Origin: Candidatus Sulfotelmatobacter kueseliae
GTDB lineage: Bacteria > Acidobacteriota > Terriglobia > Terriglobales > Acidobacteriaceae
Reading direction: 5' to 3'
Length of the DNA stretch: 64,000 nucleotides
Assembly: GCA_900290255.1 (NCBI GenBank)
Contig: OMOD01000150.1
Span: 73,553 to 137,552, forward strand
Shown: in pieces, positions 1 through 64,000 of the stretch
Numbering within the stretch: position 1 is the stretch's first letter
How the letters are laid out: each line of letters starts with the position of its first letter
Program-made: the position numbers and the translations under genes
The notes under the pieces: model-generated
Databases searched by the model: none
Seen by the model: the letters and a program-made list of their open reading frames with translations, nothing else
Told to the model about the DNA's origin: nothing

Positions 1-2
1 TG

Positions 3-2681
3 CAGAAGATCTCGCAACTGCCGGGCGTAGGCCTGGTATCGATTAGCGGCGGGCAGAAGCCGGCGGTGCGCATTCAGGCGAACCCGACAGCGCTGTCGGG
101 CCTCGGTCTGAGCCTGGAAGATCTGCGCGCGGCGTTGATTCAGGCGAACGTTGATCAGGCCAAGGGCGTCATCGACGGCTCGCGACAGTCGTATACCATC
201 GGCGACAACGATCAGCTTTTCTCCAGCGACCAGTACAAGCCCATTGTGGTCGCCTACCACAACGGCGCGCCGGTACGGTTGGCCGATGTCGCCAATGTCA
301 TCGACGGCACGGAAAACACGTGGCTCGCCGCCTGGATGAATCTGACCCCGGCGGTGATCGTCAACATCCAGCGCCAGCCCGGTGCCAACATCATCAGCGT
401 GGTGGACCGGATCAAGAAGCTCCTGCCGCAGTTGCAGGCGTCGCTGCCTACGGCGATCAAAGTGCAAATTCTCACCGACCGGACAACCACCATCCGCGCC
501 TCCGTCCGAGACGTGGAGTTCGAATTGGTGCTGACCATCGCCCTGGTGGTGATGGTCATCTTTCTTTTCCTGCGGAATCTCTCGGCCACGGTTATTCCCA
601 GTGTCGCCGTTCCGCTGTCGCTGATAGGAACGTTCGGTGTGATGTACCTGCTGGGATACAGCCTGAACAATCTGACGCTCATGGCGTTGACCATCTCCAC
701 CGGATTCGTGGTGGATGACGCCATTGTCATGATCGAGAACATCAACCGATTCCTGGAGGCCGGTGAATCGCCGCTGGAGGCCGCGCTCAAAGGATCCGGG
801 CAGATCGGCTTCACCATCGTTTCCTTGACCGTCTCGCTGATCGCGGTGCTGATTCCGCTGCTCTTCATGGGCGATATTGTGGGGCGGCTGTTCCGCGAAT
901 TTGCCGTCACCCTGGCGGTGACCATTCTGGTTTCGGCGGGAGTCTCTCTCAGCCTGACGCCCATGATGTGCGCCAAACTTCTCAAGCACATCAAGGAAGG
1001 AGAGCAAGGACGCTTTTACGAGATTACCGAGGACTATTACAACCGGATCATCGCATTGTACGGGCGAACCGTGAAGTTTGTGCTCAAACACCAGACCGCT
1101 ACCTTGCTGGTGACCTTCGCCACGCTGGTCCTGACCCTGGCTCTTTACGTAATCGTGCCCAAAGGATTTTTCCCGGTGCAGGATACGGGCGTGATTCTGG
1201 GCGTGTCGGAAGCGCCGGATGACGTCTCGTTCGAAGCGATGGCGCGGCGGCAGCAGGAACTGGCCAAAGTCATTCTGCAGGACAAAGATGTTGAAAGCCT
1301 CTCCTCGTTCATTGGCGTGGACGGCACCAACACCACGCCCAACTCCGGCCGCATCCAGATCAATCTGAAACCGCGCAACGACCGCGCCGACGACGCTTCC
1401 GCCATCATTCGCCGTTTGCAGCCCCAGTTGGCGAAAGTCGACGGCATCACCTTGTACATGCAGCCAGTTCAGGACCTCACCGTGGAAGATCGGGTGAGCC
1501 GCACGCAATTCCAATATTCGATTGAAGACGCCGATGCGCAGGAACTGGCCCAGTGGACCCCGAAACTGGTGGCCAAGCTAAAAACGCTGCCGGCGATGAC
1601 CGATGTCGCTACCGATCAGCTCAATAACGGACTCAAAACCAACCTCACGATTGACCGCGACACCGCATCCCGGCTGGGGATTTATCCTCAGGCCATCGAC
1701 AACACGCTTTATGACGCTTTCGGGCAGCGCCAGGTTTCGACCATTTTCACCCAGTTGAACCAGTACCACGTGGTGCTGGAAGTCTTGCCCAGCTTCGCCC
1801 AGAATCCCGATTCGCTGAAGGACATCTACATCCGGCCGAGCGTGGTGACGCAGAACTCGGGCGCGCCTACCGGGAACGGCGCGGCCGTAACTACCAGCGG
1901 CGCGCCGGTTCCGATGTCGACCTTCACCCGGATGCAGTCGAGCAGCGCCTCGCTCGCAGTGAACCACCAGGGCCAGTTCCCGGTGGTGACGCTGTCCTTT
2001 AACCTCGCGCCTGGGGCATCCCTGGGTGACGCGACCAAACAGATTCAGCAGGCCGAGAAAGAAATCCAACTGCCTCCCAGCATTCATGCGGCGTTCCAGG
2101 GCACGGCTGCCGCCTTCCAGAATTCGCTTGCCTCTGAGCCGTATTTGATTCTGGCAGCGGTGATTACCGTCTACATCGTGCTCGGCGTTTTGTATGAGAG
2201 CTACATCCACCCGATCACGATTCTTTCGACTCTGCCTTCGGCGGGCGTGGGCGCAATCCTGGCGCTGATGATTACCGGCAACGACCTGACGGTAGTGGCG
2301 CTGATTGGCGTGATCCTGCTGATCGGCATCGTGAAGAAAAATGCCATCATGATGATTGACTTCGCGCTGGAAGCGGAGCGGGCGGAACACAAACCGCCCG
2401 AGGAAGCGATCTATCAGGCCTGCCTGCTGCGTTTCCGGCCCATCATGATGACCACCATGGCGGCTCTGCTGGGCGGCCTGCCGCTGGCGCTGGTCCCGGG
2501 CACCGGGGCCGAACTGCGCCGGCCGCTGGGCATCACCATCGTAGGCGGGTTATTGCTCAGCCAACTGCTCACGCTGTATACCACCCCGGTGGTGTACCTG
2601 TGGTTTGACCGTTTGGCGCAGCGGTTTGCCCGATACCGGATCGGCAATCCCATCCCACGGGAGCCCATGCCGGCGGATTAG
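3..2681 (+). CDS. RND efflux pump inner-membrane subunit (partial, 5' end outside window)
   Basis: C-terminal 893 codons of a hydrophobe/amphiphile efflux-1 type RND transporter; the frame is open to the left edge, so the start is missing. It exports small molecules from periplasm or inner membrane using the proton gradient. Seen: the TM4 motif with the paired Asp ([13 protein letters not shown], near bases 700-745) typical of AcrB-type proton relay, a second membrane block from about base 2140, and a conserved C-terminal [14 protein letters not shown] stretch. It closely resembles the next gene, separated by only 3 bp, so the two probably act as an MdtB/MdtC-like heteromeric pair. The membrane-fusion protein and outer-membrane channel are expected upstream, outside the window (inference). 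Family call is secure; substrate is unknown. Confidence 0.95.
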
Positions 2682-2684
2682 ACG

Positions 2685-5600
2685 ATGAGTATCTCGGCTC
2701 CATTTATCCGGCGTCCGGTCGGCACGTCACTTCTGGCGGCGGCGCTGCTGCTCTCCGGAATTCTCGCCTTCAAGTTCCTTCCGGTAGCGTCCTTGCCCAA
2801 AGTGGATTTTCCCGTGATCAGCGTGGGCGCGGGCCTGCCCGGAGCTGATCCGCAAACCATGGCGTCGGCGGTGGCTACTCCGCTGGAGCGGCAGTTTGGG
2901 CGCATTGCCGCGGTGAATCAGCTGACTTCTTCCAGTCAACTCGGTTCCACCGGAATCGCGCTGCAATTCGATCTGAACCGGAATATTGACGCCGCTGCGC
3001 GCGATGTGCAGGCCGCAATCAACGCAGCCCGCGGCCAGCTCCCCACCAACCTGCCCAGTAATCCCACCTATCGCAAAGTGAATCCGGCGGACGCGCCCAT
3101 TCTATTGCTGGGATTGACCTCCGACACCACGACCGTGCCGCAGATGTACGATGCCTGCGACTCAATCCTTTCGCAAAAGCTGGCGCAGGTGGATGGCGTG
3201 GGGCAGGTTTTCGTCTGGGGCGCGGCGCAGCCGGCGGTGCGTGCGGAAGTCAACCCCATGTTGCTGAACCAGCTGGGCGTGGGGCTGGACACGGTTCGCA
3301 ACGCGCTGAATGCAGCCAACGCGAATCGGCCCAAGGGACAAGTCGCCGACGGAACGATCTCCTATTCGTTGGATGATACTGACCAGCTTTTCACTGCGGA
3401 TCAGTACAGGCCCTTGATCGTGGGCTACAACAACGGCGGGGCGGTGCGGCTGGGCGATGTGGCGGACGTTCAGGATTCGGTTTCTGACGTCCGCAATCTC
3501 GCCTTGATCAATGGCAAACTGGGGATTGTCATGCCGGTGTTCCGGCAGCCCGGCGCCAACATTATTGAGACGGTAGATCGGGTGCGGACGCTGCTGCCGT
3601 ATCTGCAATCCTCGATTTCGCCGGCCATGAAGCTTTCGATTGTGATGGACCGCACGACTACGGTGCGGGCGTCGGTTAAAGACATCGAGAGGACGCTACT
3701 GATTTCGATCGCGCTCGTAATTATGGTCGTGTTCGTGTTCCTGCGCACCGTGCGCGCCACGATTATCCCGAGCATTGCCGTGCCGCTATCACTGGTGGGA
3801 ACGTTCGGAGGAATGTACCTGCTGGGCTACAGCCTGGACAATCTGTCGCTGATGGCGCTGGCCATTTCGACGGGATTCGTAGTGGATGACGCGATCGTAG
3901 TGCTGGAAAACATCACCCGCTACGTGGAGCACGGAATGGACGTCGTGCAGGCGGCGTTCAAAGGCGCGGCAGAAATCGGATTCACAGTGCTCTCCATGAG
4001 CACTTCGCTGGTGGCGGTGTTCATTCCCCTGCTCATGATGGGCGGGATTGTGGGGCGGCTGTTCCGCGAGTTCGCCGTGACGCTGAGCATTGCGATTGGA
4101 GTTTCGCTATTGGTGTCGCTGACCACCACGCCGACCATGTGCGCGAAGTTCCTGCGACCAGGGAAAGCAGAACGGCACAACGCTTTTTATCGAGCCAGCG
4201 AATGGTTCTTCGATCGACTACTGGCAAACTATACTCAGGCCCTGAAGTGGGTCCTGGCAAACCAACCGGTCACCCTCACGGTCACGATCCTGGTGGCATG
4301 TCTGAGCGTTTACCTCTACGTCAAAGTGCCCAAGGGATTCTTTCCGCAGCAGGACACTGGGCGCATTCAGGGTACGGTGATGGGAGCCCAGGACATCTCG
4401 TTTCAGTCCATGAGCAATAAGATGCGGCGCTACGTCAAAATCGTGATGCAGGATCCGGCGGTCGACACCATGGCGGGCTCTACCGGTGGAAGCACGGCTC
4501 TGAACCAGGGCCGGTTCTTCGTGATGCTGAAGCCGCTGGAGCAGCGCGGTCCGTGCCAGAAGCAGCACTTCTGGGAATTCTGCAAATACGTAACTGCCGA
4601 CGACGTGATCAACCGCCTGCGCGGCAAGCTGGAAGTGGTGCCGGGTGCGACGCTGATTCTGCAGTCGGCCCAGGAGCTCACGATTGGCGGCCGGTACGGC
4701 AATGCCCAGTATCAGTACACCCTGCAGAGCTCAAACCTGGATGACCTGAACAACTGGGCGCCGCGTTTGCTGGCGAAGTTAAAGACCTTGCCGGAACTGC
4801 GCGACCAGAACTCGGACCAGCAGGACAAGGGGCTGCAGGCACAACTGGTGATCGATCGCGATACCGCCAGCCGCCTGGGAATCACGGCGCAGACTTTGGA
4901 TAACGCCCTGTATGACGCTTTTGGACAGCGGCAGGTTTCCACCATGTACCGGCCGCTGAATCAGTATCACGTGGTCATGGAGGTCGCGCCGCAATTCCAG
5001 CAAACTCCTGAGGCTCTCGAGAACATATATTTGCGGTCGACCAGCGGAACTCCGGTGCCCTTGTCGGCCTTCACGCATTTCGAGCCTTCGAATACGCCGC
5101 TGGCGGTGAATCACCAGGGACAGGTGCCATCGGCCACCATTTCGTTCAATCTGGCGCCCGGAGTATCTCTCGGTCAGGCTACCGAGGCCATTGAGAACGC
5201 CGAACGCACGATCGGCTTCCCGCCAACCATCCAAGCCAGCTTTCAGGGAACGGCCGCCGCCTTTCAGGATTCGAAGTCCAACATGCTGATCCTGATCATC
5301 GCCGCGCTGGGTGCTGTCTACATTGTGCTCGGCATGCTTTACGAGAGTTATATTCATCCCATTACGATTCTTTCGACCATACCCTCAGCCGGAGTAGGCG
5401 CCCTACTGGCGCTCCTGCTGACGCACAACGAACTGAACGTGATCGGTATGATCGGCATCATCCTGCTGATCGGTCTGGTCAAGAAGAACGCCATCATGAT
5501 GATTGACGTGGCTCTCGTCGTGGAGCGGACGCAAGGCAAGAAACCAGTGGAAGCGATCTATGACGCCTGCCTGCTGCGTTTCCGGCCGATCATGATGACC

Positions 5601-5837
5601 ACCATGGCCGCGCTTCTCGGCGGGCTTCCCCTGGCTTTGGGCAGGGGCACGGGTTCTGAGCTGCACCGGCCGCTGGGAATTACGATCGTGGGTGGGCTGA
5701 TCGTAAGCCAGATGCTGACCCTCTTTACCACGCCCGTGGTTTACGTATATCTTGACCGCTTGCGGCTGGCGCTGCGCGGCGGCGAGGACCACGCTCTGCC
5801 GGAAACCACCACGCCGCGCCCGAGTCCGGCGCACTGA
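2685..5837 (+). CDS. RND efflux pump inner-membrane subunit (MdtC-like)
   Basis: Complete 1050-residue RND transporter, the usual length for the AcrB/MdtB/MdtC family. Seen: an N-terminal membrane helix directly after MSISAPFIRRPVG, the paired Asp motif [13 protein letters not shown] near residues 395-410 (proton relay), and the C-terminal [14 protein letters not shown] and [18 protein letters not shown] blocks. The ATG lies 3 bp after the stop of the preceding RND gene, so the two are very probably co-translated. Two consecutive RND subunits of this type are known from MdtABC, where both are needed for one heterotrimeric pump; that assignment here is by analogy. The protein ends in a short Pro/Arg-rich tail. 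No regulator is visible next to it. Confidence 0.95.
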   Translation: MSISAPFIRRPVGTSLLAAALLLSGILAFKFLPVASLPKVDFPVISVGAGLPGADPQTMASAVATPLERQFGRIAAVNQLTSSSQLGSTGIALQFDLNRNIDAAARDVQAAINAARGQLPTNLPSNPTYRKVNPADAPILLLGLTSDTTTVPQMYDACDSILSQKLAQVDGVGQVFVWGAAQPAVRAEVNPMLLNQLGVGLDTVRNALNAANANRPKGQVADGTISYSLDDTDQLFTADQYRPLIVGYNNGGAVRLGDVADVQDSVSDVRNLALINGKLGIVMPVFRQPGANIIETVDRVRTLLPYLQSSISPAMKLSIVMDRTTTVRASVKDIERTLLISIALVIMVVFVFLRTVRATIIPSIAVPLSLVGTFGGMYLLGYSLDNLSLMALAISTGFVVDDAIVVLENITRYVEHGMDVVQAAFKGAAEIGFTVLSMSTSLVAVFIPLLMMGGIVGRLFREFAVTLSIAIGVSLLVSLTTTPTMCAKFLRPGKAERHNAFYRASEWFFDRLLANYTQALKWVLANQPVTLTVTILVACLSVYLYVKVPKGFFPQQDTGRIQGTVMGAQDISFQSMSNKMRRYVKIVMQDPAVDTMAGSTGGSTALNQGRFFVMLKPLEQRGPCQKQHFWEFCKYVTADDVINRLRGKLEVVPGATLILQSAQELTIGGRYGNAQYQYTLQSSNLDDLNNWAPRLLAKLKTLPELRDQNSDQQDKGLQAQLVIDRDTASRLGITAQTLDNALYDAFGQRQVSTMYRPLNQYHVVMEVAPQFQQTPEALENIYLRSTSGTPVPLSAFTHFEPSNTPLAVNHQGQVPSATISFNLAPGVSLGQATEAIENAERTIGFPPTIQASFQGTAAAFQDSKSNMLILIIAALGAVYIVLGMLYESYIHPITILSTIPSAGVGALLALLLTHNELNVIGMIGIILLIGLVKKNAIMMIDVALVVERTQGKKPVEAIYDACLLRFRPIMMTTMAALLGGLPLALGRGTGSELHRPLGITIVGGLIVSQMLTLFTTPVVYVYLDRLRLALRGGEDHALPETTTPRPSPAH

Positions 5838-6155
5838 ACGGTGTGCAACAACTCCATGTCTCACCGGGCCGGGTTCCTGGCTTTGCGGGGATAAGGTTGT
5901 TCAGGGCAGAATAGCTGTGCAACCTCGCCGCACAAGTTCCGCATCATCAGTCTGAAGCGGCTCTTTTGCCCGCTGTCCGCCTATCGCTGGGCAGCAGATG
6001 AAAAGGCGTACGCGGCTGCGCAATCGCGGCTTGTCCCGTATGATAGATGGCAAGCGCCATATTGCTAAAAGGGAATACACTGGCCCCCGGGAGTTCCGGG
6101 GAGAAGACGTTTGCCGGTTTCCTGTCGTTTCCAACATTTCTTCCAGGAGCAGCGG
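5838..6155. other. Intergenic region, no gene seen
   Basis: 318 bp between the RND operon and the lactonase-like lipoprotein. Short ORFs here are shadows with no RBS or recognisable protein. No clear hairpin-plus-T terminator is visible after the pump gene. The region presumably holds the promoter for the next gene, but no convincing -35/-10 pair can be assigned by eye. Confidence 0.4.
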
Positions 6156-7229
6156 ATGCTAAAGAAAGCAGTAGCTTTGTTCCTTGTTTGCGCGGGCCTA
6201 GCCGCATGCTTGAGTTGTGGCAAAACTACCAATCATTATCTGTACGCGGCCATTCCAACCGCCAGCCAGATTCTGGCCTACCGGGAAGACCCCAACTCGG
6301 GTGCGTTGACACCGTTGGCGACCAGTCCCTTCAGTGCAGGCCCGGGGGTAACTTCGATTGTCATCCATCCCTCGAAGCAGTTTTTCTACGCCGCCAATTC
6401 CGGCGAAAATGATATTTCCCTGTTTACCATTGCGGCTGGCGGCGCGATCACCGAAGTCACCCCACGGACAAACCTCACGCCGCTGGGCGGAACGATCCCT
6501 GCCTTCCTGGTCATGGATCCAGCCGGAAGTTATCTCTATGTTGGGAATTCCGAGTCGAGAAATATTCTGGTTTTTTCGATCGACAGCAGTAGTGGCGCGC
6601 TCACGGTGGTCGGAACAGCTACCTCCCTCGGAATCACTCCGCTCAACATGGTTCTGTCGCCCTCGGGAAATTTTCTCTTCGTGACCGGAGGTGGGTCGCC
6701 CAGCTATATCGAAGTCTTCAGCGTCAACGCAGGAACTTTAACCCTGGTTCAGGTGCAACAGACGGGAACGAATCCCTACGGCCTGGCCATCGACCCCGCC
6801 GGATCCTATCTCTATACGGGCAATTTTACTGACAACTCGATCTCTGAATTCTCCATCACCAAAAGCTCAAACACGGTGCTTGCCCAACTCCCTGGTTCCC
6901 CCATCGGCACGACATACTCGAGTCCCATTTCGCTGTTGGTGGATAACTCCGGCAAGTATCTGTATGTAGCCAGTCAGGGCTCGGCATACATCTCGGGCTA
7001 CGCGATTGGGACTGGTGGCGGTCTGACCCTGCTCACCAGTTCGCCATTCGCTGCGAATTCGCAGCCCAGCCTGATTGCTATCGATCCCAACGGGCTGTAC
7101 CTGTTCGTGGGCAACCAGAAGACCGCGGCGATTGAGTCGTTCAGCCTGACCACCAGTAGTGGGGTTCTGAGCGAAGTCGGTTCGTATGCTGTGGGGAATT
7201 CGCCGACCTCGATCGCCGTGTTGCCCTGA
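6156..7229 (+). CDS. Lactonase-like seven-bladed beta-propeller lipoprotein
   Basis: 357 residues. The start at 6156 is chosen over the longer frame because it follows an AGGAGC RBS and begins a clean signal peptide (MLKKAVALFLVCAGLAACLSCG) with two overlapping lipobox-like cysteines, so the product is probably a lipoprotein. The mature part is built of repeated blades with the recurring pattern of Asp/Pro-x-Gly-x-Tyr/Phe-Leu-Tyr/Phe-V/A-x-N (for example DPAGSYLYVGN, DPAGSYLYTGN, DPNGLYLFVGN). This is the 6-phosphogluconolactonase-like YVTN/lactonase propeller family, common in Acidobacteriota, often with no proven enzyme activity. It stands alone, followed by a palindromic repeat that may end the transcript. 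Fold call is strong; function is unknown. Confidence 0.85.
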   Translation: MLKKAVALFLVCAGLAACLSCGKTTNHYLYAAIPTASQILAYREDPNSGALTPLATSPFSAGPGVTSIVIHPSKQFFYAANSGENDISLFTIAAGGAITEVTPRTNLTPLGGTIPAFLVMDPAGSYLYVGNSESRNILVFSIDSSSGALTVVGTATSLGITPLNMVLSPSGNFLFVTGGGSPSYIEVFSVNAGTLTLVQVQQTGTNPYGLAIDPAGSYLYTGNFTDNSISEFSITKSSNTVLAQLPGSPIGTTYSSPISLLVDNSGKYLYVASQGSAYISGYAIGTGGGLTLLTSSPFAANSQPSLIAIDPNGLYLFVGNQKTAAIESFSLTTSSGVLSEVGSYAVGNSPTSIAVLP

Positions 7230-7372
7230 GGAAACTCTGATTAAGCTCAAGTCTGTCATTTCGAGCGAAGCGGAATTGCCCGTTCTTCGGGCAATTCTGC
7301 GGAGTCGAGACTTGTCCTGAGCCTGTCGAAGGAAACCCGCTTTTCACTTTGGAGAGCTTAATCAGAGTTTCC
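7230..7372. repeat. MITE/REP-like element with 19-bp terminal inverted repeats
   Basis: The sequence GGAAACTCTGATTAAGCTC at 7230-7248 recurs as its reverse complement at 7354-7372. Between them lies a GC-rich internal palindrome (GAATTGCCCGTTCTTCGGGCAATTC) and the sequence TTGTCCTGAGCCTGTCGAAGG, a type of motif often seen in dispersed repeats. No ORF is plausible inside. The transcript could fold into one long hairpin just after the lactonase-like gene stop, so it may also terminate transcription. Copy number in the genome cannot be seen here. Confidence 0.6.
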
Positions 7373-7571
7373 CTAAGGTCAGCAAGAAACCGTCGTGGTT
7401 CCTGGCCGGCTTGCTGCCGGATTTGATTTAACAAGTGTGTGACAACTCAGGTGGCGGGCACCGGGAGAATGCTCTCAGGCGGAGGAACCGTGCTCAACCC
7501 GTCATTTGCGCTGAACAACGGTTTGCCGCAACTCAAGCGAGTGACTCCGCGCCGGGATGGGGACCCGAGCT

Positions 7572-8621
7572 ATGAAAATTTCCAGCGCCGCCAGCGCTTT
7601 TCCTGAACACTACTATTCCCAGAAGATTCTGCTGGAAAAACTGCAGGAGTACTGGGGCGACCGCCTTAGGAATCCGCAACTGCTGGCGCGGCTTCACCGC
7701 AACGTGGCCGTGGAGGGCCGCTATCTCGCGTTGCCCACCGAGAAGTACTCAGACATTGCGACCTGGGGCCAGGCGAACGATATTTGGATCGCAGTGGCGC
7801 AGGAATTGGGCGAACAGGCGCTGTGCCGTGCCTTGCATTATGCCGGCTTGGACTCCAGCCGGCTGGGTGCTCTGCTTTTTGTGTCGGTCACCGGCATCGC
7901 CAGCCCTTCGATTGATGCCCTGCTGATCAACCGCATGGGATTGCCGACGAACATCCGCCGCACGCCGGTTTTTGGGCTCGGGTGCGTCGCCGGCGCAGCC
8001 GGAATCGCGCGGGCCGCGGATTACGTGCGTGCCTATCCTTCCCAGGCCGCAGCGCTGGTGTCGGTGGAACTGTGTTCTCTGACCTTGCAGCGCGACGATC
8101 TTTCCGTAGCCAATCTGATTTCTTCCGGACTCTTTGCCGACGGTGCCGCCGCCGCCATCGTGACGGGCGATGAGGTGGAAGCCAACGGTCCCACGATCCT
8201 GGCGAGCCGGTCGGTTTTTTATCCGGACACGGAAGAGATGATGGGCTGGAAGGTTACGGAGAAGGGATTCCGCATCACGCTTTCACCGGAAGTGCCAGCC
8301 TTGATCCGCCAGAATCTGGGGCGCGACGTGGACGCTTTTCTGGCCGATCACGGTTACCAGCGCAGCGACGTGAAAAGTTGGGTCTTGCACACCGGTGGCC
8401 CCAAGGTACTGGAAGCGACAGCGGATGCTCTGGATCTCCGCAACGGCCAACTCGAGGCTTCATGGAACTGCCTCAAGAAAGTGGGTAATCTTTCGTCGGC
8501 TTCAGTGCTGGTGGTGCTGGAAGATGTAATGAGGAACCGGCGCCCGGAACCGGGAACGCTTGGGTTGCTCGCCGCCATGGGGCCGGGATTTTGTTCGGAG
8601 CTGGTTCTGCTCGAATGGTGA
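7572..8621 (+). CDS. Type III polyketide synthase (chalcone/stilbene synthase family)
   Basis: 349 residues from ATG 7572; an alternative ATG sits at 7557. Type III PKSs are homodimeric ketosynthases that extend a CoA starter with malonyl-CoA and cyclise the product. The catalytic triad is visible: Cys138 in GLGCVAGAAG, His273 in WVLHTGGPK and Asn306 in GNLSSAS. The C-terminal GPG loop (AAMGPGFCSE) is also present. The gene is followed after 10 bp by an FAD monooxygenase and then a YceI-type lipid-binding protein, suggesting an alkylresorcinol or alkylpyrone made from long-chain acyl-CoA and then oxidised (inference from Streptomyces SrsA/SrsC). Starter and product are not predictable from sequence. 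The usual methyltransferase partner is absent. Confidence 0.92.
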   Translation: MKISSAASAFPEHYYSQKILLEKLQEYWGDRLRNPQLLARLHRNVAVEGRYLALPTEKYSDIATWGQANDIWIAVAQELGEQALCRALHYAGLDSSRLGALLFVSVTGIASPSIDALLINRMGLPTNIRRTPVFGLGCVAGAAGIARAADYVRAYPSQAAALVSVELCSLTLQRDDLSVANLISSGLFADGAAAAIVTGDEVEANGPTILASRSVFYPDTEEMMGWKVTEKGFRITLSPEVPALIRQNLGRDVDAFLADHGYQRSDVKSWVLHTGGPKVLEATADALDLRNGQLEASWNCLKKVGNLSSASVLVVLEDVMRNRRPEPGTLGLLAAMGPGFCSELVLLEW

Positions 8622-8631
8622 GGCTCACGGC

Positions 8632-9753
8632 ATGAATCAGAGCGCGCCCGCTGCCACTGATGTTTTTGTGATTGGCGGTGGTCCCGCAGGATTGGCTGCG
8701 GCGATCGCCGCGCGTCAATGCGGTCTCCGCGTCGTCGTGGCCGACGGTGCCCGGCCGCCGATCGACAAGGCCTGCGGCGAAGGCTTGCTGCCAGATGGGC
8801 TGGCCGCGCTGGAGCGTCTGGGGATTCACATCCCTGTCTCGGATGGTCGTCCGTTTTGCGGCATTCGCTTTGTCACGAACTCTGCGGCGGCAGACGCATC
8901 GTTCCCTGGGGGCAGCGTTGGTCTGGCGGTGCGTCGCACTTCCCTGCATCGAATCTTGATGGAACGCGCGGCGCAACTGGGCGTTGACCTTCTCTGGCAG
9001 ACTCCGGTCACGGGCATGGCGGCAGACGGAGTCCGGCTCGGAAGTCGTGTGGTTCGGGCGCGCTGGATTGTGGGCGCCGATGGCTCGAACTCGCGCGTCC
9101 GGCGATGGGCAGGTCTTGACCCAGGTCCGCGACCTCATTTGCGCTATGCTTTCCGGCAGCACTTCCGCGTAGCTCCCTGGACCGACCGCATGGAGGTGTA
9201 CTGGAGCGCGCGCTGCCAGGGCTATGCCACGGCGGTTGGCGACGAACAAGTGTGCGTCGCGCTGGCATCGGATGATCCCAACCTGCGGCTGGACGAAGGC
9301 TTGCGGCTCCTGCCCGCGCTGAGCGCACGGCTGCGCGGAGCCGGGACATGCTCCATGGAGAGAGGTGCACTCACCGGCAATCGCCGGTTCGACCGAGTGT
9401 GCCGCGGAAATGTGGCGCTGGTCGGCGATGCTTCGGGAACCGTGGACGCCATTACGGGAGAGGGACTCGGCCTGGCGTTCAGCCAAGCCACGCTGCTGGC
9501 GGAATGTTTTCAGTCCGGTGATCTGGCGCGTTATCAGGCGGAGCACCGGCGGCTGGCCGTGCGCCCGTGGTGGATGGCGCGGCTGATGCTCACGCTCGAC
9601 GGTCGTCCCCGGCTGCAGCGTCGCACGCTACAGGTTTTCGAGAGCCGCCCGCAGATCTTTCAGCGCCTGTTGGAGCTGCACGTCGGCGCTCGCCCACCGG
9701 TACGCATCGTATGGGACGGCCTGAGTCTAGGCTGGGGATTGCTGACGGCGTGA
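8632..9753 (+). CDS. FAD-dependent monooxygenase/oxidoreductase (PHBH/geranylgeranyl reductase fold)
   Basis: 373 residues. The start at 8632 gives the dinucleotide-binding motif at once (VIGGGPAGLAAA, Gly15/17/20). A second FAD motif, ALVGDASGTVDAITGEG, lies near residues 262-278, typical of aromatic hydroxylases and FixC/geranylgeranyl reductase relatives. The conserved segment KACGEGLLPDG near residue 45 is characteristic of this group. It begins 10 bp after the type III PKS, so co-transcription is likely; in Streptomyces phenolic-lipid clusters an equivalent flavoprotein (SrsC) hydroxylates the PKS product to a quinone. That role here is inference; a reductase role is the main alternative. 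The longer reading frame starting at 8560 overlaps the PKS and is not needed. Confidence 0.85.
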   Translation: MNQSAPAATDVFVIGGGPAGLAAAIAARQCGLRVVVADGARPPIDKACGEGLLPDGLAALERLGIHIPVSDGRPFCGIRFVTNSAAADASFPGGSVGLAVRRTSLHRILMERAAQLGVDLLWQTPVTGMAADGVRLGSRVVRARWIVGADGSNSRVRRWAGLDPGPRPHLRYAFRQHFRVAPWTDRMEVYWSARCQGYATAVGDEQVCVALASDDPNLRLDEGLRLLPALSARLRGAGTCSMERGALTGNRRFDRVCRGNVALVGDASGTVDAITGEGLGLAFSQATLLAECFQSGDLARYQAEHRRLAVRPWWMARLMLTLDGRPRLQRRTLQVFESRPQIFQRLLELHVGARPPVRIVWDGLSLGWGLLTA

Positions 9754-9758
9754 TCGCG

Positions 9759-10376
9759 ATGACCACGACCCGTCCTCAGATCAACCGAGCACTCACAGTT
9801 CTAGTCTTGCTCATGGGCGCGACTGCTTCAGCGCAATGCCAGCCAACCGCCCTTCAGCTCGACCCTTCCAAAACAGCCGTGAAATTCACTTTGGACGCCG
9901 CGCTTCATACGGTGCACGGAACATTTCATGTCAAGCCATGTGCCCTCGGGTTCGATCCTGCTTCCGGGCTGCTCTCGGGAGAAATTCTGGTGGATGCGAA
10001 AAGCGGCGAGACCGGCAACGGCATGCGCGACCGCAAGATGCACCAGGATGTGCTGGAGAGCGACCGCTATCCTGAGATTTCGTTTCGTCCCGACCGGGTT
10101 GAGGGCGCGGTCGCAAGTTCCGGAAAATCTCCGGTGAAAGTGCACGGGATGTTCGGCATTCACGGAGTCGACCGCGAGATTACGGTTCCGGCCGAAGTGG
10201 AAATGTCATCCGAGTCGTGGACTGCGACGGTTCATTTCACGGTTCCATACGCGAAGTGGGGAATGAAGAATCCCAGCACTTTCTTTTTGCGGGTGAGCGA
10301 TTCGGTGGAGATTGATCTCGTCGCGGCCGGAAGCGTGATCCAGCACAGCGCGGCAACCCCTAACGCTCCTCAATAG
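9759..10376 (+). CDS. YceI-family periplasmic lipid/isoprenoid-binding protein
   Basis: 205 residues. The ATG at 9759, 5 bp after the preceding stop, opens a signal peptide (ALTVLVLLMGATASAQ) that would send the protein to the periplasm. The mature part matches the YceI lipocalin-like beta barrel: FTLDAALHTVHGTF, RDRKMHQDVLES and FRPDRVEG are the family's typical blocks. YceI proteins bind polyisoprenoids or amphiphilic lipids. Its position behind a type III PKS and FAD enzyme suggests it carries or senses the lipid product (inference). Its stop overlaps by 7 bp the stop of the convergent FG-GAP gene, so no terminator lies between them. Confidence 0.88.
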   Translation: MTTTRPQINRALTVLVLLMGATASAQCQPTALQLDPSKTAVKFTLDAALHTVHGTFHVKPCALGFDPASGLLSGEILVDAKSGETGNGMRDRKMHQDVLESDRYPEISFRPDRVEGAVASSGKSPVKVHGMFGIHGVDREITVPAEVEMSSESWTATVHFTVPYAKWGMKNPSTFFLRVSDSVEIDLVAAGSVIQHSAATPNAPQ

Positions 10377-12094
10377 CCGTTTTGGGGTGTAATTCCCTTT
10401 CCTTCGATGCACTCGTAGCCGCGGCCAGCCGCGAGGCTCTTGTATTCTTCAGTTCTGCCGCTGGGCCACTCGATCACCACGCGCTCAATGCGGTCCCGTT
10501 TCTCCAGTCCAAACGTGACCGGCAGTTCGGATTGCGACAAGTAACTGGAGCCGCCTTTGACCACGCGCGACTGGGTCATGCCTCCGGCAGTAGCGCGCAC
10601 CACCGCGCCGATCGCATCCCGGTTCGACTTGGTCCCCCTCAGCTGAAACCGGATGCTGCGGTTCCCGGCCAGCAGGTCGTTGCGATAGAGGTACGCAGGC
10701 CCGTTGTTGGTGGTCAGCAGCAGGTCTAGATCGCCGTCGCGATCAAAATCGGCGCAGGCCAGACCGCGGCCGACCTTCGGCTGATCAAAGCCTCCGCCAA
10801 CTTCGTCCGCCACATCGCGAAAACTCCCCGCCACATCGCGAAAACTCCCGTTTCCGTTGCTGAGAAACAGCTGCGGCGGCTGCGCGTATCCGACGTTGCC
10901 GCGGATGTTGCGCACCGTTTCATCAATGTGGCCGTTGGCTACGGCGAAATCGAGCCAGCCATCCAGATTGATGTCCACAAAGACGCAGCCAAAACCGAGG
11001 CTGTTCTTGGAGGCCATCCCCACGCCGGCCTGCGCCGCGATATCTTCGAATCCCCTGCCGCTCGCCCGGTACAGGCCGATCATCTCGTTGTCGAAATTGG
11101 TGATGGCCACGCCCGCCGCGCCGGAATTTTCGAAATCGCCAACGTCAACTCCCATGCCCGCGCGCGCTTTTCCTTCTGTACTGAAGGCGAGTCCGGCTTC
11201 GACTGCCGCATCCTTGAATGTGCCGTTGTGCTGGTTGCGATAGAGCTTGTTGGGCTGAGTATCGTTCGCGACCAGCAGGTCGGGCCAGCCGTCGTGATCG
11301 TCGTCGATCAAGGCGACGCCCAATGATTTCGAACTGCTGTCGAAAATCCCGCTGCTCGCGGTGACATCTTCGAAGGTTCCGTCGCCGCGATTGTGAAACA
11401 GCCAGCACGTGGCTCCGCGATAGGCTTCCGGAGTGCAATACGATTTGTGCTTACCGTCGAGACTGCAGAAAATGTCGTGCTCCGGCGACCATTTCACGTA
11501 GTTGCAGACAAAAAGATCCAGCAGGCCATCGCGATCGTAGTCGAACCACAGGGCAGAGGTGCTCAACGCCTCCCGCTTGCCCAAGCCGCTCGTGCTGGTG
11601 ACGTCCACGAACGCGCCCTTGCCGGTGTTGCGGAACAACCGGTTTTGCCCCACGCAGGTGATGAAAATATCGGGGAAGCCATCGTTGTTGTAGTCGCCTA
11701 CGGCAACACCCATGGCGTACATTTCGACATCGAGTCCGGCACGGGCCGTCACGTCGCTAAATGTGCCATTGCCGTTATTGCGATACAGGCGGGGCGTGGT
11801 GCGGTTTGTCTTATGGCCGGGCCAATCCGCGCCGTTGATCAGCAGAATGTCCTGCCAGCCGTCGCGATCGTAATCGAGAAAGGCGCAGCCGGAGCCGAGA
11901 GTCTCAGGCAGAAATTTGCCGCCGAAAGCTCCCGTATTGTGCTGGAATTGAATTCCTGCCTGCGTGGTCACATCGGTAAATCGAAAACCTGGAGACCCGT
12001 TTGCCCCTACCTGCGCGGCCACCGCTGCAAGCCGCGGAAACTGCGACCACGCTGCCAGCCCCGCCACTCCCCCGAGAAAAGACCTGCGATTCAC
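10370..12094 (-). CDS. CRTAC1/ASPIC-UnbV family FG-GAP (VCBS) repeat protein, Tat-type signal
   Basis: 574 residues. Starts MNRRSFLGGVAGLAAW, a twin-arginine-like signal, so it is probably exported folded. The body has about seven FG-GAP/VCBS blades with Ca-binding loops (DYDRDGWQD, DYNNDGFPD, DYDRDGLLD, DDDHDGWPD, DINLDGWLD, DFDRDGDLD), predicting a beta propeller. It ends in the ASPIC/UnbV module (SSYLSQSELPVTFGL then VVIEWPSGRTEEY). The family is abundant in Acidobacteriota and Planctomycetota with little known function. It overlaps the response regulator start by 4 bp, hence part of the kinase-regulator operon. Oddity: an exact 21-bp tandem duplication gives a repeated GSFRDVA in one blade. 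Confidence 0.9.
   Translation of the reverse strand: MNRRSFLGGVAGLAAWSQFPRLAAVAAQVGANGSPGFRFTDVTTQAGIQFQHNTGAFGGKFLPETLGSGCAFLDYDRDGWQDILLINGADWPGHKTNRTTPRLYRNNGNGTFSDVTARAGLDVEMYAMGVAVGDYNNDGFPDIFITCVGQNRLFRNTGKGAFVDVTSTSGLGKREALSTSALWFDYDRDGLLDLFVCNYVKWSPEHDIFCSLDGKHKSYCTPEAYRGATCWLFHNRGDGTFEDVTASSGIFDSSSKSLGVALIDDDHDGWPDLLVANDTQPNKLYRNQHNGTFKDAAVEAGLAFSTEGKARAGMGVDVGDFENSGAAGVAITNFDNEMIGLYRASGRGFEDIAAQAGVGMASKNSLGFGCVFVDINLDGWLDFAVANGHIDETVRNIRGNVGYAQPPQLFLSNGNGSFRDVAGSFRDVADEVGGGFDQPKVGRGLACADFDRDGDLDLLLTTNNGPAYLYRNDLLAGNRSIRFQLRGTKSNRDAIGAVVRATAGGMTQSRVVKGGSSYLSQSELPVTFGLEKRDRIERVVIEWPSGRTEEYKSLAAGRGYECIEGKGITPQNGY
10807..10848. repeat. Exact 21-bp tandem duplication inside the FG-GAP gene
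   Basis: Two identical 21-bp units, 10807-10827 and 10828-10848, lie head to tail and keep the frame. They duplicate seven residues (GSFRDVA/GSFRDVA) at the edge of a propeller blade. This looks like a recent replication-slippage event. Confidence 0.85.
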
Positions 12095-12720
12095 GGAACG
12101 TTCACCAGCCCGGCCCGAATCGCGTACACCACCAGTTCGGCAGTTTTGTGGATTCCCAAGGTGTTCATGATGTTGGCGCGGTGAACCGCCACGGTGTTGG
12201 CGCTGAGCTCGAGAACGGCGGCAATCTCCTTGTTCGACTTGCCGTCCACGATCATTTGCAGAACCTCGAGCTCCCGTGGCGTGAGCGCCTGGTTGCGCTC
12301 GCCCCGGAGGGCCTCCTTCTGTTCGACCTGCGGATCAAACACGGTCTCTCCGGCGGCGACCTTGCGGATCGCAGCTCCCAGCTCGAGGTCTAACGCGTTC
12401 TTGAGAACATATCCCCTGGCTCCAGCCTCGACTGCCTGGCGCACCCAGGTGCCCTCGGTGTGCATGCTCAGCATGAGAACGGCGACTTCCGGGGAGTCGT
12501 CGAGAATCTGCCGCGTGGCTTCGAGGCCGTTCATGCCGGGCAGAGCGCAGTCCATCACCACCACTTGGGGATGAAGTTGCCGGGCGAGTTTGATCGCCGC
12601 CTCGCCGTCGCCCGCTTCGCCGACCACTTCCATGTCGGATTCATCTTCCAGCATGCGCCGGAAACCCCGCCGGACCAGGCTGTGATCATCCACCAGCAAG
12701 ACTGTGATCTTCTTTCCCAT
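12091..12720 (-). CDS. NarL/LuxR-family response regulator
   Basis: 209 residues. N-terminal receiver domain with acidic pair D11/D12, phospho-acceptor D57 (VVVMDCALPGMNG) and the Lys of YVLKNA near residue 107. The C-terminal LuxR helix-turn-helix (LTPRELEVLQMIVDGKSNKEIA then SANTVAVHRANIM) binds DNA. It controls transcription on phosphorylation by the kinase encoded just upstream, whose 3' end it overlaps by 35 bp; its own 3' end overlaps the FG-GAP gene by 4 bp. The strict overlaps argue that all three are one transcript and translationally coupled. Targets cannot be read from the sequence; autoregulation of the operon is a reasonable guess. Confidence 0.95.
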   Translation of the reverse strand: MGKKITVLLVDDHSLVRRGFRRMLEDESDMEVVGEAGDGEAAIKLARQLHPQVVVMDCALPGMNGLEATRQILDDSPEVAVLMLSMHTEGTWVRQAVEAGARGYVLKNALDLELGAAIRKVAAGETVFDPQVEQKEALRGERNQALTPRELEVLQMIVDGKSNKEIAAVLELSANTVAVHRANIMNTLGIHKTAELVVYAIRAGLVNVP

Positions 12721-14062
12721 AGAATTCCGCTTTCTCTCGAGGAATGGCCAGATGCATCAAGGTTCCGCCCTCGGCTGGACGCGTGAAGCTAATCCGGCCC
12801 CCCATGAGTTCGGATCGTTCGCGCATTGCCACCAGGCCAATCCCGCGCCGGTTGGGACTCTCGAACCCGACGCCGTGATCTTCCACGTCCAGTTCCAGCG
12901 CATCGGGCAGGAAGCGCAACCGCACCCACGCCTGCTTCGTCCCCGCGTGCCGCGCCACATTGTTCAGCGCTTCCTGCAAAACGCGGTAAATGTGCACACC
13001 GGCCTCGCCATCCACAGCGAACGGTTCACCCTGCTTCTTATAGGATATGGCAATTCCGGTTTGGCGTTCCACGGTGGGGATGTACCAGTCAAGCGTGCTC
13101 TCCAGCCCTGCCTCGTCGAGCATCACGGGATGCAGCGCCTGAGAGAGACTGCGAACGTTCTCTAACGTCTCTTGCACGGTCTCGAGAACTTCCTGCAAAT
13201 CAGCCCGCAGCGTGGAACCCTCGGGCGCGTGCGTCCCCGCACGGCGCAGCATCGAACCCACGGCGGTCAAGACCTGGCCAAACTCATCGTGCAGTTCGCG
13301 GGAAATGTAGCGGAGGGTGGACTCCTGCGTAGCGATCAGCTTCTGCGCCAGCTCGCTGCGGCGCTCAGAAATCTCGGCCAGGCGCGCAAACAGCCGGCGG
13401 TTCCAGCGCATGATCGAAAGGCTGCTTAACAGAATCGCCAGCAGGGTTGCGGCCAGAAAGATATAGACCTGGAACTGCACCCGGTCGTAGATCTGCACAA
13501 TGCGTTGGCCCGCCTGCTCTTCGTTCTCCGTGTTCTGCACCAGCGCCCGGGCCACGGCGGTGCTCAGCGCGGCTTGCCGCTCCTGCAGTGAGAGTTGAAT
13601 CTGCTCGCGCGCCTCTTTTTCCTTGCCGTCGCGGGCGAGGGCGAAAACCCGGTCCACCGCGTCCCAGAACTGGATAAACGAACTAGTCAAAAACGCGGCC
13701 TGATCCGGCGTCCGGCTGGCCGCGGCCAGCCCCGATTCGAGGCGGATCGCGTCGTCGAGATCGGTGCGGATGCGCTGGAATTGCGCCGACCACGCGGTCA
13801 GAGGATACGGTTCATCTCCGCTCACCATATCGCGCATGGCCACGGCGAGGGAGTTCAGATCATTCTGAATGCGCAGCAGTTGCAGGGAATCTTTGCGGTT
13901 GCGGTCCACCATTTCGGTCTGCAGTTTGCGCAAACCGCTCACCTGCCAGCTGGTGTAAACGAAGTAGGCGACAACCGCCGACAGAGTGATGATGAGCCCC
14001 AGCAGCAGGCCGAAGGTCGGCGAATGGTCTGGCGAACGCTCCGGCGTTGACGGGCGGGACAC
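12686..14062 (-). CDS. Membrane sensor histidine kinase (HisKA_3 type)
   Basis: 458 residues from a GTG at 14062. A longer frame extends to 14209, but its extra 49 residues look non-coding. Topology seen: a membrane helix near residues 17-38 (FGLLLGLIITLSAVVAYFVY), a periplasmic helical sensor of about 170 residues, then a second helix (VYIFLAATLLAILLSSLSI). Cytoplasmic part: HisKA_3 dimerisation/phospho-acceptor (ISRELHDEFGQVL, the His is in RELHDE), then HATPase_c with N box EALNNVARHAG and G boxes DHGVGFE and GIGLVAMRER. Partners the LuxR regulator with which it overlaps by 35 bp. The sensor domain has no motif I recognise, so the stimulus is unknown. Confidence 0.9.
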   Translation of the reverse strand: MSRPSTPERSPDHSPTFGLLLGLIITLSAVVAYFVYTSWQVSGLRKLQTEMVDRNRKDSLQLLRIQNDLNSLAVAMRDMVSGDEPYPLTAWSAQFQRIRTDLDDAIRLESGLAAASRTPDQAAFLTSSFIQFWDAVDRVFALARDGKEKEAREQIQLSLQERQAALSTAVARALVQNTENEEQAGQRIVQIYDRVQFQVYIFLAATLLAILLSSLSIMRWNRRLFARLAEISERRSELAQKLIATQESTLRYISRELHDEFGQVLTAVGSMLRRAGTHAPEGSTLRADLQEVLETVQETLENVRSLSQALHPVMLDEAGLESTLDWYIPTVERQTGIAISYKKQGEPFAVDGEAGVHIYRVLQEALNNVARHAGTKQAWVRLRFLPDALELDVEDHGVGFESPNRRGIGLVAMRERSELMGGRISFTRPAEGGTLMHLAIPREKAEFYGKEDHSLAGG

Positions 14063-14141
14063 GCCCCGAGCATACAACGGCGCGGTGCGGAATGTCACAG
14101 GAGGACGTGGGCCGCTTGCGTCAAGGATGACTGAACCCCTG

Positions 14142-14378
14142 CTAGACGCTTGGGGGAAGCCTCCGACTGGGTTGCAACGCGAATCGAAAAGCCAACAGAA
14201 TCGCCCCACCCAGTAGAATCGTCAGACTCACGACGTTAAGCAAATCGAGTCGGAGTCTCCCGGCCCAGAGCAGCCCAATCACTACTCCCGCGACGAGAGC
14301 CCACAGCAGCGCCCCCCAGAGGGCAGCGCGTGGAGATATCTTCCATTTGAAGGGAGCCACTTCCCAGCTCTCAAACAT
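14142..14378 (-). CDS. Small two-helix membrane protein, unknown function
   Basis: 78 residues from ATG 14378 (a longer in-frame start lies at 14417). Begins MFESWEVAPFKWKIS, followed by two hydrophobic helices (AALWGALLWALVAGVVIGLLW and LNVVSLTILLGGAILLAFRF), suggesting a small integral membrane protein with a basic tail. It ends about 80 bp before the histidine kinase on the same strand and could be the first gene of that operon. No family recognised; the coding call rests on the clear double-helix pattern. Confidence 0.5.
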   Translation of the reverse strand: MFESWEVAPFKWKISPRAALWGALLWALVAGVVIGLLWAGRLRLDLLNVVSLTILLGGAILLAFRFALQPSRRLPPSV

Positions 14379-14522
14379 CGTTAGCACCCTTTCCAGACAG
14401 CAGCCGTCCGCGTACATTCTACCCCTCTGCGATGCAGCGTGCAGCCGTTAGGCACATCTCGCAGCAAATGTGTGACAATGCTTAATTGTGATAACGCTTA
14501 ATAATGAAGCGAATCCAGCGCC

Positions 14523-16439
14523 GTGGAGTCAAACACTAGATTGAGTTCCCCAGCGAAAGAAACCCCGAAGCCCCCGAAGTTCCAGCGACTGAAAGCCGTT
14601 CTGCCCCAAGTCTGGGAGCTGATGCGTCCGCGCCGCGGGCTGCTCGCACTTAGCTTTGGGCTGATGGTGATCAACCGCGTGGCGGGTTTCGTGCTTCCCG
14701 CCTCCACCAAGTTTCTGATCGACGATGTCATCAACAAACATCACCTGGCGGCGCTGCAGCGGCTGGTGGGGATTGTGCTGCTGGCCACCGTCCTGCAGGG
14801 GATCACTTCCTTTGCTTTGACGCAGCTGCTCTCGAAAGCGGCGCAGCGGCTGATCACAGAGCTCCGCCAGAAAGTGCAGAAGCACATTTCGCGGCTCCCG
14901 GTTTCTTTTTACGATGCCAACAAGACCGGCGCTCTGGTTTCGCGCATCATGAGCGACGTGGACGGCATTCGCAACCTGCTGGGTACCGGCCTGGTAGAGT
15001 TCGCGGGAGGGTTGCTGACCTCGGGCATTGCCCTATGGTGGCTGATGCACATCAGCCCTCGCATGACGCTGATTGCGTTGGGATCGCTGGCGGGGTTTGG
15101 CGCATTCTTGAGCAAGGCGTTCGCCACCATCCGTCCGATTTTCCGCGAGCGCAGCAAGATCAACGCCGAAGTCACCGGGCGGCTGACGGAATCGCTGGGC
15201 GGCGTGCGCGTGATCAAGGGATACCACGCAGAAGAGCGGGAGGAAGCGGTATTTGCCACGGGAGTCCGGAGATTGCTCGACAACGTCATGCGTACGCTGA
15301 CGGCGACGTCGGTGATGAGTCTTTCGGCCAGCGTGCTGCTCGGACTCGTCGGCGCGGCCACGATGTACGTCGGCGCGCGCCAGAGCCTGGCCGGCACGCT
15401 CACTCCCGGACAGTTCTTCTCTTTTACCCTCACGCTGCCCTTTCTGGTTGCTCCCATGATGCAGATCGTCGCCATCGGCACCCAGCTCACCGAGGCCCTG
15501 GCTGGGCTGGAGCGCACGCAGGAGATCATGAGCGAGCGCCCGGAAGATCAGGATCCGAAGCGTTCGGTTTCGCTGCCCGATATTGTGGGAACGATCGAAT
15601 TCGATGACGTCAGTTTCAGCTATGACGGTACGCACGAAGTTCTGCGCAACATTTCCTTTCATTCGGAACCGGGCACGGTGACCGCCCTCGTCGGCTCCTC
15701 GGGCTCGGGAAAATCCACCACCATCGGCTTGATCTCCGCTTTCTATGTGCCTACGAAGGGCGCTGTGTACGTGGACGGCGTGGACTTGAGCACGGTGCGG
15801 CTGGGCTCGTATCGCACCCGGCTGGGAGTCGTCTTGCAGGAGTCGTTTCTGTTCGATGGGACCATCCGCGAGAATGTCGCTTTCTCCCGGCCCGCCGCCC
15901 GCGAGGAAGAAATCCTGCGCGCCTGCCGCATCGCCCGCGTGGATGAATTTGCGGAGTCGTTCGCGGACAGATACGACACGGTCGTTGGTGAACGCGGCGT
16001 CAAACTCTCCGGCGGTCAGCGGCAACGCATTTCGATCGCCCGCGCCATTCTGGCGGAGCCGCGTATCCTGATTCTCGACGAAGCAACTTCCAGCCTGGAC
16101 TCGGAATCGGAAGCGATGATCCAGCAGGGCCTCTCGTATCTCATGCAGGGGCGAACCACATTCGTGATTGCGCACCGGCTCTCGACCATCCGGCGTGCCG
16201 ATCAGATCATGGTGATGGAACAGGGACAAATCCTGGAGCGAGGCACGCATGCCGAGCTCTATGCCGCGCGCGGCCGCTATTATGACCTCTATACCCGCCA
16301 GCACGGAGTCGACGAAAATCTGTTCTTGGCGCCGGGCGAAGGCGATGCCGTCGCGGTGAATGGCACGAGCGCCGAAGGCAAGAGCGGCGAGGTTGGAGCA
16401 GCCGAAGCTCTCCGCGTTTTGCGAGGAGAAATGCGCTGA
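14523..16439 (+). CDS. ABC exporter with fused membrane and ATPase domains (MsbA-like)
   Basis: 638 residues, a half-transporter that works as a homodimer. The first about 340 residues form the six-helix ABC membrane domain. The ATPase follows: Walker A GSSGSGKST, Q loop GVVLQESFLFDGTI, signature LSGGQRQR, Walker B ILILDEATSSLDSE, and the switch His in VIAHRLSTI. The family flips lipids, peptides or drugs; the substrate cannot be told. The annotated start is a GTG with a weak RBS, and other starts within the first 20 codons are possible. The MacB-like ABC pair follows within 6 bp, implying one operon for envelope transport. The C-terminal about 60 residues after the ATPase are low-complexity. 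Confidence 0.93.
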   Translation: MESNTRLSSPAKETPKPPKFQRLKAVLPQVWELMRPRRGLLALSFGLMVINRVAGFVLPASTKFLIDDVINKHHLAALQRLVGIVLLATVLQGITSFALTQLLSKAAQRLITELRQKVQKHISRLPVSFYDANKTGALVSRIMSDVDGIRNLLGTGLVEFAGGLLTSGIALWWLMHISPRMTLIALGSLAGFGAFLSKAFATIRPIFRERSKINAEVTGRLTESLGGVRVIKGYHAEEREEAVFATGVRRLLDNVMRTLTATSVMSLSASVLLGLVGAATMYVGARQSLAGTLTPGQFFSFTLTLPFLVAPMMQIVAIGTQLTEALAGLERTQEIMSERPEDQDPKRSVSLPDIVGTIEFDDVSFSYDGTHEVLRNISFHSEPGTVTALVGSSGSGKSTTIGLISAFYVPTKGAVYVDGVDLSTVRLGSYRTRLGVVLQESFLFDGTIRENVAFSRPAAREEEILRACRIARVDEFAESFADRYDTVVGERGVKLSGGQRQRISIARAILAEPRILILDEATSSLDSESEAMIQQGLSYLMQGRTTFVIAHRLSTIRRADQIMVMEQGQILERGTHAELYAARGRYYDLYTRQHGVDENLFLAPGEGDAVAVNGTSAEGKSGEVGAAEALRVLRGEMR

Positions 16440-16444
16440 GTCCC

Positions 16445-17197
16445 ATGACCGCCGCCCCAATGAGTAGCCTTGCCGTCGCCGTTCGCAGCGAAAATCTTTG
16501 CCGCCATTACCACATGGGCGAGACTTTGATCCGCGCCGTCGACGGCGTTTCCCTCGAAGTTCGCGCCGGTGAATTCGTGGCCCTGCTGGGCAGCTCCGGC
16601 TCGGGCAAATCGTCGATGCTGAATCTGATTGCCGGCCTTGACCGTCCGACCTCGGGAACGGTTGTGGTTCAGAATCGAGATCTGGCCAAGCTTTCGCGGG
16701 AGGATCTGGCCAAGTACCGGCTGCACGTTGTCGGCATGGTCTTTCAATCGTTCAACCTGATTCCCAGCATGACTCTGGCCGAGAACGTAGAACTGCCGCT
16801 GCGTTTCGCCGAAGTCGATCGCAGCCAGCGCGAAAATCTGGTTCGTGAAGCTCTGGATCGAGTTGGTCTGCGGGCGCGGAAGGACCATCGTCCGAGCGAG
16901 CTTTCGGGAGGCGAGCAACAACGGGCGGCGCTGGCGCGGGCGCTCATCAATCGTCCACAGCTTTTGCTGGCCGACGAGCCGACCGGCAATCTCGACAGCC
17001 ACACCGGAATCGAAATCATGGATCTGGTTCGTGAATTCAACCGGCAACTGGGTATGACCGTGGTCATGGTGACTCACGAGCGCGCTCTCGCCGAGCGCTA
17101 CGCCGAGCGCATGATTTTCCTGGCGGACGGAAAACTGACTCACGAACAGCCGAACCCACCCGCCGGTGCTCAACCAGGAAGGCAGGGACACGCATGA
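16445..17197 (+). CDS. ABC transporter ATP-binding protein (LolD/MacB type)
   Basis: 250 residues. Walker A LLGSSGSGKSSM, Q loop GMVFQSFNLIPSMT, signature LSGGEQQR, Walker B LLLADEPTGNLDS and the switch His in VTHERALA. The FQSFNLIP and DEPTGNLDS variants are typical of the LolD/MacB/FtsE class that powers FtsX-like permeases. The ATG at 16445 is 5 bp after the exporter stop; a second ATG at 16460 is possible. The stop overlaps the ATG of the permease gene (4-bp ATGA-type overlap), so the two make one complex. Such mechanotransmission systems move lipoproteins or toxins at the inner-membrane surface or periplasm. Confidence 0.94.
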   Translation: MTAAPMSSLAVAVRSENLCRHYHMGETLIRAVDGVSLEVRAGEFVALLGSSGSGKSSMLNLIAGLDRPTSGTVVVQNRDLAKLSREDLAKYRLHVVGMVFQSFNLIPSMTLAENVELPLRFAEVDRSQRENLVREALDRVGLRARKDHRPSELSGGEQQRAALARALINRPQLLLADEPTGNLDSHTGIEIMDLVREFNRQLGMTVVMVTHERALAERYAERMIFLADGKLTHEQPNPPAGAQPGRQGHA

Positions 17198-18603
17198 AGC
17201 TTCCTGATCTTACCGAACTGGCGCTGCGCAATCTGCGCGAATCGGTGCTGCGCAACTCGCTGACCACAATTGGCATCTCGGTGGGCGTGGCATCGCTGGT
17301 TGCCATGCTGTCGCTGGGAATCGGCCTGCAGCAGATGGCGTCGCGCCGTCTGGTAAAGTCGGGGCTCTTTGACACCATCATCGTCACCTCGCGCCGGGAA
17401 CTGCGTGGTATGAGCCGCGAGGAGGAACGCACCGGACCTAACCCGGCCGAAAGCCGGGTTCTCGATGAGCCTGCCCGGCAAGAGATCGAGCGCCTGCCCA
17501 ACGTCCTCGAGGCCTATCCCGACATTCGCTTTCGCACCGAACTGCGCTACGAAGACAAGCCGCATCTCACCACGATTTCCGCTCTGCCCTCTTCGGCGCA
17601 ATCCAACGACGCTTTCGAAGGCATGCAGGGCAGTTTCTTTTCGTCTGAAACGGCCGCGGAAGTGATCCTGCAGAAGTCATTCGCAGAAGAATTGTTGGGC
17701 AAGACTCAGCCGCTGGGAGCCCCCGAACCGAGCGTAGCCGAGTTAGCCCAGCCGCTTCTGGGCAAGGAACTGTTAATGCGCTACGCCCAGCGCGCCGCCG
17801 CGCCACAGCAACCGGCTCCACCCAAGACCAATGAAACCGCATCCGCCGATAACAGCCTGGCCGCGGCCGCCTATTCTGTCGTCTCTCGAGAGCAGAAGCT
17901 CAAGATTGTGGGCCTATCCGATCTCGATGTGGAGAGTATGCGCGGCCCCATGCGGGCGAAGGTGTTCTTGCCCTTGAAGCTGGCCGAGAGCCTCCATGTG
18001 ATGCAGCCAACCGATGTGAGCGAAATCTCGCGGGCGGCGAGCGATCAAACCGTTTATTCCTCGATCAGCGTGCGCGTGAAGAACCCGGCGCAGGTGCAGT
18101 CCGTGGAAGACGCGATCAAGAAACTGGGGTTCAACACCTTCTCGATTGTCGACGCCAGCCGCGGGCTGAGGCAGTTCTTTGGAGTGCTCTATGCGTTCCT
18201 TGGAATCTTCGGCAGCCTGGCGCTGATTGTCGCGTCGATCGGAATCGTCAACACGCTGGTCATGGCGATCCTCGAGCGGCGGCGGGAAATCGGGATCATG
18301 AAAGCGATCGGCGCCAGCGACCGGGACGTCAAGAGCCTCTTTTTTGCCGAGGCCGGCGCCATGGGCATTCTCGGCGGGATCGCAGGGGTCATTCTGGGCT
18401 GGGCCATCGGCCAGGTCATCAACTTCGGCACCAATATTTACCTCAAGCGCCAATCACTGCCTCCGGAACATTTCTGGGCAGTGCCCTGGTGGCTGGTCGT
18501 CTTCGGAATCCTGTTTGCTGTGGGCGTAAGCCTGGTTTCCGGCCGGTATCCAGCCGGACGCGCCGCCAAACTCGATCCCGTTCAGGCGCTGCGCTACGAG
18601 TAA
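17194..18603 (+). CDS. MacB/FtsX-family ABC permease
   Basis: 469 residues. Layout of the MacB class: one N-terminal membrane helix (LTTIGISVGVASLVAMLSLGIG), a periplasmic domain of roughly 280 residues, then three helices, the first containing SIGIVNTLVMAILERRREIGIMKAIGAS, the diagnostic FtsX/MacB segment. The periplasmic domain contains an Ala/Pro/Gln-rich insert near residues 200-225 that looks disordered. Translationally coupled to the ATPase upstream. No periplasmic adaptor or outer-membrane channel is nearby, so it may act alone or with distant partners. Substrate unknown. Confidence 0.92.
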   Translation: MKLPDLTELALRNLRESVLRNSLTTIGISVGVASLVAMLSLGIGLQQMASRRLVKSGLFDTIIVTSRRELRGMSREEERTGPNPAESRVLDEPARQEIERLPNVLEAYPDIRFRTELRYEDKPHLTTISALPSSAQSNDAFEGMQGSFFSSETAAEVILQKSFAEELLGKTQPLGAPEPSVAELAQPLLGKELLMRYAQRAAAPQQPAPPKTNETASADNSLAAAAYSVVSREQKLKIVGLSDLDVESMRGPMRAKVFLPLKLAESLHVMQPTDVSEISRAASDQTVYSSISVRVKNPAQVQSVEDAIKKLGFNTFSIVDASRGLRQFFGVLYAFLGIFGSLALIVASIGIVNTLVMAILERRREIGIMKAIGASDRDVKSLFFAEAGAMGILGGIAGVILGWAIGQVINFGTNIYLKRQSLPPEHFWAVPWWLVVFGILFAVGVSLVSGRYPAGRAAKLDPVQALRYE

Positions 18604-18662
18604 CTCGTGATGCACTTGTTGGGGTTGGGTTTGTTGGCCCGCTCCAGAATGGTTTGAGCAAC

Positions 18663-18797
18663 CGTGGAAGAGCGGCGCTTCAGCGCCGCGTTGGCGGCGC
18701 AGAGAATTCCGGGCTTTAGCCCCGGTGGGTCCCGCGGCCTGGAGGCCGTTGTTTTATTGAGGGCGAGGACGCGGCCCTAAAGGGCCGCTCTTCCACG
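18663..18797. repeat. Palindromic intergenic repeat element
   Basis: CGTGGAAGAGCGGC at 18663-18676 is matched by its near-exact reverse complement at 18784-18797. Inside are smaller hairpins (GGCGCTTCAGCGCC; GGGCTTTAGCCC; GCGGCCTGGAGGCCG; GGGCCCT/AAAGGGCC-type stems). The multi-hairpin unit sits between the MacB-like gene and the esterase and contains no ORF. This architecture is typical of dispersed palindromic repeats in acidobacterial genomes (general knowledge); copy number is not visible here. Confidence 0.6.
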
Positions 18798-18847
18798 CTA
18801 GTTTGAACGTGACCGCTAAAGCAAATCAGCCGTCCACTTCGGTGAAC

Positions 18848-19780
18848 ATGTCTGTCTGGCCGCGTCGCTCATTGCTCCCCGTCCTCGTGTGTCTTTTGTT
18901 CGTTTCTCATCTCGCAGCTCAAAGCCGCATCGATTGCAGCGCTCTCCATAGCCGCATCCTCAAACAAATCGTTCACTACTGCGTGTACCTTCCCTCAGGC
19001 TACGATGCCGGCGCAAGTCAGCATCCCGTCCGCCGCTACCCCGTGCTCTATTTCCTTCACGGGCTAGGTGACAACGAGCAGACTCTGTTCAACAGCGGTG
19101 GCTGGACCCTGCTGGACGACCTGCGCAGCCATCAGAAGATCGGCGATTTTCTGATCGTTGTACCTGAGGGGCGGCGCAGCTTTTACATCAATTCGGCCGA
19201 TGGTTCCGTCCGTTACAACGATTTTTTCTTGCAGGAATTTCTGCCCTCTATCGACCACGCGTATCGTGTTCTCCCCGGCCGCGCCGGGCGGGCCATCAGC
19301 GGAGTCTCCATGGGCGGCTACGGAGCCTTGCGTTTCGCCTTCGCGCATCCGGAATTGTTCTCGGCGGTGAGCGCGCAGAGCGCGGCTTTGATCACCGAGT
19401 CTCCTCGGCAACTGGACGCCGCATCGCAGGCGGGTTCGCCGCTCGGCGGCGTGTTGGCCGCTGTTTTCGGGAAGCCGATCAACGTCGCCCACTGGAATGA
19501 CAACAATCCGTTTGTTCTGGCCAAGAAAAATGTCGCAGGCCTCAAGAAAATGGCGATCTACCTCAACTGCGGCCAGGATGACAACTACGGGTTTGAAACC
19601 GGAGCCGCACTGCTGCACGACGAAATGGAGAAGGAAGGCGTGCCACACGAATATCACGCGTACCCCGGCGATCACAGCATCAGCTATTTCCTGGCGCACT
19701 TCGCTGAAGTGATGGAGTTCCATTCCCGGGAATTTGGACGCTTGCCAGCTGCCCGTGTCTCAACTGAGCGTAGACACTGA
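18848..19780 (+). CDS. Secreted esterase, alpha/beta hydrolase of the esterase D/antigen 85 type
   Basis: 310 residues from ATG 18848 (GTG 18842 and TTG 18803 are upstream alternatives). A signal peptide (LLPVLVCLLFVSHLAAQ) predicts export. Catalytic residues seen: oxyanion segment YFLHGLGDN, nucleophile Ser in ISGVSMGGYGAL, acid in CGQDDNYG, and His in YPGDHSISY, the order of alpha/beta hydrolases. The family (Esterase, PF00756) includes S-formylglutathione hydrolases, feruloyl esterases and mycolyltransferases; the exported form suggests polymer or side-chain de-esterification. A LacI-type regulator follows on the same strand after about 115 bp and may control it or a carbohydrate locus (inference). 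Substrate not determinable. Confidence 0.88.
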   Translation: MSVWPRRSLLPVLVCLLFVSHLAAQSRIDCSALHSRILKQIVHYCVYLPSGYDAGASQHPVRRYPVLYFLHGLGDNEQTLFNSGGWTLLDDLRSHQKIGDFLIVVPEGRRSFYINSADGSVRYNDFFLQEFLPSIDHAYRVLPGRAGRAISGVSMGGYGALRFAFAHPELFSAVSAQSAALITESPRQLDAASQAGSPLGGVLAAVFGKPINVAHWNDNNPFVLAKKNVAGLKKMAIYLNCGQDDNYGFETGAALLHDEMEKEGVPHEYHAYPGDHSISYFLAHFAEVMEFHSREFGRLPAARVSTERRH

Positions 19781-19783
19781 GCT

Positions 19784-19795
19784 TGAAACGTTTTA
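19784..19795. promoter_or_regulatory. Candidate LacI-family operator
   Basis: TGAAACGTTTTA is an almost perfect palindrome around the central CG and resembles the TGAAACGTTTCA-type operators of many LacI/GalR regulators. It starts right after the esterase stop and about 100 bp before the lacI-type gene, so it could mediate autoregulation. Only one copy was noticed; no matching -35/-10 pair could be fixed. Confidence 0.4.
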
Positions 19796-19896
19796 TATTG
19801 AGCACCGGAAAGCTGTTCGTTCTGGTCGCCCATTCGGCCCGTTACACGAGACTCGTGACGTAGAACCTTCCTGGCCGGACCGGCGCAGAACTTCCC

Positions 19897-20964
19897 ATGA
19901 ACCCTCCGGTCACAATGCGGCAGATTGCGGAGCGGGCCCGAGTGTCCATTGGCACGGTGTCGCACGTAATCAACGATACGGCCAAGGTGCGGGAGAAGCT
20001 GAGGCAGCGGGTGCTGGAGGCGATTCGCAGCCTGGGTTATCAGCCCAGCCAGCTGGCGCGGGGGCTACGCCGGAACCAGACCAGCATGCTGGTCATGATC
20101 ATCCCGGATGTGACCAACCCGTTTTTCCCCGCGGTGGTGCGCGGCGTCGAGGATGTTGCCTACAGTAGTTCTCTTCGTCTTGTACTGTGCAATACCGATA
20201 ACGACCCGCGCAAAGAAATCTCGTATCTGAACGAGCTGCGGGCCTATCGTCCTGCGGGATGGCTGGTGATTCCGGCAGCAGACAGCGAGATCGCGGCCCA
20301 CTTGAAATCCCCGGTTCCCGGATCTCCCGTGGTCTGCCTTGACCGGCAGCCCAAGGGCTGGAGCGGAGACGTGGTGCTGGTGGCTAACGAGGCGGGAGCC
20401 TATAGCGCCACGCGACATCTGCTGCGCATGGGTCACCGCCAGCTAGCGGTGATTACCGGCCCGTTACATCTGGCCAACGCCGTGGAAAGATTGAATGGAT
20501 TCAAGCGCGCCCTTGCCGAGGCCAAGGTCTCCATCGAACCGGACTATGTTCAGGAAGCCCGTTTCGAACGCAACAGCGGGTATCACGCGGCCAAGCGGCT
20601 GCTGGGAATGTTGCCCCGGCCCACGGCGATTTTTGCCTGCAATGATCTGATGGCGCTGGGCGTGCTGCTGGCGGCTCGTGAACTGGGTCTGCACTGTCCC
20701 GAAGAGCTATCCATTGTGGGATTTGATAATCTCGATTTCGCTGAATTCACCGCGCCCGCGCTGACCACAGTGTGCCAGCCCGGCTATCAACTGGGAACCA
20801 CGGCGGCGCGCCTTTTGTTGGAACGGATTGCCGGTCTGAAGCAGCCTCCGCAGAGGGTAGTTCTGCCGACTGAGTTGAAAATCCGCAATTCGGTTGCTTC
20901 TCCGTCCAGCGCGCATTCTGCTCCCGAACGGAAGCAGAGCGGAGAGGTAGCCGAGGTCTGTTAA
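19897..20964 (+). CDS. LacI/GalR-family transcriptional regulator
   Basis: 355 residues. N-terminal helix-turn-helix with the classic MRQIAERARVSIGTVSHVIN pattern and hinge helix QPSQLARGLRRNQT, then a periplasmic-binding-protein-like sensor (MLVMIIPDVTNPFFPAVVRG, FACNDLMALGVLLAARELG, LSIVGFDNLDFAEFTAPALTTV). It binds operators as a dimer and is released or activated by a small ligand, usually a sugar. The start at 19897 may be replaced by ATG 19915, which directly opens the HTH. A palindromic operator candidate lies upstream. No sugar transporter or glycoside hydrolase is adjacent; the tRNA-Ser integration site follows. Confidence 0.94.
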   Translation: MNPPVTMRQIAERARVSIGTVSHVINDTAKVREKLRQRVLEAIRSLGYQPSQLARGLRRNQTSMLVMIIPDVTNPFFPAVVRGVEDVAYSSSLRLVLCNTDNDPRKEISYLNELRAYRPAGWLVIPAADSEIAAHLKSPVPGSPVVCLDRQPKGWSGDVVLVANEAGAYSATRHLLRMGHRQLAVITGPLHLANAVERLNGFKRALAEAKVSIEPDYVQEARFERNSGYHAAKRLLGMLPRPTAIFACNDLMALGVLLAARELGLHCPEELSIVGFDNLDFAEFTAPALTTVCQPGYQLGTTAARLLLERIAGLKQPPQRVVLPTELKIRNSVASPSSAHSAPERKQSGEVAEVC

Positions 20965-21132
20965 AACTCCCGTGGGGCCTGCCCTTTGCGGAGTGTTCAG
21001 TCTGGGGAAACCCCTTAACACAGAAGTCGGCGGTTATTGGATCTGGTTCGGCCCGAAGCAGAGCGCGATGACTGTGCGAATGGGCAGCACATCTCTGATA
21101 ATATTGACTGTAAGTTATTGAGTATAAAGAGT

Positions 21133-21171
21133 GGAGGGATGCGTGAGCGGTTGAAACGGGCGGTCTTGAAA
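21133..21171 (+). repeat. attL: partial tRNA-Ser copy (5' half)
   Basis: 39 bp identical to the first 39 bases of the intact tRNA-Ser(UGA) at 38528-38566, running from the acceptor 5' strand through the D arm to the anticodon loop (ending CTTGAAA). After that the sequences diverge (GTGG here versus ACCG in the tRNA). The upstream bases also resemble each other (TATTGAGTATAAAG here, TATTGATTATAAAG at the right end), so the element brought its own similar promoter. This half gene is the host's displaced 5' part and cannot make tRNA. Confidence 0.9.
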
Positions 21172-21264
21172 GTGGCTCATACCCTTGCCGTGTACGTACA
21201 ATCAATCACTTAGCTTGCATGATTTCCGTGATATTCCCCCGAAATACATCCTGTTTGTGGCATT

Positions 21265-21292
21265 TGGGCACTAATCGGGCACCTAGTGCCCA
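21265..21292. promoter_or_regulatory. Putative integrase arm-type site, left end
   Basis: TGGGCACTAATCGGGCACCT...TGCCCA: GGGCACTA followed by GGGCACC and an inverted GTGCCC within 28 bp. Near-identical arrangements occur at 38465-38490 (between the integrase operon and the tRNA) and at 36286-36308. Repeats close to both att cores with the same motif are what tyrosine integrases use as arm-binding sites (inference). Confidence 0.5.
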
Positions 21293-21346
21293 ATCGAGAA
21301 GTGCGGCGAATGTAAAACGAAACTGCTGCCGTACTGCGATTATGCG

Positions 21347-22084
21347 ATGCAATGTGCGATGATTTCCATGATGAGGTTGCTTGTATCGACTGAGGTCCCG
21401 ATTACTCTGGAGTGGATCAGGTCGCTGTCCACTCTGGCCGCTTGCCTAGTTGCTCTCGCAGTTGCCTTGTGGGGCGAGAGCATGAAGCGATGGTTCTACA
21501 AGCCGAAGCTCGACCTGGAAGCGCTGGTGCGACGGCCCGACGCGGAGAAGGTAATGCGCGAGGCCGTGACGTTAGATTCCTATGATGAGCCTATGACCAC
21601 GAGGTTCGAGGCGTGGTTCTTTCGCCTGGCGATCAGCAACCTCAGCAAGACTCCAGCGCGCGAAGTGCAGGTCTACTTGAAGAGGATCGAGAAGGCAGAC
21701 GGAACGGTGGTCGCTAAGTTCACACCGATGCACCTGAAGTGGACGAACACGACCTCCACCACGCGCAAAGTGCTCTTAAAGGAACTTCCAATTCTCTGTG
21801 ACTTTATCCACGTCAGCGATCCGCAGTACAGGCCACAACACGGTGAGAACCTTGGCGACGTGCCAACGGGTAGGGCGATCATGTGTCTGGATGTGGAGGC
21901 GACGAACACCGCACAGGGTCACCTACTAGGTCCTGGAGCGTATCGCTTCTACCTATACGTGGCAGCCGAGAACTCTCCCGCGCGTGACTTCACTGTCGAG
22001 GTGCGCTATGACGGTACGTGGACCACGAACCAGGACCAGATGTTCGATCAGGAAATCGGTTTTCGGATGAAAAAGTTGACCTAA
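21347..22084 (+). CDS. Membrane-anchored protein of unknown function
   Basis: 245 residues; several ATGs lie within the first 25 bases of the frame, so the exact start is uncertain. One N-terminal helix (LSTLAACLVALAVALWGESM) would anchor the protein, followed by basic MKRWFYKPKLDLEALV and a beta-rich soluble domain (FRLAISNLSKTPAREVQVYLKRIE; GAYRFYLYVAAENSPARDFTVEVRYDGTW). The pattern of helix plus Ig-like beta domain is common in short accessory proteins of mobile elements, but I recognise no family. First gene inside the element from attL, oriented inward. The promoter region between attL and this gene also carries the putative arm site. Confidence 0.7.
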   Translation: MQCAMISMMRLLVSTEVPITLEWIRSLSTLAACLVALAVALWGESMKRWFYKPKLDLEALVRRPDAEKVMREAVTLDSYDEPMTTRFEAWFFRLAISNLSKTPAREVQVYLKRIEKADGTVVAKFTPMHLKWTNTTSTTRKVLLKELPILCDFIHVSDPQYRPQHGENLGDVPTGRAIMCLDVEATNTAQGHLLGPGAYRFYLYVAAENSPARDFTVEVRYDGTWTTNQDQMFDQEIGFRMKKLT

Positions 22085-22296
22085 AGGACCGGGCACCGGG
22101 CCTCGGGTTGACACCGTTGGCCCGCCTTCCTGCGGGACTGAAAGTTGGTTCAGAAGAGCAGGCCTCCGACCCGCCCGTGACGCAACAGCGGGCGTTCTGA
22201 TTTCGTAACAAGTGACCACGCTAGTAAACAGGGGAACCGGAAGAACTAGTACGATGCTGGGCAAAAGAAGTGCTATTGAGGGAAATGGACTTTTCT

Positions 22297-22686
22297 ATGG
22301 GGTTTGTTCTGGACTTCGACGCAAGGAACAACATCCTGCGCGTAACTGTAGAAGGCCGAGTGACAGATGCGATTCTGTTGGATTTCTACGCAACAACGGC
22401 AAAGTATGTGGCGTCTCATCCGTGTCGCGGCATTCTTGACTTCTCGGAGGTGGCGGAGTTTGAAGCTTCGAGCGACACCATAAGGAAACTGGCGGCAACT
22501 CCACCCGCATTCCCACCCGCATATATGCGCGTCTTCGTGAGTCCGGGAGCTTTCATTTACGGGATGGGGCGCATGTTTCAGATACTTAGCGAAGAAACTC
22601 GCCCTAATTTCCAGGTGGTTCATACGATGGACGCAGCGTACCGTTTGCTCCGGGTGGAATCACCGGAGTTTAGTCCCGTAAGCTGA
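22297..22686 (+). CDS. STAS/SpoIIAA-like small cytoplasmic protein
   Basis: 129 residues from ATG 22297; ATG 22285 in the same frame is possible, but a GAGGGAA RBS is better spaced for 22297. The alternating beta-alpha pattern (GFVLDFDARNNILRVTVEGRVTDA, GILDFSEVAEFEASSDTIRKLA, YMRVFVSPGAFIYGMGRMFQILSE) resembles stand-alone SpoIIAA/STAS-like proteins, which usually sense or bind partners, often in signalling. No phosphorylatable Ser in a clear DS-type anti-sigma antagonist motif was identified. No partner kinase is adjacent. The stretch before it (22085-22296) is non-coding with a possible TTGACA. Confidence 0.55.
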   Translation: MGFVLDFDARNNILRVTVEGRVTDAILLDFYATTAKYVASHPCRGILDFSEVAEFEASSDTIRKLAATPPAFPPAYMRVFVSPGAFIYGMGRMFQILSEETRPNFQVVHTMDAAYRLLRVESPEFSPVS

Positions 22687-23520
22687 CCGCCGTGCGTTGG
22701 GCGGTTGTTGAAAATCGCCAATTATACTCATTGACCCTTTGTCGCCGTGACTTCAGGCCGGGGCACCGGGGCCTTGGATTCATTCCTCAGCCCCGGCTTT
22801 CCCATGGCCAGCAGTATGCTCAACATGCCGGTTGCGGGCCTCGAATGGTCGCCGTGGCTGGAAGCACCCCATCGGATCATCCGCCACACTCACGAGACTC
22901 CGAAGCTTGGTTTCCCATCAATCGCCGCGCTGACTTGCGGTCAAGTCGCGCACCGTGCAATGGGTTGTGCAATGGGAATGCGGCGGTTTTCCGGGCTCTG
23001 CCAGTCTTTGGCTTGAACGATGGTTTCGTAGGTTCCGTCGCTGGATTCGTGAAGGGAACGATCTTACAGGCGCGAGAAAAGAAGGGTGAAACAGGTGGGG
23101 GGGGTATACCGCACGAGGGGATTTTGCTACACCTGACCTTGGGGAGCGCGTTAACGCGGGGTTGCGCGGGGGCGCGGGGAGTGGGGAGGCGTAAAACCAA
23201 CCCCGGTGGGGGAGGAGGTGTAGCCGAATTTTCCCAGCCCGCCCGCCCAAAACCGAGGCTCCTCGCTGAGCTTGTTACGAAAGCCGGATAGATTTGGCCG
23301 AGAATGCATTGGACCCGGAAGCATCGCGGGCCCGTTGACCGCATATTGCCGCCGGATAAGCTTTGCGCAATGATAGCGATACGCCGATAGGTGTCAGCTC
23401 AGGCTCTTACGATGTTCCGCTTTCGTAACAGGTCTGGATTCCCGTGATCTGAACGCGGGAGACTGTGATACTGCGAGACGGTATCTTGTTTATCTACAAA
23501 AGAGGATTGGGGCACATTCC
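22687..23520. other. Long gene-poor stretch in element cargo region
   Basis: 834 bp with no gene I can support. It contains G-rich runs (a run of eight G near 23097 and several GGGG tracts to 23220) and overlapping ORFs on both strands with biased, unlikely compositions. A reverse-strand reading between about 22950 and 23060 looks protein-like for some 40 residues (contains YETIVQAKDWQSPENRR) but has a stop right upstream and no start, so at most a decayed fragment. Confidence 0.4.
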
Positions 23521-23733
23521 ATGAGCAAATATCTGACAAGTATCATCTGTGGCTTAGTGTCCGTGTCTTGTGCAACACCTTTTTGCAGCTCGCAGAATTG
23601 CGCTAACCATTTGGAGAGTCAACCTTGGCATTGCGTCTACGGGACATGCCACGATGACATATATGCGTATGTCCCCAACTTCGACGGCCCCGAGTCGACC
23701 TCCATTGGGTGCTCGAAGCAGATCGTATCTTGA
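23521..23733 (+). CDS. Small cysteine-rich secreted peptide, unknown
   Basis: 70 residues; a GAGGATTGGGG RBS precedes the ATG. N-terminal hydrophobic stretch (YLTSIICGLVSVSCATPFC) looks like a signal peptide, possibly a lipoprotein one. The remaining about 50 residues have several cysteines (SSQNCANH, WHCVYGTCHDD, IGCSKQ) consistent with an exported disulfide-stabilised peptide. It ends 8 bp before the GTG of the next secreted protein, so the two probably form a coupled pair. No family recognised. Reading-frame evidence is moderate given the short length. Confidence 0.5.
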   Translation: MSKYLTSIICGLVSVSCATPFCSSQNCANHLESQPWHCVYGTCHDDIYAYVPNFDGPESTSIGCSKQIVS

Positions 23734-23741
23734 GGTGACGT

Positions 23742-24911
23742 GTGCACAAGAGTGTCCTCGCCCTGACCGTTCTGCTTGGAGCCGTTCTGTCGCTTAGAGC
23801 GGGAGCGCAAACAGGCTCCGAGGCTGTGGCGGCGGGATCTGTATCTGCTGAGGTACCGGTGTATCGCGTCTCCTTCGAACGGCGAGAGGCCGTCCAGGGC
23901 ATTAGCGCTTCCTCGGCAATTAAACTGCCCTTCGAGTGCACAACCGACGGAACTGTTTTCGTTAGCTTTGTCACTGTAGCGGCTGGCGTCGGCCTTCCGG
24001 CTCCTCCTGCGCCCCCGCCTGTGCGGTTGGTCTCTGTCTCCCCGGCAGGTAAGGGTCAGACCTTCGAACTTGGTCAGATTTCTGATCTTTATGTCTCAAG
24101 GGAAGTCGATCACTACGTCAGCGAGTCCGAGGTGATCTTCCTAGTGAGCGCAGCGCGAGAGTATAGACCGGAAAAACGCTCCTACGCGATGAAGGGCGGT
24201 GGCCGGGGCGAACTTACCATCAATGCCGCCGAGCAGCACCGGTATATCCTGATCTTTAGCCGTGATGGCACGTATCGGCGGACGATCGAAATCGAGGATC
24301 TCCCGCTCCGCATACAGAATCTTGGTGTTTTTCCATCAGGCGTGTTTCTTGCCTACGGCTATGACCCGAAGGACGAATCACCGAAACTGGCGATGCTGAA
24401 GGAGGACGGCACTCTATTGAGGCCTTTGCAGATCCAGGAAGCCGAGGTGCCGGAATCAATGATCGGGAAAGCCGCCGGAGCGCCTCCAGGGGTTATGGCG
24501 CGCGCGCAGTTCGTGCCGGAGGACCGTTCGATTATCATCGTTCAGAGCGAGAGCACTTTCCCACTGCTAGAGGTCAGCGAGGGCGGAACAATTAGAGCGA
24601 TCCATCCAAAACTGCCAAAGGATTCTCGGATTAAAGCCCTGATTCCCAGCGACCGAAACCTGTACGCGATCGTTGGGCAACCAAGAGCGGATCCCGCCTC
24701 CCAAGGAACTATCTACGAGCTACGCCCGGAGGACGGTAACGTACTGAGACGCTTTGACCTGAGTGACGGACGAGCGCCATCAGAGATTGCTTGTATCCAC
24801 GAGCAACAATTTCTCTCGCTCGATTACGGCGACGGCAAAATCTTACCTTTGATCGGCTCGGTTGAATCCGCAAATGCCGCAGATCAACAGAAGAGGCGGG
24901 CCAGGGACTAG
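23742..24911 (+). CDS. Secreted propeller-like protein of unknown function
   Basis: 389 residues from GTG 23742 (RBS GAGGTGAC). Signal peptide KSVLALTVLLGAVLSLRAGAQ predicts export. The mature part has repeated beta-strand blocks (GVFPSGVFLAYGYDP, DRSIIIVQSESTFPLLEV, DRNLYAIVGQPRAD, TIYELRPEDGNVLRRFDLSDG) like six- or seven-bladed propellers of NHL/SMP-30-like type, but no family can be named. A Pro-rich linker (GLPAPPAPPPV) lies near residue 86. It belongs to the element cargo and follows the Cys-rich peptide by 8 bp. Similar exported propellers are frequent in acidobacterial chromosomes, so it could be host-derived cargo. Confidence 0.7.
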   Translation: MHKSVLALTVLLGAVLSLRAGAQTGSEAVAAGSVSAEVPVYRVSFERREAVQGISASSAIKLPFECTTDGTVFVSFVTVAAGVGLPAPPAPPPVRLVSVSPAGKGQTFELGQISDLYVSREVDHYVSESEVIFLVSAAREYRPEKRSYAMKGGGRGELTINAAEQHRYILIFSRDGTYRRTIEIEDLPLRIQNLGVFPSGVFLAYGYDPKDESPKLAMLKEDGTLLRPLQIQEAEVPESMIGKAAGAPPGVMARAQFVPEDRSIIIVQSESTFPLLEVSEGGTIRAIHPKLPKDSRIKALIPSDRNLYAIVGQPRADPASQGTIYELRPEDGNVLRRFDLSDGRAPSEIACIHEQQFLSLDYGDGKILPLIGSVESANAADQQKRRARD

Positions 24912-25011
24912 GTAGATAGCTGTCGAAATCAGGCCTCTCTCCGAGTAGAGGAGTCCAGATAGGCTGTAGGTTTTCCTTGGCTGTGTCCGCCGTTTCCAGC
25001 TGCGTGCCCGT

Positions 25012-25380
25012 TTAGGTCCACCATGGCACCACCGGGATCTCCTCCCTCACAGACCCCCGGGAATTGCCCGACCCCTGCCCGCCAAAGCGATCGACATTAA
25101 AGCTACTTACGCCCGCGAACACAGCAAGCAACACGACCCCGATGGCAATCGCCAAGCCGAGAAGTGCTATCCATGTGCCCTGAGACTCCTGATCTGAAAC
25201 AGGGTCGGGCGCTCGCTTCCGAACTTGAGTGTGCAGCGCAGCCGCCATGTCGGACGTTGCTTTTGGAACACTCGGCTGTCCCGACCCTGGGTCTGGGCGC
25301 TGCGTTCTCCGCCTCGCGTTCCGTTGTTCGCGATGTTCTTGTTCCCACTGGCGCTTGCGTTCTGGGTCTTTGTACGGCAC
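25012..25380 (-). CDS. Small basic protein with C-terminal membrane helix
   Basis: 122 residues from GTG 25380, chosen because GGAGGT sits 8 bases upstream. Begins MPYKDPERKRQWEQEHREQRNARRR, a highly charged helix; this opening is common in small phage or mobile-element proteins of the DUF-type 'YKDPERKR' group. The C-terminal half has a single hydrophobic helix (WIALLGLAIAIGVVLLAVFAGV), giving a tail-anchored topology. Last gene of the leftward block, convergent with the secreted propeller gene. Function unknown. Confidence 0.65.
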   Translation of the reverse strand: MPYKDPERKRQWEQEHREQRNARRRTQRPDPGSGQPSVPKATSDMAAALHTQVRKRAPDPVSDQESQGTWIALLGLAIAIGVVLLAVFAGVSSFNVDRFGGQGSGNSRGSVREEIPVVPWWT

Positions 25381-25482
25381 AAATTGTTACCTCCGCTCTT
25401 CTCTAGGAATTGCACGACCCGTCGTAAGGTCTTGCGTCGAACTGCCTTCCCCCCGCCCGGATTGCCTCAACCGGATGCTGGC

Positions 25483-25716
25483 TCAACCGGGTCGTGCTTT
25501 AATGGATGAATCTTTTTCTGATTCATACTCTTTGAGTACCTTCAAACACTTTGCCAGCTTGATCACCCGCACAGGCTCCCGCCGACAGATTTTCTCCAGC
25601 GTGTGCTGATTGATTCCCCTGCGCATGAATTCCCGTTTGGGAACTTTTGCGATCCGCGCCAATTGTTCAGTCTGGAATGGTGCGAGCGGTATTGTCGTCC
25701 AAACGCCCCTCAGCAT
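25483..25716 (-). CDS. Small putative DNA-binding protein after the R-M gene
   Basis: 77 residues. Contains PKREFMRRGINQHTLEKICRREPVRVIKLAKCLKVLKEYE, a helix-rich region with spacing like a minimal HTH. Its start overlaps the 3' end of the MmeI-like gene by 50 bp, so it is translationally linked. A regulator (C protein-like) or accessory of the R-M enzyme is possible but unproven; known C proteins usually lie upstream. No RBS stands out. Confidence 0.55.
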   Translation of the reverse strand: MLRGVWTTIPLAPFQTEQLARIAKVPKREFMRRGINQHTLEKICRREPVRVIKLAKCLKVLKEYESEKDSSIKARPG

Positions 25717-28529
25717 CTGCCGCTTCTCTAGTAGTGGCGGCCCGTTCGTGGTTCAGTTGGAGCAACCGTTTTAGGATTTCGGCATTCGTAAGCGATGCGG
25801 GCCAGCCATAGGCGGCAAAAACAGCCTCATCTAGCTTGCGATGCGCATCCGCTAGCCACGCGGGGTACGCGTTGTAGAGATTCGTGAGCGTGCGCGTCTT
25901 CAACTCTTCTGCGCTTGCGCCGGGCGGATTCAGCCAAGCATCACGCCTTTCAACAAGCTGGCGGGCGGCCCGTACAATCGCTTCCACTAGCAGTGATTTT
26001 TCCGGTTCGTGACCGGGCGGCCACGGGAAAGGAAATGTCTCAAAACAAGTGGTGTTGTTGTATGTCGGGTCGTTTCCAACCCCATGCCAAGAGCAAGTTG
26101 CGAGTGACCACACTTCGTGAATGCGGGAGTGCAGAATGCCAAAGAGATAGTCGTCATCTCTAGCAAAGGCATAGACTCGCGTGTCTGGTACGACATCAAC
26201 AGGTGCCCAAACGAACATCCTATGTTTTGCGACACGGGGGGTTAGGATGACACGATTCTTGCCTACCCGTGCCAGTTTCAACTCGCCGCCGCTACGTCCC
26301 AGCCTCCACCATTTCCTCTTTCTTTGCTCGTCCTTATTCTTGTCACGGACGGGTTTTACATAAGCCTTGACATACTCAAAAGGCGCTTCGTACAAACAGG
26401 CGTCAGCCTCATTCATCTCTCCAAAATCAATCGTCCATTCATTTCGGGTGAGGCCAGTTATGTCATCTGCGTTTATCGTTGGTTTCACCACATCGGAATT
26501 GGGCTTTCCGTGCGGATTTGGGGAAGCTAGCATCACTTGCGCGACTGAGTTTGGAATATCGAAGGGGCCGACTTTGACCGGACCTTGAAATGATAGGTTC
26601 ATGTTCTCTGGAAGCCGGGGAACGCTTGACAAGTCCAGTCCACTCGTCAGGTCCGCGTTAATTTTCAACACTGACTTGCCGTCTAAGACGCCATCTTCGG
26701 CACTGCCTTTCTTTTCAAATCCGATGATAGAAACGCGGACCGCCGCTCCGTCCAGTATCCACTCGCGGTCAGACCACGCCATGAAGATGCGGCATTCCTG
26801 GACTAGGTGTTGTAGCACTTTATTGCTGCCGCCGTCTCGTATCGAATTGGTTGCAAGCAATCCAACTCTCTTGGTTCTACCCGAAACAACCTCTTCGCGT
26901 GCCCGCTCAAACCAGAATGTCACCAAGTCTGCCGCGCCCGTCACGGCGTCGCTATATATGCCCCTGAGTTCGTCAACGTAAGTGTCGCCAAGCCCGGTTC
27001 GCATTTTTTGACTTCCAAGGAAAGGCGGATTGCCGATGATGAAATCCGCTTGCGGCCACACGGGTTTGACAGGTTTACCATCATCGTCGTGCGCAAGGAT
27101 GGCATCACGATGCTGAATGTTTTCCAGCTTGCGCAAGATCGGCTCAGTGGGCCAGCCAATCGCGTGCTCATTGAGCCATTGCAAATAACCAATCCACACC
27201 ACAACGGATGCAAGCTCTTGCGCGTAAATGTTGGTTTCCAGCCCAAAGAGTTGCGCCGGATGCACCTGTTTTTCCAGAAATGTTGGAAGCCCATGCTCGG
27301 CGGAAAACACACGCGCCTCGTGCCACAGATCAAGCAAACGGCGCAACGCGAGATAGAGAAAATTTCCACTGCCACAAGCCGCGTCAAGGATGCGCATGCT
27401 TGCAAGCTCATCCATCCAAGCGAGAATTTTGCCTTGCAGTTCATTGCGTAGCTTGGCGTGGGAGCGTCCCTTTTCCTTTTGTGCCGCATGGGCAAGCGCC
27501 GTCGCCTCAGCTTTGATGCTTTCCCAACGCCGCGACAGCGGGGCAACCACCACAGGCTCAACTATCAGCGAAATATCCTCACGGCTTGTGTAATGCGCGC
27601 CAAGCTGTGAGCGCTTGCCCGGATTCAAGCTGCGTTCAAAGAGCGTGCCAAAGATGGCGGGTTCCACTTGTGACCAATCCAGCGCGGCGGAGGCGCGCAA
27701 GACGGACATATCCGCCGTCGTGAGTTCAAATACCTCATCATCAGCAAACAGCCCGCCATTGAAATAGTGAATATCGTGCGGGCCAAAGGTGCTGCCACTC
27801 GCTGACATTGCGGCAAAGAGTTGGCGCAACTTGCGGGTGAAATTGGCGGGCTTGCTCCGGTCAACGTCAATCATTTGCCGAAACAAGTTATCCGGCAGGA
27901 GTTTGATGCTGTCCGCGAAAAGGCAAAACAACAAGCGCATGAGGAAATGGGCCACCCGCTGCGGCTCAACGCCGCGCCCCTCAAGCCCGTCCGCCAACTT
28001 GGCAAACTCAGCGGCCACTTGCTCAGTGACGCGCGTGCGGGCCGCCTCAGGGTGTAATTGCTCTGGATTGAAAAAGACTGCCCGCAATACTTCCAATGGC
28101 GGCAGTGCACAGTTTGATGTTGGTGTGCCTGATAACAGGTCATCCAAGGTGAAACTGTAAACTTGCGGGCGCGCACCCGTGAAATTGGTGTGAATCTCAA
28201 ACCGCTCTTGGTCGCACGTCACCAAGAGCGGTGGGTTTTCCAAATCCCCCTGATAGCGCACAAGCTGGCTATAGGCCGCACTCAGGCTCTTGTGCTTGCC
28301 TTTGTATTCCCATCCGAAAAATCCGCGCTTCCAAACATCGGCAAAGCCCTTGCCATCTTCCAAAGTGCTTTTCAAAAGTAAATGTGTCGCCTTTTTGGTC
28401 AGCCGCAGCCGGGTGGGGGTGCCCAAGCACTTCGCACAGGTCAATGAAGTGAGTTTGCGCGGCGGAGCGCTCTGAGAGAGTGCTGGCCTTCCAGCGTTCG
28501 ACGAATTCAAGTAAGGAAAGGGATGGCAT
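25667..28529 (-). pseudogene. MmeI-like type IIL restriction-methylation fusion, frameshifted near the N-terminus
   Basis: Reconstructed about 950 residues, near MmeI (919). The true start is ATG 28529, MPSLSLLEFVERWKAS..., in one frame; homology passes into the neighbouring frame at about 28362-28378 (TFEK then LEDGKGFADVWK), implying a one-base insertion (or two-base loss). Downstream the frame is open. Seen: the endonuclease motif D-X9-E-X-K exactly as in MmeI (D codon 28337-28339, E 28307-28309, K 28301-28303), N6-adenine methyltransferase motif I DAACGSGNF (about 27370) and motif IV GNPPFLG (about 27025), then a target-recognition C-terminus. MmeI enzymes cut and methylate in one polypeptide. 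The lesion may be real, or an assembly error at the A/T runs. It is the element's likely defence cargo. Confidence 0.85.
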
Positions 28530-28917
28530 GAACTTTCTTCGTTGGCGGGTGCGAACAGACGATTGTACCGCCTTCTTTCCGTGTTCGGTGCGCTGTGAAG
28601 TGTGTGAGGCAACTCCACTCATTGACCGTCCGGCGATACCCCAACCAGCCCCGCCAGCGCTTGCCAGTGCCTCGGATGTGGCCGGTAGCCCTCACGGATG
28701 CGGCCAGCGCACCAGCGCGAGACTGAAAATGGGAAAGGGCGTGGACATAGAACATCTGCTTGAAGGTTTGGAAGGTGAGTTCTATGGTACCGATAGACCC
28801 ATGGGCCAAGTGGTAGGCGCATCCGCCACGGCGAGCAGACGCGCGATGGTCCGGGCCGCATTGGCCCGCGTGGTCGCCTTGGCTGGAAGCAACCCCCATC
28901 ACGCACCGCCAAGCTCA
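28530..28917. other. 388-bp gap upstream of the R-M gene
   Basis: Weak candidate ORFs only. A forward ORF at 28731-28950 (MGKGVDIEHLLEGLEGEFYG...) lacks a good RBS. On the reverse strand 28619-28730 reads SVSRWCAGRIREGYRPHP then HWQALAGLVGVSPDG, which looks like the tail of an XRE-type HTH regulator, but no convincing start exists; it may be a broken regulator. The R-M promoter should be here. Confidence 0.35.
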
Positions 28918-29097
28918 TCAGATGGCACCGCACGCGGGTGTGATGCCTGAATTCTCCCGCACAAACTTTGTCAAGGCACCGAGCGAGACGTTCTGTTGCT
29001 CCAACTTTTTCAAAAGGTCGCGTTGCAAAGCGACCATGTCTTGTACGGCGGCAGTGAGCTTCTCGATTTTTTCCATTTGTTCCTTGGACTCAAACAT
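28918..29097 (-). CDS. Small coiled-coil protein (59 aa), unknown
   Basis: ATG 29097 preceded by AGGAGGA at optimal distance, one of the best RBSs in the element. Reads MFESKEQMEKIEKLTAAVQ, then DMVALQRDLLKKLEQQN, a heptad-rich coiled coil, and a short C-terminal tail GITPACGAI. Size and position after the terminase suggest a phage-type accessory or scaffold-like small protein, but no family is recognised. Confidence 0.65.
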   Translation of the reverse strand: MFESKEQMEKIEKLTAAVQDMVALQRDLLKKLEQQNVSLGALTKFVRENSGITPACGAI

Positions 29098-29106
29098 GAT
29101 TCCTCC

Positions 29107-29322
29107 TTATTCCCAAAAATGCAGTCGTTTGGCCGCGTGCATTGGATTGTCACCAAACACGAAATTGCTTGATCCTTCGTATCGAGCCTTAATCATTCCA
29201 CCGGCCTTCTGAATGATGATTCTCCGGCCTTCAGAAAAAATCACGCGATTATGACGGCGCATCTTCTCTACCGCAGTCGGCGGGCGGTAGCGCGGCGCAT
29301 CATATACAGGTTCAGGTTGCAT
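29107..29322 (-). CDS. Small protein (71 aa), unknown
   Basis: The start at 29322 (MQPEPVYDAPRYRPPTAV) follows GGGGAACGTT; the longer frame to 29499 passes through a hairpin and is rejected. Basic central part (EKMRRHNRVIFSEGRRIII) and C-terminal ARYEGSSNFVFGDNPMHAAKRL suggest a compact beta-alpha fold. It ends 10 bp before the coiled-coil gene, so the two are one transcript. Function unknown; phage-type neighbourhood. Confidence 0.6.
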   Translation of the reverse strand: MQPEPVYDAPRYRPPTAVEKMRRHNRVIFSEGRRIIIQKAGGMIKARYEGSSNFVFGDNPMHAAKRLHFWE

Positions 29323-29342
29323 AACGTTCCCCAAGAAAATAG

Positions 29343-29391
29343 CGATGGGGGCAGGGTAGGAAGGAGAGCGCCAACCACCCTGACCCCATCG
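29343..29391 (-). terminator. Hairpin, probable terminator
   Basis: CGATGGGGGCAGGGTAGG at 29343-29360 pairs with CCACCCTGACCCCATCG at 29375-29391 with few mismatches, and on the reverse strand is followed by GCTATTTTC. It lies between the 104-aa gene and the 71-aa gene and could end or attenuate the terminase transcript. Confidence 0.5.
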
Positions 29392-29532
29392 AATCCCCGT
29401 CAGCGGGCACGGCACGGGATCACGCCGTAAAAGACCACAACGCGGCCTGCGTTGGGGCAGCCCGTTGCCGGTCAACCTGCCGCGCCGTGTTACCGGCAAA
29501 ACGGCTTTGAGGTGAAGGTCACCCCGGCAGTA

Positions 29533-29568
29533 TCCCCATCGGCACTCGCCAAGAGAATCCGATGGGGA
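29533..29568. repeat. Perfect 10-bp stem hairpin downstream of the 104-aa gene
   Basis: TCCCCATCGG (29533-29542) and CCGATGGGGA (29559-29568) form an exact stem with a 16-base loop just past the stop of the 104-aa gene. No T-run follows on the reverse strand. It shares CGATGGGG with the hairpin at 29343-29391, so the motif may be a binding or processing site. Confidence 0.45.
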
Positions 29569-29577
29569 ATCTTGTTG

Positions 29578-29892
29578 TCAGTCGAGCAATGCGGCCTTGC
29601 GGCTTGCAAGGTGAGCATCCCGGATGCAATCGGCGGCCTTGGTGTGTGCGTCCGCCGCAGCTTGGTGAGCATCCTTTTCATCACTCGCCTTGAGTTTGTC
29701 CGCCTTCGCCTGATGTTCCTTGGCTTTGGTGTCATGGTCTTGAGGCGTCATTGGAACGTCATAAGACTCGGCCATAGCAGTCACAGCTTCATCCAAGGTT
29801 TCGAGAGCCGCGTCTTTCGTTGCGTGTGCGGCCTCGACTTGTTTGGTTCGTTTTTGTGGATCGGTTTCAGTGATGATTTCTGCGTATCCCAT
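29578..29892 (-). CDS. Highly charged helical protein (104 aa), unknown
   Basis: ATG 29892 follows AAGGAGAATT, a strong RBS. Composition is dominated by Ala, Lys, Asp, Glu and His with long helices (AAHATKDAALETLDEAVTAM, HDTKAKEHQAKADKLKA, AHQAAADAHTKAADC). The C-terminal repeat of A-x-x-x-H/K-x-A suggests a helical bundle. It lies directly downstream of the terminase block. No known family; scaffold or decoration-like role would be a guess. Confidence 0.7.
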   Translation of the reverse strand: MGYAEIITETDPQKRTKQVEAAHATKDAALETLDEAVTAMAESYDVPMTPQDHDTKAKEHQAKADKLKASDEKDAHQAAADAHTKAADCIRDAHLASRKAALLD

Positions 29893-29943
29893 CGTAATTC
29901 TCCTTTGCGTGTTACTAGATTTTGGTCGCCGTGTGAAAACTTT

Positions 29944-30480
29944 TCAAAACCCAATCCGGCTCAGGATGCCACCTTTTTTCTTGTCCTCTTGCTCCTGATC
30001 GTGAGCCGAGAGTTTGTGACCGGGCGGAAGTGGCCGCTCCGGTGTGTAATTTGGGTCTTTGATTCGCGCCTGCAAGTCTTCCTCTGTAACGTCGTACTTC
30101 TCGCAAGCTGCTCGCTCCGTCAACCATCCGGCCTGCACCTCACGCGCGGCCTCACGAAGACATTGCACATGCACATGAAAGAGCCGCCGCTTTTGCAGTT
30201 TGTCAATGAAACCATTCTTGAGTTGCTTTTCTTCCGCCGTCAGGACATCGCGCGGCACAGGCGGCTTCTCGCGTAGTTCGTCCAAGACTGTTTTCTTTTT
30301 CCTCTCCGGCTTTGGCGGCTCGAAAGTCTCATCATTGATCTTCGCTTCAATCCATTCTTGCGGCAGTTCAGATACCTTGATTGCTTCCTCAAGAGTGAGA
30401 GTACCGTTGAGCACCTTCGTTGCGGTATCCCGCAAGAGTGTGCTGATATAAACTGGATTGTGTAGGTCTGTTGTGTTCAT
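29944..30480 (-). CDS. Protein with two helical repeats after the terminase, unknown
   Basis: 178 residues from ATG 30480, chosen for the AAGGAGATTCACA RBS; the longer frame to 30582 runs into the terminase gene and is rejected. Two similar segments are visible: LNGTLTLEEAIKVSELPQEW near residue 25 and QAGWLTERAACEKYDVTEED near residue 120, each ending in an 'ARI/AKI' helix, suggesting an internal duplication of a small HTH-like unit. Between them lies a Lys/Pro-rich linker. Its place 16 bp after terL hints at a packaging or structural accessory role, unproven. Confidence 0.75.
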   Translation of the reverse strand: MNTTDLHNPVYISTLLRDTATKVLNGTLTLEEAIKVSELPQEWIEAKINDETFEPPKPERKKKTVLDELREKPPVPRDVLTAEEKQLKNGFIDKLQKRRLFHVHVQCLREAAREVQAGWLTERAACEKYDVTEEDLQARIKDPNYTPERPLPPGHKLSAHDQEQEDKKKGGILSRIGF

Positions 30481-30496
30481 TGTGAATCTCCTTGTA

Positions 30497-32041
30497 TTAC
30501 CAAGTTGGTAAATCTGAATCACTTTTTTCCGGTGTGTTCCCCGGCTCATCGTCAATAAACTTTTGCAGCGATGAGTCTGCATCTTTCAAAGCATTCAATG
30601 GGTGGGCCGGGTTATCCACCGTGATAGTCCCGGTGGTTCCCCCATCGGTGAGTTGCTTAAAGAAACCCTCTCCGCGCATGAATCCGGCCTGCGAGTAGGT
30701 GTAGGCATCAGTTTGGTCATCATGAATACACAAGGGGAACTCTTCTAGCTCTCGAATGAACTCCTCTTTCCATGGCGCATCTTCCGGCAAGTCAACCTGA
30801 CCATTGTTTTGAGCGCTTGCAATCGCTTCCGCTCTCAGTTCTTTCTTCGTGGTCGGCAACACCGGAATAGGTTGCAACAACGAAGGCCGCAACAGGTTCG
30901 CATAGTTGATCTCCTGCAGCATTTGTTGGCCGGAGCTTGCATCTTCGATAAAGACTTGCGGCATGAGTCCAAATTGTTCGTAAGTCTCACACCATTTCAT
31001 GTACACCAATTGCTTCATCTGAGGAAAAGGCGGCTTGCCCCGGAACACGTCCAAGACTGCAAAGCGCCCGGTGTTCATCAAGGCCACGAGCACGCCAACC
31101 GTGTAATCATTCGCGGCTGCGGCTTTGCCTGATGCGAAGTCCCATCCCCAATTGAGCATGATGGGGGAAGCCAAGCCGAGTGTCCCCCACTTGTCACGCG
31201 GGAAGAGGCAATCCGCGCCGACTGACGGACGGCACATATACAAGGCTTCCCATTTCCGGGGCCTCATGGTCGCCCGGATCTCTTCAAGGGCGGCTCTCGG
31301 ATGCACTTCCGGCCATAGGGCTTCATACGGCGGAAAATATTCCTTTGCACCTGTCAATGTGTTTTCAATGTAGCTGTCTTGCCCTTCATCATTGGTCGCA
31401 GCCAAGACCACAATGACCCACTGGCGTGCGGCTTTGTTCTGCCGCGCCACTCGCGCATTCTCCATTGCCAAGTCGCTCAAGTGCCAAGGTGTTGTGCAGA
31501 TGCAACTCTTTCTTGCTCTTGGTGCGATGACTGAAAAATAGTTTTCATTGATGGTCGCCCGCACCGTGGGACTCATGGCGTCCTTCTCGTTCCGGCAAAC
31601 ATCGTCTATGATTGCGTAGTCGGTGGTGTGGCCTGCAATGGAGCCATTGAGCGGCGCACCCACAAGCGAGAAGCGGCCATCCTGCCCCGGCACATCAAGC
31701 AAGAGTGCATTTTGCGTGTCTTTCTCCCCCATTGGCCAGCCATACTCATGCTGCCAGTATTCGCCTTTCATGGTGTTGCGGTTTGCGACCACGGCACGTT
31801 GCACCAATGGGTTGCCGTAAGCCGTCAGTAAGACGTGCGTCCGGGGATTCCGACCGAGCAAATATGAAGGCAAGCGATCTGAGAACACGAAAGACTTACC
31901 ATGTTGCACCGGCATGAGGCACATGAAATTGGAAATCTCATCCTGTACCCATCGGTCAATTTGTTCACTTATCAGTTGATGATGTTTCGGCACCGTCTTG
32001 AATGGTGATGTCTCCATCAGATAGTTGAGGAAGTTCGGCAT
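30497..32041 (-). CDS. Phage terminase large subunit (TerL)
   Basis: 514 residues; ATG 32041 with AGGAGAT RBS. The packaging motor ATPase and headful or cos nuclease. ATPase part: Walker A variant MPVQHGKSFV near residue 45, Walker B TDYAIIDDV near residue 140, coupling-like SCICTTPWH. Nuclease part: first acidic site NWGWDFASGK near residue 268, second QVFIEDASSGQ, third HDDQTDAYTY near the C-terminus, the order of RNase H-fold terminase nucleases. The length is normal and no lesion is seen, so it could be active. It overlaps the TerS-like gene by 77 bp. A terminase without portal or capsid genes nearby is the key clue that the element may be a satellite. Confidence 0.9.
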   Translation of the reverse strand: MPNFLNYLMETSPFKTVPKHHQLISEQIDRWVQDEISNFMCLMPVQHGKSFVFSDRLPSYLLGRNPRTHVLLTAYGNPLVQRAVVANRNTMKGEYWQHEYGWPMGEKDTQNALLLDVPGQDGRFSLVGAPLNGSIAGHTTDYAIIDDVCRNEKDAMSPTVRATINENYFSVIAPRARKSCICTTPWHLSDLAMENARVARQNKAARQWVIVVLAATNDEGQDSYIENTLTGAKEYFPPYEALWPEVHPRAALEEIRATMRPRKWEALYMCRPSVGADCLFPRDKWGTLGLASPIMLNWGWDFASGKAAAANDYTVGVLVALMNTGRFAVLDVFRGKPPFPQMKQLVYMKWCETYEQFGLMPQVFIEDASSGQQMLQEINYANLLRPSLLQPIPVLPTTKKELRAEAIASAQNNGQVDLPEDAPWKEEFIRELEEFPLCIHDDQTDAYTYSQAGFMRGEGFFKQLTDGGTTGTITVDNPAHPLNALKDADSSLQKFIDDEPGNTPEKSDSDLPTW

Positions 32042-32537
32042 TGATGATCTCCTTTCTGCGCGATTGCACCAACTCGCGCACCATGGTTAACGCTAACTGC
32101 CTTGTCTCTTCATCGGCATCAAGCAATTCCTGCCGGATGTCCAAGTACAACGCATCAAGCTGCGGGCCGGAAACATGACCGACAATGCTTTTCGAGGGGG
32201 CAGCAGTGCCCTTTATCTTGGAATCTTCGCGGATGACCGCCAGTGCAAGCTCAATTCTCTTTTCAGGCGGGATGAGAAAATCCTCCAATTTATCGCGGAG
32301 TTTGTTGAGTTCCGCGATATGCTCATCGCGCCATTGGTCATATTGGCTCATGTTCTCTTTTACCCATTGTCCGCGCATGGATGTAACATCCCGCCGAAGT
32401 GTGCGCGGGTCTGCCGGATAACCTTCAGAGCGCAGTATCTCTGCCGCTTCAACTTGGCTCTTGCCTTCGGCCAGCAACTCCAGCAGGCGATTCTTACGGG
32501 CTTCAATAGTGGCCGTATCTGACTTTGGTGCGCTCAT
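31965..32537 (-). CDS. Putative terminase small subunit (HTH N-terminus)
   Basis: 190 residues from ATG 32537 (MSAPKSDTATIEARKNRL), chosen for the GGAGAAAG RBS; the longer frame to 32564 overlaps the AlpA gene. N-terminal HTH (RLLELLAEGKSQVEAAEILRSEGYPADPRTLRRDV) followed by long helices (DQWRDEHIAELNKLRDKLEDF) suited to oligomerisation. This layout, directly upstream of and overlapping terL by 77 bp, is the usual place and form of TerS, which recognises pac or cos DNA. Sequence similarity to a specific TerS family is not evident by eye, so the call is mainly contextual. Confidence 0.7.
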   Translation of the reverse strand: MSAPKSDTATIEARKNRLLELLAEGKSQVEAAEILRSEGYPADPRTLRRDVTSMRGQWVKENMSQYDQWRDEHIAELNKLRDKLEDFLIPPEKRIELALAVIREDSKIKGTAAPSKSIVGHVSGPQLDALYLDIRQELLDADEETRQLALTMVRELVQSRRKEIINAELPQLSDGDITIQDGAETSSTDK

Positions 32538-32734
32538 GCCACTTTCTCCAGTTCCTGCAACCATTCGGTCACGGCTTCCCGCGAGAAGCGCAGGTTCCCA
32601 TTGATCCGCAGCACCGGCAATGGGTGGTCGCGCATGTTCCCGTTGCGCGTGCGTGATTCGGTCATGCTGTAGATTTGCCGCTTGGACATCTTGAGCATGA
32701 CTGCCAGCTCATCAACGGTTAAGATTTCACACAT
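32534..32734 (-). CDS. AlpA/excisionase-type HTH_17 protein
   Basis: 66 residues: MCEILTVDELAVMLKMSKRQIYSM then LPVLRINGNLRFSREAVTEWLQELE, the complete MerR-like winged helix of AlpA and many excisionases. Such proteins activate integrase or excise elements and are a hallmark of PICIs and P4-like satellites. It overlaps the TerS-like start by 4 bp and lies 6 bp after the winged-helix gene, so it is inside the replication-packaging operon rather than beside the integrase. Confidence 0.88.
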   Translation of the reverse strand: MCEILTVDELAVMLKMSKRQIYSMTESRTRNGNMRDHPLPVLRINGNLRFSREAVTEWLQELEKVA

Positions 32735-32740
32735 GGCCCG

Positions 32741-33121
32741 TTACTCCGTTGGTTGAGATTCGGTTTGCTCAGGCTCCGGTTTCGAAGCCGGTGGTTTTGG
32801 GTCAAGCTTTTCGTGCAGATATAGCTCTCCCTTTTCAGTCAGCTTGAAAATCTGCGCCTTGCCGTGCCCGGTCTTTTCCGCTTCAATAAGTTTCTTTTCG
32901 AGCAGGAAGGTGATGAGAGGTTCCCAATCCGGCATGAAAACCCGCTCACAACACTTCGCGGCAAGTTCCCCCTCACCGAGAGTCCCCCATCGGCGCAAGT
33001 TGCGTAACACTTTCATCAGTCGTTTGTCGGTGATGAGGTCGCCAGTCAATCCGCAGAATTGATCGAAAACCTCACTCTTCATATCCACCGGGGCCGGTGG
33101 TTCTTTTGTGCTGTAAGTCAT
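32741..33121 (-). CDS. Winged-helix-like protein of unknown function
   Basis: 126 residues. Central part reads DKRLMKVLRNLRRWGTLGEGELAAKC then LITFLLEKKLIEAEKTGHGKAQIFKLTEKGELYL, the helix-helix-wing pattern of PadR/MarR-like domains. The C-terminus is Pro/Glu-rich (PKPPASKPEPEQTESQ) and likely disordered. Its start overlaps the stop of the primase gene by 4 bp. It could be the element's transcriptional regulator or a replication accessory; no family can be named. Confidence 0.7.
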   Translation of the reverse strand: MTYSTKEPPAPVDMKSEVFDQFCGLTGDLITDKRLMKVLRNLRRWGTLGEGELAAKCCERVFMPDWEPLITFLLEKKLIEAEKTGHGKAQIFKLTEKGELYLHEKLDPKPPASKPEPEQTESQPTE

Positions 33122-35166
33122 ACGTTCTCCTTTGGCTTATCGCCGTCGAAAAGTTCATCTTGCTTTACTGCTTGTGGTTTCTTTTTCATGCTCCAAGTCT
33201 TGCCGTCCCGAACTACACCCATCTCCCGGCAAACATCTTTGACGGTGCTCAAGCTGAAGCCGCGAGCCGACATTTCCGCGCCTGCTTGTTGCGTATCCAC
33301 CGGGCCGTTGGCAAGCATTTCCGTCAGCCAGCGGCGAATCCGGGTCTTAGCTCCGTTATCCTTGTCCGAATTTCTTTCTAGCAGTTCATCGGCGGTGCGC
33401 GTCTCTTCGCCTTTCATCACCACACAACCAACACCATCTTCCCCATCGGCGGGGTCATCCAATGGGCACTCGGCGGGCCAGTCTTTCCCTTCAACGATGT
33501 ACTTGAACCCGCGTTTCTGGCCGTGCTTGTTGCGGGCCTGAAGCATCAATCTTTGCACCGGGTTATCCGGGTCTTTCACCAAGTACCACGCGCACGGCAC
33601 TGCGGCCATGAGTTGAATGGAACCTGACGCAACCTTGATTACGGAATCAACCACCGCCTTGGTGGTGTGAGCGCTGGTTAACAATGCCGTATGTGTTTCC
33701 TGCGCGATGGGGTTGAGCAATCCGGTGATCCTGCGAACATCCGTGGCTTTATTCAAATCAAGAGTGCCCATGAAATCCGCGATTGGGTCAATCACACCAA
33801 GATCGGCCTTCTCTTCTAACAAAGCTTCCTTGAACAGTTCGAGATGTCGCAGGTCATTCAACATCCACGGAAGTTTTTCTCCATCCTCTGCGAGTACATG
33901 AAGCACAGGAATAATCAGATCTAAGTTCGCCCGCGCCACAATCAGGCGCGGCTTCCACACGGAGTCATACGCATCTTCGCGGCAAATCAGCAGTGTTTTC
34001 TTTCCTTGCCGCGACAATTCCGCCATGTGGCAACACTCCATCAGGGACTTTCCGACATCGGGCAAGCCGACAAACATATTGAGTGCATCTGCCATGAGCA
34101 CATGCCGCTTGACCCACTTTGGAGATTTATACTCAACTTCAGTCATCGTCTTTCTTATCAGGAACAACTTGCGCGGCACGGCCTTGTTGTTCTCATAGAC
34201 TCCGGGCGGATACGGTCCTTGATCTTCTTCAAGAGCTGCGATTGCTTCATGGACCGAATGCTTGTCACATCCGGTTGAGTTGCAATGAAAGGCCAGCCCA
34301 CCATCTTTGCAGGGATAAATGAAGTTGGTGCTAGTCGTGTTCTGCCCTACATGCGGCTCACAATGCTTGAGGGGACAATTTCTCAGGCGGATACAATGGC
34401 CTAAGTCGTTGTCGGTTTCGTTGTCAATTTTCAGTCCATAGAAATTGAGAAAGTCTTTGATGTCGAAACCTGCGAGCACTTTGCGTGTTTTCGTTTTTGC
34501 TTTTTCGCGGGTCTCTGTCTTTTTCTTTTCCGGCTCGGCTGGCAACCGGCTCCATTGGTCGGGGTCTATCGCTTGGAGTTCTTCACGTATCTTTGCGCTG
34601 ATGTGCGCGGCGGTAGAGCATACATACTGCGCATCATCACCGACATCTTTGAGAATGTTGAATGCCGGACCTACCAACTCACCTGTAAGAGCAAAGAAGC
34701 GGGGCGCATGTTTTGGTGCCCACATTTGCAGGCACGTCTCACTAAGCTGGCGGGTGCGTATGTTGCCTTTCACCAACACATGCAAACCGCATCCTGACAC
34801 GGAGATTTCCGACCATGACTGCCAACGGCTCAAGGCGATCATCGCCTCATTGCACACAATCCCGGTGGTCGCATTGCGGCAATGGTCGAAATCAAACGGC
34901 AGGATGTCACCACCGGCCATACCTTCTATATAAGTGAAGCAGTATCCGACCCCATCACCGGGCCGCAACTTTTCAAAGACTTCATCGAACGAACACCAGT
35001 TCCCATCTTCATGCTTTGGCGCGGAGTGGCTACCACGCGGTATCTTGGCAAAGGCTCCATTGCCTTTCGACTTCAAGAAATATGGCAGAAACCTGCGATG
35101 GGGGAGCATCTCCGAAGGTAGATTCTTCAGGAGCAATGCTTTCAGTTTTTGTTGTTCGTTCGTCAT
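33118..35166 (-). CDS. Primase-helicase replication protein (PrimPol-like plus RepA-like ATPase)
   Basis: 682 residues from ATG 35166 (GGAAGGA RBS); ATG 35181 is the longer option. N-terminal primase-like part: GGDILPFDFDHC near residue 68-79 gives the catalytic DxD pattern, then a conserved SVSGCGLHVLVKG segment typical of PrimPol/DUF-type phage primases. A Cys/His cluster (CPLKHCEPH, CNSTGCDKHS) follows, probably a zinc finger. The C-terminal ATPase is RepA/AAA_25-like: Walker A FVGLPDVGKSL, Walker B LGVIDPIADF, and TSAHTTK. Satellites such as P4 and PICIs use one such primase-helicase for self-replication. The candidate origin lies about 0.8-1.1 kb upstream. First gene of the main leftward operon apart from the 35297 gene. 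Confidence 0.85.
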   Translation of the reverse strand: MTNEQQKLKALLLKNLPSEMLPHRRFLPYFLKSKGNGAFAKIPRGSHSAPKHEDGNWCSFDEVFEKLRPGDGVGYCFTYIEGMAGGDILPFDFDHCRNATTGIVCNEAMIALSRWQSWSEISVSGCGLHVLVKGNIRTRQLSETCLQMWAPKHAPRFFALTGELVGPAFNILKDVGDDAQYVCSTAAHISAKIREELQAIDPDQWSRLPAEPEKKKTETREKAKTKTRKVLAGFDIKDFLNFYGLKIDNETDNDLGHCIRLRNCPLKHCEPHVGQNTTSTNFIYPCKDGGLAFHCNSTGCDKHSVHEAIAALEEDQGPYPPGVYENNKAVPRKLFLIRKTMTEVEYKSPKWVKRHVLMADALNMFVGLPDVGKSLMECCHMAELSRQGKKTLLICREDAYDSVWKPRLIVARANLDLIIPVLHVLAEDGEKLPWMLNDLRHLELFKEALLEEKADLGVIDPIADFMGTLDLNKATDVRRITGLLNPIAQETHTALLTSAHTTKAVVDSVIKVASGSIQLMAAVPCAWYLVKDPDNPVQRLMLQARNKHGQKRGFKYIVEGKDWPAECPLDDPADGEDGVGCVVMKGEETRTADELLERNSDKDNGAKTRIRRWLTEMLANGPVDTQQAGAEMSARGFSLSTVKDVCREMGVVRDGKTWSMKKKPQAVKQDELFDGDKPKENV

Positions 35167-35296
35167 GCTCGTTCCTTCCAAAAATTGTGAAGGCCGATGG
35201 TTGTGATCCCATCGGCCCGCGAGACAGTTTCAACTTGTGGCTGCGCACGCCCCGTCCCGTCACCTTGCGCCCTTACTGGTGACCTCAATCACGTGT

Positions 35297-35770
35297 TCAG
35301 GTCGCACAAGATTTGAATGGTGAATCATCTTCCTTCTTAAGAACGCGTGCTCCTTTTACACGGCCCGAAGGCTGATTCATCCCTAGAGTCAATCCCTTTG
35401 GCTCGTAACCTGCACGGCGCTTGATTCGTGGCCAAGCACCTTGTCGCACCATGCGGAAGAACTCTTTTTCGGCATCCTCAGCGTCAACACCTTTAGCCGT
35501 CATCCAACCTATGAAGTTGGCCAACTCCACTCGCAGAGCAGGCGGCTCAAACTTCAAAAACTCCGAACGATCTTCCAGGGAACTCTCGGCTGCAATCTCC
35601 AGCTTGCGAGGAATCGGCTTCTCAATGCGCCCTTCAAGCACGAACATTCCACACCTCAAGAGGCGTTTCCACAATGGCGCAGTTTTAGGACGTGCGTCGT
35701 AGTCGCGTTTTCTCTTGCGTCTTGGCCCTTTGGGTAGAGCTTCGCCGTTCAGGTTTGTTTGGAGTTGCAT
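35297..35770 (-). CDS. Basic protein of unknown function upstream of primase
   Basis: 157 residues. Strongly basic N-terminus (GPRRKRKRDYDARPK) suggests nucleic-acid binding; the middle is helical (PALRVELANFIGWMTAKGVDAEDAEKEFFRMVRQ); the C-terminus is again basic. No family is recognised. Its place between the candidate origin and the primase suggests a replication initiator accessory or regulator, which is inference. ATG 35770 is the only reasonable start. Confidence 0.65.
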   Translation of the reverse strand: MQLQTNLNGEALPKGPRRKRKRDYDARPKTAPLWKRLLRCGMFVLEGRIEKPIPRKLEIAAESSLEDRSEFLKFEPPALRVELANFIGWMTAKGVDAEDAEKEFFRMVRQGAWPRIKRRAGYEPKGLTLGMNQPSGRVKGARVLKKEDDSPFKSCAT

Positions 35771-35886
35771 TCAGCACCTCGAAGTCGCGCGGTAGTGTTC
35801 ACGCGTCAACTTGATGCTCCGAGGTCGCCTTGGTGCGATTTCCTTGCCGGTACGCTCACATTGCGGCTAGGGTAACCGATGAAAAG

Positions 35887-35938
35887 CGGAGCGTAGCTCA
35901 ATTGGTGAGCCGTCCAATGTAACAAGAACATTGTAACA
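35887..35938 (+). other. Degenerate tRNA-like fragment
   Basis: Reads GCGGAGCGTAGCTCAATTGG then TGAGC: a tRNA-like D arm with stem GCTC/GAGC (35896-35899/35907-35910). A second arm CAATGT/ACATTG (35915-35920/35928-35933) closes a 7-base loop, but position 33 is not U and no T arm (GTTCRANNC) follows. It cannot be a working tRNA; it may be a tRNA remnant or chance. Confidence 0.35.
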
Positions 35939-36035
35939 TCATCAACGTCACAGATTGCAACAATTGTTTTGTAGCTTCAATGTCTATCAGAATAGTAGTG
36001 ATTAAAGCCCCGGCCCGACAGGGCATAGAACCCTT

Positions 36036-36139
36036 GAGGCACAGGCACACCACCACCATGTTAGGATATATATGATTACTCTTGTATATTCAATGGGTTG
36101 CAGATACCCATCGTTGGTGGTGGTGGTGTACTTGCCTCA
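36036..36139. repeat. Long imperfect inverted repeat with AT-rich loop
   Basis: Left arm 36036-36060 (GAGGCACAGGCACACCACCA...) and right arm 36112-36139 (...TGGTGGTGTACTTGCCTC) are near reverse complements over about 25 bases. Their loop holds TTAGGATATATATGATTACT and a smaller hairpin TGGGTTGCAGATACCCA. Confidence 0.75.
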
Positions 36140-36285
36140 GAGGACCATGCTTCGTGACCGTTCGTGTCCGCTTCATAATCGCAAAGTGAATGTCTACTAT
36201 TCTAGTAGTACTTAGTTGCAGGATGGTTTCGTGGGTGGTTCTTACAACCATTCCACGCTTGCAAATGATTGATGGTGTTATAGCA

Positions 36286-36308
36286 GGTGCCTAGTTAGTG
36301 CCCACTCG
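36286..36308. promoter_or_regulatory. Third GGGCAC-type site (internal)
   Basis: GGTGCCTAGTTAGTGCCCAC carries the same GGCACTA/TAGGTGCC elements as the sites at both ends of the element, in inverted arrangement, upstream of the 49-aa gene at 36353. Likely recognised by the same protein (integrase or AlpA-type factor), inferred only from sequence likeness. Confidence 0.4.
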
Positions 36309-36352
36309 CCACTGGTGAAACGTTGGTCTACAATTTCAGTGAGGTGCGTGTC

Positions 36353-36502
36353 ATGGAATGGGAATATAGGTTGGTTAGAGTTGATGCGTTATCACAGGAA
36401 CTCTTGAACTCACATGGTGCTGATGGTTTTGAACTTATTCAGATAATTAGTACTAAATCCTCGGATTGGTTGATGATATTCAAGAAGCCTGTTAAGAAGT
36501 GA
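36353..36502 (+). CDS. DUF4177-like mini-protein (49 aa)
   Basis: ATG 36353 to TGA 36502. Reads MEWEYRLVRVDALSQELLN, then HGADGFELIQI and DWLMIFKKPVKK. This is the compact beta-alpha-beta pattern of DUF4177 proteins (usually 50-70 residues, 'E-Y-K-V' ... 'N..G..GWEL' ... 'F.R'). It is the only rightward gene in this half of the element and is preceded by the internal GGGCAC site. Function of the family is unknown. Codon use is AT-rich compared with the host. Confidence 0.65.
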   Translation: MEWEYRLVRVDALSQELLNSHGADGFELIQIISTKSSDWLMIFKKPVKK

Positions 36503-36612
36503 TGGGTGTGAAGGCGATGGGGGCTTGACCCGGCTCCGTGCCTTAGCACGGGCCGGGAATCTGGCAAGGCGGGCCGGTCTAGTGATGCCGGTCAATGGCG
36601 CGATGGTCCCAG

Positions 36613-37098
36613 CTAACTCATCAACGTGCCACATACCGCAGCAAGTGCAATTACATCAACTTCTGCCCGAGCCCACATCTCTTTATGTCTTGAGTGACAG
36701 ACCAATACTGGGTCAGTGTTTTTGGTGAAGTTCCATTCCAACTGAGAAGAATGAATCACCTTGTTGGAGACATCTCGAAATGCAAGGGGCTTCTCTGAGC
36801 CGTCCTTCATAATGAGCTTGCCGCATTCCGGAACACTGTTCACCTTGGTAAAATAATCAGAAAGCCCTTCCTCATCGTCAACCATCCGCAGGAAGAGTGC
36901 CAGTTCGAGGCAAGCTTTTTCGGCGCGTTCTTGAGAAATCTCAAAAAGGACCTTATGTAGATATTTCCAACTGCCTGCAAACTTTCCCTTGACCATCTCA
37001 GTGAGTGGCAGTCGCGAATATGCGAAGCACATGATGATTGATAGGTTCTCGTGAACCATGCGCGTAAGAGGTAGGGAAAAACGTTTCGTGTTGTTCAT
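36613..37098 (-). CDS. Protein of unknown function next to integrase
   Basis: 161 residues. Helical N-terminal half (MVHENLSIIMCFAYSRLP, FLRMVDDEEGLSDYF), then a striking conserved-looking C-terminus (DVSNKVIHSSQLEWNF, PVLVCHSRHKEMWARAEVDVIALAAVCG). The HSSQ...CHSRHKE pattern with two His and a Cys could be catalytic or metal binding but matches no family I know. It follows the integrase by 33 bp on the same strand and may be co-transcribed. Confidence 0.65.
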   Translation of the reverse strand: MNNTKRFSLPLTRMVHENLSIIMCFAYSRLPLTEMVKGKFAGSWKYLHKVLFEISQERAEKACLELALFLRMVDDEEGLSDYFTKVNSVPECGKLIMKDGSEKPLAFRDVSNKVIHSSQLEWNFTKNTDPVLVCHSRHKEMWARAEVDVIALAAVCGTLMS

Positions 37099-37131
37099 GA
37101 AGACCTATTCTATCCGCGCAACATCGGCTCG

Positions 37132-38283
37132 TTACTTGCTGAGGGACTTTTGTTGCGCGGCCTCTTCCAAAAGCCGCATACCTTTCTCGCCTTGCTCAAG
37201 CGAAGTCTTCAGGTAGTTCTTTTCGAGCACCGCATACGAGTTGCCGAGCACTTGGAATCCGGCCCGGACATCGCCTGTCAGATTGACTAGCATTGTCGCG
37301 CAACCACGGCGGGCGGCATACAAGCCTTTCCATTTCAAGCCTTCATCGGCAATCAATGGGAGCATGACGTTCCTGACGAAGCTCTCAACGTTGAGCGGTC
37401 CGTTCTTCTGGTTCGGGAACACCCAACCCACTGTGACGTTGCCACACTTCGCCCGCCACAACTTGAGCAAACCTTTGACCGGCTGAATCAATGTGATGGT
37501 TCGTTGTGACCGCTGAGTTTTGGTTGTGCCCACGACACCGCGCACTGCACCTCGGCGAATGTGAGTGAAGTGCTCATCCACGTCACCCCATTGCAACCCG
37601 GCAATTTCCGAAGGCCGCAGGCCCAAGAAGAACGCGAGTGCAAACACCGCCTGAGCATCCACACGCGAGACTAGCGCGGAGATGGTGTTCTCGGCCTCTT
37701 CCAGTGTGTAATGTTGTGTGGGGTTTGCTGCGCGGACCTTGGCCAGCACCTTCACATCGCGCCAAGGATTATTCTCAATCAATCCAAGGTTGAGAGCGTG
37801 TGTGAAGATGCCACTGGCGAGTGAGCGAACGTGCGAGAGTGTGTTGCGGGTTAAGGGCTTCACCAGTGACGTGAGAAATTCGCTGCCTTCGTGGGTGCGG
37901 TACTCGCGCAAGGTGCGGTCTTTGAAGTGATCCTGCAGATAGATGTTCCAAAGTTTGGTGTAACCGCGATGGGTGGATGGCCGCAGATTCTCCTTTACCC
38001 ACGGCTCATACTTTTCATCCCAAAAATCAGGCACCGTCCAATTGCGCCCGTTCGTTCTTGGTGTGGCCCCGGCTTCGGCATTGACTTCCCCCATCACCTT
38101 GTCTCGGATCAGCTTCACTGCATCCGAAAATTTGTATCGCTTGCCCCGTTTGCGAAACGTGTGCTCCTTGTCGGCAACACACAATTTCCTGATGGCCCGT
38201 TTGCCTTCGGTGTCGTAAAATCGCACGTAGAAGGTGCCTGAACGTTCGATGATCTGCCCGTTTTGGTGTCGTGTATTTGCCAT
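37132..38283 (-). CDS. Tyrosine recombinase (phage integrase)
   Basis: 383 residues from ATG 38283 (MANTRHQNGQIIERSGTFYV); a longer frame to 38451 is out of register with any RBS. N-terminal arm-binding-like region, SAM-like core-binding domain (NLRPSTHRGYTKLWNIYLQDHF), and the catalytic domain: box I Arg in GLRPSEIAGLQWGDV, Lys in GTTKTQRSQRT, box II ARRG, and nucleophile Tyr in EKNYLK near the end. The box II His is replaced: YAARRG instead of H-x-x-R, a natural variant in some integrases. It lies next to attR and would catalyse integration at the tRNA-Ser anticodon-loop region. Confidence 0.92.
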   Translation of the reverse strand: MANTRHQNGQIIERSGTFYVRFYDTEGKRAIRKLCVADKEHTFRKRGKRYKFSDAVKLIRDKVMGEVNAEAGATPRTNGRNWTVPDFWDEKYEPWVKENLRPSTHRGYTKLWNIYLQDHFKDRTLREYRTHEGSEFLTSLVKPLTRNTLSHVRSLASGIFTHALNLGLIENNPWRDVKVLAKVRAANPTQHYTLEEAENTISALVSRVDAQAVFALAFFLGLRPSEIAGLQWGDVDEHFTHIRRGAVRGVVGTTKTQRSQRTITLIQPVKGLLKLWRAKCGNVTVGWVFPNQKNGPLNVESFVRNVMLPLIADEGLKWKGLYAARRGCATMLVNLTGDVRAGFQVLGNSYAVLEKNYLKTSLEQGEKGMRLLEEAAQQKSLSK

Positions 38284-38287
38284 GGCC

Positions 38288-38446
38288 TCACCGTTCCTCT
38301 TCCGGGATGGTGACCCATCGCCGCAATGTTTTGGACCAGTAGACGGGAACACTCCGAATGGTTTTGTGATTCGGCTCTCCCGCTTTGTGCCAAGTTTTCG
38401 TATGACCTTGATACTGCGGTTTCGGTTTGTGTTTGGTGTTCGCCAT
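38288..38446 (-). CDS. Small basic ORF preceding the integrase (possible RDF/accessory)
   Basis: 52 residues from ATG 38446: MANTKHKPKPQYQGHTKTWH, then NHKTIRSVPVYWSKTLRRWV and IPEEER. Ends 4 bp before the integrase ATG, so it would be translationally coupled. The MANTKH start echoes the integrase start MANTRH, perhaps from duplication. Basic and rich in aromatic residues, it could bind DNA as a directionality factor, which is a guess. The GGGCAC site lies just upstream. Confidence 0.55.
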   Translation of the reverse strand: MANTKHKPKPQYQGHTKTWHKAGEPNHKTIRSVPVYWSKTLRRWVTIPEEER

Positions 38447-38464
38447 GCCATCAGTATGGCACAT

Positions 38465-38490
38465 GGGCACTACCGGGCACTAGGTGCCCA
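38465..38490. promoter_or_regulatory. Putative integrase arm-type site, right end
   Basis: GGGCACTACCGGGCACTAGG then TGCCCA, matching the left-end site at 21265-21292 in motif and spacing. It sits between the start of the integrase operon and attR, so integrase binding here could also repress its own transcription. Confidence 0.5.
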
Positions 38491-38527
38491 AGGTAACTGT
38501 GATGTAAACTATTGATTATAAAGGCGC

Positions 38528-38617
38528 GGAGGGATGCGTGAGCGGTTGAAACGGGCGGTCTTGAAAACCGCTGTACGGGAAACCGTACCGGGGGTTCGAA
38601 TCCCTCTCCCTCCGCCA
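38528..38617 (+). tRNA. tRNA-Ser(UGA), intact, CCA encoded
   Basis: Cloverleaf seen: acceptor GGAGGGA pairs with TCCCTCC, discriminator G and encoded CCA at 38615-38617; D arm GCGTGAGCGGTTGAAACGGG region; anticodon loop CTTGAAA with anticodon TGA; long variable arm TGTACGGGAAACCGTAC typical of class II serine tRNA; T arm GGGGGTTCGAATCCCTC. The 5' half is shared with attL, so the element's integration rebuilt the gene with an element-derived promoter and 5' half and a host 3' half. Confidence 0.97.
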
Positions 38618-38696
38618 TATAGTCTGGACAGCAAAGCATATCTGCTGTTCTTCCATCGAAATACGCGAGTAATGCCCGTATTCGCGATAATTCCCA

Positions 38697-38840
38697 ATCA
38701 AATCGGACGGCAGAGAGCGGACTACTCGGCCTGCTCACGCAGCCTTTGGCAGCTTTTTCTCTGAAGGGCTAATGAGGAGTCCGACTTTCAGAACTCGATG
38801 GGGCGAATGCGCAGCGATCACAAACCGAGCGTTTCGCAAG
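38697..38840. repeat. Dispersed degenerate repeat, copy A
   Basis: Similar over about 130 bp to 48474-48620: shared blocks are CGGAC-GCAGAGA-CGGACT, CTTTTTCTCTG, AGTCCGACTT and CGATCACAA-CCGA in the same order and spacing. CGGACT (38718-38723) pairs with AGTCCG (38778-38783), so a stem is kept in both copies. No ORF. Confidence 0.6.
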
Positions 38841-38985
38841 TCCGGACTTAACCTTGGCTCGCCGTTCCTATTCCTGGTACGCCCGTCGTAGCAGATGAAG
38901 CCGGGCCAGTTCGCGCAGCGTGCGCGCCCCGACAGCAAGAAAAATCTTGAACGAGTCCCGGTGAGGCCAAGTGCCTCAACTCTAT

Positions 38986-39015
38986 AGAAAACGGCCCGCC
39001 GTTGAAGGGCGGGCC
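38986..39015 (-). terminator. Rho-independent-type terminator of the protease gene
   Basis: Stem GGCCCGCC (38993-39000) / GGCGGGCC (39008-39015), loop of 7; on the reverse strand it is followed by GTTTTCTATAG. It lies about 75 bp beyond the protease stop codon in the correct direction. Confidence 0.7.
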
Positions 39016-39088
39016 TGGTTTCAGACTTGCGATTCACCGAGCACGGTGAGCTTATAGTTTTTCATTTTTTGCTCTGTTGTATTGTTCG

Positions 39089-42000
39089 TTACTGTCCCGT
39101 GCCGGTCAGCCTCACCTCCAGCGGGCCTGGGGTTTCGCCATAACCGACGGTTACAACCCCATCGATGGTTCCTGACACAGCAGGAGTAAACGTCACATTG
39201 AACGTGCACTTCGCTCCGGCGGCGAGGGTGCTGCCGCAAGGGCTGGTGCCGGTGGCGGCGACTGCGTACTGGCCGCTCGCGGCGATGATCGTGTTGAGGG
39301 TCGTGCTCAGATGATTGGTCAAGGTTATGGTTTGGGCACCGCTTGTCGTGCCGACGGCTTGCGCTGCAAAGGTCAGGCTGCCGGCGGAAGCGGTCAAGGG
39401 CGGAACTCCTGTGCCCGTTACGTCGTAAATCTGCGGGCTGGCGCTGGTTCCGTCGGCGATCACGACTGCTCCGTTGACCACCCCGCTGATGCTCGGGCTG
39501 AAGGTCACCGCGATCGTGCACTTTGCGCCCGCCGCCAGCGACCCGGCGCAGGGCGTTGTGCTGCCGCCTACCGCTTTGAAATTGCCGCTCGCCGAGATGC
39601 TCGAAATGTCCACGGCGGCGGCGCTGGTGTTGGTCACGGTCAGAGTCTTGCTGGCGCTGGTCGTGCCGATCAGTTCGGTGAAAGCCATCGTCGTGGGAGA
39701 AAAGCTGAGGGGTGACGCAGCTGCGCCCGAACCGGTCCCGGAGAGCTGGACGTTCTGCGGACTCAAGCTTGAGTTGTAGGTGATGGTAACTGCTCCGTCG
39801 ATGGCGCCGTTTGACTTGGGAGAGAAGGTGACGTTCATCGTGCACTTCGCGCCCGCGGCCAGAGTGCTTCGGCAGGGATTCGTGCCGTTGCCCACTGCGG
39901 TGTAGTCGCCGCTCGCGACAAAGCTGGTCGTCAGTGCAGTGGTCAGGTTGTTGGTTACGGTCACCGTCTTGGCGGCGCTGGTCGTGCCTGCCGTGACGGT
40001 GCCGAATGCGAGGGTCGACGGCGAAATCGAAATCGCGGTCAGCCCTGTGCCGGTCAAGTTGATCAGGTGCGGCGCTCCGGGGGCGTTATCGGAGATCGTG
40101 AGCTCGCCCGGAATCGTACCGCTGACTGTCGGAGTAAAGTTCGGATGGATCGTGCAACTGGCGTTCGGAGCCAGAGTCGACGGGGCGACGGGGCAGTTGT
40201 CCGTTCCGCCAAAGTTTCCACTGACTCCCAGCCAATTCAGCGTGAGCGGCCCTTTGCCTGTGTTGGTAACGGTCACAGACTTCGACGCGCTTGTGGTGTC
40301 GATCACCTGGCCGGCGAAGGTCAGGCTGCCCGCCGACAGGCTGACCGCAGGGTTGCCGACAGGCAGGTTAAATGTTGCGGTTACCTTAAGGTTCGCATTC
40401 AACGTCACCGTGCAGGTCCCGGTGCCGGTGCAAGCGCCGCTCCATCCGGCCAACGTCGAACCGGAAGCGGCAGTAGCCGTCAACGTGACTTTGCTGGCGA
40501 TTTTGAAATAGTTGGAGCAGGTGCCGGGGCAGGTAATTCCCGGGGGACTGCTGCTCACCGATCCGCTGCCAGAGCCTGCGGTCGTGACTGCCAGTTGAAA
40601 GTACGTGTTGTTGTAAATCCCCGCCACCAGGTTGTAGGCGTTCACGCTGCCGATTCCGGTGCTGAAATCCCAGCCGACATTAGTGCCAAATGCTGGCTCG
40701 TAGGCACTGTTGGAAGTCGAAAGCACGCCAATCGTGCCGGAGGGTGTGTAGCAGTTCACCGTTCCTTCGCAAGGCACGTTGTTGGTGCCTAGAGTGATGT
40801 CGTAGAACGTGCAGCCGCTCCCAACGGTGTTGCCCAGGCTGGCATTGCAATTCGAATTGCCTGATGTCCCGTATTCCGATCGGGCGAGATAGTAGTACAT
40901 CGGATTCGGATTGCCCCACCGGGCGCCGGTGGCCTGGTTGGCCAGGGCTTGAATTCCTGCCATGATGGGCGTGGCGAAGGAGGTTCCGCCGCTGCCCGAC
41001 CACGTGTCCGGTGCGCCGGTACACAGGCTTCCGCCGTTTATGACGTCGGACATGCAGAACACGTACGCATGCCCCCACTGAGAGCCGTCGGATGCGAACA
41101 GAGATACGTCGGGAATGTCACGCACTCCATCGCTCGGATTGCCCACGACGGATTGCCACGAAGGCTTCGCGTATCCCACGCACGTTCCGCCGACGACTCC
41201 GGGCGTGCTTGGCGCTCCGCCGGCGCAACCGCTGGGACCGCCGGCTCCTCCGCCGGTGTTGAGCCCGCCGACCAAGGCGAGGTCGCTGTTGCAGAACCCG
41301 AATTCACCATACGTCGTGGTATAGCTGAAATAGGCGGCCAGCACGGTGCTGCCGCAAGAGTCGTTCCAGGTCATCTCCGGAACATAGGAGAGTGCCGAGC
41401 CCCAGGTCGGTCCGTTCGTTGCGCTCCAATACGTCGAGAGGGTTCCGTGGGCGAGATCGCTGAAGTCGGTGCCGCCGACCGCGACGTTGTAGGGAGTCGT
41501 GGCGAATCCATTCATGTTGATTCCGTCGACCGCCCAGGGATTGCCACGGTCATTGTTGACGGCCGCTGCATCGCCAGTGGAAACAAAGATGGAAACGCCG
41601 GCCGCAACAGCCTGCTGGTAGGTCGAATAGATCGCCGCATTGGCGCTAGCGCCCAAGGTGGTCTCCGCCACGCCGTAACTCATGCTGATGACGGCGGGCG
41701 GCGTGCCGGGCGCGTTCAGCAGGTTTTGCAGGGCGATGAACCAGCCATACGTGGCGGTGCCCTCACTACAGGAAGCCAGCACAATGGCAGCGCCGGGAGC
41801 AGCCGCGCTGGCCCACTCCACGTCGAGCGCCGCCTCGCCTTCGGCGACGCCGGGTACCGCTCCCGGATCCGTACAGTTGTTTGTACCCGTGCTCGCGGGA
41901 TGGATGGTCGTAAGCGAGGCTGAGGTGTAACCGGAAAGGCCAAACGCAGAGCGAAAACTCTGCCAATCCGCGTCGCTGTAAGCGTCGGTGCTCTCCACCA

Positions 42001-42763
42001 CGACTATGGTCTGGCCTTGTCCCGTGAGTCCAAGAGAGAAGAGCGGATTCAGGTTGTAAATGGTAGCGAGGTCAGCCGGCACGACCATGCGCGCGGGCAG
42101 TCCCGCGACTGTGTAGTTGGCCTTTTTGCGCAGTGGGTTTACTGGCTGCGGACGGAAATCGTGCAGTGAGACCACCCCGGCGACGGCGGGCGCGAGCGCC
42201 GCCGGAATCTGCGGGTCGCTCATGTTCGCGTAGTGCTTTTCTCCCTTTACTTCCAAACGATGAATTTCCGTGTGGAATGCCTCTTGTACCTGGCTTGCCG
42301 TTCCGGAGAAGTCAATGACCAAGCCGTTCCGGTACACCATATTCACCTTGAAGCCGTGCGACTCAAGCCATCGGCTGAGCGTATCGAGGTCCGGCTGCGC
42401 GAGGCCGTATTTATCGCCAAACTCCTGCGCGTTAATCCACTGGTGGAAGATTGGGGACTTCTGGTCATGCAGCCGGTCGATGAACTTTTCGAGCGATTTC
42501 TCCAGCTCGGGAGGTCTCCTCAGCAGGAGCATCATGTGCTCCATGGGGAAATCGCCTGCAACCGGGCCGCGATCGTTCTCTTTGTTGGCTTCGGGGTGCG
42601 TGTTGCCCGCAAGCGTCACGCGCGCGCCCTCGTCAATCGCCTGCGTAACCAGGAGACGCTTCGGCAGCGATTGCGACAGGGCTTGTGGTTGCGCCGCCAT
42701 TAAACTCAGCAGCGTGGCCAGCAAGAAAATGACGGACAGATGGATCGAGCGGTGGTTTTTCAT
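39089..42763 (-). CDS. Secreted S53 peptidase (pro-kumamolisin) with Ig-like C-terminal repeats
   Basis: 1224 residues from ATG 42763 (AGAGGAGCATCGCC RBS); a longer frame to 42841 is rejected. Signal peptide near residues 8-30. Activation pro-domain follows (about 60-200). Sedolisin catalytic domain: Glu/Asp in GEAALDVEW, Asp in STGDAAA, and Ser in GGTSFATPIMAGI, the E-D-S triad of acid-acting serine-carboxyl proteases. After it come a bacterial Cys-containing repeat (CPGTCSNYF ... LAGWSGACTGTGTCTV) and about four ASPM-SPD-2-Hydin/choice-of-anchor-D domains (each SxSxLxFxxxxxGTTSAxKxVTVTN and ending LSGTG/LTGTG). Likely a cell-surface or extracellular protease for acidic niches. Stands alone with its own terminator. 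Confidence 0.92.
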   Translation of the reverse strand: MKNHRSIHLSVIFLLATLLSLMAAQPQALSQSLPKRLLVTQAIDEGARVTLAGNTHPEANKENDRGPVAGDFPMEHMMLLLRRPPELEKSLEKFIDRLHDQKSPIFHQWINAQEFGDKYGLAQPDLDTLSRWLESHGFKVNMVYRNGLVIDFSGTASQVQEAFHTEIHRLEVKGEKHYANMSDPQIPAALAPAVAGVVSLHDFRPQPVNPLRKKANYTVAGLPARMVVPADLATIYNLNPLFSLGLTGQGQTIVVVESTDAYSDADWQSFRSAFGLSGYTSASLTTIHPASTGTNNCTDPGAVPGVAEGEAALDVEWASAAAPGAAIVLASCSEGTATYGWFIALQNLLNAPGTPPAVISMSYGVAETTLGASANAAIYSTYQQAVAAGVSIFVSTGDAAAVNNDRGNPWAVDGINMNGFATTPYNVAVGGTDFSDLAHGTLSTYWSATNGPTWGSALSYVPEMTWNDSCGSTVLAAYFSYTTTYGEFGFCNSDLALVGGLNTGGGAGGPSGCAGGAPSTPGVVGGTCVGYAKPSWQSVVGNPSDGVRDIPDVSLFASDGSQWGHAYVFCMSDVINGGSLCTGAPDTWSGSGGTSFATPIMAGIQALANQATGARWGNPNPMYYYLARSEYGTSGNSNCNASLGNTVGSGCTFYDITLGTNNVPCEGTVNCYTPSGTIGVLSTSNSAYEPAFGTNVGWDFSTGIGSVNAYNLVAGIYNNTYFQLAVTTAGSGSGSVSSSPPGITCPGTCSNYFKIASKVTLTATAASGSTLAGWSGACTGTGTCTVTLNANLKVTATFNLPVGNPAVSLSAGSLTFAGQVIDTTSASKSVTVTNTGKGPLTLNWLGVSGNFGGTDNCPVAPSTLAPNASCTIHPNFTPTVSGTIPGELTISDNAPGAPHLINLTGTGLTAISISPSTLAFGTVTAGTTSAAKTVTVTNNLTTALTTSFVASGDYTAVGNGTNPCRSTLAAGAKCTMNVTFSPKSNGAIDGAVTITYNSSLSPQNVQLSGTGSGAAASPLSFSPTTMAFTELIGTTSASKTLTVTNTSAAAVDISSISASGNFKAVGGSTTPCAGSLAAGAKCTIAVTFSPSISGVVNGAVVIADGTSASPQIYDVTGTGVPPLTASAGSLTFAAQAVGTTSGAQTITLTNHLSTTLNTIIAASGQYAVAATGTSPCGSTLAAGAKCTFNVTFTPAVSGTIDGVVTVGYGETPGPLEVRLTGTGQ

Positions 42764-43159
42764 GGCGATGCTCCTCTGCGTGCGAGTGTGGCAAGCCAAA
42801 GAGTTCATCGCAGTGGCGCAATGAACTTCTTTGACTCGCACTCAACATCGCGGAATTCGCCTGAGGAAAAGCTCACCCCCTCACAAGAAATTTCTCGGCG
42901 ATTTTGAGGCCCGCAAAGAATCGGGATCCCCGAGCAATGGTGCGGGCACGGGTGGGTCTTTTTATATAGGCGTGCTTCCGGGGTCGAGTCGCTTCCTGCG
43001 AAACCACAGCTAATCCCAATGAAATGAATAGGTTACTCGCGTCAGCCTGCCTCCGCCGTTTTCTCCTCAAAATATTTTCAGGGTCGGTGAGCCAATCCAT
43101 CCTCTGGTTTCCGCGATGTATAGGTGAACAGCGAGATTCGATTCAAGAGGAGTGACACC
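42764..43159. other. Divergent promoter region, no gene
   Basis: 396 bp between the protease (leftward) and the secreted 561-residue protein (rightward). No ORF has support. It must hold both promoters; I cannot fix convincing hexamers by eye. Confidence 0.4.
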
Positions 43160-44845
43160 ATGCTTCGAAAAGTGATGATTTCGGCAGTTCTGTTGACCAG
43201 CCTCCTGATGACCACCCTTCCAGCCCAGGCTTCGGCCAGCCTCTCAAACGACGACGTCGTGACCTTGTCGAAGGCCGGCCTCGGAGAAGAGACCATTATT
43301 TCGGCCATCCAGGCTCAGGACGCCAGTTTCGACATCTCGGTGCCGGCGCTGTTGAAGCTGAAGCAGGAGGGCATCACTCCCAACGTGTTGCGCGCCATGA
43401 TCACCGCCATGGGCAAGAAGGGCACGACCGCAGCCGCGAGCGTCCAGAGCGCGCCGACGAGCGTCAACCAGGCCGCCGATGCAGAAGCGGCGCCCGCCCC
43501 CGCACCGGCGAAGAGATCATGGATGAAGACGGTCGGCGAGGCAGCCGGACGAGCCATCGCGGCGGCGAAATCGAACATTGAGCAGGGCTCCGGCCAGGTT
43601 GGCAGCTCATTCGGCCAGCTCGGAGGTTCTTTCAAGAATGCGTTCGTGTCGGGCTCTGCGAATGGCGGCCAGCAATCCAGCGGATATGGCTTCGGGAATT
43701 CGTATCAGGGTACGCCCGCTGCCCACGCCGCAGCTCCCCAGGCGCAGGGCTACTACACGACCGCGAACGGCAATGTAATCCCGGTACAGAACGCCGAACA
43801 AGGATCAAGCCAGTCTGCGGGTTATGAGACAGTTTCAGCGGAGTCTCAGTCCGGGCTAGCCTTCACGCCGTGGCGTGATCCCCGTGAGGGAGCCTTCACG
43901 ATGAACGTTCCCCAGGGATGGAAGGTTCAGGGCGGCCTGGTGCGGAGCTCGGCGATCGATCCGCACCCGGTCGTTTTCGCCATCTCGCCCGACCGCAGAA
44001 TCCAGATCTTCTACGGCGACCCCAACCTGATTCCACGCGAGGTGCCGAACCGGATGACCGCGTTCGCTCGTATACGCGAAGGTCAGACGACGCGCGCCTC
44101 GTGGGGTGGGCCCGTCCTTATGGCTCGCTATGAGTCAGGCGCGCAGTTCTCCCGCGACTATGTCGGCTCCCAGCTGTGCCGCACGCCGCAGATCACGGGC
44201 GGCGGCACTCTGCAGGACGCTTCCCGCCAGCTGAACGCGGCGGCTGTAAACTTCGGCAGAACTCAGGGCGCAGAGGCTCAGGCCTGGGTCGGCGAAACCG
44301 ATTTCCGGTGCGGCGCGCAGGCTGGCTACGTCCGCGCTTCGACCGTGCTGGCTGGATCGGCCACTGGACAAGGCGTCGGAATGTGGTTCGTGATGGAGTT
44401 GACCGGCTTCCTGGCTGATCCGTCCGAAGCCGCCGAGGCTCGCAACGTTCTGAACACCATGGCCGGCAGCTTCCAGATCGATCCGCAGTGGGAAGCGCGG
44501 CAGGCGCAAACCACCCGCGACGTCACCGGCGCCGTGACCCGCGCACAGCATCAGATGAGCGCTGTGATCGCCCAGAACGCCCGCCAGCAGGCGCAGTCCA
44601 ATCAGATCGACGTCATGTCGGGATGGGAAGCCCGCAACAAGGTCATGGATAAGGTCATGCAGCGCGACAGCGACACCAGATTGGGCATCACCACCGTCAC
44701 GGACAACGTCACCGGCACGAGCCACACCGTCTCGAACGACTACAACCAGTACTGGACTCGCCCGGATGGCGCGATCCAGGGAACGAACACCGATACTCCG
44801 CCCGACTACAGCAGCGGCTGGCGCCCGATGTCGAACAATCAGTAA
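43160..44845 (+). CDS. Secreted protein of unknown function (helical repeat plus PsbP/lipoprotein-like C-part)
   Basis: 561 residues from ATG 43160, which follows AAGAGGAG; the frame extends upstream but without RBS. Signal peptide MLRKVMISAVLLTSLLMTTLPAQASA. Next comes a short helical module (SNDDVVTLSKAGLGEETIIS, VPALLKLKQEGITPNVLRAM) often seen in exported acidobacterial proteins, an Ala/Pro/Gly/Gln-rich linker (about 95-220), and a folded domain starting with EGAFTMNVPQGWKV. The C-terminus has NVTGTSHTVSNDYNQYWTR, similar to DUFs with a WTRPDG-type motif. Function unknown. A good terminator follows. Confidence 0.75.
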   Translation: MLRKVMISAVLLTSLLMTTLPAQASASLSNDDVVTLSKAGLGEETIISAIQAQDASFDISVPALLKLKQEGITPNVLRAMITAMGKKGTTAAASVQSAPTSVNQAADAEAAPAPAPAKRSWMKTVGEAAGRAIAAAKSNIEQGSGQVGSSFGQLGGSFKNAFVSGSANGGQQSSGYGFGNSYQGTPAAHAAAPQAQGYYTTANGNVIPVQNAEQGSSQSAGYETVSAESQSGLAFTPWRDPREGAFTMNVPQGWKVQGGLVRSSAIDPHPVVFAISPDRRIQIFYGDPNLIPREVPNRMTAFARIREGQTTRASWGGPVLMARYESGAQFSRDYVGSQLCRTPQITGGGTLQDASRQLNAAAVNFGRTQGAEAQAWVGETDFRCGAQAGYVRASTVLAGSATGQGVGMWFVMELTGFLADPSEAAEARNVLNTMAGSFQIDPQWEARQAQTTRDVTGAVTRAQHQMSAVIAQNARQQAQSNQIDVMSGWEARNKVMDKVMQRDSDTRLGITTVTDNVTGTSHTVSNDYNQYWTRPDGAIQGTNTDTPPDYSSGWRPMSNNQ

Positions 44846-44891
44846 TCGAGTTGGAGCTGAACTGCGGTAGACGAGTGCGGAAAATTCCCCA

Positions 44892-44918
44892 GGCGCGGAG
44901 ACCAGAGGTCTCCGCGCC
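44892..44918. terminator. Bidirectional terminator
   Basis: Perfect 11-bp stem GGCGCGGAGAC/GTCTCCGCGCC with a 5-base loop, then TTTCG on the plus strand. It sits between two convergent genes and can serve both. Confidence 0.75.
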
Positions 44919-44932
44919 TTTCGCTTCCGCGG

Positions 44933-47758
44933 TCACTCCGGATCACGGCTTGGCGGATTGCTTCGTGCGGTTTTGAACTTCGCCAGATTTCTTTCCAGCC
45001 TCTGACGCACGGGTGATGGCGCATCCTGCGGGCCTGCAGGAGGCAGCTGGCTGAGCGCCTTCTGCTCGGTTTCGGCGGCATGCCCGGGATCGTGATTCTG
45101 GAAATATGCATCCGCCAGGATGCCAAGATTCTCGGCGTCGCTGCCTCCCGATTTGTCCACCGATGCCTTTGCGAAGCGCAATGCGGTTGCCGGCTCGCGC
45201 AAGTCGGCGGGTTCACAAGTCAGAAAGCTCTCGGCGTATTCGCTGAGCTCATCGGGAGTGGCGTCTTCCCGTTTGCCTAGCTCCTTCGCGATGGCGAGGC
45301 CGCGCGCCGTCACCGTGCGCGCTTCTGCGATCCTTCCCATTTCCGCCATCGTCTGGCCGACGAAGATACGCATGACCGAGTCGCGTCCCTGCACCATGAC
45401 GTTGTCCGGCTCCGCCGCTGCCAACCTGTCGAGGACCTCTACGGCGCGCTGATATTTCGCCAGCGCACCCGCCCGGTCGTTCATTTTGTAAAGCAGGTCG
45501 CCGAGATAGCGCAGCGATACGACCGTGTTCATGCTGGCGAGCGCGTTGCTGGGATCGGCACGCATCAAGTCTTCTCTCGTCGCCGCTGCGCTGTCATAGT
45601 TCTTGAGCGCTCCCTTGAGATCGCCCAGATCTTCGAGTACGCTCCCAATCTTCTGATACGCGGTTGCCAGAAGCCGGCGTGCCTCTGCGTTCGTCGGATC
45701 GGAGGCGGCAAGGTCCTGTACCACCGGCAGGGCGGCGCGATAGTTGCTCATCGCAGCCTTCAGATCATCACGCACCAGCAAGTCGCCGGCGCGGATTTGA
45801 AGGACGGCCGCGCCTCGACGGGCAACTTTGTTTCCCGGGTCGCTCTGGAGCAGCGCCTGATAAAGACCAAGTGACTTGCGATAGCTCTCGAGCGCAGCTG
45901 CCGGATCGCTGAGATTCGCGCGGCCGCTGTGGCCTTCGAGGTCGCCGAGAGACTGGTAACAACCGGCCAACTCTTGGCGAAGCCCGGCGCGGTCTGGCTT
46001 CGCGGCAGTCAACGCTTCGAAAGAACTGCAGGCTTGTCGCAGATCGGCAAGTCCCTCCGTAGGCTGGCCGAGCACCGGCAATACTTCGCCGAGCGATTTA
46101 TAACTTCGCGCCAGATACTCGCGGGCCGCCCAGTCCTTTGCATCGGCTTGGGTGAGGGTCTGGCTGATTTGAAGTGCCTGGTTATAGCTCTCGGTCGCGC
46201 CGCGCGCATCGCCGAGGTTCGGAATATACGGATTCCCCTGCACGTCGCCGACCTTCAGGTAAGCTTCGGCCAGGTCGCGCTGCAAGCCGGGATCGCCACG
46301 AGCCTGCTGGGCCAGCTTGTTCAGATATTCCAGCGCCCGCTGCACCATGAGCTTGCGCGCCGGAGTCGCTCCCGGAAGATCCTGAATCGCGCTGTGAAAC
46401 TCGAAGAGCAGAGAAGTGGTCAGCTTGCGAACATCATTGAACTGTTGTTCGGCTCTGGCCCGCTCTCTGCGGGCAACGCGGGCTTGCCAGGTGGTCGCGA
46501 GAACTCCAGCCACCAGAGAAATCGCAATCAAAACAGCCGCTGCGACTCCAGCTTTGTGGCGCCCCACAAACTTGCGGCTGCGATAGCTCCAGCTGTCGCT
46601 GTGCGCGGTAACGGGAAGCCCCTTGAGATGACGGCGCAAATCCTCCGACAGCTGCTCGGCAGAAACGTAACGTCGCGACGGCTCCTTGCGCAGCGCCTTC
46701 AGCACGATGGTGTCGAGATCACCGCGCAGCTGGCGTCTGAGTTTTTCGGGAACCGTGCCGCGCATCAGCGCCCGGCCCTCGGGGGTTGATTTCCTGTTGT
46801 CAGCATCAACTTTCCCTGCCCGCATGATGGCTGTGCTCGGCCGGGAGGGCTCCTGATCGCACACCGCCCGCAGAATTTCCGCCGGAGAATCCGTCTTCAC
46901 CTGATAGGGCCGCATCGAAGTCAGCAGCTCATAAAGAATTACCCCCAACGAATACACGTCGCTGGCCGTGGTGATTGGTTCGCCGCGAACCTGTTCCGGG
47001 CTCGCGTATCCCGGCGTCATCAGCCGGAACTCGACTCGCGTCGCGTCGAGCGCGTTGGTGAATAATTCGGGCTTCATCAGCTTGGCAATGCCGAAATCGA
47101 GCAGCTTAGGCACGCCTTCGGCTGTGACCAGGATGTTTCCCGGCTTCAGGTCCCGGTGCACCACCAGGTTCTGATGGACGTATTGCACCGCCGAGCAGAC
47201 GTCGCGGAAAAGGCACACACGTTCGCGAACGGAGAGTTTCTGCGTATCGGAATATTCGTCGATGCGCGTGCCCTCGACGTAGTCCATGACGAAGTAGGGC
47301 AATCCCTGCGCCGTGGTTCCACCATCGAGCAGCTTCGCAATGTTGGGATGGTCGAGCGCCGCCAGAATCTGCCGCTCATGACGAAAGCGGTTCAGAATCT
47401 CCTGCGTATCGATACCCGCCTGCACCAGTTTGATCGCGACGCGCTTGTTGTACTCGTCGTCGGCGCGCACCGCCAGGTACACCGCGCCCATCCCGCCCGA
47501 ACCAATTTCGCGGATTACGCGATAGTGACCGATGTTCTGTCCGGCAGCCGCAGCGGCGCTGGTCGCGGCGCCCGCAGGCGGAGCATCTGCTCCCAGGCTT
47601 TGGTTGGAGTCGAAAGAAGCGAGCAACGATTCGATTTCGGAACGCAGCTCTGCGTCTTGCCCGCAGGCGTTCCTGAGAAATGCGCTTCGGTCGCCGGGTT
47701 GCTGCTCCAGCGCAGAACCGAAAAGTTCCTTGATCTGCGCCCATTTCTCAGGGTTCAC
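44933..47758 (-). CDS. Membrane Ser/Thr protein kinase with C-terminal TPR repeats
   Basis: 941 residues. A short N-terminal extension (typical of the kinase partner of TIGR02999 sigma factors) is followed by a PknB-like kinase: Gly loop IGSGGMGAVYLA near residue 87, VAIKLVQ (catalytic Lys), VVHRDLKPGNIL, DFGIAKL and the APE-like motif YASPEQ. A membrane helix (AGVAAAVLIAISLVAGVLATTW) near residue 400 anchors it, and the remaining about 500 residues form TPR-like helices (blocks such as LAEAYLKVGDVQG, LATAYQKIGSVLEDLGDLKGAL). Its start overlaps the sigma gene by 4 bp. It probably signals envelope state to cytoplasmic targets; substrates unknown. Confidence 0.93.
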   Translation of the reverse strand: MNPEKWAQIKELFGSALEQQPGDRSAFLRNACGQDAELRSEIESLLASFDSNQSLGADAPPAGAATSAAAAAGQNIGHYRVIREIGSGGMGAVYLAVRADDEYNKRVAIKLVQAGIDTQEILNRFRHERQILAALDHPNIAKLLDGGTTAQGLPYFVMDYVEGTRIDEYSDTQKLSVRERVCLFRDVCSAVQYVHQNLVVHRDLKPGNILVTAEGVPKLLDFGIAKLMKPELFTNALDATRVEFRLMTPGYASPEQVRGEPITTASDVYSLGVILYELLTSMRPYQVKTDSPAEILRAVCDQEPSRPSTAIMRAGKVDADNRKSTPEGRALMRGTVPEKLRRQLRGDLDTIVLKALRKEPSRRYVSAEQLSEDLRRHLKGLPVTAHSDSWSYRSRKFVGRHKAGVAAAVLIAISLVAGVLATTWQARVARRERARAEQQFNDVRKLTTSLLFEFHSAIQDLPGATPARKLMVQRALEYLNKLAQQARGDPGLQRDLAEAYLKVGDVQGNPYIPNLGDARGATESYNQALQISQTLTQADAKDWAAREYLARSYKSLGEVLPVLGQPTEGLADLRQACSSFEALTAAKPDRAGLRQELAGCYQSLGDLEGHSGRANLSDPAAALESYRKSLGLYQALLQSDPGNKVARRGAAVLQIRAGDLLVRDDLKAAMSNYRAALPVVQDLAASDPTNAEARRLLATAYQKIGSVLEDLGDLKGALKNYDSAAATREDLMRADPSNALASMNTVVSLRYLGDLLYKMNDRAGALAKYQRAVEVLDRLAAAEPDNVMVQGRDSVMRIFVGQTMAEMGRIAEARTVTARGLAIAKELGKREDATPDELSEYAESFLTCEPADLREPATALRFAKASVDKSGGSDAENLGILADAYFQNHDPGHAAETEQKALSQLPPAGPQDAPSPVRQRLERNLAKFKTARSNPPSRDPE

Positions 47759-48339
47759 GACGGCTCTGCCTTCTCAATTTCCCGCAGCAGCCACGCCTTG
47801 GCCAGATTCCAGTCGCGCTTGACGGTGGCGGGAGAAATCCCAAGGACCTCGGCCGTTTGCTCGATGGTGAGGCCGGCAAAAACGCGCAACTCGACGATCC
47901 GGCTCTGTTGCGGGTCCGTGGCAGCCAGCTGCGTGAGACTTTCATCCAGAGCCAGCAGTTCCGCCGGACGCTCCCGCGACATGGCGATCGCTTCATTCAA
48001 TGACACTTTGGGCAGCCCGCTGCCGCGCTTGTCAGCCAGGTGGGCGCGCGCGTGATCCACCAGAATGCGCCGCATCAGATTCGCCGTGACCCCAAAAAAG
48101 TGGCTCTTGTCCTGCCACTGGACGTTCTTCTGTTCCGCCAGGCGCAAATAAACTTCGTGAACCAGTGCAGTCGGCTGCAGCGTATGATCGTTGCGCTCGC
48201 GTCGCAGGTGAGAGGCAGCTAGTTTGCGCAGTTCGTCGTAAACCAGGGGCATGAGGGCTTCCCTGGCTTTGGCATCGCCGTTGTTCCAGCTCGCGAGCAA
48301 CTCGGAAACCTGCTTGGAGAGTTCTGGGCCCACACCCAC
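47755..48339 (-). CDS. ECF sigma factor, TIGR02999 (Sig-70 ECF associated with Ser/Thr kinase)
   Basis: 194 residues. Sigma region 2 (EALMPLVYDELRKLAASHLRRER and TALVHEVYLRLAEQ, then SHFFGVTANLMRRILVDHARA) and region 4 HTH (VFAGLTIEQTAEVLGISPATVKRDW) are seen; the VDHAR block is diagnostic of this ECF group, common in Acidobacteriota and Planctomycetota and normally encoded next to a kinase. No anti-sigma factor is adjacent, so control may be through the kinase 4 bp away. The start at 48339 is probable; other starts within 15 codons are possible. Confidence 0.93.
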   Translation of the reverse strand: MGVGPELSKQVSELLASWNNGDAKAREALMPLVYDELRKLAASHLRRERNDHTLQPTALVHEVYLRLAEQKNVQWQDKSHFFGVTANLMRRILVDHARAHLADKRGSGLPKVSLNEAIAMSRERPAELLALDESLTQLAATDPQQSRIVELRVFAGLTIEQTAEVLGISPATVKRDWNLAKAWLLREIEKAEPS

Positions 48340-48673
48340 CCCCAGAGGGCGTCAATCCACCTTGCTGCGACACGATAATGCTGCCGTAACCGGAAGTCAA
48401 CCGACGGTCGTTCTGGCGGCAGATTGTTAGGGCTCCTGCGCCGATGACCGATCGGCCCGTTTTTCGCGATTCCTACTCGACTAACCGGACTGCAGAGAAC
48501 GGACTGCCCTGGCAGCGGCTGTCATCCACCCGCCCTTTTTCTCTGGAGCCCCGACGAGCAGTCCGACTTGCAACGAGTCCGGAAGCGAACGTTCGACGAT
48601 CACAAGCCGACATCGCGTTACTAATCGCGGTAAGCCGGCATCAGATCCCTCCCGGTTAGCTCGCAAGGTTTGA
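48340..48673. other. Intergenic region with dispersed repeat
   Basis: 334 bp between the sigma factor start and the P450 stop, both on the reverse strand. No gene. It contains repeat copy B (48474-48620) and presumably the sigma/kinase promoter close to 48340-48430. Confidence 0.45.
48474..48620. repeat. Dispersed degenerate repeat, copy B
   Basis: Counterpart of 38697-38840 with the same ordered blocks. CGGACT (48500-48505) pairs with AGTCCG (48560-48565), as in copy A, while the intervening sequence has diverged, which suggests that the stem matters. No ORF. Confidence 0.6.
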
Positions 48674-50062
48674 TCAGTGTAAACAGTCGGACAGTCGGCC
48701 GGCGCCGCGTGGGATTGCCTCAGCGAAGGTCATCTGGATTCCGTGTTCCGGTCGCAAGATGACCATCGGGCGCGCTTGGATGGTCTGGCCCGGAACCAGA
48801 CAGAAATCGTATTTTCGGAGCAGAACACTCAGGATCATGAGGATCTGCAGCATGGCGTAGTTGCCGCCGATACAGCCCCGAGGCCCGGCTCCGAAGGGTA
48901 AATGGGTGAAGGGCGTGTGAAGCTTTTCCTTCCCCTTGGCGAACCGTTCCTGGTCGAAACTCTCCGGGTTCTCCCAGTACTGCGGCGAATGGTGCACGCC
49001 ATAAATAAACACAACGATGGTGGACCCGCGGGGTATCGCGAGATCCCCGGCGCGATCGTCCGCGATAGCCATTCGGTCGACCATCCAAAACGGTGGATAA
49101 AGGCGCAGCGCCTCCAGTATCACCTGGTTCGTAAACTCGAACTTGGGAACGTCCAGGTAACTCAGAGGCCTTTCGCCCAGCACAGAATCGAACTCCTGCC
49201 GTATCCTGTCGACACAATCCGGACGCGAGCTTAGCAAGTAGAGAAGCCACGATAGAGCATTCGACGACGTTTCATGGCCGGCGACCAGCAGTTGCATGCT
49301 CTCGCTGAGGACCAACTCATCGCTCATGCCATGGCCGTCGCTGTAGCGAGCATCCATCAGGATCTGCAGTAGATCGTGGCCCGGGCCCTCCCCGCGTCGC
49401 CGCCGGAGGTAGTCGAGCAAAACGCCGAAGGCGCGGCTTCGCATTTCCTCGTGTCTGCGCAGTTCGCCCGAGACGGCAAACCAGGGATTCAGATAGGGCT
49501 GAATGGTTTGGCGGACCATAAATTCCTGGACGGTCGAGATGGCCAGGCTGATGAGTTCGATGTCTTCGTCTTTCAATCGGGCGCCAAACAGAGATCTGCC
49601 TACCATCGCGAAGGTAATCTTCATCAAGTGAGGGTAAATATCGACCGGGCCCAGCCGGGCATGCCTGTCGAAGTCCTGCAGCGAGTCGGCGAGGGAGTCC
49701 TGCATGATCGAGGAGATCACTTCGAGCTGCTTTCGCTCAAAACCCGTCTGGATGAGGCGCCGTTGCGTGCGCCAAGCCTCCCCCTCAGTTGTGAGAAGAC
49801 CTTTGCCCAGGAAATGGCCCATGCGCTTCACTTGAATCTCGGACTTGCGGTAGTTCTCCGCGTTCGTCTTCAGCACGTGCTGAATGACGACGGGATTAGT
49901 GGTGACAATGGCCTCCTTGACGCCGCCAAAATAGAATCGGAAGGTGTCGCCGTGGAGCGCGGTGTACTTCGAGAGCACCTGTACCGGATTGTGGGCCATG
50001 GCGCGCGAATCCAGGAAGGAGCGGAATCGGGAGACGGCGGGAACGCTCTGCGCCAAGGTCAC
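48674..50062 (-). CDS. Cytochrome P450
   Basis: 462 residues, full length. Seen: I-helix oxygen-activation motif AGHETSSNALSW, K-helix ExxR in ILEALRLYPPFW, PERF-like FDQERFAKG, and the heme ligand Cys in FGAGPRGCIGG. It resembles class CYP102/CYP110-like fatty-acid hydroxylases in its K-helix-to-heme part, though the class cannot be fixed by eye. No fused reductase, so it needs separate ferredoxin or flavodoxin partners. It follows the desaturase by about 90 bp on the same strand and faces an acyl-AMP ligase/thioester reductase gene, so a fatty-acyl substrate is likely (inference). Confidence 0.95.
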   Translation of the reverse strand: MTLAQSVPAVSRFRSFLDSRAMAHNPVQVLSKYTALHGDTFRFYFGGVKEAIVTTNPVVIQHVLKTNAENYRKSEIQVKRMGHFLGKGLLTTEGEAWRTQRRLIQTGFERKQLEVISSIMQDSLADSLQDFDRHARLGPVDIYPHLMKITFAMVGRSLFGARLKDEDIELISLAISTVQEFMVRQTIQPYLNPWFAVSGELRRHEEMRSRAFGVLLDYLRRRRGEGPGHDLLQILMDARYSDGHGMSDELVLSESMQLLVAGHETSSNALSWLLYLLSSRPDCVDRIRQEFDSVLGERPLSYLDVPKFEFTNQVILEALRLYPPFWMVDRMAIADDRAGDLAIPRGSTIVVFIYGVHHSPQYWENPESFDQERFAKGKEKLHTPFTHLPFGAGPRGCIGGNYAMLQILMILSVLLRKYDFCLVPGQTIQARPMVILRPEHGIQMTFAEAIPRGAGRLSDCLH

Positions 50063-50152
50063 GCCTCGCTATCCTCATCCCTGCGCGTGCGGACAACTGC
50101 GGGAAATCCTGCGTGGTCTGCCGGAATGGATCGCCTGGTCATCTGTATAAAT

Positions 50153-51337
50153 TCAGGTGCTCGAAAATTGATCCTGGTTCCCCAATTGCTTCAAGAGTAG
50201 CAGATGATGTTTGATCGCCCGGTTCATGGTGGGATGTTGCCGATAGGGAATGCCATACTCTTCGGCGGTCTCCTTCACAATACGGGTCAGCGGAGCATAG
50301 TGAGTGTGGCACACAAAAGGGCACAGATGATGGACTATGTGGTGGTTGAGCCCGCCAGCAAGCCAACCGACGAGCGGGTTCGTGGTCGCGTAGTCGGCCG
50401 TTGTCGCGAAGATGTGATAGATCCCGTTGTCAAACTCGCTGCGGTCTGAGGGAAAGTAAGTGCTGTCGACGGAGTGTGTGGTCTGGAATACGAGCGCTAC
50501 GCTCAAGCCGATGATCAAATGGGCAAGCAGGAAAGCCAAAGCGACCAGCAGAGGCGATTTCCCCAGCACCACGACTGGCAAGACGAGCATGTAGGTGACG
50601 TAGAATGCTTTCCCTGCAAAAAGGGTGACGTATTCTCGCATGGGATGCTTCGTGCTTTTCAGATAGTCGTGGGAGGGGAAGAAAAAGCACTCAAAGTCCC
50701 TCAGAAACACGTAATCGAGAGAGAATAGCGCGTAAAGCAAGAGCGCATAGATGTGCTGGAATCGCTGTATGGGCATCCGGGGTTCGTGGGGCGTAAACCG
50801 AAGGATGCGGCGTCCTGTGAGCGCATCGTCTTCCCCGTGGAGATTGATGCAGGAGTGGTGACCTCGATGATGGAGGATGCGCCACATGTAGGAGCTGATT
50901 CCGCAAACATCGAAAACATAGTTCAGGGCTTTGTTTACGGTCCGTACCGACGAGATGGCGTTGTGGTTGCTGTCGTGCGCGATGTTCAGCAAAAGGAACG
51001 TCTGTGCGATGGCATTTAAAAGGTAGAGGCCGACGAACTTCCATGAACCCGGCTTGAGCGTGTAAAGAGCAATCCAGCTGCCCGCCAGCACTGCCAGCCC
51101 CACCGCGATTTTGACCCACATGGTGCGGTCGGCTTTGGGAGAAATGTTTCCGTCGGAAAAAAAATCGTCGAGGCGGCGGCGCAAGACTTTCGGGAATGAA
51201 GATGCACCCGCCGAATCGAAAACGGAGTGCCGCAGCGAGGCCTCCGATGGTACAAGATCATCAATCTCCGGCTGCAGACTAATAACCGCCTCGTTTCGGA
51301 CGTACTGGCTCAATGATGTCAGGCCGGCTCGATGCAT
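50153..51337 (-). CDS. Membrane fatty-acid desaturase
   Basis: 394 residues from ATG 51337 (MHRAGLTSLSQYV); the longer frame to 51409 adds a basic stretch without RBS. The three histidine boxes of the di-iron enzymes are present: HDSNH, HHRGHH and HHIVHH (in GLNHHIVHHLCPF), with hydrophobic helices between. It introduces a cis double bond into acyl-lipid, acyl-CoA or acyl-ACP chains in the inner membrane; box spacing is of the acyl-CoA/front-end desaturase-like group. Neighbouring P450 and FAAL-ACP-reductase suggest a dedicated lipid product. Confidence 0.93.
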   Translation of the reverse strand: MHRAGLTSLSQYVRNEAVISLQPEIDDLVPSEASLRHSVFDSAGASSFPKVLRRRLDDFFSDGNISPKADRTMWVKIAVGLAVLAGSWIALYTLKPGSWKFVGLYLLNAIAQTFLLLNIAHDSNHNAISSVRTVNKALNYVFDVCGISSYMWRILHHRGHHSCINLHGEDDALTGRRILRFTPHEPRMPIQRFQHIYALLLYALFSLDYVFLRDFECFFFPSHDYLKSTKHPMREYVTLFAGKAFYVTYMLVLPVVVLGKSPLLVALAFLLAHLIIGLSVALVFQTTHSVDSTYFPSDRSEFDNGIYHIFATTADYATTNPLVGWLAGGLNHHIVHHLCPFVCHTHYAPLTRIVKETAEEYGIPYRQHPTMNRAIKHHLLLLKQLGNQDQFSST

Positions 51338-51816
51338 TCCGGCCCGTTTTGCGGAGGGTCGAGAGGCCAACTGCGGATTTTGTTGCCCCAGACACCGCCT
51401 CCGGCGCAAGCGTCAGAAATGGATGTTAGCTCGAAAACTTAAGCAAGATCAAGGGAATTTCGGATCACGCGGAGCCGGCGTAACGGCGCATCCTCTCAGA
51501 AGTTGACGGGGGCCCCCTCCTTCCCAGTTTTCCAAATCTCTGTTACCATCACCCCTACTATCACTGCCCTTATCACTGCCCTGTGGGAATGGAACCAAGA
51601 CGCTTTGAGTCGGATGATCCGACGACAGGCGGGGCTTCGTCTTCACCGGACCGAGAGACGCATGGCCTTAAGGAATGACTGCGCCTCTGTTCCCGAAATC
51701 GGTCTGCTCCAATGCACGGGAGCAGCGAGGCTTTTGCTCTCTTTTACGGAATCTTCTCATTCAACGTACGAGGTTAACGATTGGCGGTGTCACCGCCGTG
51801 AGACCGATCCGAACCT
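51338..51816. other. Divergent promoter region of the lipid gene cluster
   Basis: 479 bp with no supported gene between the desaturase (leftward) and FAAL (rightward). It contains TTGACG followed by the palindrome GGGGGCCCCC near 51503-51518 and a tandem 12-bp repeat at 51559-51582. Regulation by a repressor binding this repeat is possible. Confidence 0.45.
51559..51582. repeat. Tandem 12-bp repeat, possible operator
   Basis: TATCACTGCCCT occurs twice in direct succession in the divergent promoter region. No third copy was noticed. Confidence 0.5.
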
Positions 51817-54800
51817 ATGATCGCTTCGATTTTGGACAAGCTGGATAGTCTAGGGGATCAGCATCCGCACAGACTTCTCTATTCCTACATTGACGTGAAC
51901 GGCGACCCGGTTGGGGGCTACTCGTATGAGTCGTTTCTCCACCGGACGAAGGCGATTGCCGGACATTTGCGCAAGGAGCACGGTTTCAAGTCGCAGGACC
52001 GTCTTCTGCTCGCCTACCCGCCTGGGCTCGAAATGATTTGCGCGTTTTTTGGCTGCGTACGCGCCGGATTGATTCCCGTGCCCGTCTATCCCCCCAGTTC
52101 TCGTGGCTTCCAGGGCGCCCTGTACAAAATGGTCCACATCGCAAAGGATTGCCAGGCAGCGGGGATTCTAACCAGCAAAGATTACCTCGGATCTCTGAAG
52201 ACCAATCTTGCCAGAAGCGGGGTCTCGGCATGCGGTGTCGACGTCGACTACGTTTCCGGTCTGCGTTGGGTTGTAACGGAAGACTTCGTCGATACGGTTT
52301 CGAGCGAAACTTTCAACGGCGCTTCGAAGATTCTGTTTCTCCAGTACACGTCGGGGTCGACTCGAGATCCTAAAGGCGTGATGGTCACGCACGAAAACAT
52401 TCTGCATAACTGCCCGCTCGTGATCGACCATCCCGCGCCGGTAGTCGTCTCCTGGCTGCCGCAGTATCACGATATGGGGTTGATTGGGTGCTACCTTTAT
52501 CCCGCGCTCACAGGCGGCACGACCTACGGCTTCGCTCCCAACGATTTCATTCAGCGACCTACCCTGTGGTTCGATGCGATTAAGACTTATGGGGCCAGCG
52601 CCTCAGCCGCGCCCAATTTCGCTTACGACTATTGCTTGCGCGCCGGGCGGCTTTCCAAGGAGAGTTTGGAGAATTGCGATCTCAGCTCGCTCCGGCTGCT
52701 GATGGTGGCCGCGGAACCCGTCAAACCGGACACTTATACGCGGTTTCTGCAGGCCTTTCAGCCTTACGGACTGAAGTCGGAAAGCTTTTTTGTCGCGTAC
52801 GGGCTGGCGGAGAATACTCTGGCGGTTTCGCTCGGCGGCCGCAATATTATTTCCGTCAACAAGAATGCCGTCGCGCTGGGTAAAGCCCGCATGACCAAGG
52901 AGGTTTCCGAAATCGGCGCGGCCACGCAGATTGTCAGTTGTGGAACTCCCCTGCCGGGACTCACGGTAAAGATCGTAGATCCGGAGAAGCACGTCGTTCT
53001 GGAAGCTGGTCGCATCGGCGAGATTTGGATCGCTGGAGGGAGTAAGTGCCCCGGATTCTGGAACAATCCGGAACTGACTCTGAAGCTGTTTCACGCCCGG
53101 CTGGTGGACGACAGCCCCTACGACGATGGCTACCTTCGCACCGGCGATATGGGTTTCTTCCACGACGGCGAACTCTTCGTCTGCGGCCGTATCAAGGACA
53201 TGATTATTCTCCGCGGGCAGAACTATTACCCGCAGGATATCGAGGCCGTGGTGGAGAAAGCGTCCGGGCTAGTCCGGGCGAATTGTGTTGCCGCGTTCCA
53301 GATCAATGAGGACAGCGAGCCGGCCCTGGCGGTCGTTGCCGAAGTAAAAAATCCAAAAGCCCTTCCGGATGCGCTGAAGATTGCAGCTGCCGTCAGGAAT
53401 TATCTCAACGTGGAAGTGGCGCTGATTTCTTTCATCGCGCCCCGTGCCATACCGAGAACCAGTTCGGGCAAGATCATGCGCCATAAAACCAAGCATATGT
53501 GGCTGCAAGGTCAATTTACCGTTCTGTCGGAGTTTTCGCGGGAAAAGGACGCTGAAATCTCCGCCTCCGGTTCTGTAAGCCAGTCGCCTTTCGACGTATT
53601 GAAAGCCCGTTACAACCTGACGGGTACCGAATCGTACAACCTCGTCGAAGCCGGGCTGGATTCCCTGGATCTGGTTGTGTTCATGCACGAGATCAAGGAA
53701 CTCCTGAAGAATAAAGACGCCGATATGCTGGCGAGGCAGGTGGATATCGGTCTCATTCAGCGTGTGAGCGTAGCCGAGCTGTTTCAACTCGCCGAACAGC
53801 TGGAGCGCGCTCCCGAAGAAGCACTGGGTCCCCTGCGGCAGTCCTTGGCGGCTTTCCGTGAAGAGCAGCGCGCAGCGGAAGAGCGGATGATGAGGAACGA
53901 CAGGAAGCTCATCTTCGAGCCTCCGGCGCCTGCATTATTGCCCAAAACGCCAATCCTGAATAATGTTTTGCTCACCGGTGGTACCGGCTTCATTGGACCG
54001 TTCCTGGTGAAAAGCCTGCTGGAACAAACACGTGCCAAGATCCACGTTCTGGTCAGGTCTTCCGACGAGCATCAGGGCAGGCAAAGACTAAGGGCGGCGA
54101 TGGAATCGATGGGGCCTTGCCCGGCGGAACTGATGCAGATGTTCGAGACTCGCGTGATTCCGGTTTGCGGAGATCTTGGCCAGAAGGAGCTGGCATTGAC
54201 GCGGGAGGCGTGGGATTCCCTCGCGAATGAAATCGATACCGTGTTCCATAACGGCGCAACCGTAAACTACCTGCTCAACTACGACCGGATGCGTGACGCG
54301 AACGTGCTGGGTACGAATGAGGTCTTGAGACTGGCGTTCGAAGGACGGCCCAAGAGCTTCAATTTGGTCTCGACCACCTTCGTATTTGGCTGGGCGGTTA
54401 AGAAAGTTCTGTACGAGACCGACTTCAACGAGAATATGGAGCTTCTCGATTTTGGGTACAGCCAGTCCAAGTGGGTATCGGAGCAAGTGGTGATGGACGC
54501 GCGCCGCCACGGGCTGGCCACGCGGATCTTCCGGCCTGCTCTGGTGAGTCCCTCGATTACCGGCGGCGGCAACAACTTCGACATTGCCGTGCGTTTAGTG
54601 GCGTTCATGGTGAATCACGGGATTGGAGTCGATGCTCTGAACCAGGTCAGTTTCGTTCCCGCCGACATCACGGCCAACAACATCGTCGCGATTTCCACGA
54701 CTCCCGGCACGGAGAACAACACGTATCACGTAGTGAGGGACGACTACGCGAATATGCTGGACATTACCGGCCTGATTACAAAAGCGACCGGCCGGCAATT

Positions 54801-55134
54801 TGAAATATTCAGTCTTCCCGACTTTGTTCCCGAGCTGATCCGGAGATGCAGGAAAGAAGATTTGCTCTTTCCGCTGCTGGACTTTCTGGTGAACTCGGTG
54901 GACAACATTTCGGCCATGGAGTTCAAACGCTACGACAGTTCCTGCTATCAGGCAGCTCGGGATGCTTCCGCATGGGGTAAGCCGGATCCGTCTCTCGAAG
55001 ATACCGTCAATGGCATCCTCAAATTCATGCACCGAAAGGGAATCATCTCGGTTGCGCCGCGTGAGTTCAACGCTGTGGCGAACTTGCCGGTAGGCGGCGC
55101 ACCTACGAGTGCAGCGGACGCGGCACAGCGATAG
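51817..55134 (+). CDS. Fatty-acyl-AMP ligase / ACP / thioester reductase fusion
   Basis: 1105 residues in three modules. (1) FAAL adenylation domain, about 1-560: ATP motif LQYTSGSTRDPKGVMVTH, acceptor YGLAENT, YLRTGDMGF, and catalytic Lys in PRTSSGKIMR; the FAAL-like opening YSYESFLHRTKAIAGHL fits. (2) Acyl carrier protein, about 590-665, with phosphopantetheine Ser616 in GLDSLD. (3) Thioester reductase, about 715-1050: NAD(P)-binding LLTGGTGFIG near residue 719 and YSQSK (Tyr881/Lys885). The architecture is like carboxylic acid reductase: activate a free fatty acid, load it on ACP, release it as aldehyde or alcohol. It is divergent from a desaturase/P450 operon, suggesting an unsaturated, hydroxylated fatty aldehyde or alcohol. 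Confidence 0.9.
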   Translation: MIASILDKLDSLGDQHPHRLLYSYIDVNGDPVGGYSYESFLHRTKAIAGHLRKEHGFKSQDRLLLAYPPGLEMICAFFGCVRAGLIPVPVYPPSSRGFQGALYKMVHIAKDCQAAGILTSKDYLGSLKTNLARSGVSACGVDVDYVSGLRWVVTEDFVDTVSSETFNGASKILFLQYTSGSTRDPKGVMVTHENILHNCPLVIDHPAPVVVSWLPQYHDMGLIGCYLYPALTGGTTYGFAPNDFIQRPTLWFDAIKTYGASASAAPNFAYDYCLRAGRLSKESLENCDLSSLRLLMVAAEPVKPDTYTRFLQAFQPYGLKSESFFVAYGLAENTLAVSLGGRNIISVNKNAVALGKARMTKEVSEIGAATQIVSCGTPLPGLTVKIVDPEKHVVLEAGRIGEIWIAGGSKCPGFWNNPELTLKLFHARLVDDSPYDDGYLRTGDMGFFHDGELFVCGRIKDMIILRGQNYYPQDIEAVVEKASGLVRANCVAAFQINEDSEPALAVVAEVKNPKALPDALKIAAAVRNYLNVEVALISFIAPRAIPRTSSGKIMRHKTKHMWLQGQFTVLSEFSREKDAEISASGSVSQSPFDVLKARYNLTGTESYNLVEAGLDSLDLVVFMHEIKELLKNKDADMLARQVDIGLIQRVSVAELFQLAEQLERAPEEALGPLRQSLAAFREEQRAAEERMMRNDRKLIFEPPAPALLPKTPILNNVLLTGGTGFIGPFLVKSLLEQTRAKIHVLVRSSDEHQGRQRLRAAMESMGPCPAELMQMFETRVIPVCGDLGQKELALTREAWDSLANEIDTVFHNGATVNYLLNYDRMRDANVLGTNEVLRLAFEGRPKSFNLVSTTFVFGWAVKKVLYETDFNENMELLDFGYSQSKWVSEQVVMDARRHGLATRIFRPALVSPSITGGGNNFDIAVRLVAFMVNHGIGVDALNQVSFVPADITANNIVAISTTPGTENNTYHVVRDDYANMLDITGLITKATGRQFEIFSLPDFVPELIRRCRKEDLLFPLLDFLVNSVDNISAMEFKRYDSSCYQAARDASAWGKPDPSLEDTVNGILKFMHRKGIISVAPREFNAVANLPVGGAPTSAADAAQR

Positions 55135-55914
55135 TTACTGTTTCCGAAATACCATTGTCTCTTTTACTTGCTGACCGGTTTCCAGCGTGCCGGTCGTGGT
55201 TAGGGTCATTTCCGCTCCGTCGGCGGAAACCACCCACCGATCCTTTTGGGTGATTTGATCATCTCGCCGGTAAATCGCATCGACCGTGTGAGCGTCGACA
55301 AGTTGCAGGGTCACGGTATCGTTGATGGAGTTTTTCAGATCGTATTCTTTACCGTCAAAGCGGGCGCTGTAGCTGAAATCTCCCGAGAAGCGGACGCCAT
55401 CTGTTCCTTCCGCCTCGATTTTGAGCGCCATCCCTTGCCGCAATCGAGTCTTACTCAGATCCTCGGCCCACTCACCCGGGAATAAGTCATTGGCAGCCTT
55501 CTTTCCCCCGGTCCGGGTCCACACGGTGATCCGGTCGGCACGGCCGTTCTGTGAAGTCGTGCTCGTTAACTCGTTACCATCACGCGACAATTTGTCACGA
55601 ATAGTCGCCACCAGGGCTCCATCCTTCTTCTCTTTGATTTCGACTTGATGCTTATCGATCCTTCGCAGCTCGATTTGATTAAATGCCGGATTGGCTGGTA
55701 CGGACGCTTCGTGGCCGTTCAACTTCGCCGTAAAATCGAGGTGGGTGTCGCCTGAAATCACCACGTGTACTTCATCGTGTAGACGTGTGATGGAAAGTTT
55801 GTTGGGGGGATCCAGGGAAGACTGCGCAGAGATGAGCGTCCATGAGCCGATGCGGGGGTCTGCGGCACCAAGTTGAAGAGCGGCAAACAACCCGAGCAAC
55901 GCGAGTTTGTGCAA
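55135..55914 (-). CDS. Small secreted protein, unknown
   Basis: 259 residues from TTG 55914, preceded by AGGAGG four bases upstream. The longer frame to 55992 has no RBS. Signal peptide LHKLALLGLFAALQLGAA. The mature part is beta-rich with repeated 'IEAEGTDGVRFSGDF' and 'TLTTTGTLETGQQVKETMVF' segments, typical of small beta-barrel proteins that are frequent in acidobacterial genomes. No family assigned. Its stop abuts that of the FAAL gene (convergent, no gap). Confidence 0.65.
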   Translation of the reverse strand: MHKLALLGLFAALQLGAADPRIGSWTLISAQSSLDPPNKLSITRLHDEVHVVISGDTHLDFTAKLNGHEASVPANPAFNQIELRRIDKHQVEIKEKKDGALVATIRDKLSRDGNELTSTTSQNGRADRITVWTRTGGKKAANDLFPGEWAEDLSKTRLRQGMALKIEAEGTDGVRFSGDFSYSARFDGKEYDLKNSINDTVTLQLVDAHTVDAIYRRDDQITQKDRWVVSADGAEMTLTTTGTLETGQQVKETMVFRKQ

Positions 55915-56201
55915 TGATCCTCCTGGAAACCGTGTATCCTTACCACACAATAAAATAATACGAACCCGTGCGGAATGCGAACCTGTCCGCACCGGGTCAG
56001 TCGGAAACAGAGCCTTCCAATGAAGATCGGCCCAAAAGTCCGAACCTGCCTCGGCGCGCGGGATGTGAATCTTCTTAGGGTGACGATTTTGAGTAGCGGG
56101 CTAATTCCGGGTTGCTGATCTTTCCGCCAATCCTCTAGGATTCTGAATTACGACCAGCCAAGCGAGGAGGAATTCGCCGCTAACCGATTTCGCGCGACAC
56201 T
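55915..56201. other. Intergenic region between secreted protein and MMPL gene
   Basis: 287 bp, divergent promoters expected. No gene, no clear operator. Confidence 0.35.
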
Positions 56202-58439
56202 ATGAATCTCATGCATGTGCGCCGTTTCTGGCTGGCCGGGGTGATCCTTGTCGCCGTGCTTGCGCTCCTTCCATTTTCCTTTCACGCCGAGCGCCATCTG
56301 GAAACTGCAACGCGCATCGAAGGTAGTGAAGCGGGAAGGGTCCCGCAGGAGTTGGCCACTCGCTTTCGCTCGCCATTCGTTGACCGGGTGGTCCTGGTGA
56401 TTCAGGGACTCCCTCCTGCTGATTCGGAAGAGGGCGAGCAAGCGTTAGCAACGATTGAAGAGAGACTGAAAAATGAACCCGGCGTGTCCGGAGTTGTTTC
56501 CCGTCTTGATTTTCGCGATCCGATTTTCCTGGGCAAGGGAGGAGGAACTTTTATTCTAGTGGGACTCACCTCGACCGAGGGTCCCGTGGAGTCGCTCGTC
56601 CCTAAGCTTCACGAGCTGGCGAACTCTCTTCAAAACCAGTTGCGCGGCCGTTATCCGAAGGTGAAGCTGGAACTCACGGGAGAGACGCCTCTCAATTTCG
56701 ACATTCGGAAAGCTAGCGCCGACGACGTACAACACGCCGAGAGTCTGGTGATTCCTGGCACACTCGCGCTTCTGCTGGTGGCTTTCGGAAGCCTGGTGGC
56801 GGCCCTGATTCCAGTAGCCATTGGCCAGCTTGCCATCGCGAGCGCTCTGGCGATTGCAGGGTTCCTGGCTCTGCGTTGGCACTTGTCTATTCTGGTGCAG
56901 AATTTGTCCACGATGCTGGGGCTAGGCTTGGGAATCGACTACGCGCTTCTGATGGTCAGCCGCTTCCGGGAAGCGATTGCCGCCCAGCAAGACGGACTTA
57001 GAGCTTCGGTCATCGCGGCGCGTCAGGCAGGTCGTACTCTCCTGATTTCAGCCGCGACCGTGGCCATCGGATTCTTAGCGCTCTTGACCGTCCCCATCAG
57101 CGAAGTCCGTTCCATCGGTTTGGCTGGAGTCCTGGTGGCGGGAATGAGTGTGCTGCTGGCAAATACCCTCGTTCCGGCGCTGCTGGCAGTTCTCGGTCAG
57201 CGAATCAATGCCGGCCGAGTGCCCTTGATTGCAAGTTGGGATCAGCATCGGGCAGCGCGCACGGCCAACCGCTGGAGGCGATGGGGGAAGGTGATCGTCG
57301 CCCATCCCTGGCTTGCCATCTTTCTGGCCGGCGCCCCCTTGCTTGTGCTCGCCTCGCAGGCCGCGCGGCTCGATACTAACGTCCCGAGAGGGGATTGGCT
57401 GCCGTCACAGGCGGAATCGGTTCGCGCGCTTCACACCCTGGAACACATGGATCAGGTTGGCATTGTGTACTCGTTGCGCGCGATTCTCGAACTTCCAACC
57501 GATTCCATTGCGCAAACCGACGCGGGCTGGAATGCACTCGATCGTTTCAGCAAGCGGCTCGCGAGCGACCCTCGTTCCGGCCGCGTCATCTCCCTCACAA
57601 CGATTGCGGGGAGCGACCGGTCAGGCCTCAGCAACCTCTCGCGCGAGACGCATCGAACGTTCCTGAGTCGCGACGGACGGGCGGCGCTGATTGAAATCTT
57701 ACCCGCGACTTCGGTTTCCCTGAACGATCAGGTCAGCTGGGTGCGGGAACTGCGGAAAACCGGTGCGGCAGCTCTCACGGGAGTACCCGGCGCCACGCTG
57801 CGCATTGGAGGCATCCCGGCGCTAACGGCCGATTATCAGACGATTGTCCTGGACCGCTTCGCTTCGGTAATGGCGCTGGTGGTGGGAGGGACGCTCATGG
57901 CGCTTCTTGGCGGGTTCCGTTCGCTTTTCGCCGCGGTAAAAGCCATTGCTCTGAACTTGCTCTCGGTTGCGGCCTCCTTTGGAGCATTGGTTCTAGTGTT
58001 TCAGGACGGACACGGATGTCGCATGCTGGGGGTTCCTGAGGGAACGGTCAGCATATTTCCCATTGTGCCCATCGTTGCCTTTGCCATCGTCTTCGGACTG
58101 AGCATGGATTACGAAGTGTTCTTGGTCGCGCGCGTCCTCGAAGCGAGGAGGAGCGGACTGAGTGAATTGGAGGCAATCCCCGAGGGGATTGCCAGAACCG
58201 CAGGGCTGATTACGAGCGCCGCCGCGATCATGATTGTGGTATTCGCGGCATTCACCTTCGGGAACTTCCTGGTGGTTAAGATGATCGGATTTACGCTGGC
58301 GGTAGCCGTGTTCATTGACGCAACACTCGTTCGCATTGTGATTGGACCTGCGCTTCTTCGCGTTGCAGGCGATTGGAACTGGTGGCCCGGAGGGCTCGGC
58401 GCCGCACGCGGTGCACCGGTGACCGCCAGCGGCGAATGA
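56202..58439 (+). CDS. MMPL-family RND-type transporter
   Basis: 745 residues, two six-helix halves each with a periplasmic domain. Motifs: MLGLGLGIDYALLMVSRF in the first half (the D-Y pair of MmpL proton relay) and VFGLSMDYEVFLVARV in the second. Such proteins export lipids or lipid precursors (MmpL3, HpnN). ATG 56202 has a weak RBS and an ATG at 56211 is an alternative; AGGAGG at about 56163 is too far upstream to use. It follows the lipid-enzyme cluster after an inserted small gene, so a role in exporting that lipid is an attractive guess. No partner gene in sight. Confidence 0.9.
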   Translation: MNLMHVRRFWLAGVILVAVLALLPFSFHAERHLETATRIEGSEAGRVPQELATRFRSPFVDRVVLVIQGLPPADSEEGEQALATIEERLKNEPGVSGVVSRLDFRDPIFLGKGGGTFILVGLTSTEGPVESLVPKLHELANSLQNQLRGRYPKVKLELTGETPLNFDIRKASADDVQHAESLVIPGTLALLLVAFGSLVAALIPVAIGQLAIASALAIAGFLALRWHLSILVQNLSTMLGLGLGIDYALLMVSRFREAIAAQQDGLRASVIAARQAGRTLLISAATVAIGFLALLTVPISEVRSIGLAGVLVAGMSVLLANTLVPALLAVLGQRINAGRVPLIASWDQHRAARTANRWRRWGKVIVAHPWLAIFLAGAPLLVLASQAARLDTNVPRGDWLPSQAESVRALHTLEHMDQVGIVYSLRAILELPTDSIAQTDAGWNALDRFSKRLASDPRSGRVISLTTIAGSDRSGLSNLSRETHRTFLSRDGRAALIEILPATSVSLNDQVSWVRELRKTGAAALTGVPGATLRIGGIPALTADYQTIVLDRFASVMALVVGGTLMALLGGFRSLFAAVKAIALNLLSVAASFGALVLVFQDGHGCRMLGVPEGTVSIFPIVPIVAFAIVFGLSMDYEVFLVARVLEARRSGLSELEAIPEGIARTAGLITSAAAIMIVVFAAFTFGNFLVVKMIGFTLAVAVFIDATLVRIVIGPALLRVAGDWNWWPGGLGAARGAPVTASGE

Positions 58440-58641
58440 TGCAAATCGACGTGAAGAACCATGCGTTGGCTGTCCACGTCGTTGATCTTCAGGCGAGTCA
58501 ACTCCGCGTTCCAAGCCCAATTTGTCTCAGCTGGTGCGATCCTTCCTCTCTGGGCCTCTGACGGGAAGTCAGGAGTGGGTTAGAGTCAGCACCCGGGCGT
58601 GCGAACAACGTGTTATGGTGCGCCCGTTGGCTTTGCGATCT
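58440..58641. other. Intergenic between MMPL gene and activase, no gene
   Basis: 202 bp between convergent genes. A GC-rich stretch near 58600-58620 could form a weak hairpin but no clear terminator is seen. Confidence 0.35.
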
Positions 58642-61600
58642 TTAGTCTGCCGCCAATCCCTGCGTCTCAGGCTCCAAGCGAACCATCTCGGTTGGTAATC
58701 CTTCGAGGCCGATCTTCTCACGACGCAGTTGCGCTTCGAGCGCTGCCAGTTGGGTGTCGATTTCCTGCTCGGCTTTGCGTTTCCGAATGATCGCCTCACG
58801 ATAACGCCGCAGAAAGTAGTCGATGGTTTCCACCCGGATTCTGATCGAGCCGGAGGGTTTGTTTTCGTCAAGATCCTTGAAACAGAAATACGGGGTGCCC
58901 GATTGCTCGATGATGCCTTCAATCACGCCGTAGATGGGCGCATCGTGCCCGCACTTGAAGCTGGACATTTCCAGCGCCACCAGGTTGGGATGCCGGGCCG
59001 TGAATTTTGCCGCCCAGACTTTATGGTTCGTGCTGCAGGAGTACGAATTTTTCCAGGCGTCCGTGATGTCGAGGGGGCTGCTGATAATCCCGGCGCGGAC
59101 TTCTTCGCCAAAGAACCGTTCCAGCAGATCCTCGTCGAGGGGAAGCGTGTTCTGCGAGAAGATCGGATAGCCCAGTTTCTGGAACTCGTCCAGGATCTCG
59201 TGATTCAGGCCGGGATCGTGATGGTAGGGACGGCCCAGCATAACGATGCCGATGCGATCCTCGCGCTCCAGTTCATCCAGCACCTGGCGGGCCCGCCGGC
59301 GGATATTAGCTTCGTATGCTTTCAGCGCCGCAAACCCGGACTCGACAGCGCGGTCGTTTTCTTCCTCCGAGAGGCCCAGGACAGGCTGCCAGGCCTGCAG
59401 CATCTGATAGCTGAACAGTTTCCGGTCTGCGAAATTGAGCATCGGATCAATGTATTTGACATTGTGCTCAGCGAAGACGTCGTTCTCTTTCGTAAAGGCT
59501 GCCTTCACGGTCTCGGGAGTCGCGGTCACCGTGGGGCAGGCATTCGCGCCCACTATCTTTACCAGGGGCGAATGCAGCACGTCATACATGGGGAAGAAGA
59601 TCGCGTGCAATGGCTTCTTGCGATGCTTCTCCTGGATCAGGTTGTTGACGTGCGAAATTCCGACCTTCGCGGGAAAACAAGGATCGATTGCGCCACGGCT
59701 GGACCCGGCGCGATAGAGCTCAGAGCTGGTGTAATCAGAGTAAATGATGTTCTCAGGTTGCACCCCGAGGCTCTCGAAATACGCGTTGAACAGAGGAGCA
59801 TAGGTATAGATGTTCAGGACTCGCGGGATGCCGATGCGCAGCTTGCTCCGGTTCTGCATCAGTGCGACGCGTTCTTTTGCGGACTTGGTCCAGGCCCGCG
59901 CGGGGATCGGGTCGGCGACGCTTTGGGCGTTGGTGGGACGAAAGACTTCCTTCGACGCATAGTCGACGAAGTTTGGATGCCGGTCCCGAATTTTGTCCAG
60001 GCCTGCCTTGATGTCCTTCATTTCCTCCAGATCTTCGACCGTTCCTTTTTCGCACGTGGCAATGATCAGGCGTTGCTCGCCCTGCATGAGCGGGACTTTC
60101 GTGACCCGCTGGATGGGCACCAAATTCTGGACGGGTTCGGTCCGGACATCGATGAACGTTCGCAGGCAATTGTTCTTGCAGAAGTTACAGCGCGTGGCCT
60201 CGTTGCGGGTGGTGCGGTACTCAATCTTGCGCACCGCATCCAGCCCGATGAACGTCGTTTGCTGGCCGTTGCGCCATAGACGCAGCGATTCCTGCGCCGC
60301 GCCTATCGCTCCCGATTCTCCGCAGTGCTCGTGCACGATGATCTCAGGCTGCCTGCCGGTCGCGCGAAAGCTGTTACGAATGAAGTCCACCTCCGCTTTC
60401 ACCACAGCCAGGTTGTTTTGCGTTCCCCCTTGCAAAACAAAACGTGAGCCCAGCGCCGCGAGGTTGGGAATGCTGGCCACGTACAGAAAGACGTTCTTGG
60501 GCAGGACCACCGCGAGACCGGCGAGAATCTCCTCCGCCCGCCAGCCCTGGCGCTGGAAGTTCACAATGTCGGACTGCATAAACACGGCGCAGCCGTAGCC
60601 AAACACCGGCATCGCTTGCGCCGAGAACGCAAGATCGGCGTATTGATTTACGCTCAGTCCGAAACCTTCTGCCGTGGATTGCAGAAAGTATCCATTGCCC
60701 GCAGAGCATTGCGTATTCAACTTGAAATCTTTCACGCGGCCATTGTGCAGGATGATGATTTTGATGTCCTGCCCGCCAACGTCTACGATCACGTGCGGAT
60801 CTTCGTAGAACTTCAGCGCCGATTCGGTGTGGGCGACAGTTTCAACCAGCGCCACGTCGGCGTTGAGAACATCTTTCAGAATGTCTTTGGCATATCCCGT
60901 CGTGGCCACACCGAGCACTTCCAGTTTCGCGTTCTGTGTTTCCACCTGGCTGCGCAGGTTTTCGAACATCTCGATCGTGTCCTGAATCGGATTGCCGTTG
61001 GACAGCTGGTAGGATTTGCACAAAATGTCGCCGTCCTCGCTTAGCAGAACAGCCTTGGTGGAAGTCGATCCGCCGTCAACTCCGATGAAACCGGCGACGG
61101 TCGAGCCTTTCTGGAACACGGCAGGCGTAAATTTCTTCCGCCGATAGGCTTCTTTGAATCCGTCGAGTTCAGCCGGGTGCGCGACCAGGCCCTTGCCGCC
61201 GGATTTCGCCTTCTCCTCCTGGCGGCCGTAGTCGATGTAATGAATCAGCTTTTCGTAGCCGCAATAGCAGCCGATGCAGTCCTCTTCGCCGCGACCAAAC
61301 TCAACTGCGCCCAGAGCGGCAAAATATTGAGCATTCTGCGGCACCTTAATGAGGTCCTCCGGCTTCGCGCCCTCTGGAATCGCAACCTTGCGCTCCTGCC
61401 ACATGCGCGGAATATTGGCCTGCCAGGCCTCGCGCATGCCGCGGATGAAACTGTTCGGGCCGCCGAGCAACAGCACGTGCGGACGCAGGGTATTTCCACG
61501 CGTGAGAACACTCAGGTTCTGCAGCACAATCGCTTCAAACAGCGAGGCCATCAGTTCGTCAGGCGGAGTACCGACTTTCTGCAGACTATTGATGTCGGTT

Positions 61601-62235
61601 TCGGCGAACACACCGCACTTGCCGGCAACCTTATGCAGCTTGATTCCCTGATATCGCTGCTCGGCAAGCTGTTCAGTCGGGATCTTGAGCTTGGCATTGA
61701 TTTTGTCGATCACTGCGCCAGTGCCGCCGGCGCACTTGTCGTTCATCGAGGGAATCTTCTTCTTGCGCCCGGTCTCATTGTCGTCTTTGAAGACGATGAT
61801 TTTGGCGTCTTGTCCGCCGAGTTCGATGACCGAGTACACCTCGGGATGCAGCTTCTCGACCGCCAGGGAAACAGCTGTGACTTCCTGCACGAATTTCGCG
61901 CCAATCTGGTCCGCGATTCCGGTCCCGCCCGAGCCAGTCACAAACATCCGCGTGTTGTGCCGGTCGATGCCCACATCGGCTTCCATGCGCTTTAGAAATT
62001 CCAGCGTCTTTTCCGGTTGCTTGGTTTCATGGCGCTGATAGTCTTGCCACACCACCCTGTCCGTTGTCGCTTCGACCACCACGGCCTTCACCGTGGTTGA
62101 GCCGACATCCAGCCCTACCAGGAACTTCGTGTTGTGCTCGTGCGGCTTGTGCACATGCCTCGCTCGCTGAATGGACGAAGCCTGGGCCTCGACGGGAGCG
62201 ATCTGGATCAGCTGCGCACCTTTGTGGTCGTGCAT
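58642..62235 (-). CDS. Large BadF/HgdC-type acyl-CoA dehydratase activase protein
   Basis: 1197 residues. Two ASKHA ATPase units: the first with GLDVGSTTVKAV and cluster-site-like DKCAGGTGAV plus GKCGVFAETD, then a CIGCYC cluster motif; the second with GVDGGSTSTKAV, TQCSAGNGYF and GYGCAVFMQ. The C-terminal part has a third Cys-rich region (CNFCKNNCLRTF) and the DUF2229-like block LRIGIPRVLNIY. HgdC-type activases use ATP to push an electron from a [4Fe-4S] cluster into a 2-hydroxyacyl-CoA dehydratase. Two fused activases plus dehydratase-like regions form the large 'activase-related' proteins of anaerobes and Acidobacteriota whose reaction is unknown. The partner gene starts to the right. Confidence 0.9.
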   Translation of the reverse strand: MHDHKGAQLIQIAPVEAQASSIQRARHVHKPHEHNTKFLVGLDVGSTTVKAVVVEATTDRVVWQDYQRHETKQPEKTLEFLKRMEADVGIDRHNTRMFVTGSGGTGIADQIGAKFVQEVTAVSLAVEKLHPEVYSVIELGGQDAKIIVFKDDNETGRKKKIPSMNDKCAGGTGAVIDKINAKLKIPTEQLAEQRYQGIKLHKVAGKCGVFAETDINSLQKVGTPPDELMASLFEAIVLQNLSVLTRGNTLRPHVLLLGGPNSFIRGMREAWQANIPRMWQERKVAIPEGAKPEDLIKVPQNAQYFAALGAVEFGRGEEDCIGCYCGYEKLIHYIDYGRQEEKAKSGGKGLVAHPAELDGFKEAYRRKKFTPAVFQKGSTVAGFIGVDGGSTSTKAVLLSEDGDILCKSYQLSNGNPIQDTIEMFENLRSQVETQNAKLEVLGVATTGYAKDILKDVLNADVALVETVAHTESALKFYEDPHVIVDVGGQDIKIIILHNGRVKDFKLNTQCSAGNGYFLQSTAEGFGLSVNQYADLAFSAQAMPVFGYGCAVFMQSDIVNFQRQGWRAEEILAGLAVVLPKNVFLYVASIPNLAALGSRFVLQGGTQNNLAVVKAEVDFIRNSFRATGRQPEIIVHEHCGESGAIGAAQESLRLWRNGQQTTFIGLDAVRKIEYRTTRNEATRCNFCKNNCLRTFIDVRTEPVQNLVPIQRVTKVPLMQGEQRLIIATCEKGTVEDLEEMKDIKAGLDKIRDRHPNFVDYASKEVFRPTNAQSVADPIPARAWTKSAKERVALMQNRSKLRIGIPRVLNIYTYAPLFNAYFESLGVQPENIIYSDYTSSELYRAGSSRGAIDPCFPAKVGISHVNNLIQEKHRKKPLHAIFFPMYDVLHSPLVKIVGANACPTVTATPETVKAAFTKENDVFAEHNVKYIDPMLNFADRKLFSYQMLQAWQPVLGLSEEENDRAVESGFAALKAYEANIRRRARQVLDELEREDRIGIVMLGRPYHHDPGLNHEILDEFQKLGYPIFSQNTLPLDEDLLERFFGEEVRAGIISSPLDITDAWKNSYSCSTNHKVWAAKFTARHPNLVALEMSSFKCGHDAPIYGVIEGIIEQSGTPYFCFKDLDENKPSGSIRIRVETIDYFLRRYREAIIRKRKAEQEIDTQLAALEAQLRREKIGLEGLPTEMVRLEPETQGLAAD

Positions 62236-62277
62236 GAATACCTCTCACTTTCCAAAACCAAGAGCTTGAACCGCCTC

Positions 62278-64000
62278 TTAGTCGCCGGACATCGCGGGAA
62301 CTGTCTCTACCCGGACCCGCGACCGCTTCCAGAAACGAGTGTCACGATCGATTCGTTTGCTCACATGCAGAATGAAGTGCGCGGCAGTTCCAGCCACTCC
62401 CTCGCTGTGCGGCACGTGATAGAACGGCCGCTTCAGCTCGGGATGCTCCGCTATGTACTCGCGAATCTCATTCATGCTCTTGCCCGTGGACTTGAGACAC
62501 TGCTCGAACTCGGTCTTGGCTTTCACCTTGGCCTCGCCCAGCGCCATCTGCACGCGGCTGTGCGCGTTGACCTCTCCCTCGCCGGAGGTCTCAATCGGCA
62601 GAAAGATCATGTCCTTGAACTTGTTGATGACCGCCGACTGCACACCATCGGATTGCGACGAGGGCATGCATCCAAACGGTTTCAGCGCCAGCACCATGTG
62701 GCACATCTTATGCACGGTGTAATAGACGTTCTTGCCCACCTCCAGGTGCCCTTCCCCGCCGCGCGCGAACTGGTTGTAGAAAGGATGCGCCAACTCCGCC
62801 AGCTCCGTCTGGGGCGCGAGATGGTGAGTGATTCCGCCCAGATGCTTGATGGTGCGATGGTAGAAGAAATTCCACATCCGCTCGCCGGCGCCGATGCCCC
62901 ATAGTTTCTTGTGCAAACCGATGTAGTTGGCAAAATTCTTCTTGAACTCGTACCACTCTGGATTGCGATGCGGGCGATTCACCGGCCACTTTGCCTGGGC
63001 ATGGGCCTTCGCCTGGTACAGGAGGTATGCCACCCAGGTAGCGATGGGCTCAATCAGCACCTGCGCGCCTTCGCGCTCCAGAAAATCAAACATGTGGAAG
63101 TTGCCGTCGCCTTCGGTGATCTGCGCCCAGAACTCTCCGGTAATTTTCACCAGTGGCTTCACCCGCGTGCGGTCGACCTCAATCGAGTTCATCCTCTCCT
63201 GGGCGGCGGCAAGCGCATTCAGATAATCCTTGCCCCACATATGCTCGTGCCATTTGCCGAAGACGTTGAATGTGTTCCGCAGAATTTTGTTGCTCTTGAA
63301 CTTCGGCTTCGCCCAGTCGGGGGCGCTCTGCTCGATCTCAAACGGCTTGCGATTCTTCAGATCCTCACAAAGGCCGTCCACGGCCTCACGAAATACACGG
63401 TCGGTTTCACCTTTATTCGCCTCATACGGCCGAATCTGGTAAATCAGGTCGTTGATGACGTCGCCGAGGTGCATCGCGTTCAGCATGCCGAAGCCAAAGT
63501 CGATCGTGAACTTCAAGCCCGGCTCTCCCGACGCCGCTTTGATGCCGTCGCTGTCCTTGAACAGCAGCACGCGGAATCCGTCGAACCCCGCGTTCTTCAG
63601 CGCAAATCGGTATTCAGCCTCGTACATCCCAAAGCGACAGGGACCACAAGAGCCGGCGGTGAAGAAAACGTAGTCGTCCAGAATCTGCTGGCGCGGGATA
63701 CCTTCTTTCTCCATGAATTGGAGATACTGCACCAGATTACCGACCGTGAAATACGTCGGATTGCACTGGCCGTTATTCCCGAATTCCTTGCCCGTCTGGA
63801 AGGCGGCGACGTTAGGCACCGGCAGCTTCTCACAACGATAGCCGCAGCCCTGAAACACCGCCCGGATCAACTCCTCGTGTTTCCAGGTAAATCCACCAAA
63901 CAGGATTGTGGTGTGAGCGCGTTGCTCGGCCGTAAACGCCCGCTCGACCGGGCGATGGAAATGGGTTGGCTGGTCAAGTCCGGCGATCTTCCGCAGGCGG
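62278..64000 (-). CDS. HgdB/dehydratase-like partner of the activase (partial, 5' end outside window)
   Basis: At least 574 codons; the frame is open to the right edge, where it reads LDQPTHFHRPVERAFTAEQR. Seen near the 5' part: GNNGQCNPTYFTVG and TAGSCGPCRFGMYEAEYR, Cys-rich loops expected for cluster binding in 2-hydroxyglutaryl-CoA dehydratase-like subunits, and further on CMPSSQSDGVQSAV. It ends 42 bp before the activase start, same strand, so the two are one operon. Enzymes of this type dehydrate 2-hydroxyacyl-CoA or reduce aromatic CoA; which reaction this pair catalyses is unknown. Confidence 0.85.
   Translation of the reverse strand, partial: RLRKIAGLDQPTHFHRPVERAFTAEQRAHTTILFGGFTWKHEELIRAVFQGCGYRCEKLPVPNVAAFQTGKEFGNNGQCNPTYFTVGNLVQYLQFMEKEGIPRQQILDDYVFFTAGSCGPCRFGMYEAEYRFALKNAGFDGFRVLLFKDSDGIKAASGEPGLKFTIDFGFGMLNAMHLGDVINDLIYQIRPYEANKGETDRVFREAVDGLCEDLKNRKPFEIEQSAPDWAKPKFKSNKILRNTFNVFGKWHEHMWGKDYLNALAAAQERMNSIEVDRTRVKPLVKITGEFWAQITEGDGNFHMFDFLEREGAQVLIEPIATWVAYLLYQAKAHAQAKWPVNRPHRNPEWYEFKKNFANYIGLHKKLWGIGAGERMWNFFYHRTIKHLGGITHHLAPQTELAELAHPFYNQFARGGEGHLEVGKNVYYTVHKMCHMVLALKPFGCMPSSQSDGVQSAVINKFKDMIFLPIETSGEGEVNAHSRVQMALGEAKVKAKTEFEQCLKSTGKSMNEIREYIAEHPELKRPFYHVPHSEGVAGTAAHFILHVSKRIDRDTRFWKRSRVRVETVPAMSGD

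Follow-up and report, generated by a model that had tools for sequence, protein, structure and literature searches.

An MmeI-family restriction-methylase (R-M) gene in Candidatus Sulfotelmatobacter kueseliae is interrupted near its 5' end by a change of reading frame. We assign a probability of roughly 0.7 to the explanation that this Type IIL gene is optional cargo of a 17.4-kb phage-satellite-like element and was recently inactivated by a net deletion of 8 nt. Four things are observed directly: the two reading frames, the 8-nt difference from homologues, a downstream frame that stays open, and an element whose insertion site is empty in relatives. The gene is an ordinary broken copy in the well-known MmeI/Type IIL family. 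Coordinates refer to the window, that is, the whole 64,000-nucleotide stretch of DNA that was analysed (from contig OMOD01000150.1), unless another locus is named. Features of the gene are as follows, with their sources in parentheses.

25667..28529, minus strand: MmeI-family Type IIG/IIL restriction-methylase gene, broken close to the 5' end (ORFs, Pfam, PADLOC, homologue L015)
28368..28529, minus strand: first 54 codons, in frame 1, encoding the beginning of the nuclease domain, MPSLSLLEF...FTFEK (ORF list, PADLOC, L015)
28360..28373, minus strand: frame-change junction, net 8 nt below nine homologue rows (DNA and loop-length alignments)
28301..28339, minus strand: catalytic D-X9-E-X-K, read in the downstream frame (sequence; spacing of MmeI D70/E80/K82)
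28269..28271, minus strand: TAG closing the N-terminal frame (ORF list, sequence)
28259..28261, minus strand: candidate restart codon GTG, downstream frame, 7 bases past the TAG (weak ribosome-binding site)
25670..28360, minus strand: downstream frame, with the nuclease remainder, helical spacer, methyltransferase, target recognition and C-terminal bundle (Pfam, fold)
27383..27385, minus strand: Asp of methylase motif I (DAACGSGNF), invariant in alignment A1 (sequence and alignment)
27020..27031, minus strand: methylase motif IV, NPPF, invariant in alignment A1 (sequence and alignment)
25483..25716, minus strand: 77-aa ORF overlapping the 3' end of the R-M gene (ORF list)

Homology to the enzyme is divided between two overlapping ORFs on the minus strand. 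The longer (25667-28618, 983 aa) begins ahead of the lesion, runs without interruption to its stop at 25667, and matches the PADLOC Type IIG profile PDLC03627 with E=3.4e-248. The shorter (28269-28622) lies in another frame and holds the true N-terminus of the R-M protein; its residues 38-86 match positions 5-55 of the same profile, in order. When the intact homologue L015 was used as a query against the window, its residues 1-57 aligned in one frame and residues 56-937 in the other, with 84% identity over the first 57 residues and 69% along the downstream frame. Because the two pieces align to neighbouring segments of a single homologue, the split is beyond what chance would produce. The homology switches frame at about 28373-28360, and with this change the gene lacks the uninterrupted reading frame of the MmeI family. 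A first-pass annotation of this DNA had described a single-chain MmeI-like R-M enzyme whose N-terminal residues lie in another frame, with a switch near 28362-28378. The Pfam MmeI domains, the PADLOC assignment and the L015 match to both pieces agree with that description; residues 1-54 are those in the other frame, and the two estimates of the switch overlap.

In the 983-aa ORF, the helical spacer, methylase, target recognition (TRD) and C domains of MmeI score above the Pfam cut-offs. MmeI_N falls below its threshold (25.3 versus 27 bits) and is matched from profile position 51 only; the R-M gene sequence that corresponds to the missing first 50 positions sits in the other frame. The full series of MmeI domains is therefore a property of the gene's ancestry and not of any single chain as sequenced. 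The nuclease motif, D-VWKRGFFGW-E-Y-K at 28339-28301, has exactly the spacing of MmeI D70/E80/K82, as the annotation had also claimed. In MmeI, changing any of these three residues to alanine abolishes endonuclease activity, according to the available text of PMC4833311. The methyltransferase motifs that the annotation had noted are likewise present: the D, C, G, N and F of motif I and the whole of NPPF are invariant in the 25-row alignment A1. The 77-aa ORF that overlaps the 3' end had no match in Pfam, NCBIfam, PADLOC or PHROGs, and scans around the R-M gene for promoters and terminators gave no excess over shuffled sequences.

The lesion itself was characterized by comparing lengths. In a DNA alignment of homologues from Acidobacteria, the R-M gene is net 8 nt shorter than 9 of 9 rows (eight distinct sequences, as L020 and L033 are identical; three rows are broken elsewhere in the gene), and the shortage falls between the FEK codons and the GFADVWK codons. 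Of 116 homologue rows, 114 have 11 residues in the loop encoded here, one has 12, one has 6 and none has 8; some rows are the same contig present in two collections. Judged from these sequences, a small real deletion fits better than a single miscalled base, because of the 8-nt shortage and the near-constant loop length. Alignment with intact homologues had been suggested as a check on the first-pass annotation. It reveals the expected frame change, but the gap is 8 nt net and not the one base on which the proposed sequencing error or slippage at TTTTGAAAAG depends. We therefore rejected both as the simplest account; only a +1 shift could restore the frame by slippage there, and the site lacks a stop codon, a repeat tract, any known shift signal and any run exceeding 4 nt. 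Loss of three codons together with insertion of one base would give an equal net length and may be an alternative route; no homologue has a loop shortened in that manner. The pentamer AGCAC at the junction is consistent both with where the upstream frame ends and with where the downstream frame starts, and this overlap would suggest that the deletion arose by slippage between short repeats.

In the scheme we favor, the deletion would have struck the loop that connects the beginning of the nuclease domain to the catalytic Asp. Ribosomes starting at 28529 would translate about 54 residues correctly and then about 32 out of frame before stopping at the TAG at 28271-28269. Given this early stop, no full enzyme would be made and the nuclease would be unable to assemble, so that restriction activity has presumably been lost. 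The suggestion that the gene acts as a defence against phages is thus unfounded for the copy as sequenced, in which the nuclease domain is split. Overall, the first-pass interpretation holds for the type of enzyme, its motifs, the frameshift and the satellite-like carriage, and not for the one-base error or slippage or for active defence.

The carrier is an element inserted in a tRNA-Ser gene, with these features.

21133..21171, plus strand: attL, a displaced 5' fragment (39 bp) of tRNA-Ser (repeat comparison)
38528..38566, plus strand: attR, the same 39 bp inside the complete tRNA-Ser (repeat comparison)
38528..38617, plus strand: tRNA-Ser (TGA)
37132..38451, minus strand: tyrosine integrase (Pfam, PHROGs)
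33118..35181, minus strand: primase/helicase-like replication protein (Pfam, PHROGs)
32741..33121, minus strand: 126-aa ORF, 49% identical to the sister element's (comparison)
31965..32564, minus strand: ORF just upstream of the large terminase, 45% identical to the sister element's (comparison); small-terminase-like, to judge by position only
30497..32041, minus strand: terminase large subunit (Pfam, PHROGs)
28918..29097, minus strand: 59-aa ORF, 64% identical to the sister element's, the last shared gene before the cargo region (comparison)

The ends of the 17.4-kb element are a 39-bp repeat equal to the first 39 bases of tRNA-Ser. In relatives G014 and G008 the element is absent and the esterase gene, tRNA-Ser and right flank adjoin, which provides an empty site. 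With its integrase and tDNA-fragment ends, the element is accordingly classed as tRNA-integrated. Genes for replication (primase-like) and packaging (terminase large subunit) are present without a full structural set, as in a satellite: no match to capsid or tail proteins was found at E<=0.01 among 16 element ORFs compared with PHROGs, from which divergent capsids may escape. Searches of IMG/VR with the terminase or primase recovered no relatives of the element. The 5'-fragment geometry is uncommon, since Islander holds 159 islands with a 5' tDNA fragment and 3760 with a 3' fragment, as given in the available portion of PMC4383910. As we read the sequence, the 5' half of tRNA-Ser was displaced by the element, which brings its own 5' half and promoter-like upstream bases. 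The esterase gene is separated from attL by a LacI-type regulator gene (19897-20964), which is missing from the interval between the esterase gene and tRNA-Ser in G014 and G008.

A sister element occurs elsewhere in the same genome (locus L149, 8709-18349, contig C147, G000:C147). Its integrase is 39% identical to that of the window element, and the other shared proteins are the 126-aa ORF (49%), the ORF before the large terminase (45%), the large terminase (27%) and the small ORF (64%); it also carries a replication-like ORF. Unlike the window element, it has no MmeI-like gene. Because five genes are shared and the MmeI-like gene is not, the R-M gene is optional cargo, situated away from the integrase end, and the earlier term "satellite cargo" is a fair one. 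No tRNA gene was found within the 53 kb scanned around the sister element, and no att site was recognised, only one 15-base repeat. In another genome of the genus (L168, 11255-13251; G011:C5), a large terminase that shares 80% identity with the sister element's adjoins a 36% match to the ORF preceding the sister element's large terminase, and this locus is possibly a further member of the element family.

Whether the deletion is present in the organism itself has to be weighed against an assembly or sequencing artefact, in which case the gene would be intact and would encode an active Type IIL enzyme. The source is a draft assembly of 198 contigs with 8.46% contamination, the downstream frame is conserved like that of a functional gene, and a homologue in a Myxococcota MAG (L053, 9817-12547) also changes frame within this nuclease loop, at a run of six Gs (G6) that is prone to one-base errors. 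By contrast, eight missing bases at a site with no run over 4 nt would be an atypical base-call error. As a control for indels, 11 flanking host ORFs were queried; the four that match relative G014 (residues 2-638 of 638, 4-237 of 250, 1-469 of 469 and 9-312 of 325) are all free of frame changes, so indel errors are not obviously rife in this region, to the extent that four genes can indicate. Additional support for a real lesion comes from 22 of 30 rechecked homologue loci, which have one unbroken frame along the gene, and from a different broken allele that recurs unchanged in two MAGs (L020 and L033). Confirmation from a second copy was not obtained: the R-M protein has only one match in its own genome, and a 34-base junction pattern had no exact match in IMG/VR. 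On balance we consider an artefact unlikely, and we infer that the organism carries the deletion. A regulated frame, in which slippage phase variation or a programmed +1 frameshift yields some full-length enzyme, would have precedents in H. pylori, where homopolymers switch Type IIG genes on and off and change their specificity (PMC3936762, in the text available). Lesions also lie in the same loop in two family members, the window gene and L053. However, these two lesions differ in cause, the difference in the window is 8 nt and not 1, and the hypermutable simple-sequence tract of phase-variable Type IIG genes is missing from the frame change. We therefore regard regulation as highly improbable. 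The idea, prompted by L053, that the loop is a hot spot or phase switch was also discarded, as runs of at least 6 nt occur in only 3 of 89 homologues having the loop in one frame, a set that does not include L053.

The state of the downstream frame bears on what has happened since the break. Downstream of the lesion, 130 of 132 near-invariant positions are kept, and one of the two deviations is common to the window and L015. The ratios of changes at codon positions 1+2 to those at position 3 are similar on the window branch (0.181/2.63) and the L015 branch (0.158/2.12), in a test that is weak because position 3 is close to saturated (dS over 2) and the tree does not place L015 as sister to the window. 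The amino-acid branch is longer for the window (0.314 versus 0.262), and parsimony assigns 43 replacements to the window only and 18 to L015 only, with 32 and 17 silent changes, respectively (Fisher P=0.68). Relaxed selection after the break was considered and is not clearly seen, since the replacement-to-silent ratio is not clearly raised. Because this part is so well preserved, either the break is recent, as we suppose, or the methylase part remains in use. The 2.7 kb without clear decay count against simple inactivation to the extent that they are also compatible with a methylase still in use.

Such a methylase could exist if the nuclease was lost and the remaining frame is translated from a restart codon (GTG 28261, or TTG 28363 or TTG 28375) to give a solitary adenine methyltransferase marking element and host DNA. 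CamA, or the lone methylases found in temperate phages, would be its functional analogues. An AlphaFold model of the 864 aa that follow from GTG 28261 has a mean pLDDT of 85.5, which predicts a well-folded protein. A fold search with this model returned MmeI first (5hr4; E=6.8e-35, TM 0.68/0.77) and then the CamA adenine methyltransferase, and the model has the overall fold of MmeI apart from the nuclease. Phages and prophages carry more lone methylases than expected, and yet solitary genes rarely derive from degraded complete systems, both as stated in the accessible sections of PMC4176335. None of the three restart codons has a good ribosome-binding site (best match 3-5 of 6, partly at the wrong spacing), though the native start at 28529 scores only 4 of 6 too. 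A recent break explains the conservation equally well, and lesions that spare everything but the nuclease are about as frequent in the family as chance predicts. A solitary methylase therefore seems to us quite improbable. Its most specific form, that the deletion produced a nuclease-free, self-marking 864-aa protein by stopping at the TAG and restarting at GTG 28261, and that methylation of satellite and host DNA helps the satellite to escape being restricted by enzymes of this kind that are still intact, is more doubtful still. Inactivation of a cargo gene remains our preferred reading.

Broken alleles are not peculiar to the window. Our survey covered 398 genomes from the host's bacterial family, of which 89 had a match at E<=1e-9, many to more distant enzymes. 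Lesions located away from contig ends number seven: the window's own, G576=G659 (one allele), G513, G585, G680, G418 and G590, the last being a fragment of about 110 residues without which the count is six. Loci were dropped as contig ends (G702, G744, G593, G766, G490), as ambiguous with the N-terminal part on another contig (G589, G654), as short remnants (for example, G170:C11, G667, G745, G669, G545, G754, G724, G024), or as another family (G252). Only the nuclease is affected in two of the seven lesions, those of the window and G576=G659 (P(>=2 of 7)=0.37), or in two of six when G590 is omitted (P=0.30). A bias by which the nuclease goes first had been hinted at by loci ranked by match quality; trial tallies of 4/9 (P=0.06) and 5/11 (P=0.03) included loci that were later excluded because they were contig ends, split copies or members of other families, and the idea was abandoned, as 2/7 or 2/6 is about chance. 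An identical frameshifted allele of the family occurs at about position 10240 in L020 and L033, two Acidobacteria MAGs with different sample labels, which indicates that broken alleles persist. At L047 (3401-5779), a homologue has no match to the first 140-170 residues and another reading frame lies directly upstream; it is a candidate for a naturally nuclease-free form, or else an assembly join.

For annotation, this R-M gene is best left out of any tally of active defence genes on satellites. Defence surveys based on profile match alone could over-count, as the broken gene still scores E=3e-248 and broken alleles recur several times in the family survey. Should the methylase part still be produced, the gene would represent a lone methylase formed by loss of the nuclease in place, a route that the text available of PMC4176335 reports to be rare.

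Among known systems, the H. pylori Type IIG genes JHP1272 and HP1353-HP1354 are interrupted by frameshifts like the window gene, but they shift at homopolymer repeats, whereas the window site has no repeat tract (PMC3936762, as far as its available text goes). The homologue L015 from an Acidobacteriaceae MAG (PLXE01000023.1) is unbroken, unlike the window gene; the 16.4 kb of its contig that were compared have no match to the window's other element proteins or flank proteins. CamA, the second fold match after MmeI, corresponds to the methylase and recognition part. CamA is an enzyme of Clostridioides difficile and is not known to have a nuclease. MmeI itself (Type IIL; PDB 5HR4; Pfam PF20464-PF20467, PF20473) is the only PDB sequence match at E<=0.001 for the intact L015, and the downstream frame of the window gene is 22% identical to it over the fold alignment. 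The two differ in the TRD, which is divergent and matched only at profile positions 125-205 of 207, and in the nuclease domain, which the frame change splits in the window gene. They share the same domain order, the D-X9-E-X-K spacing, the motif I Asp and NPPF.
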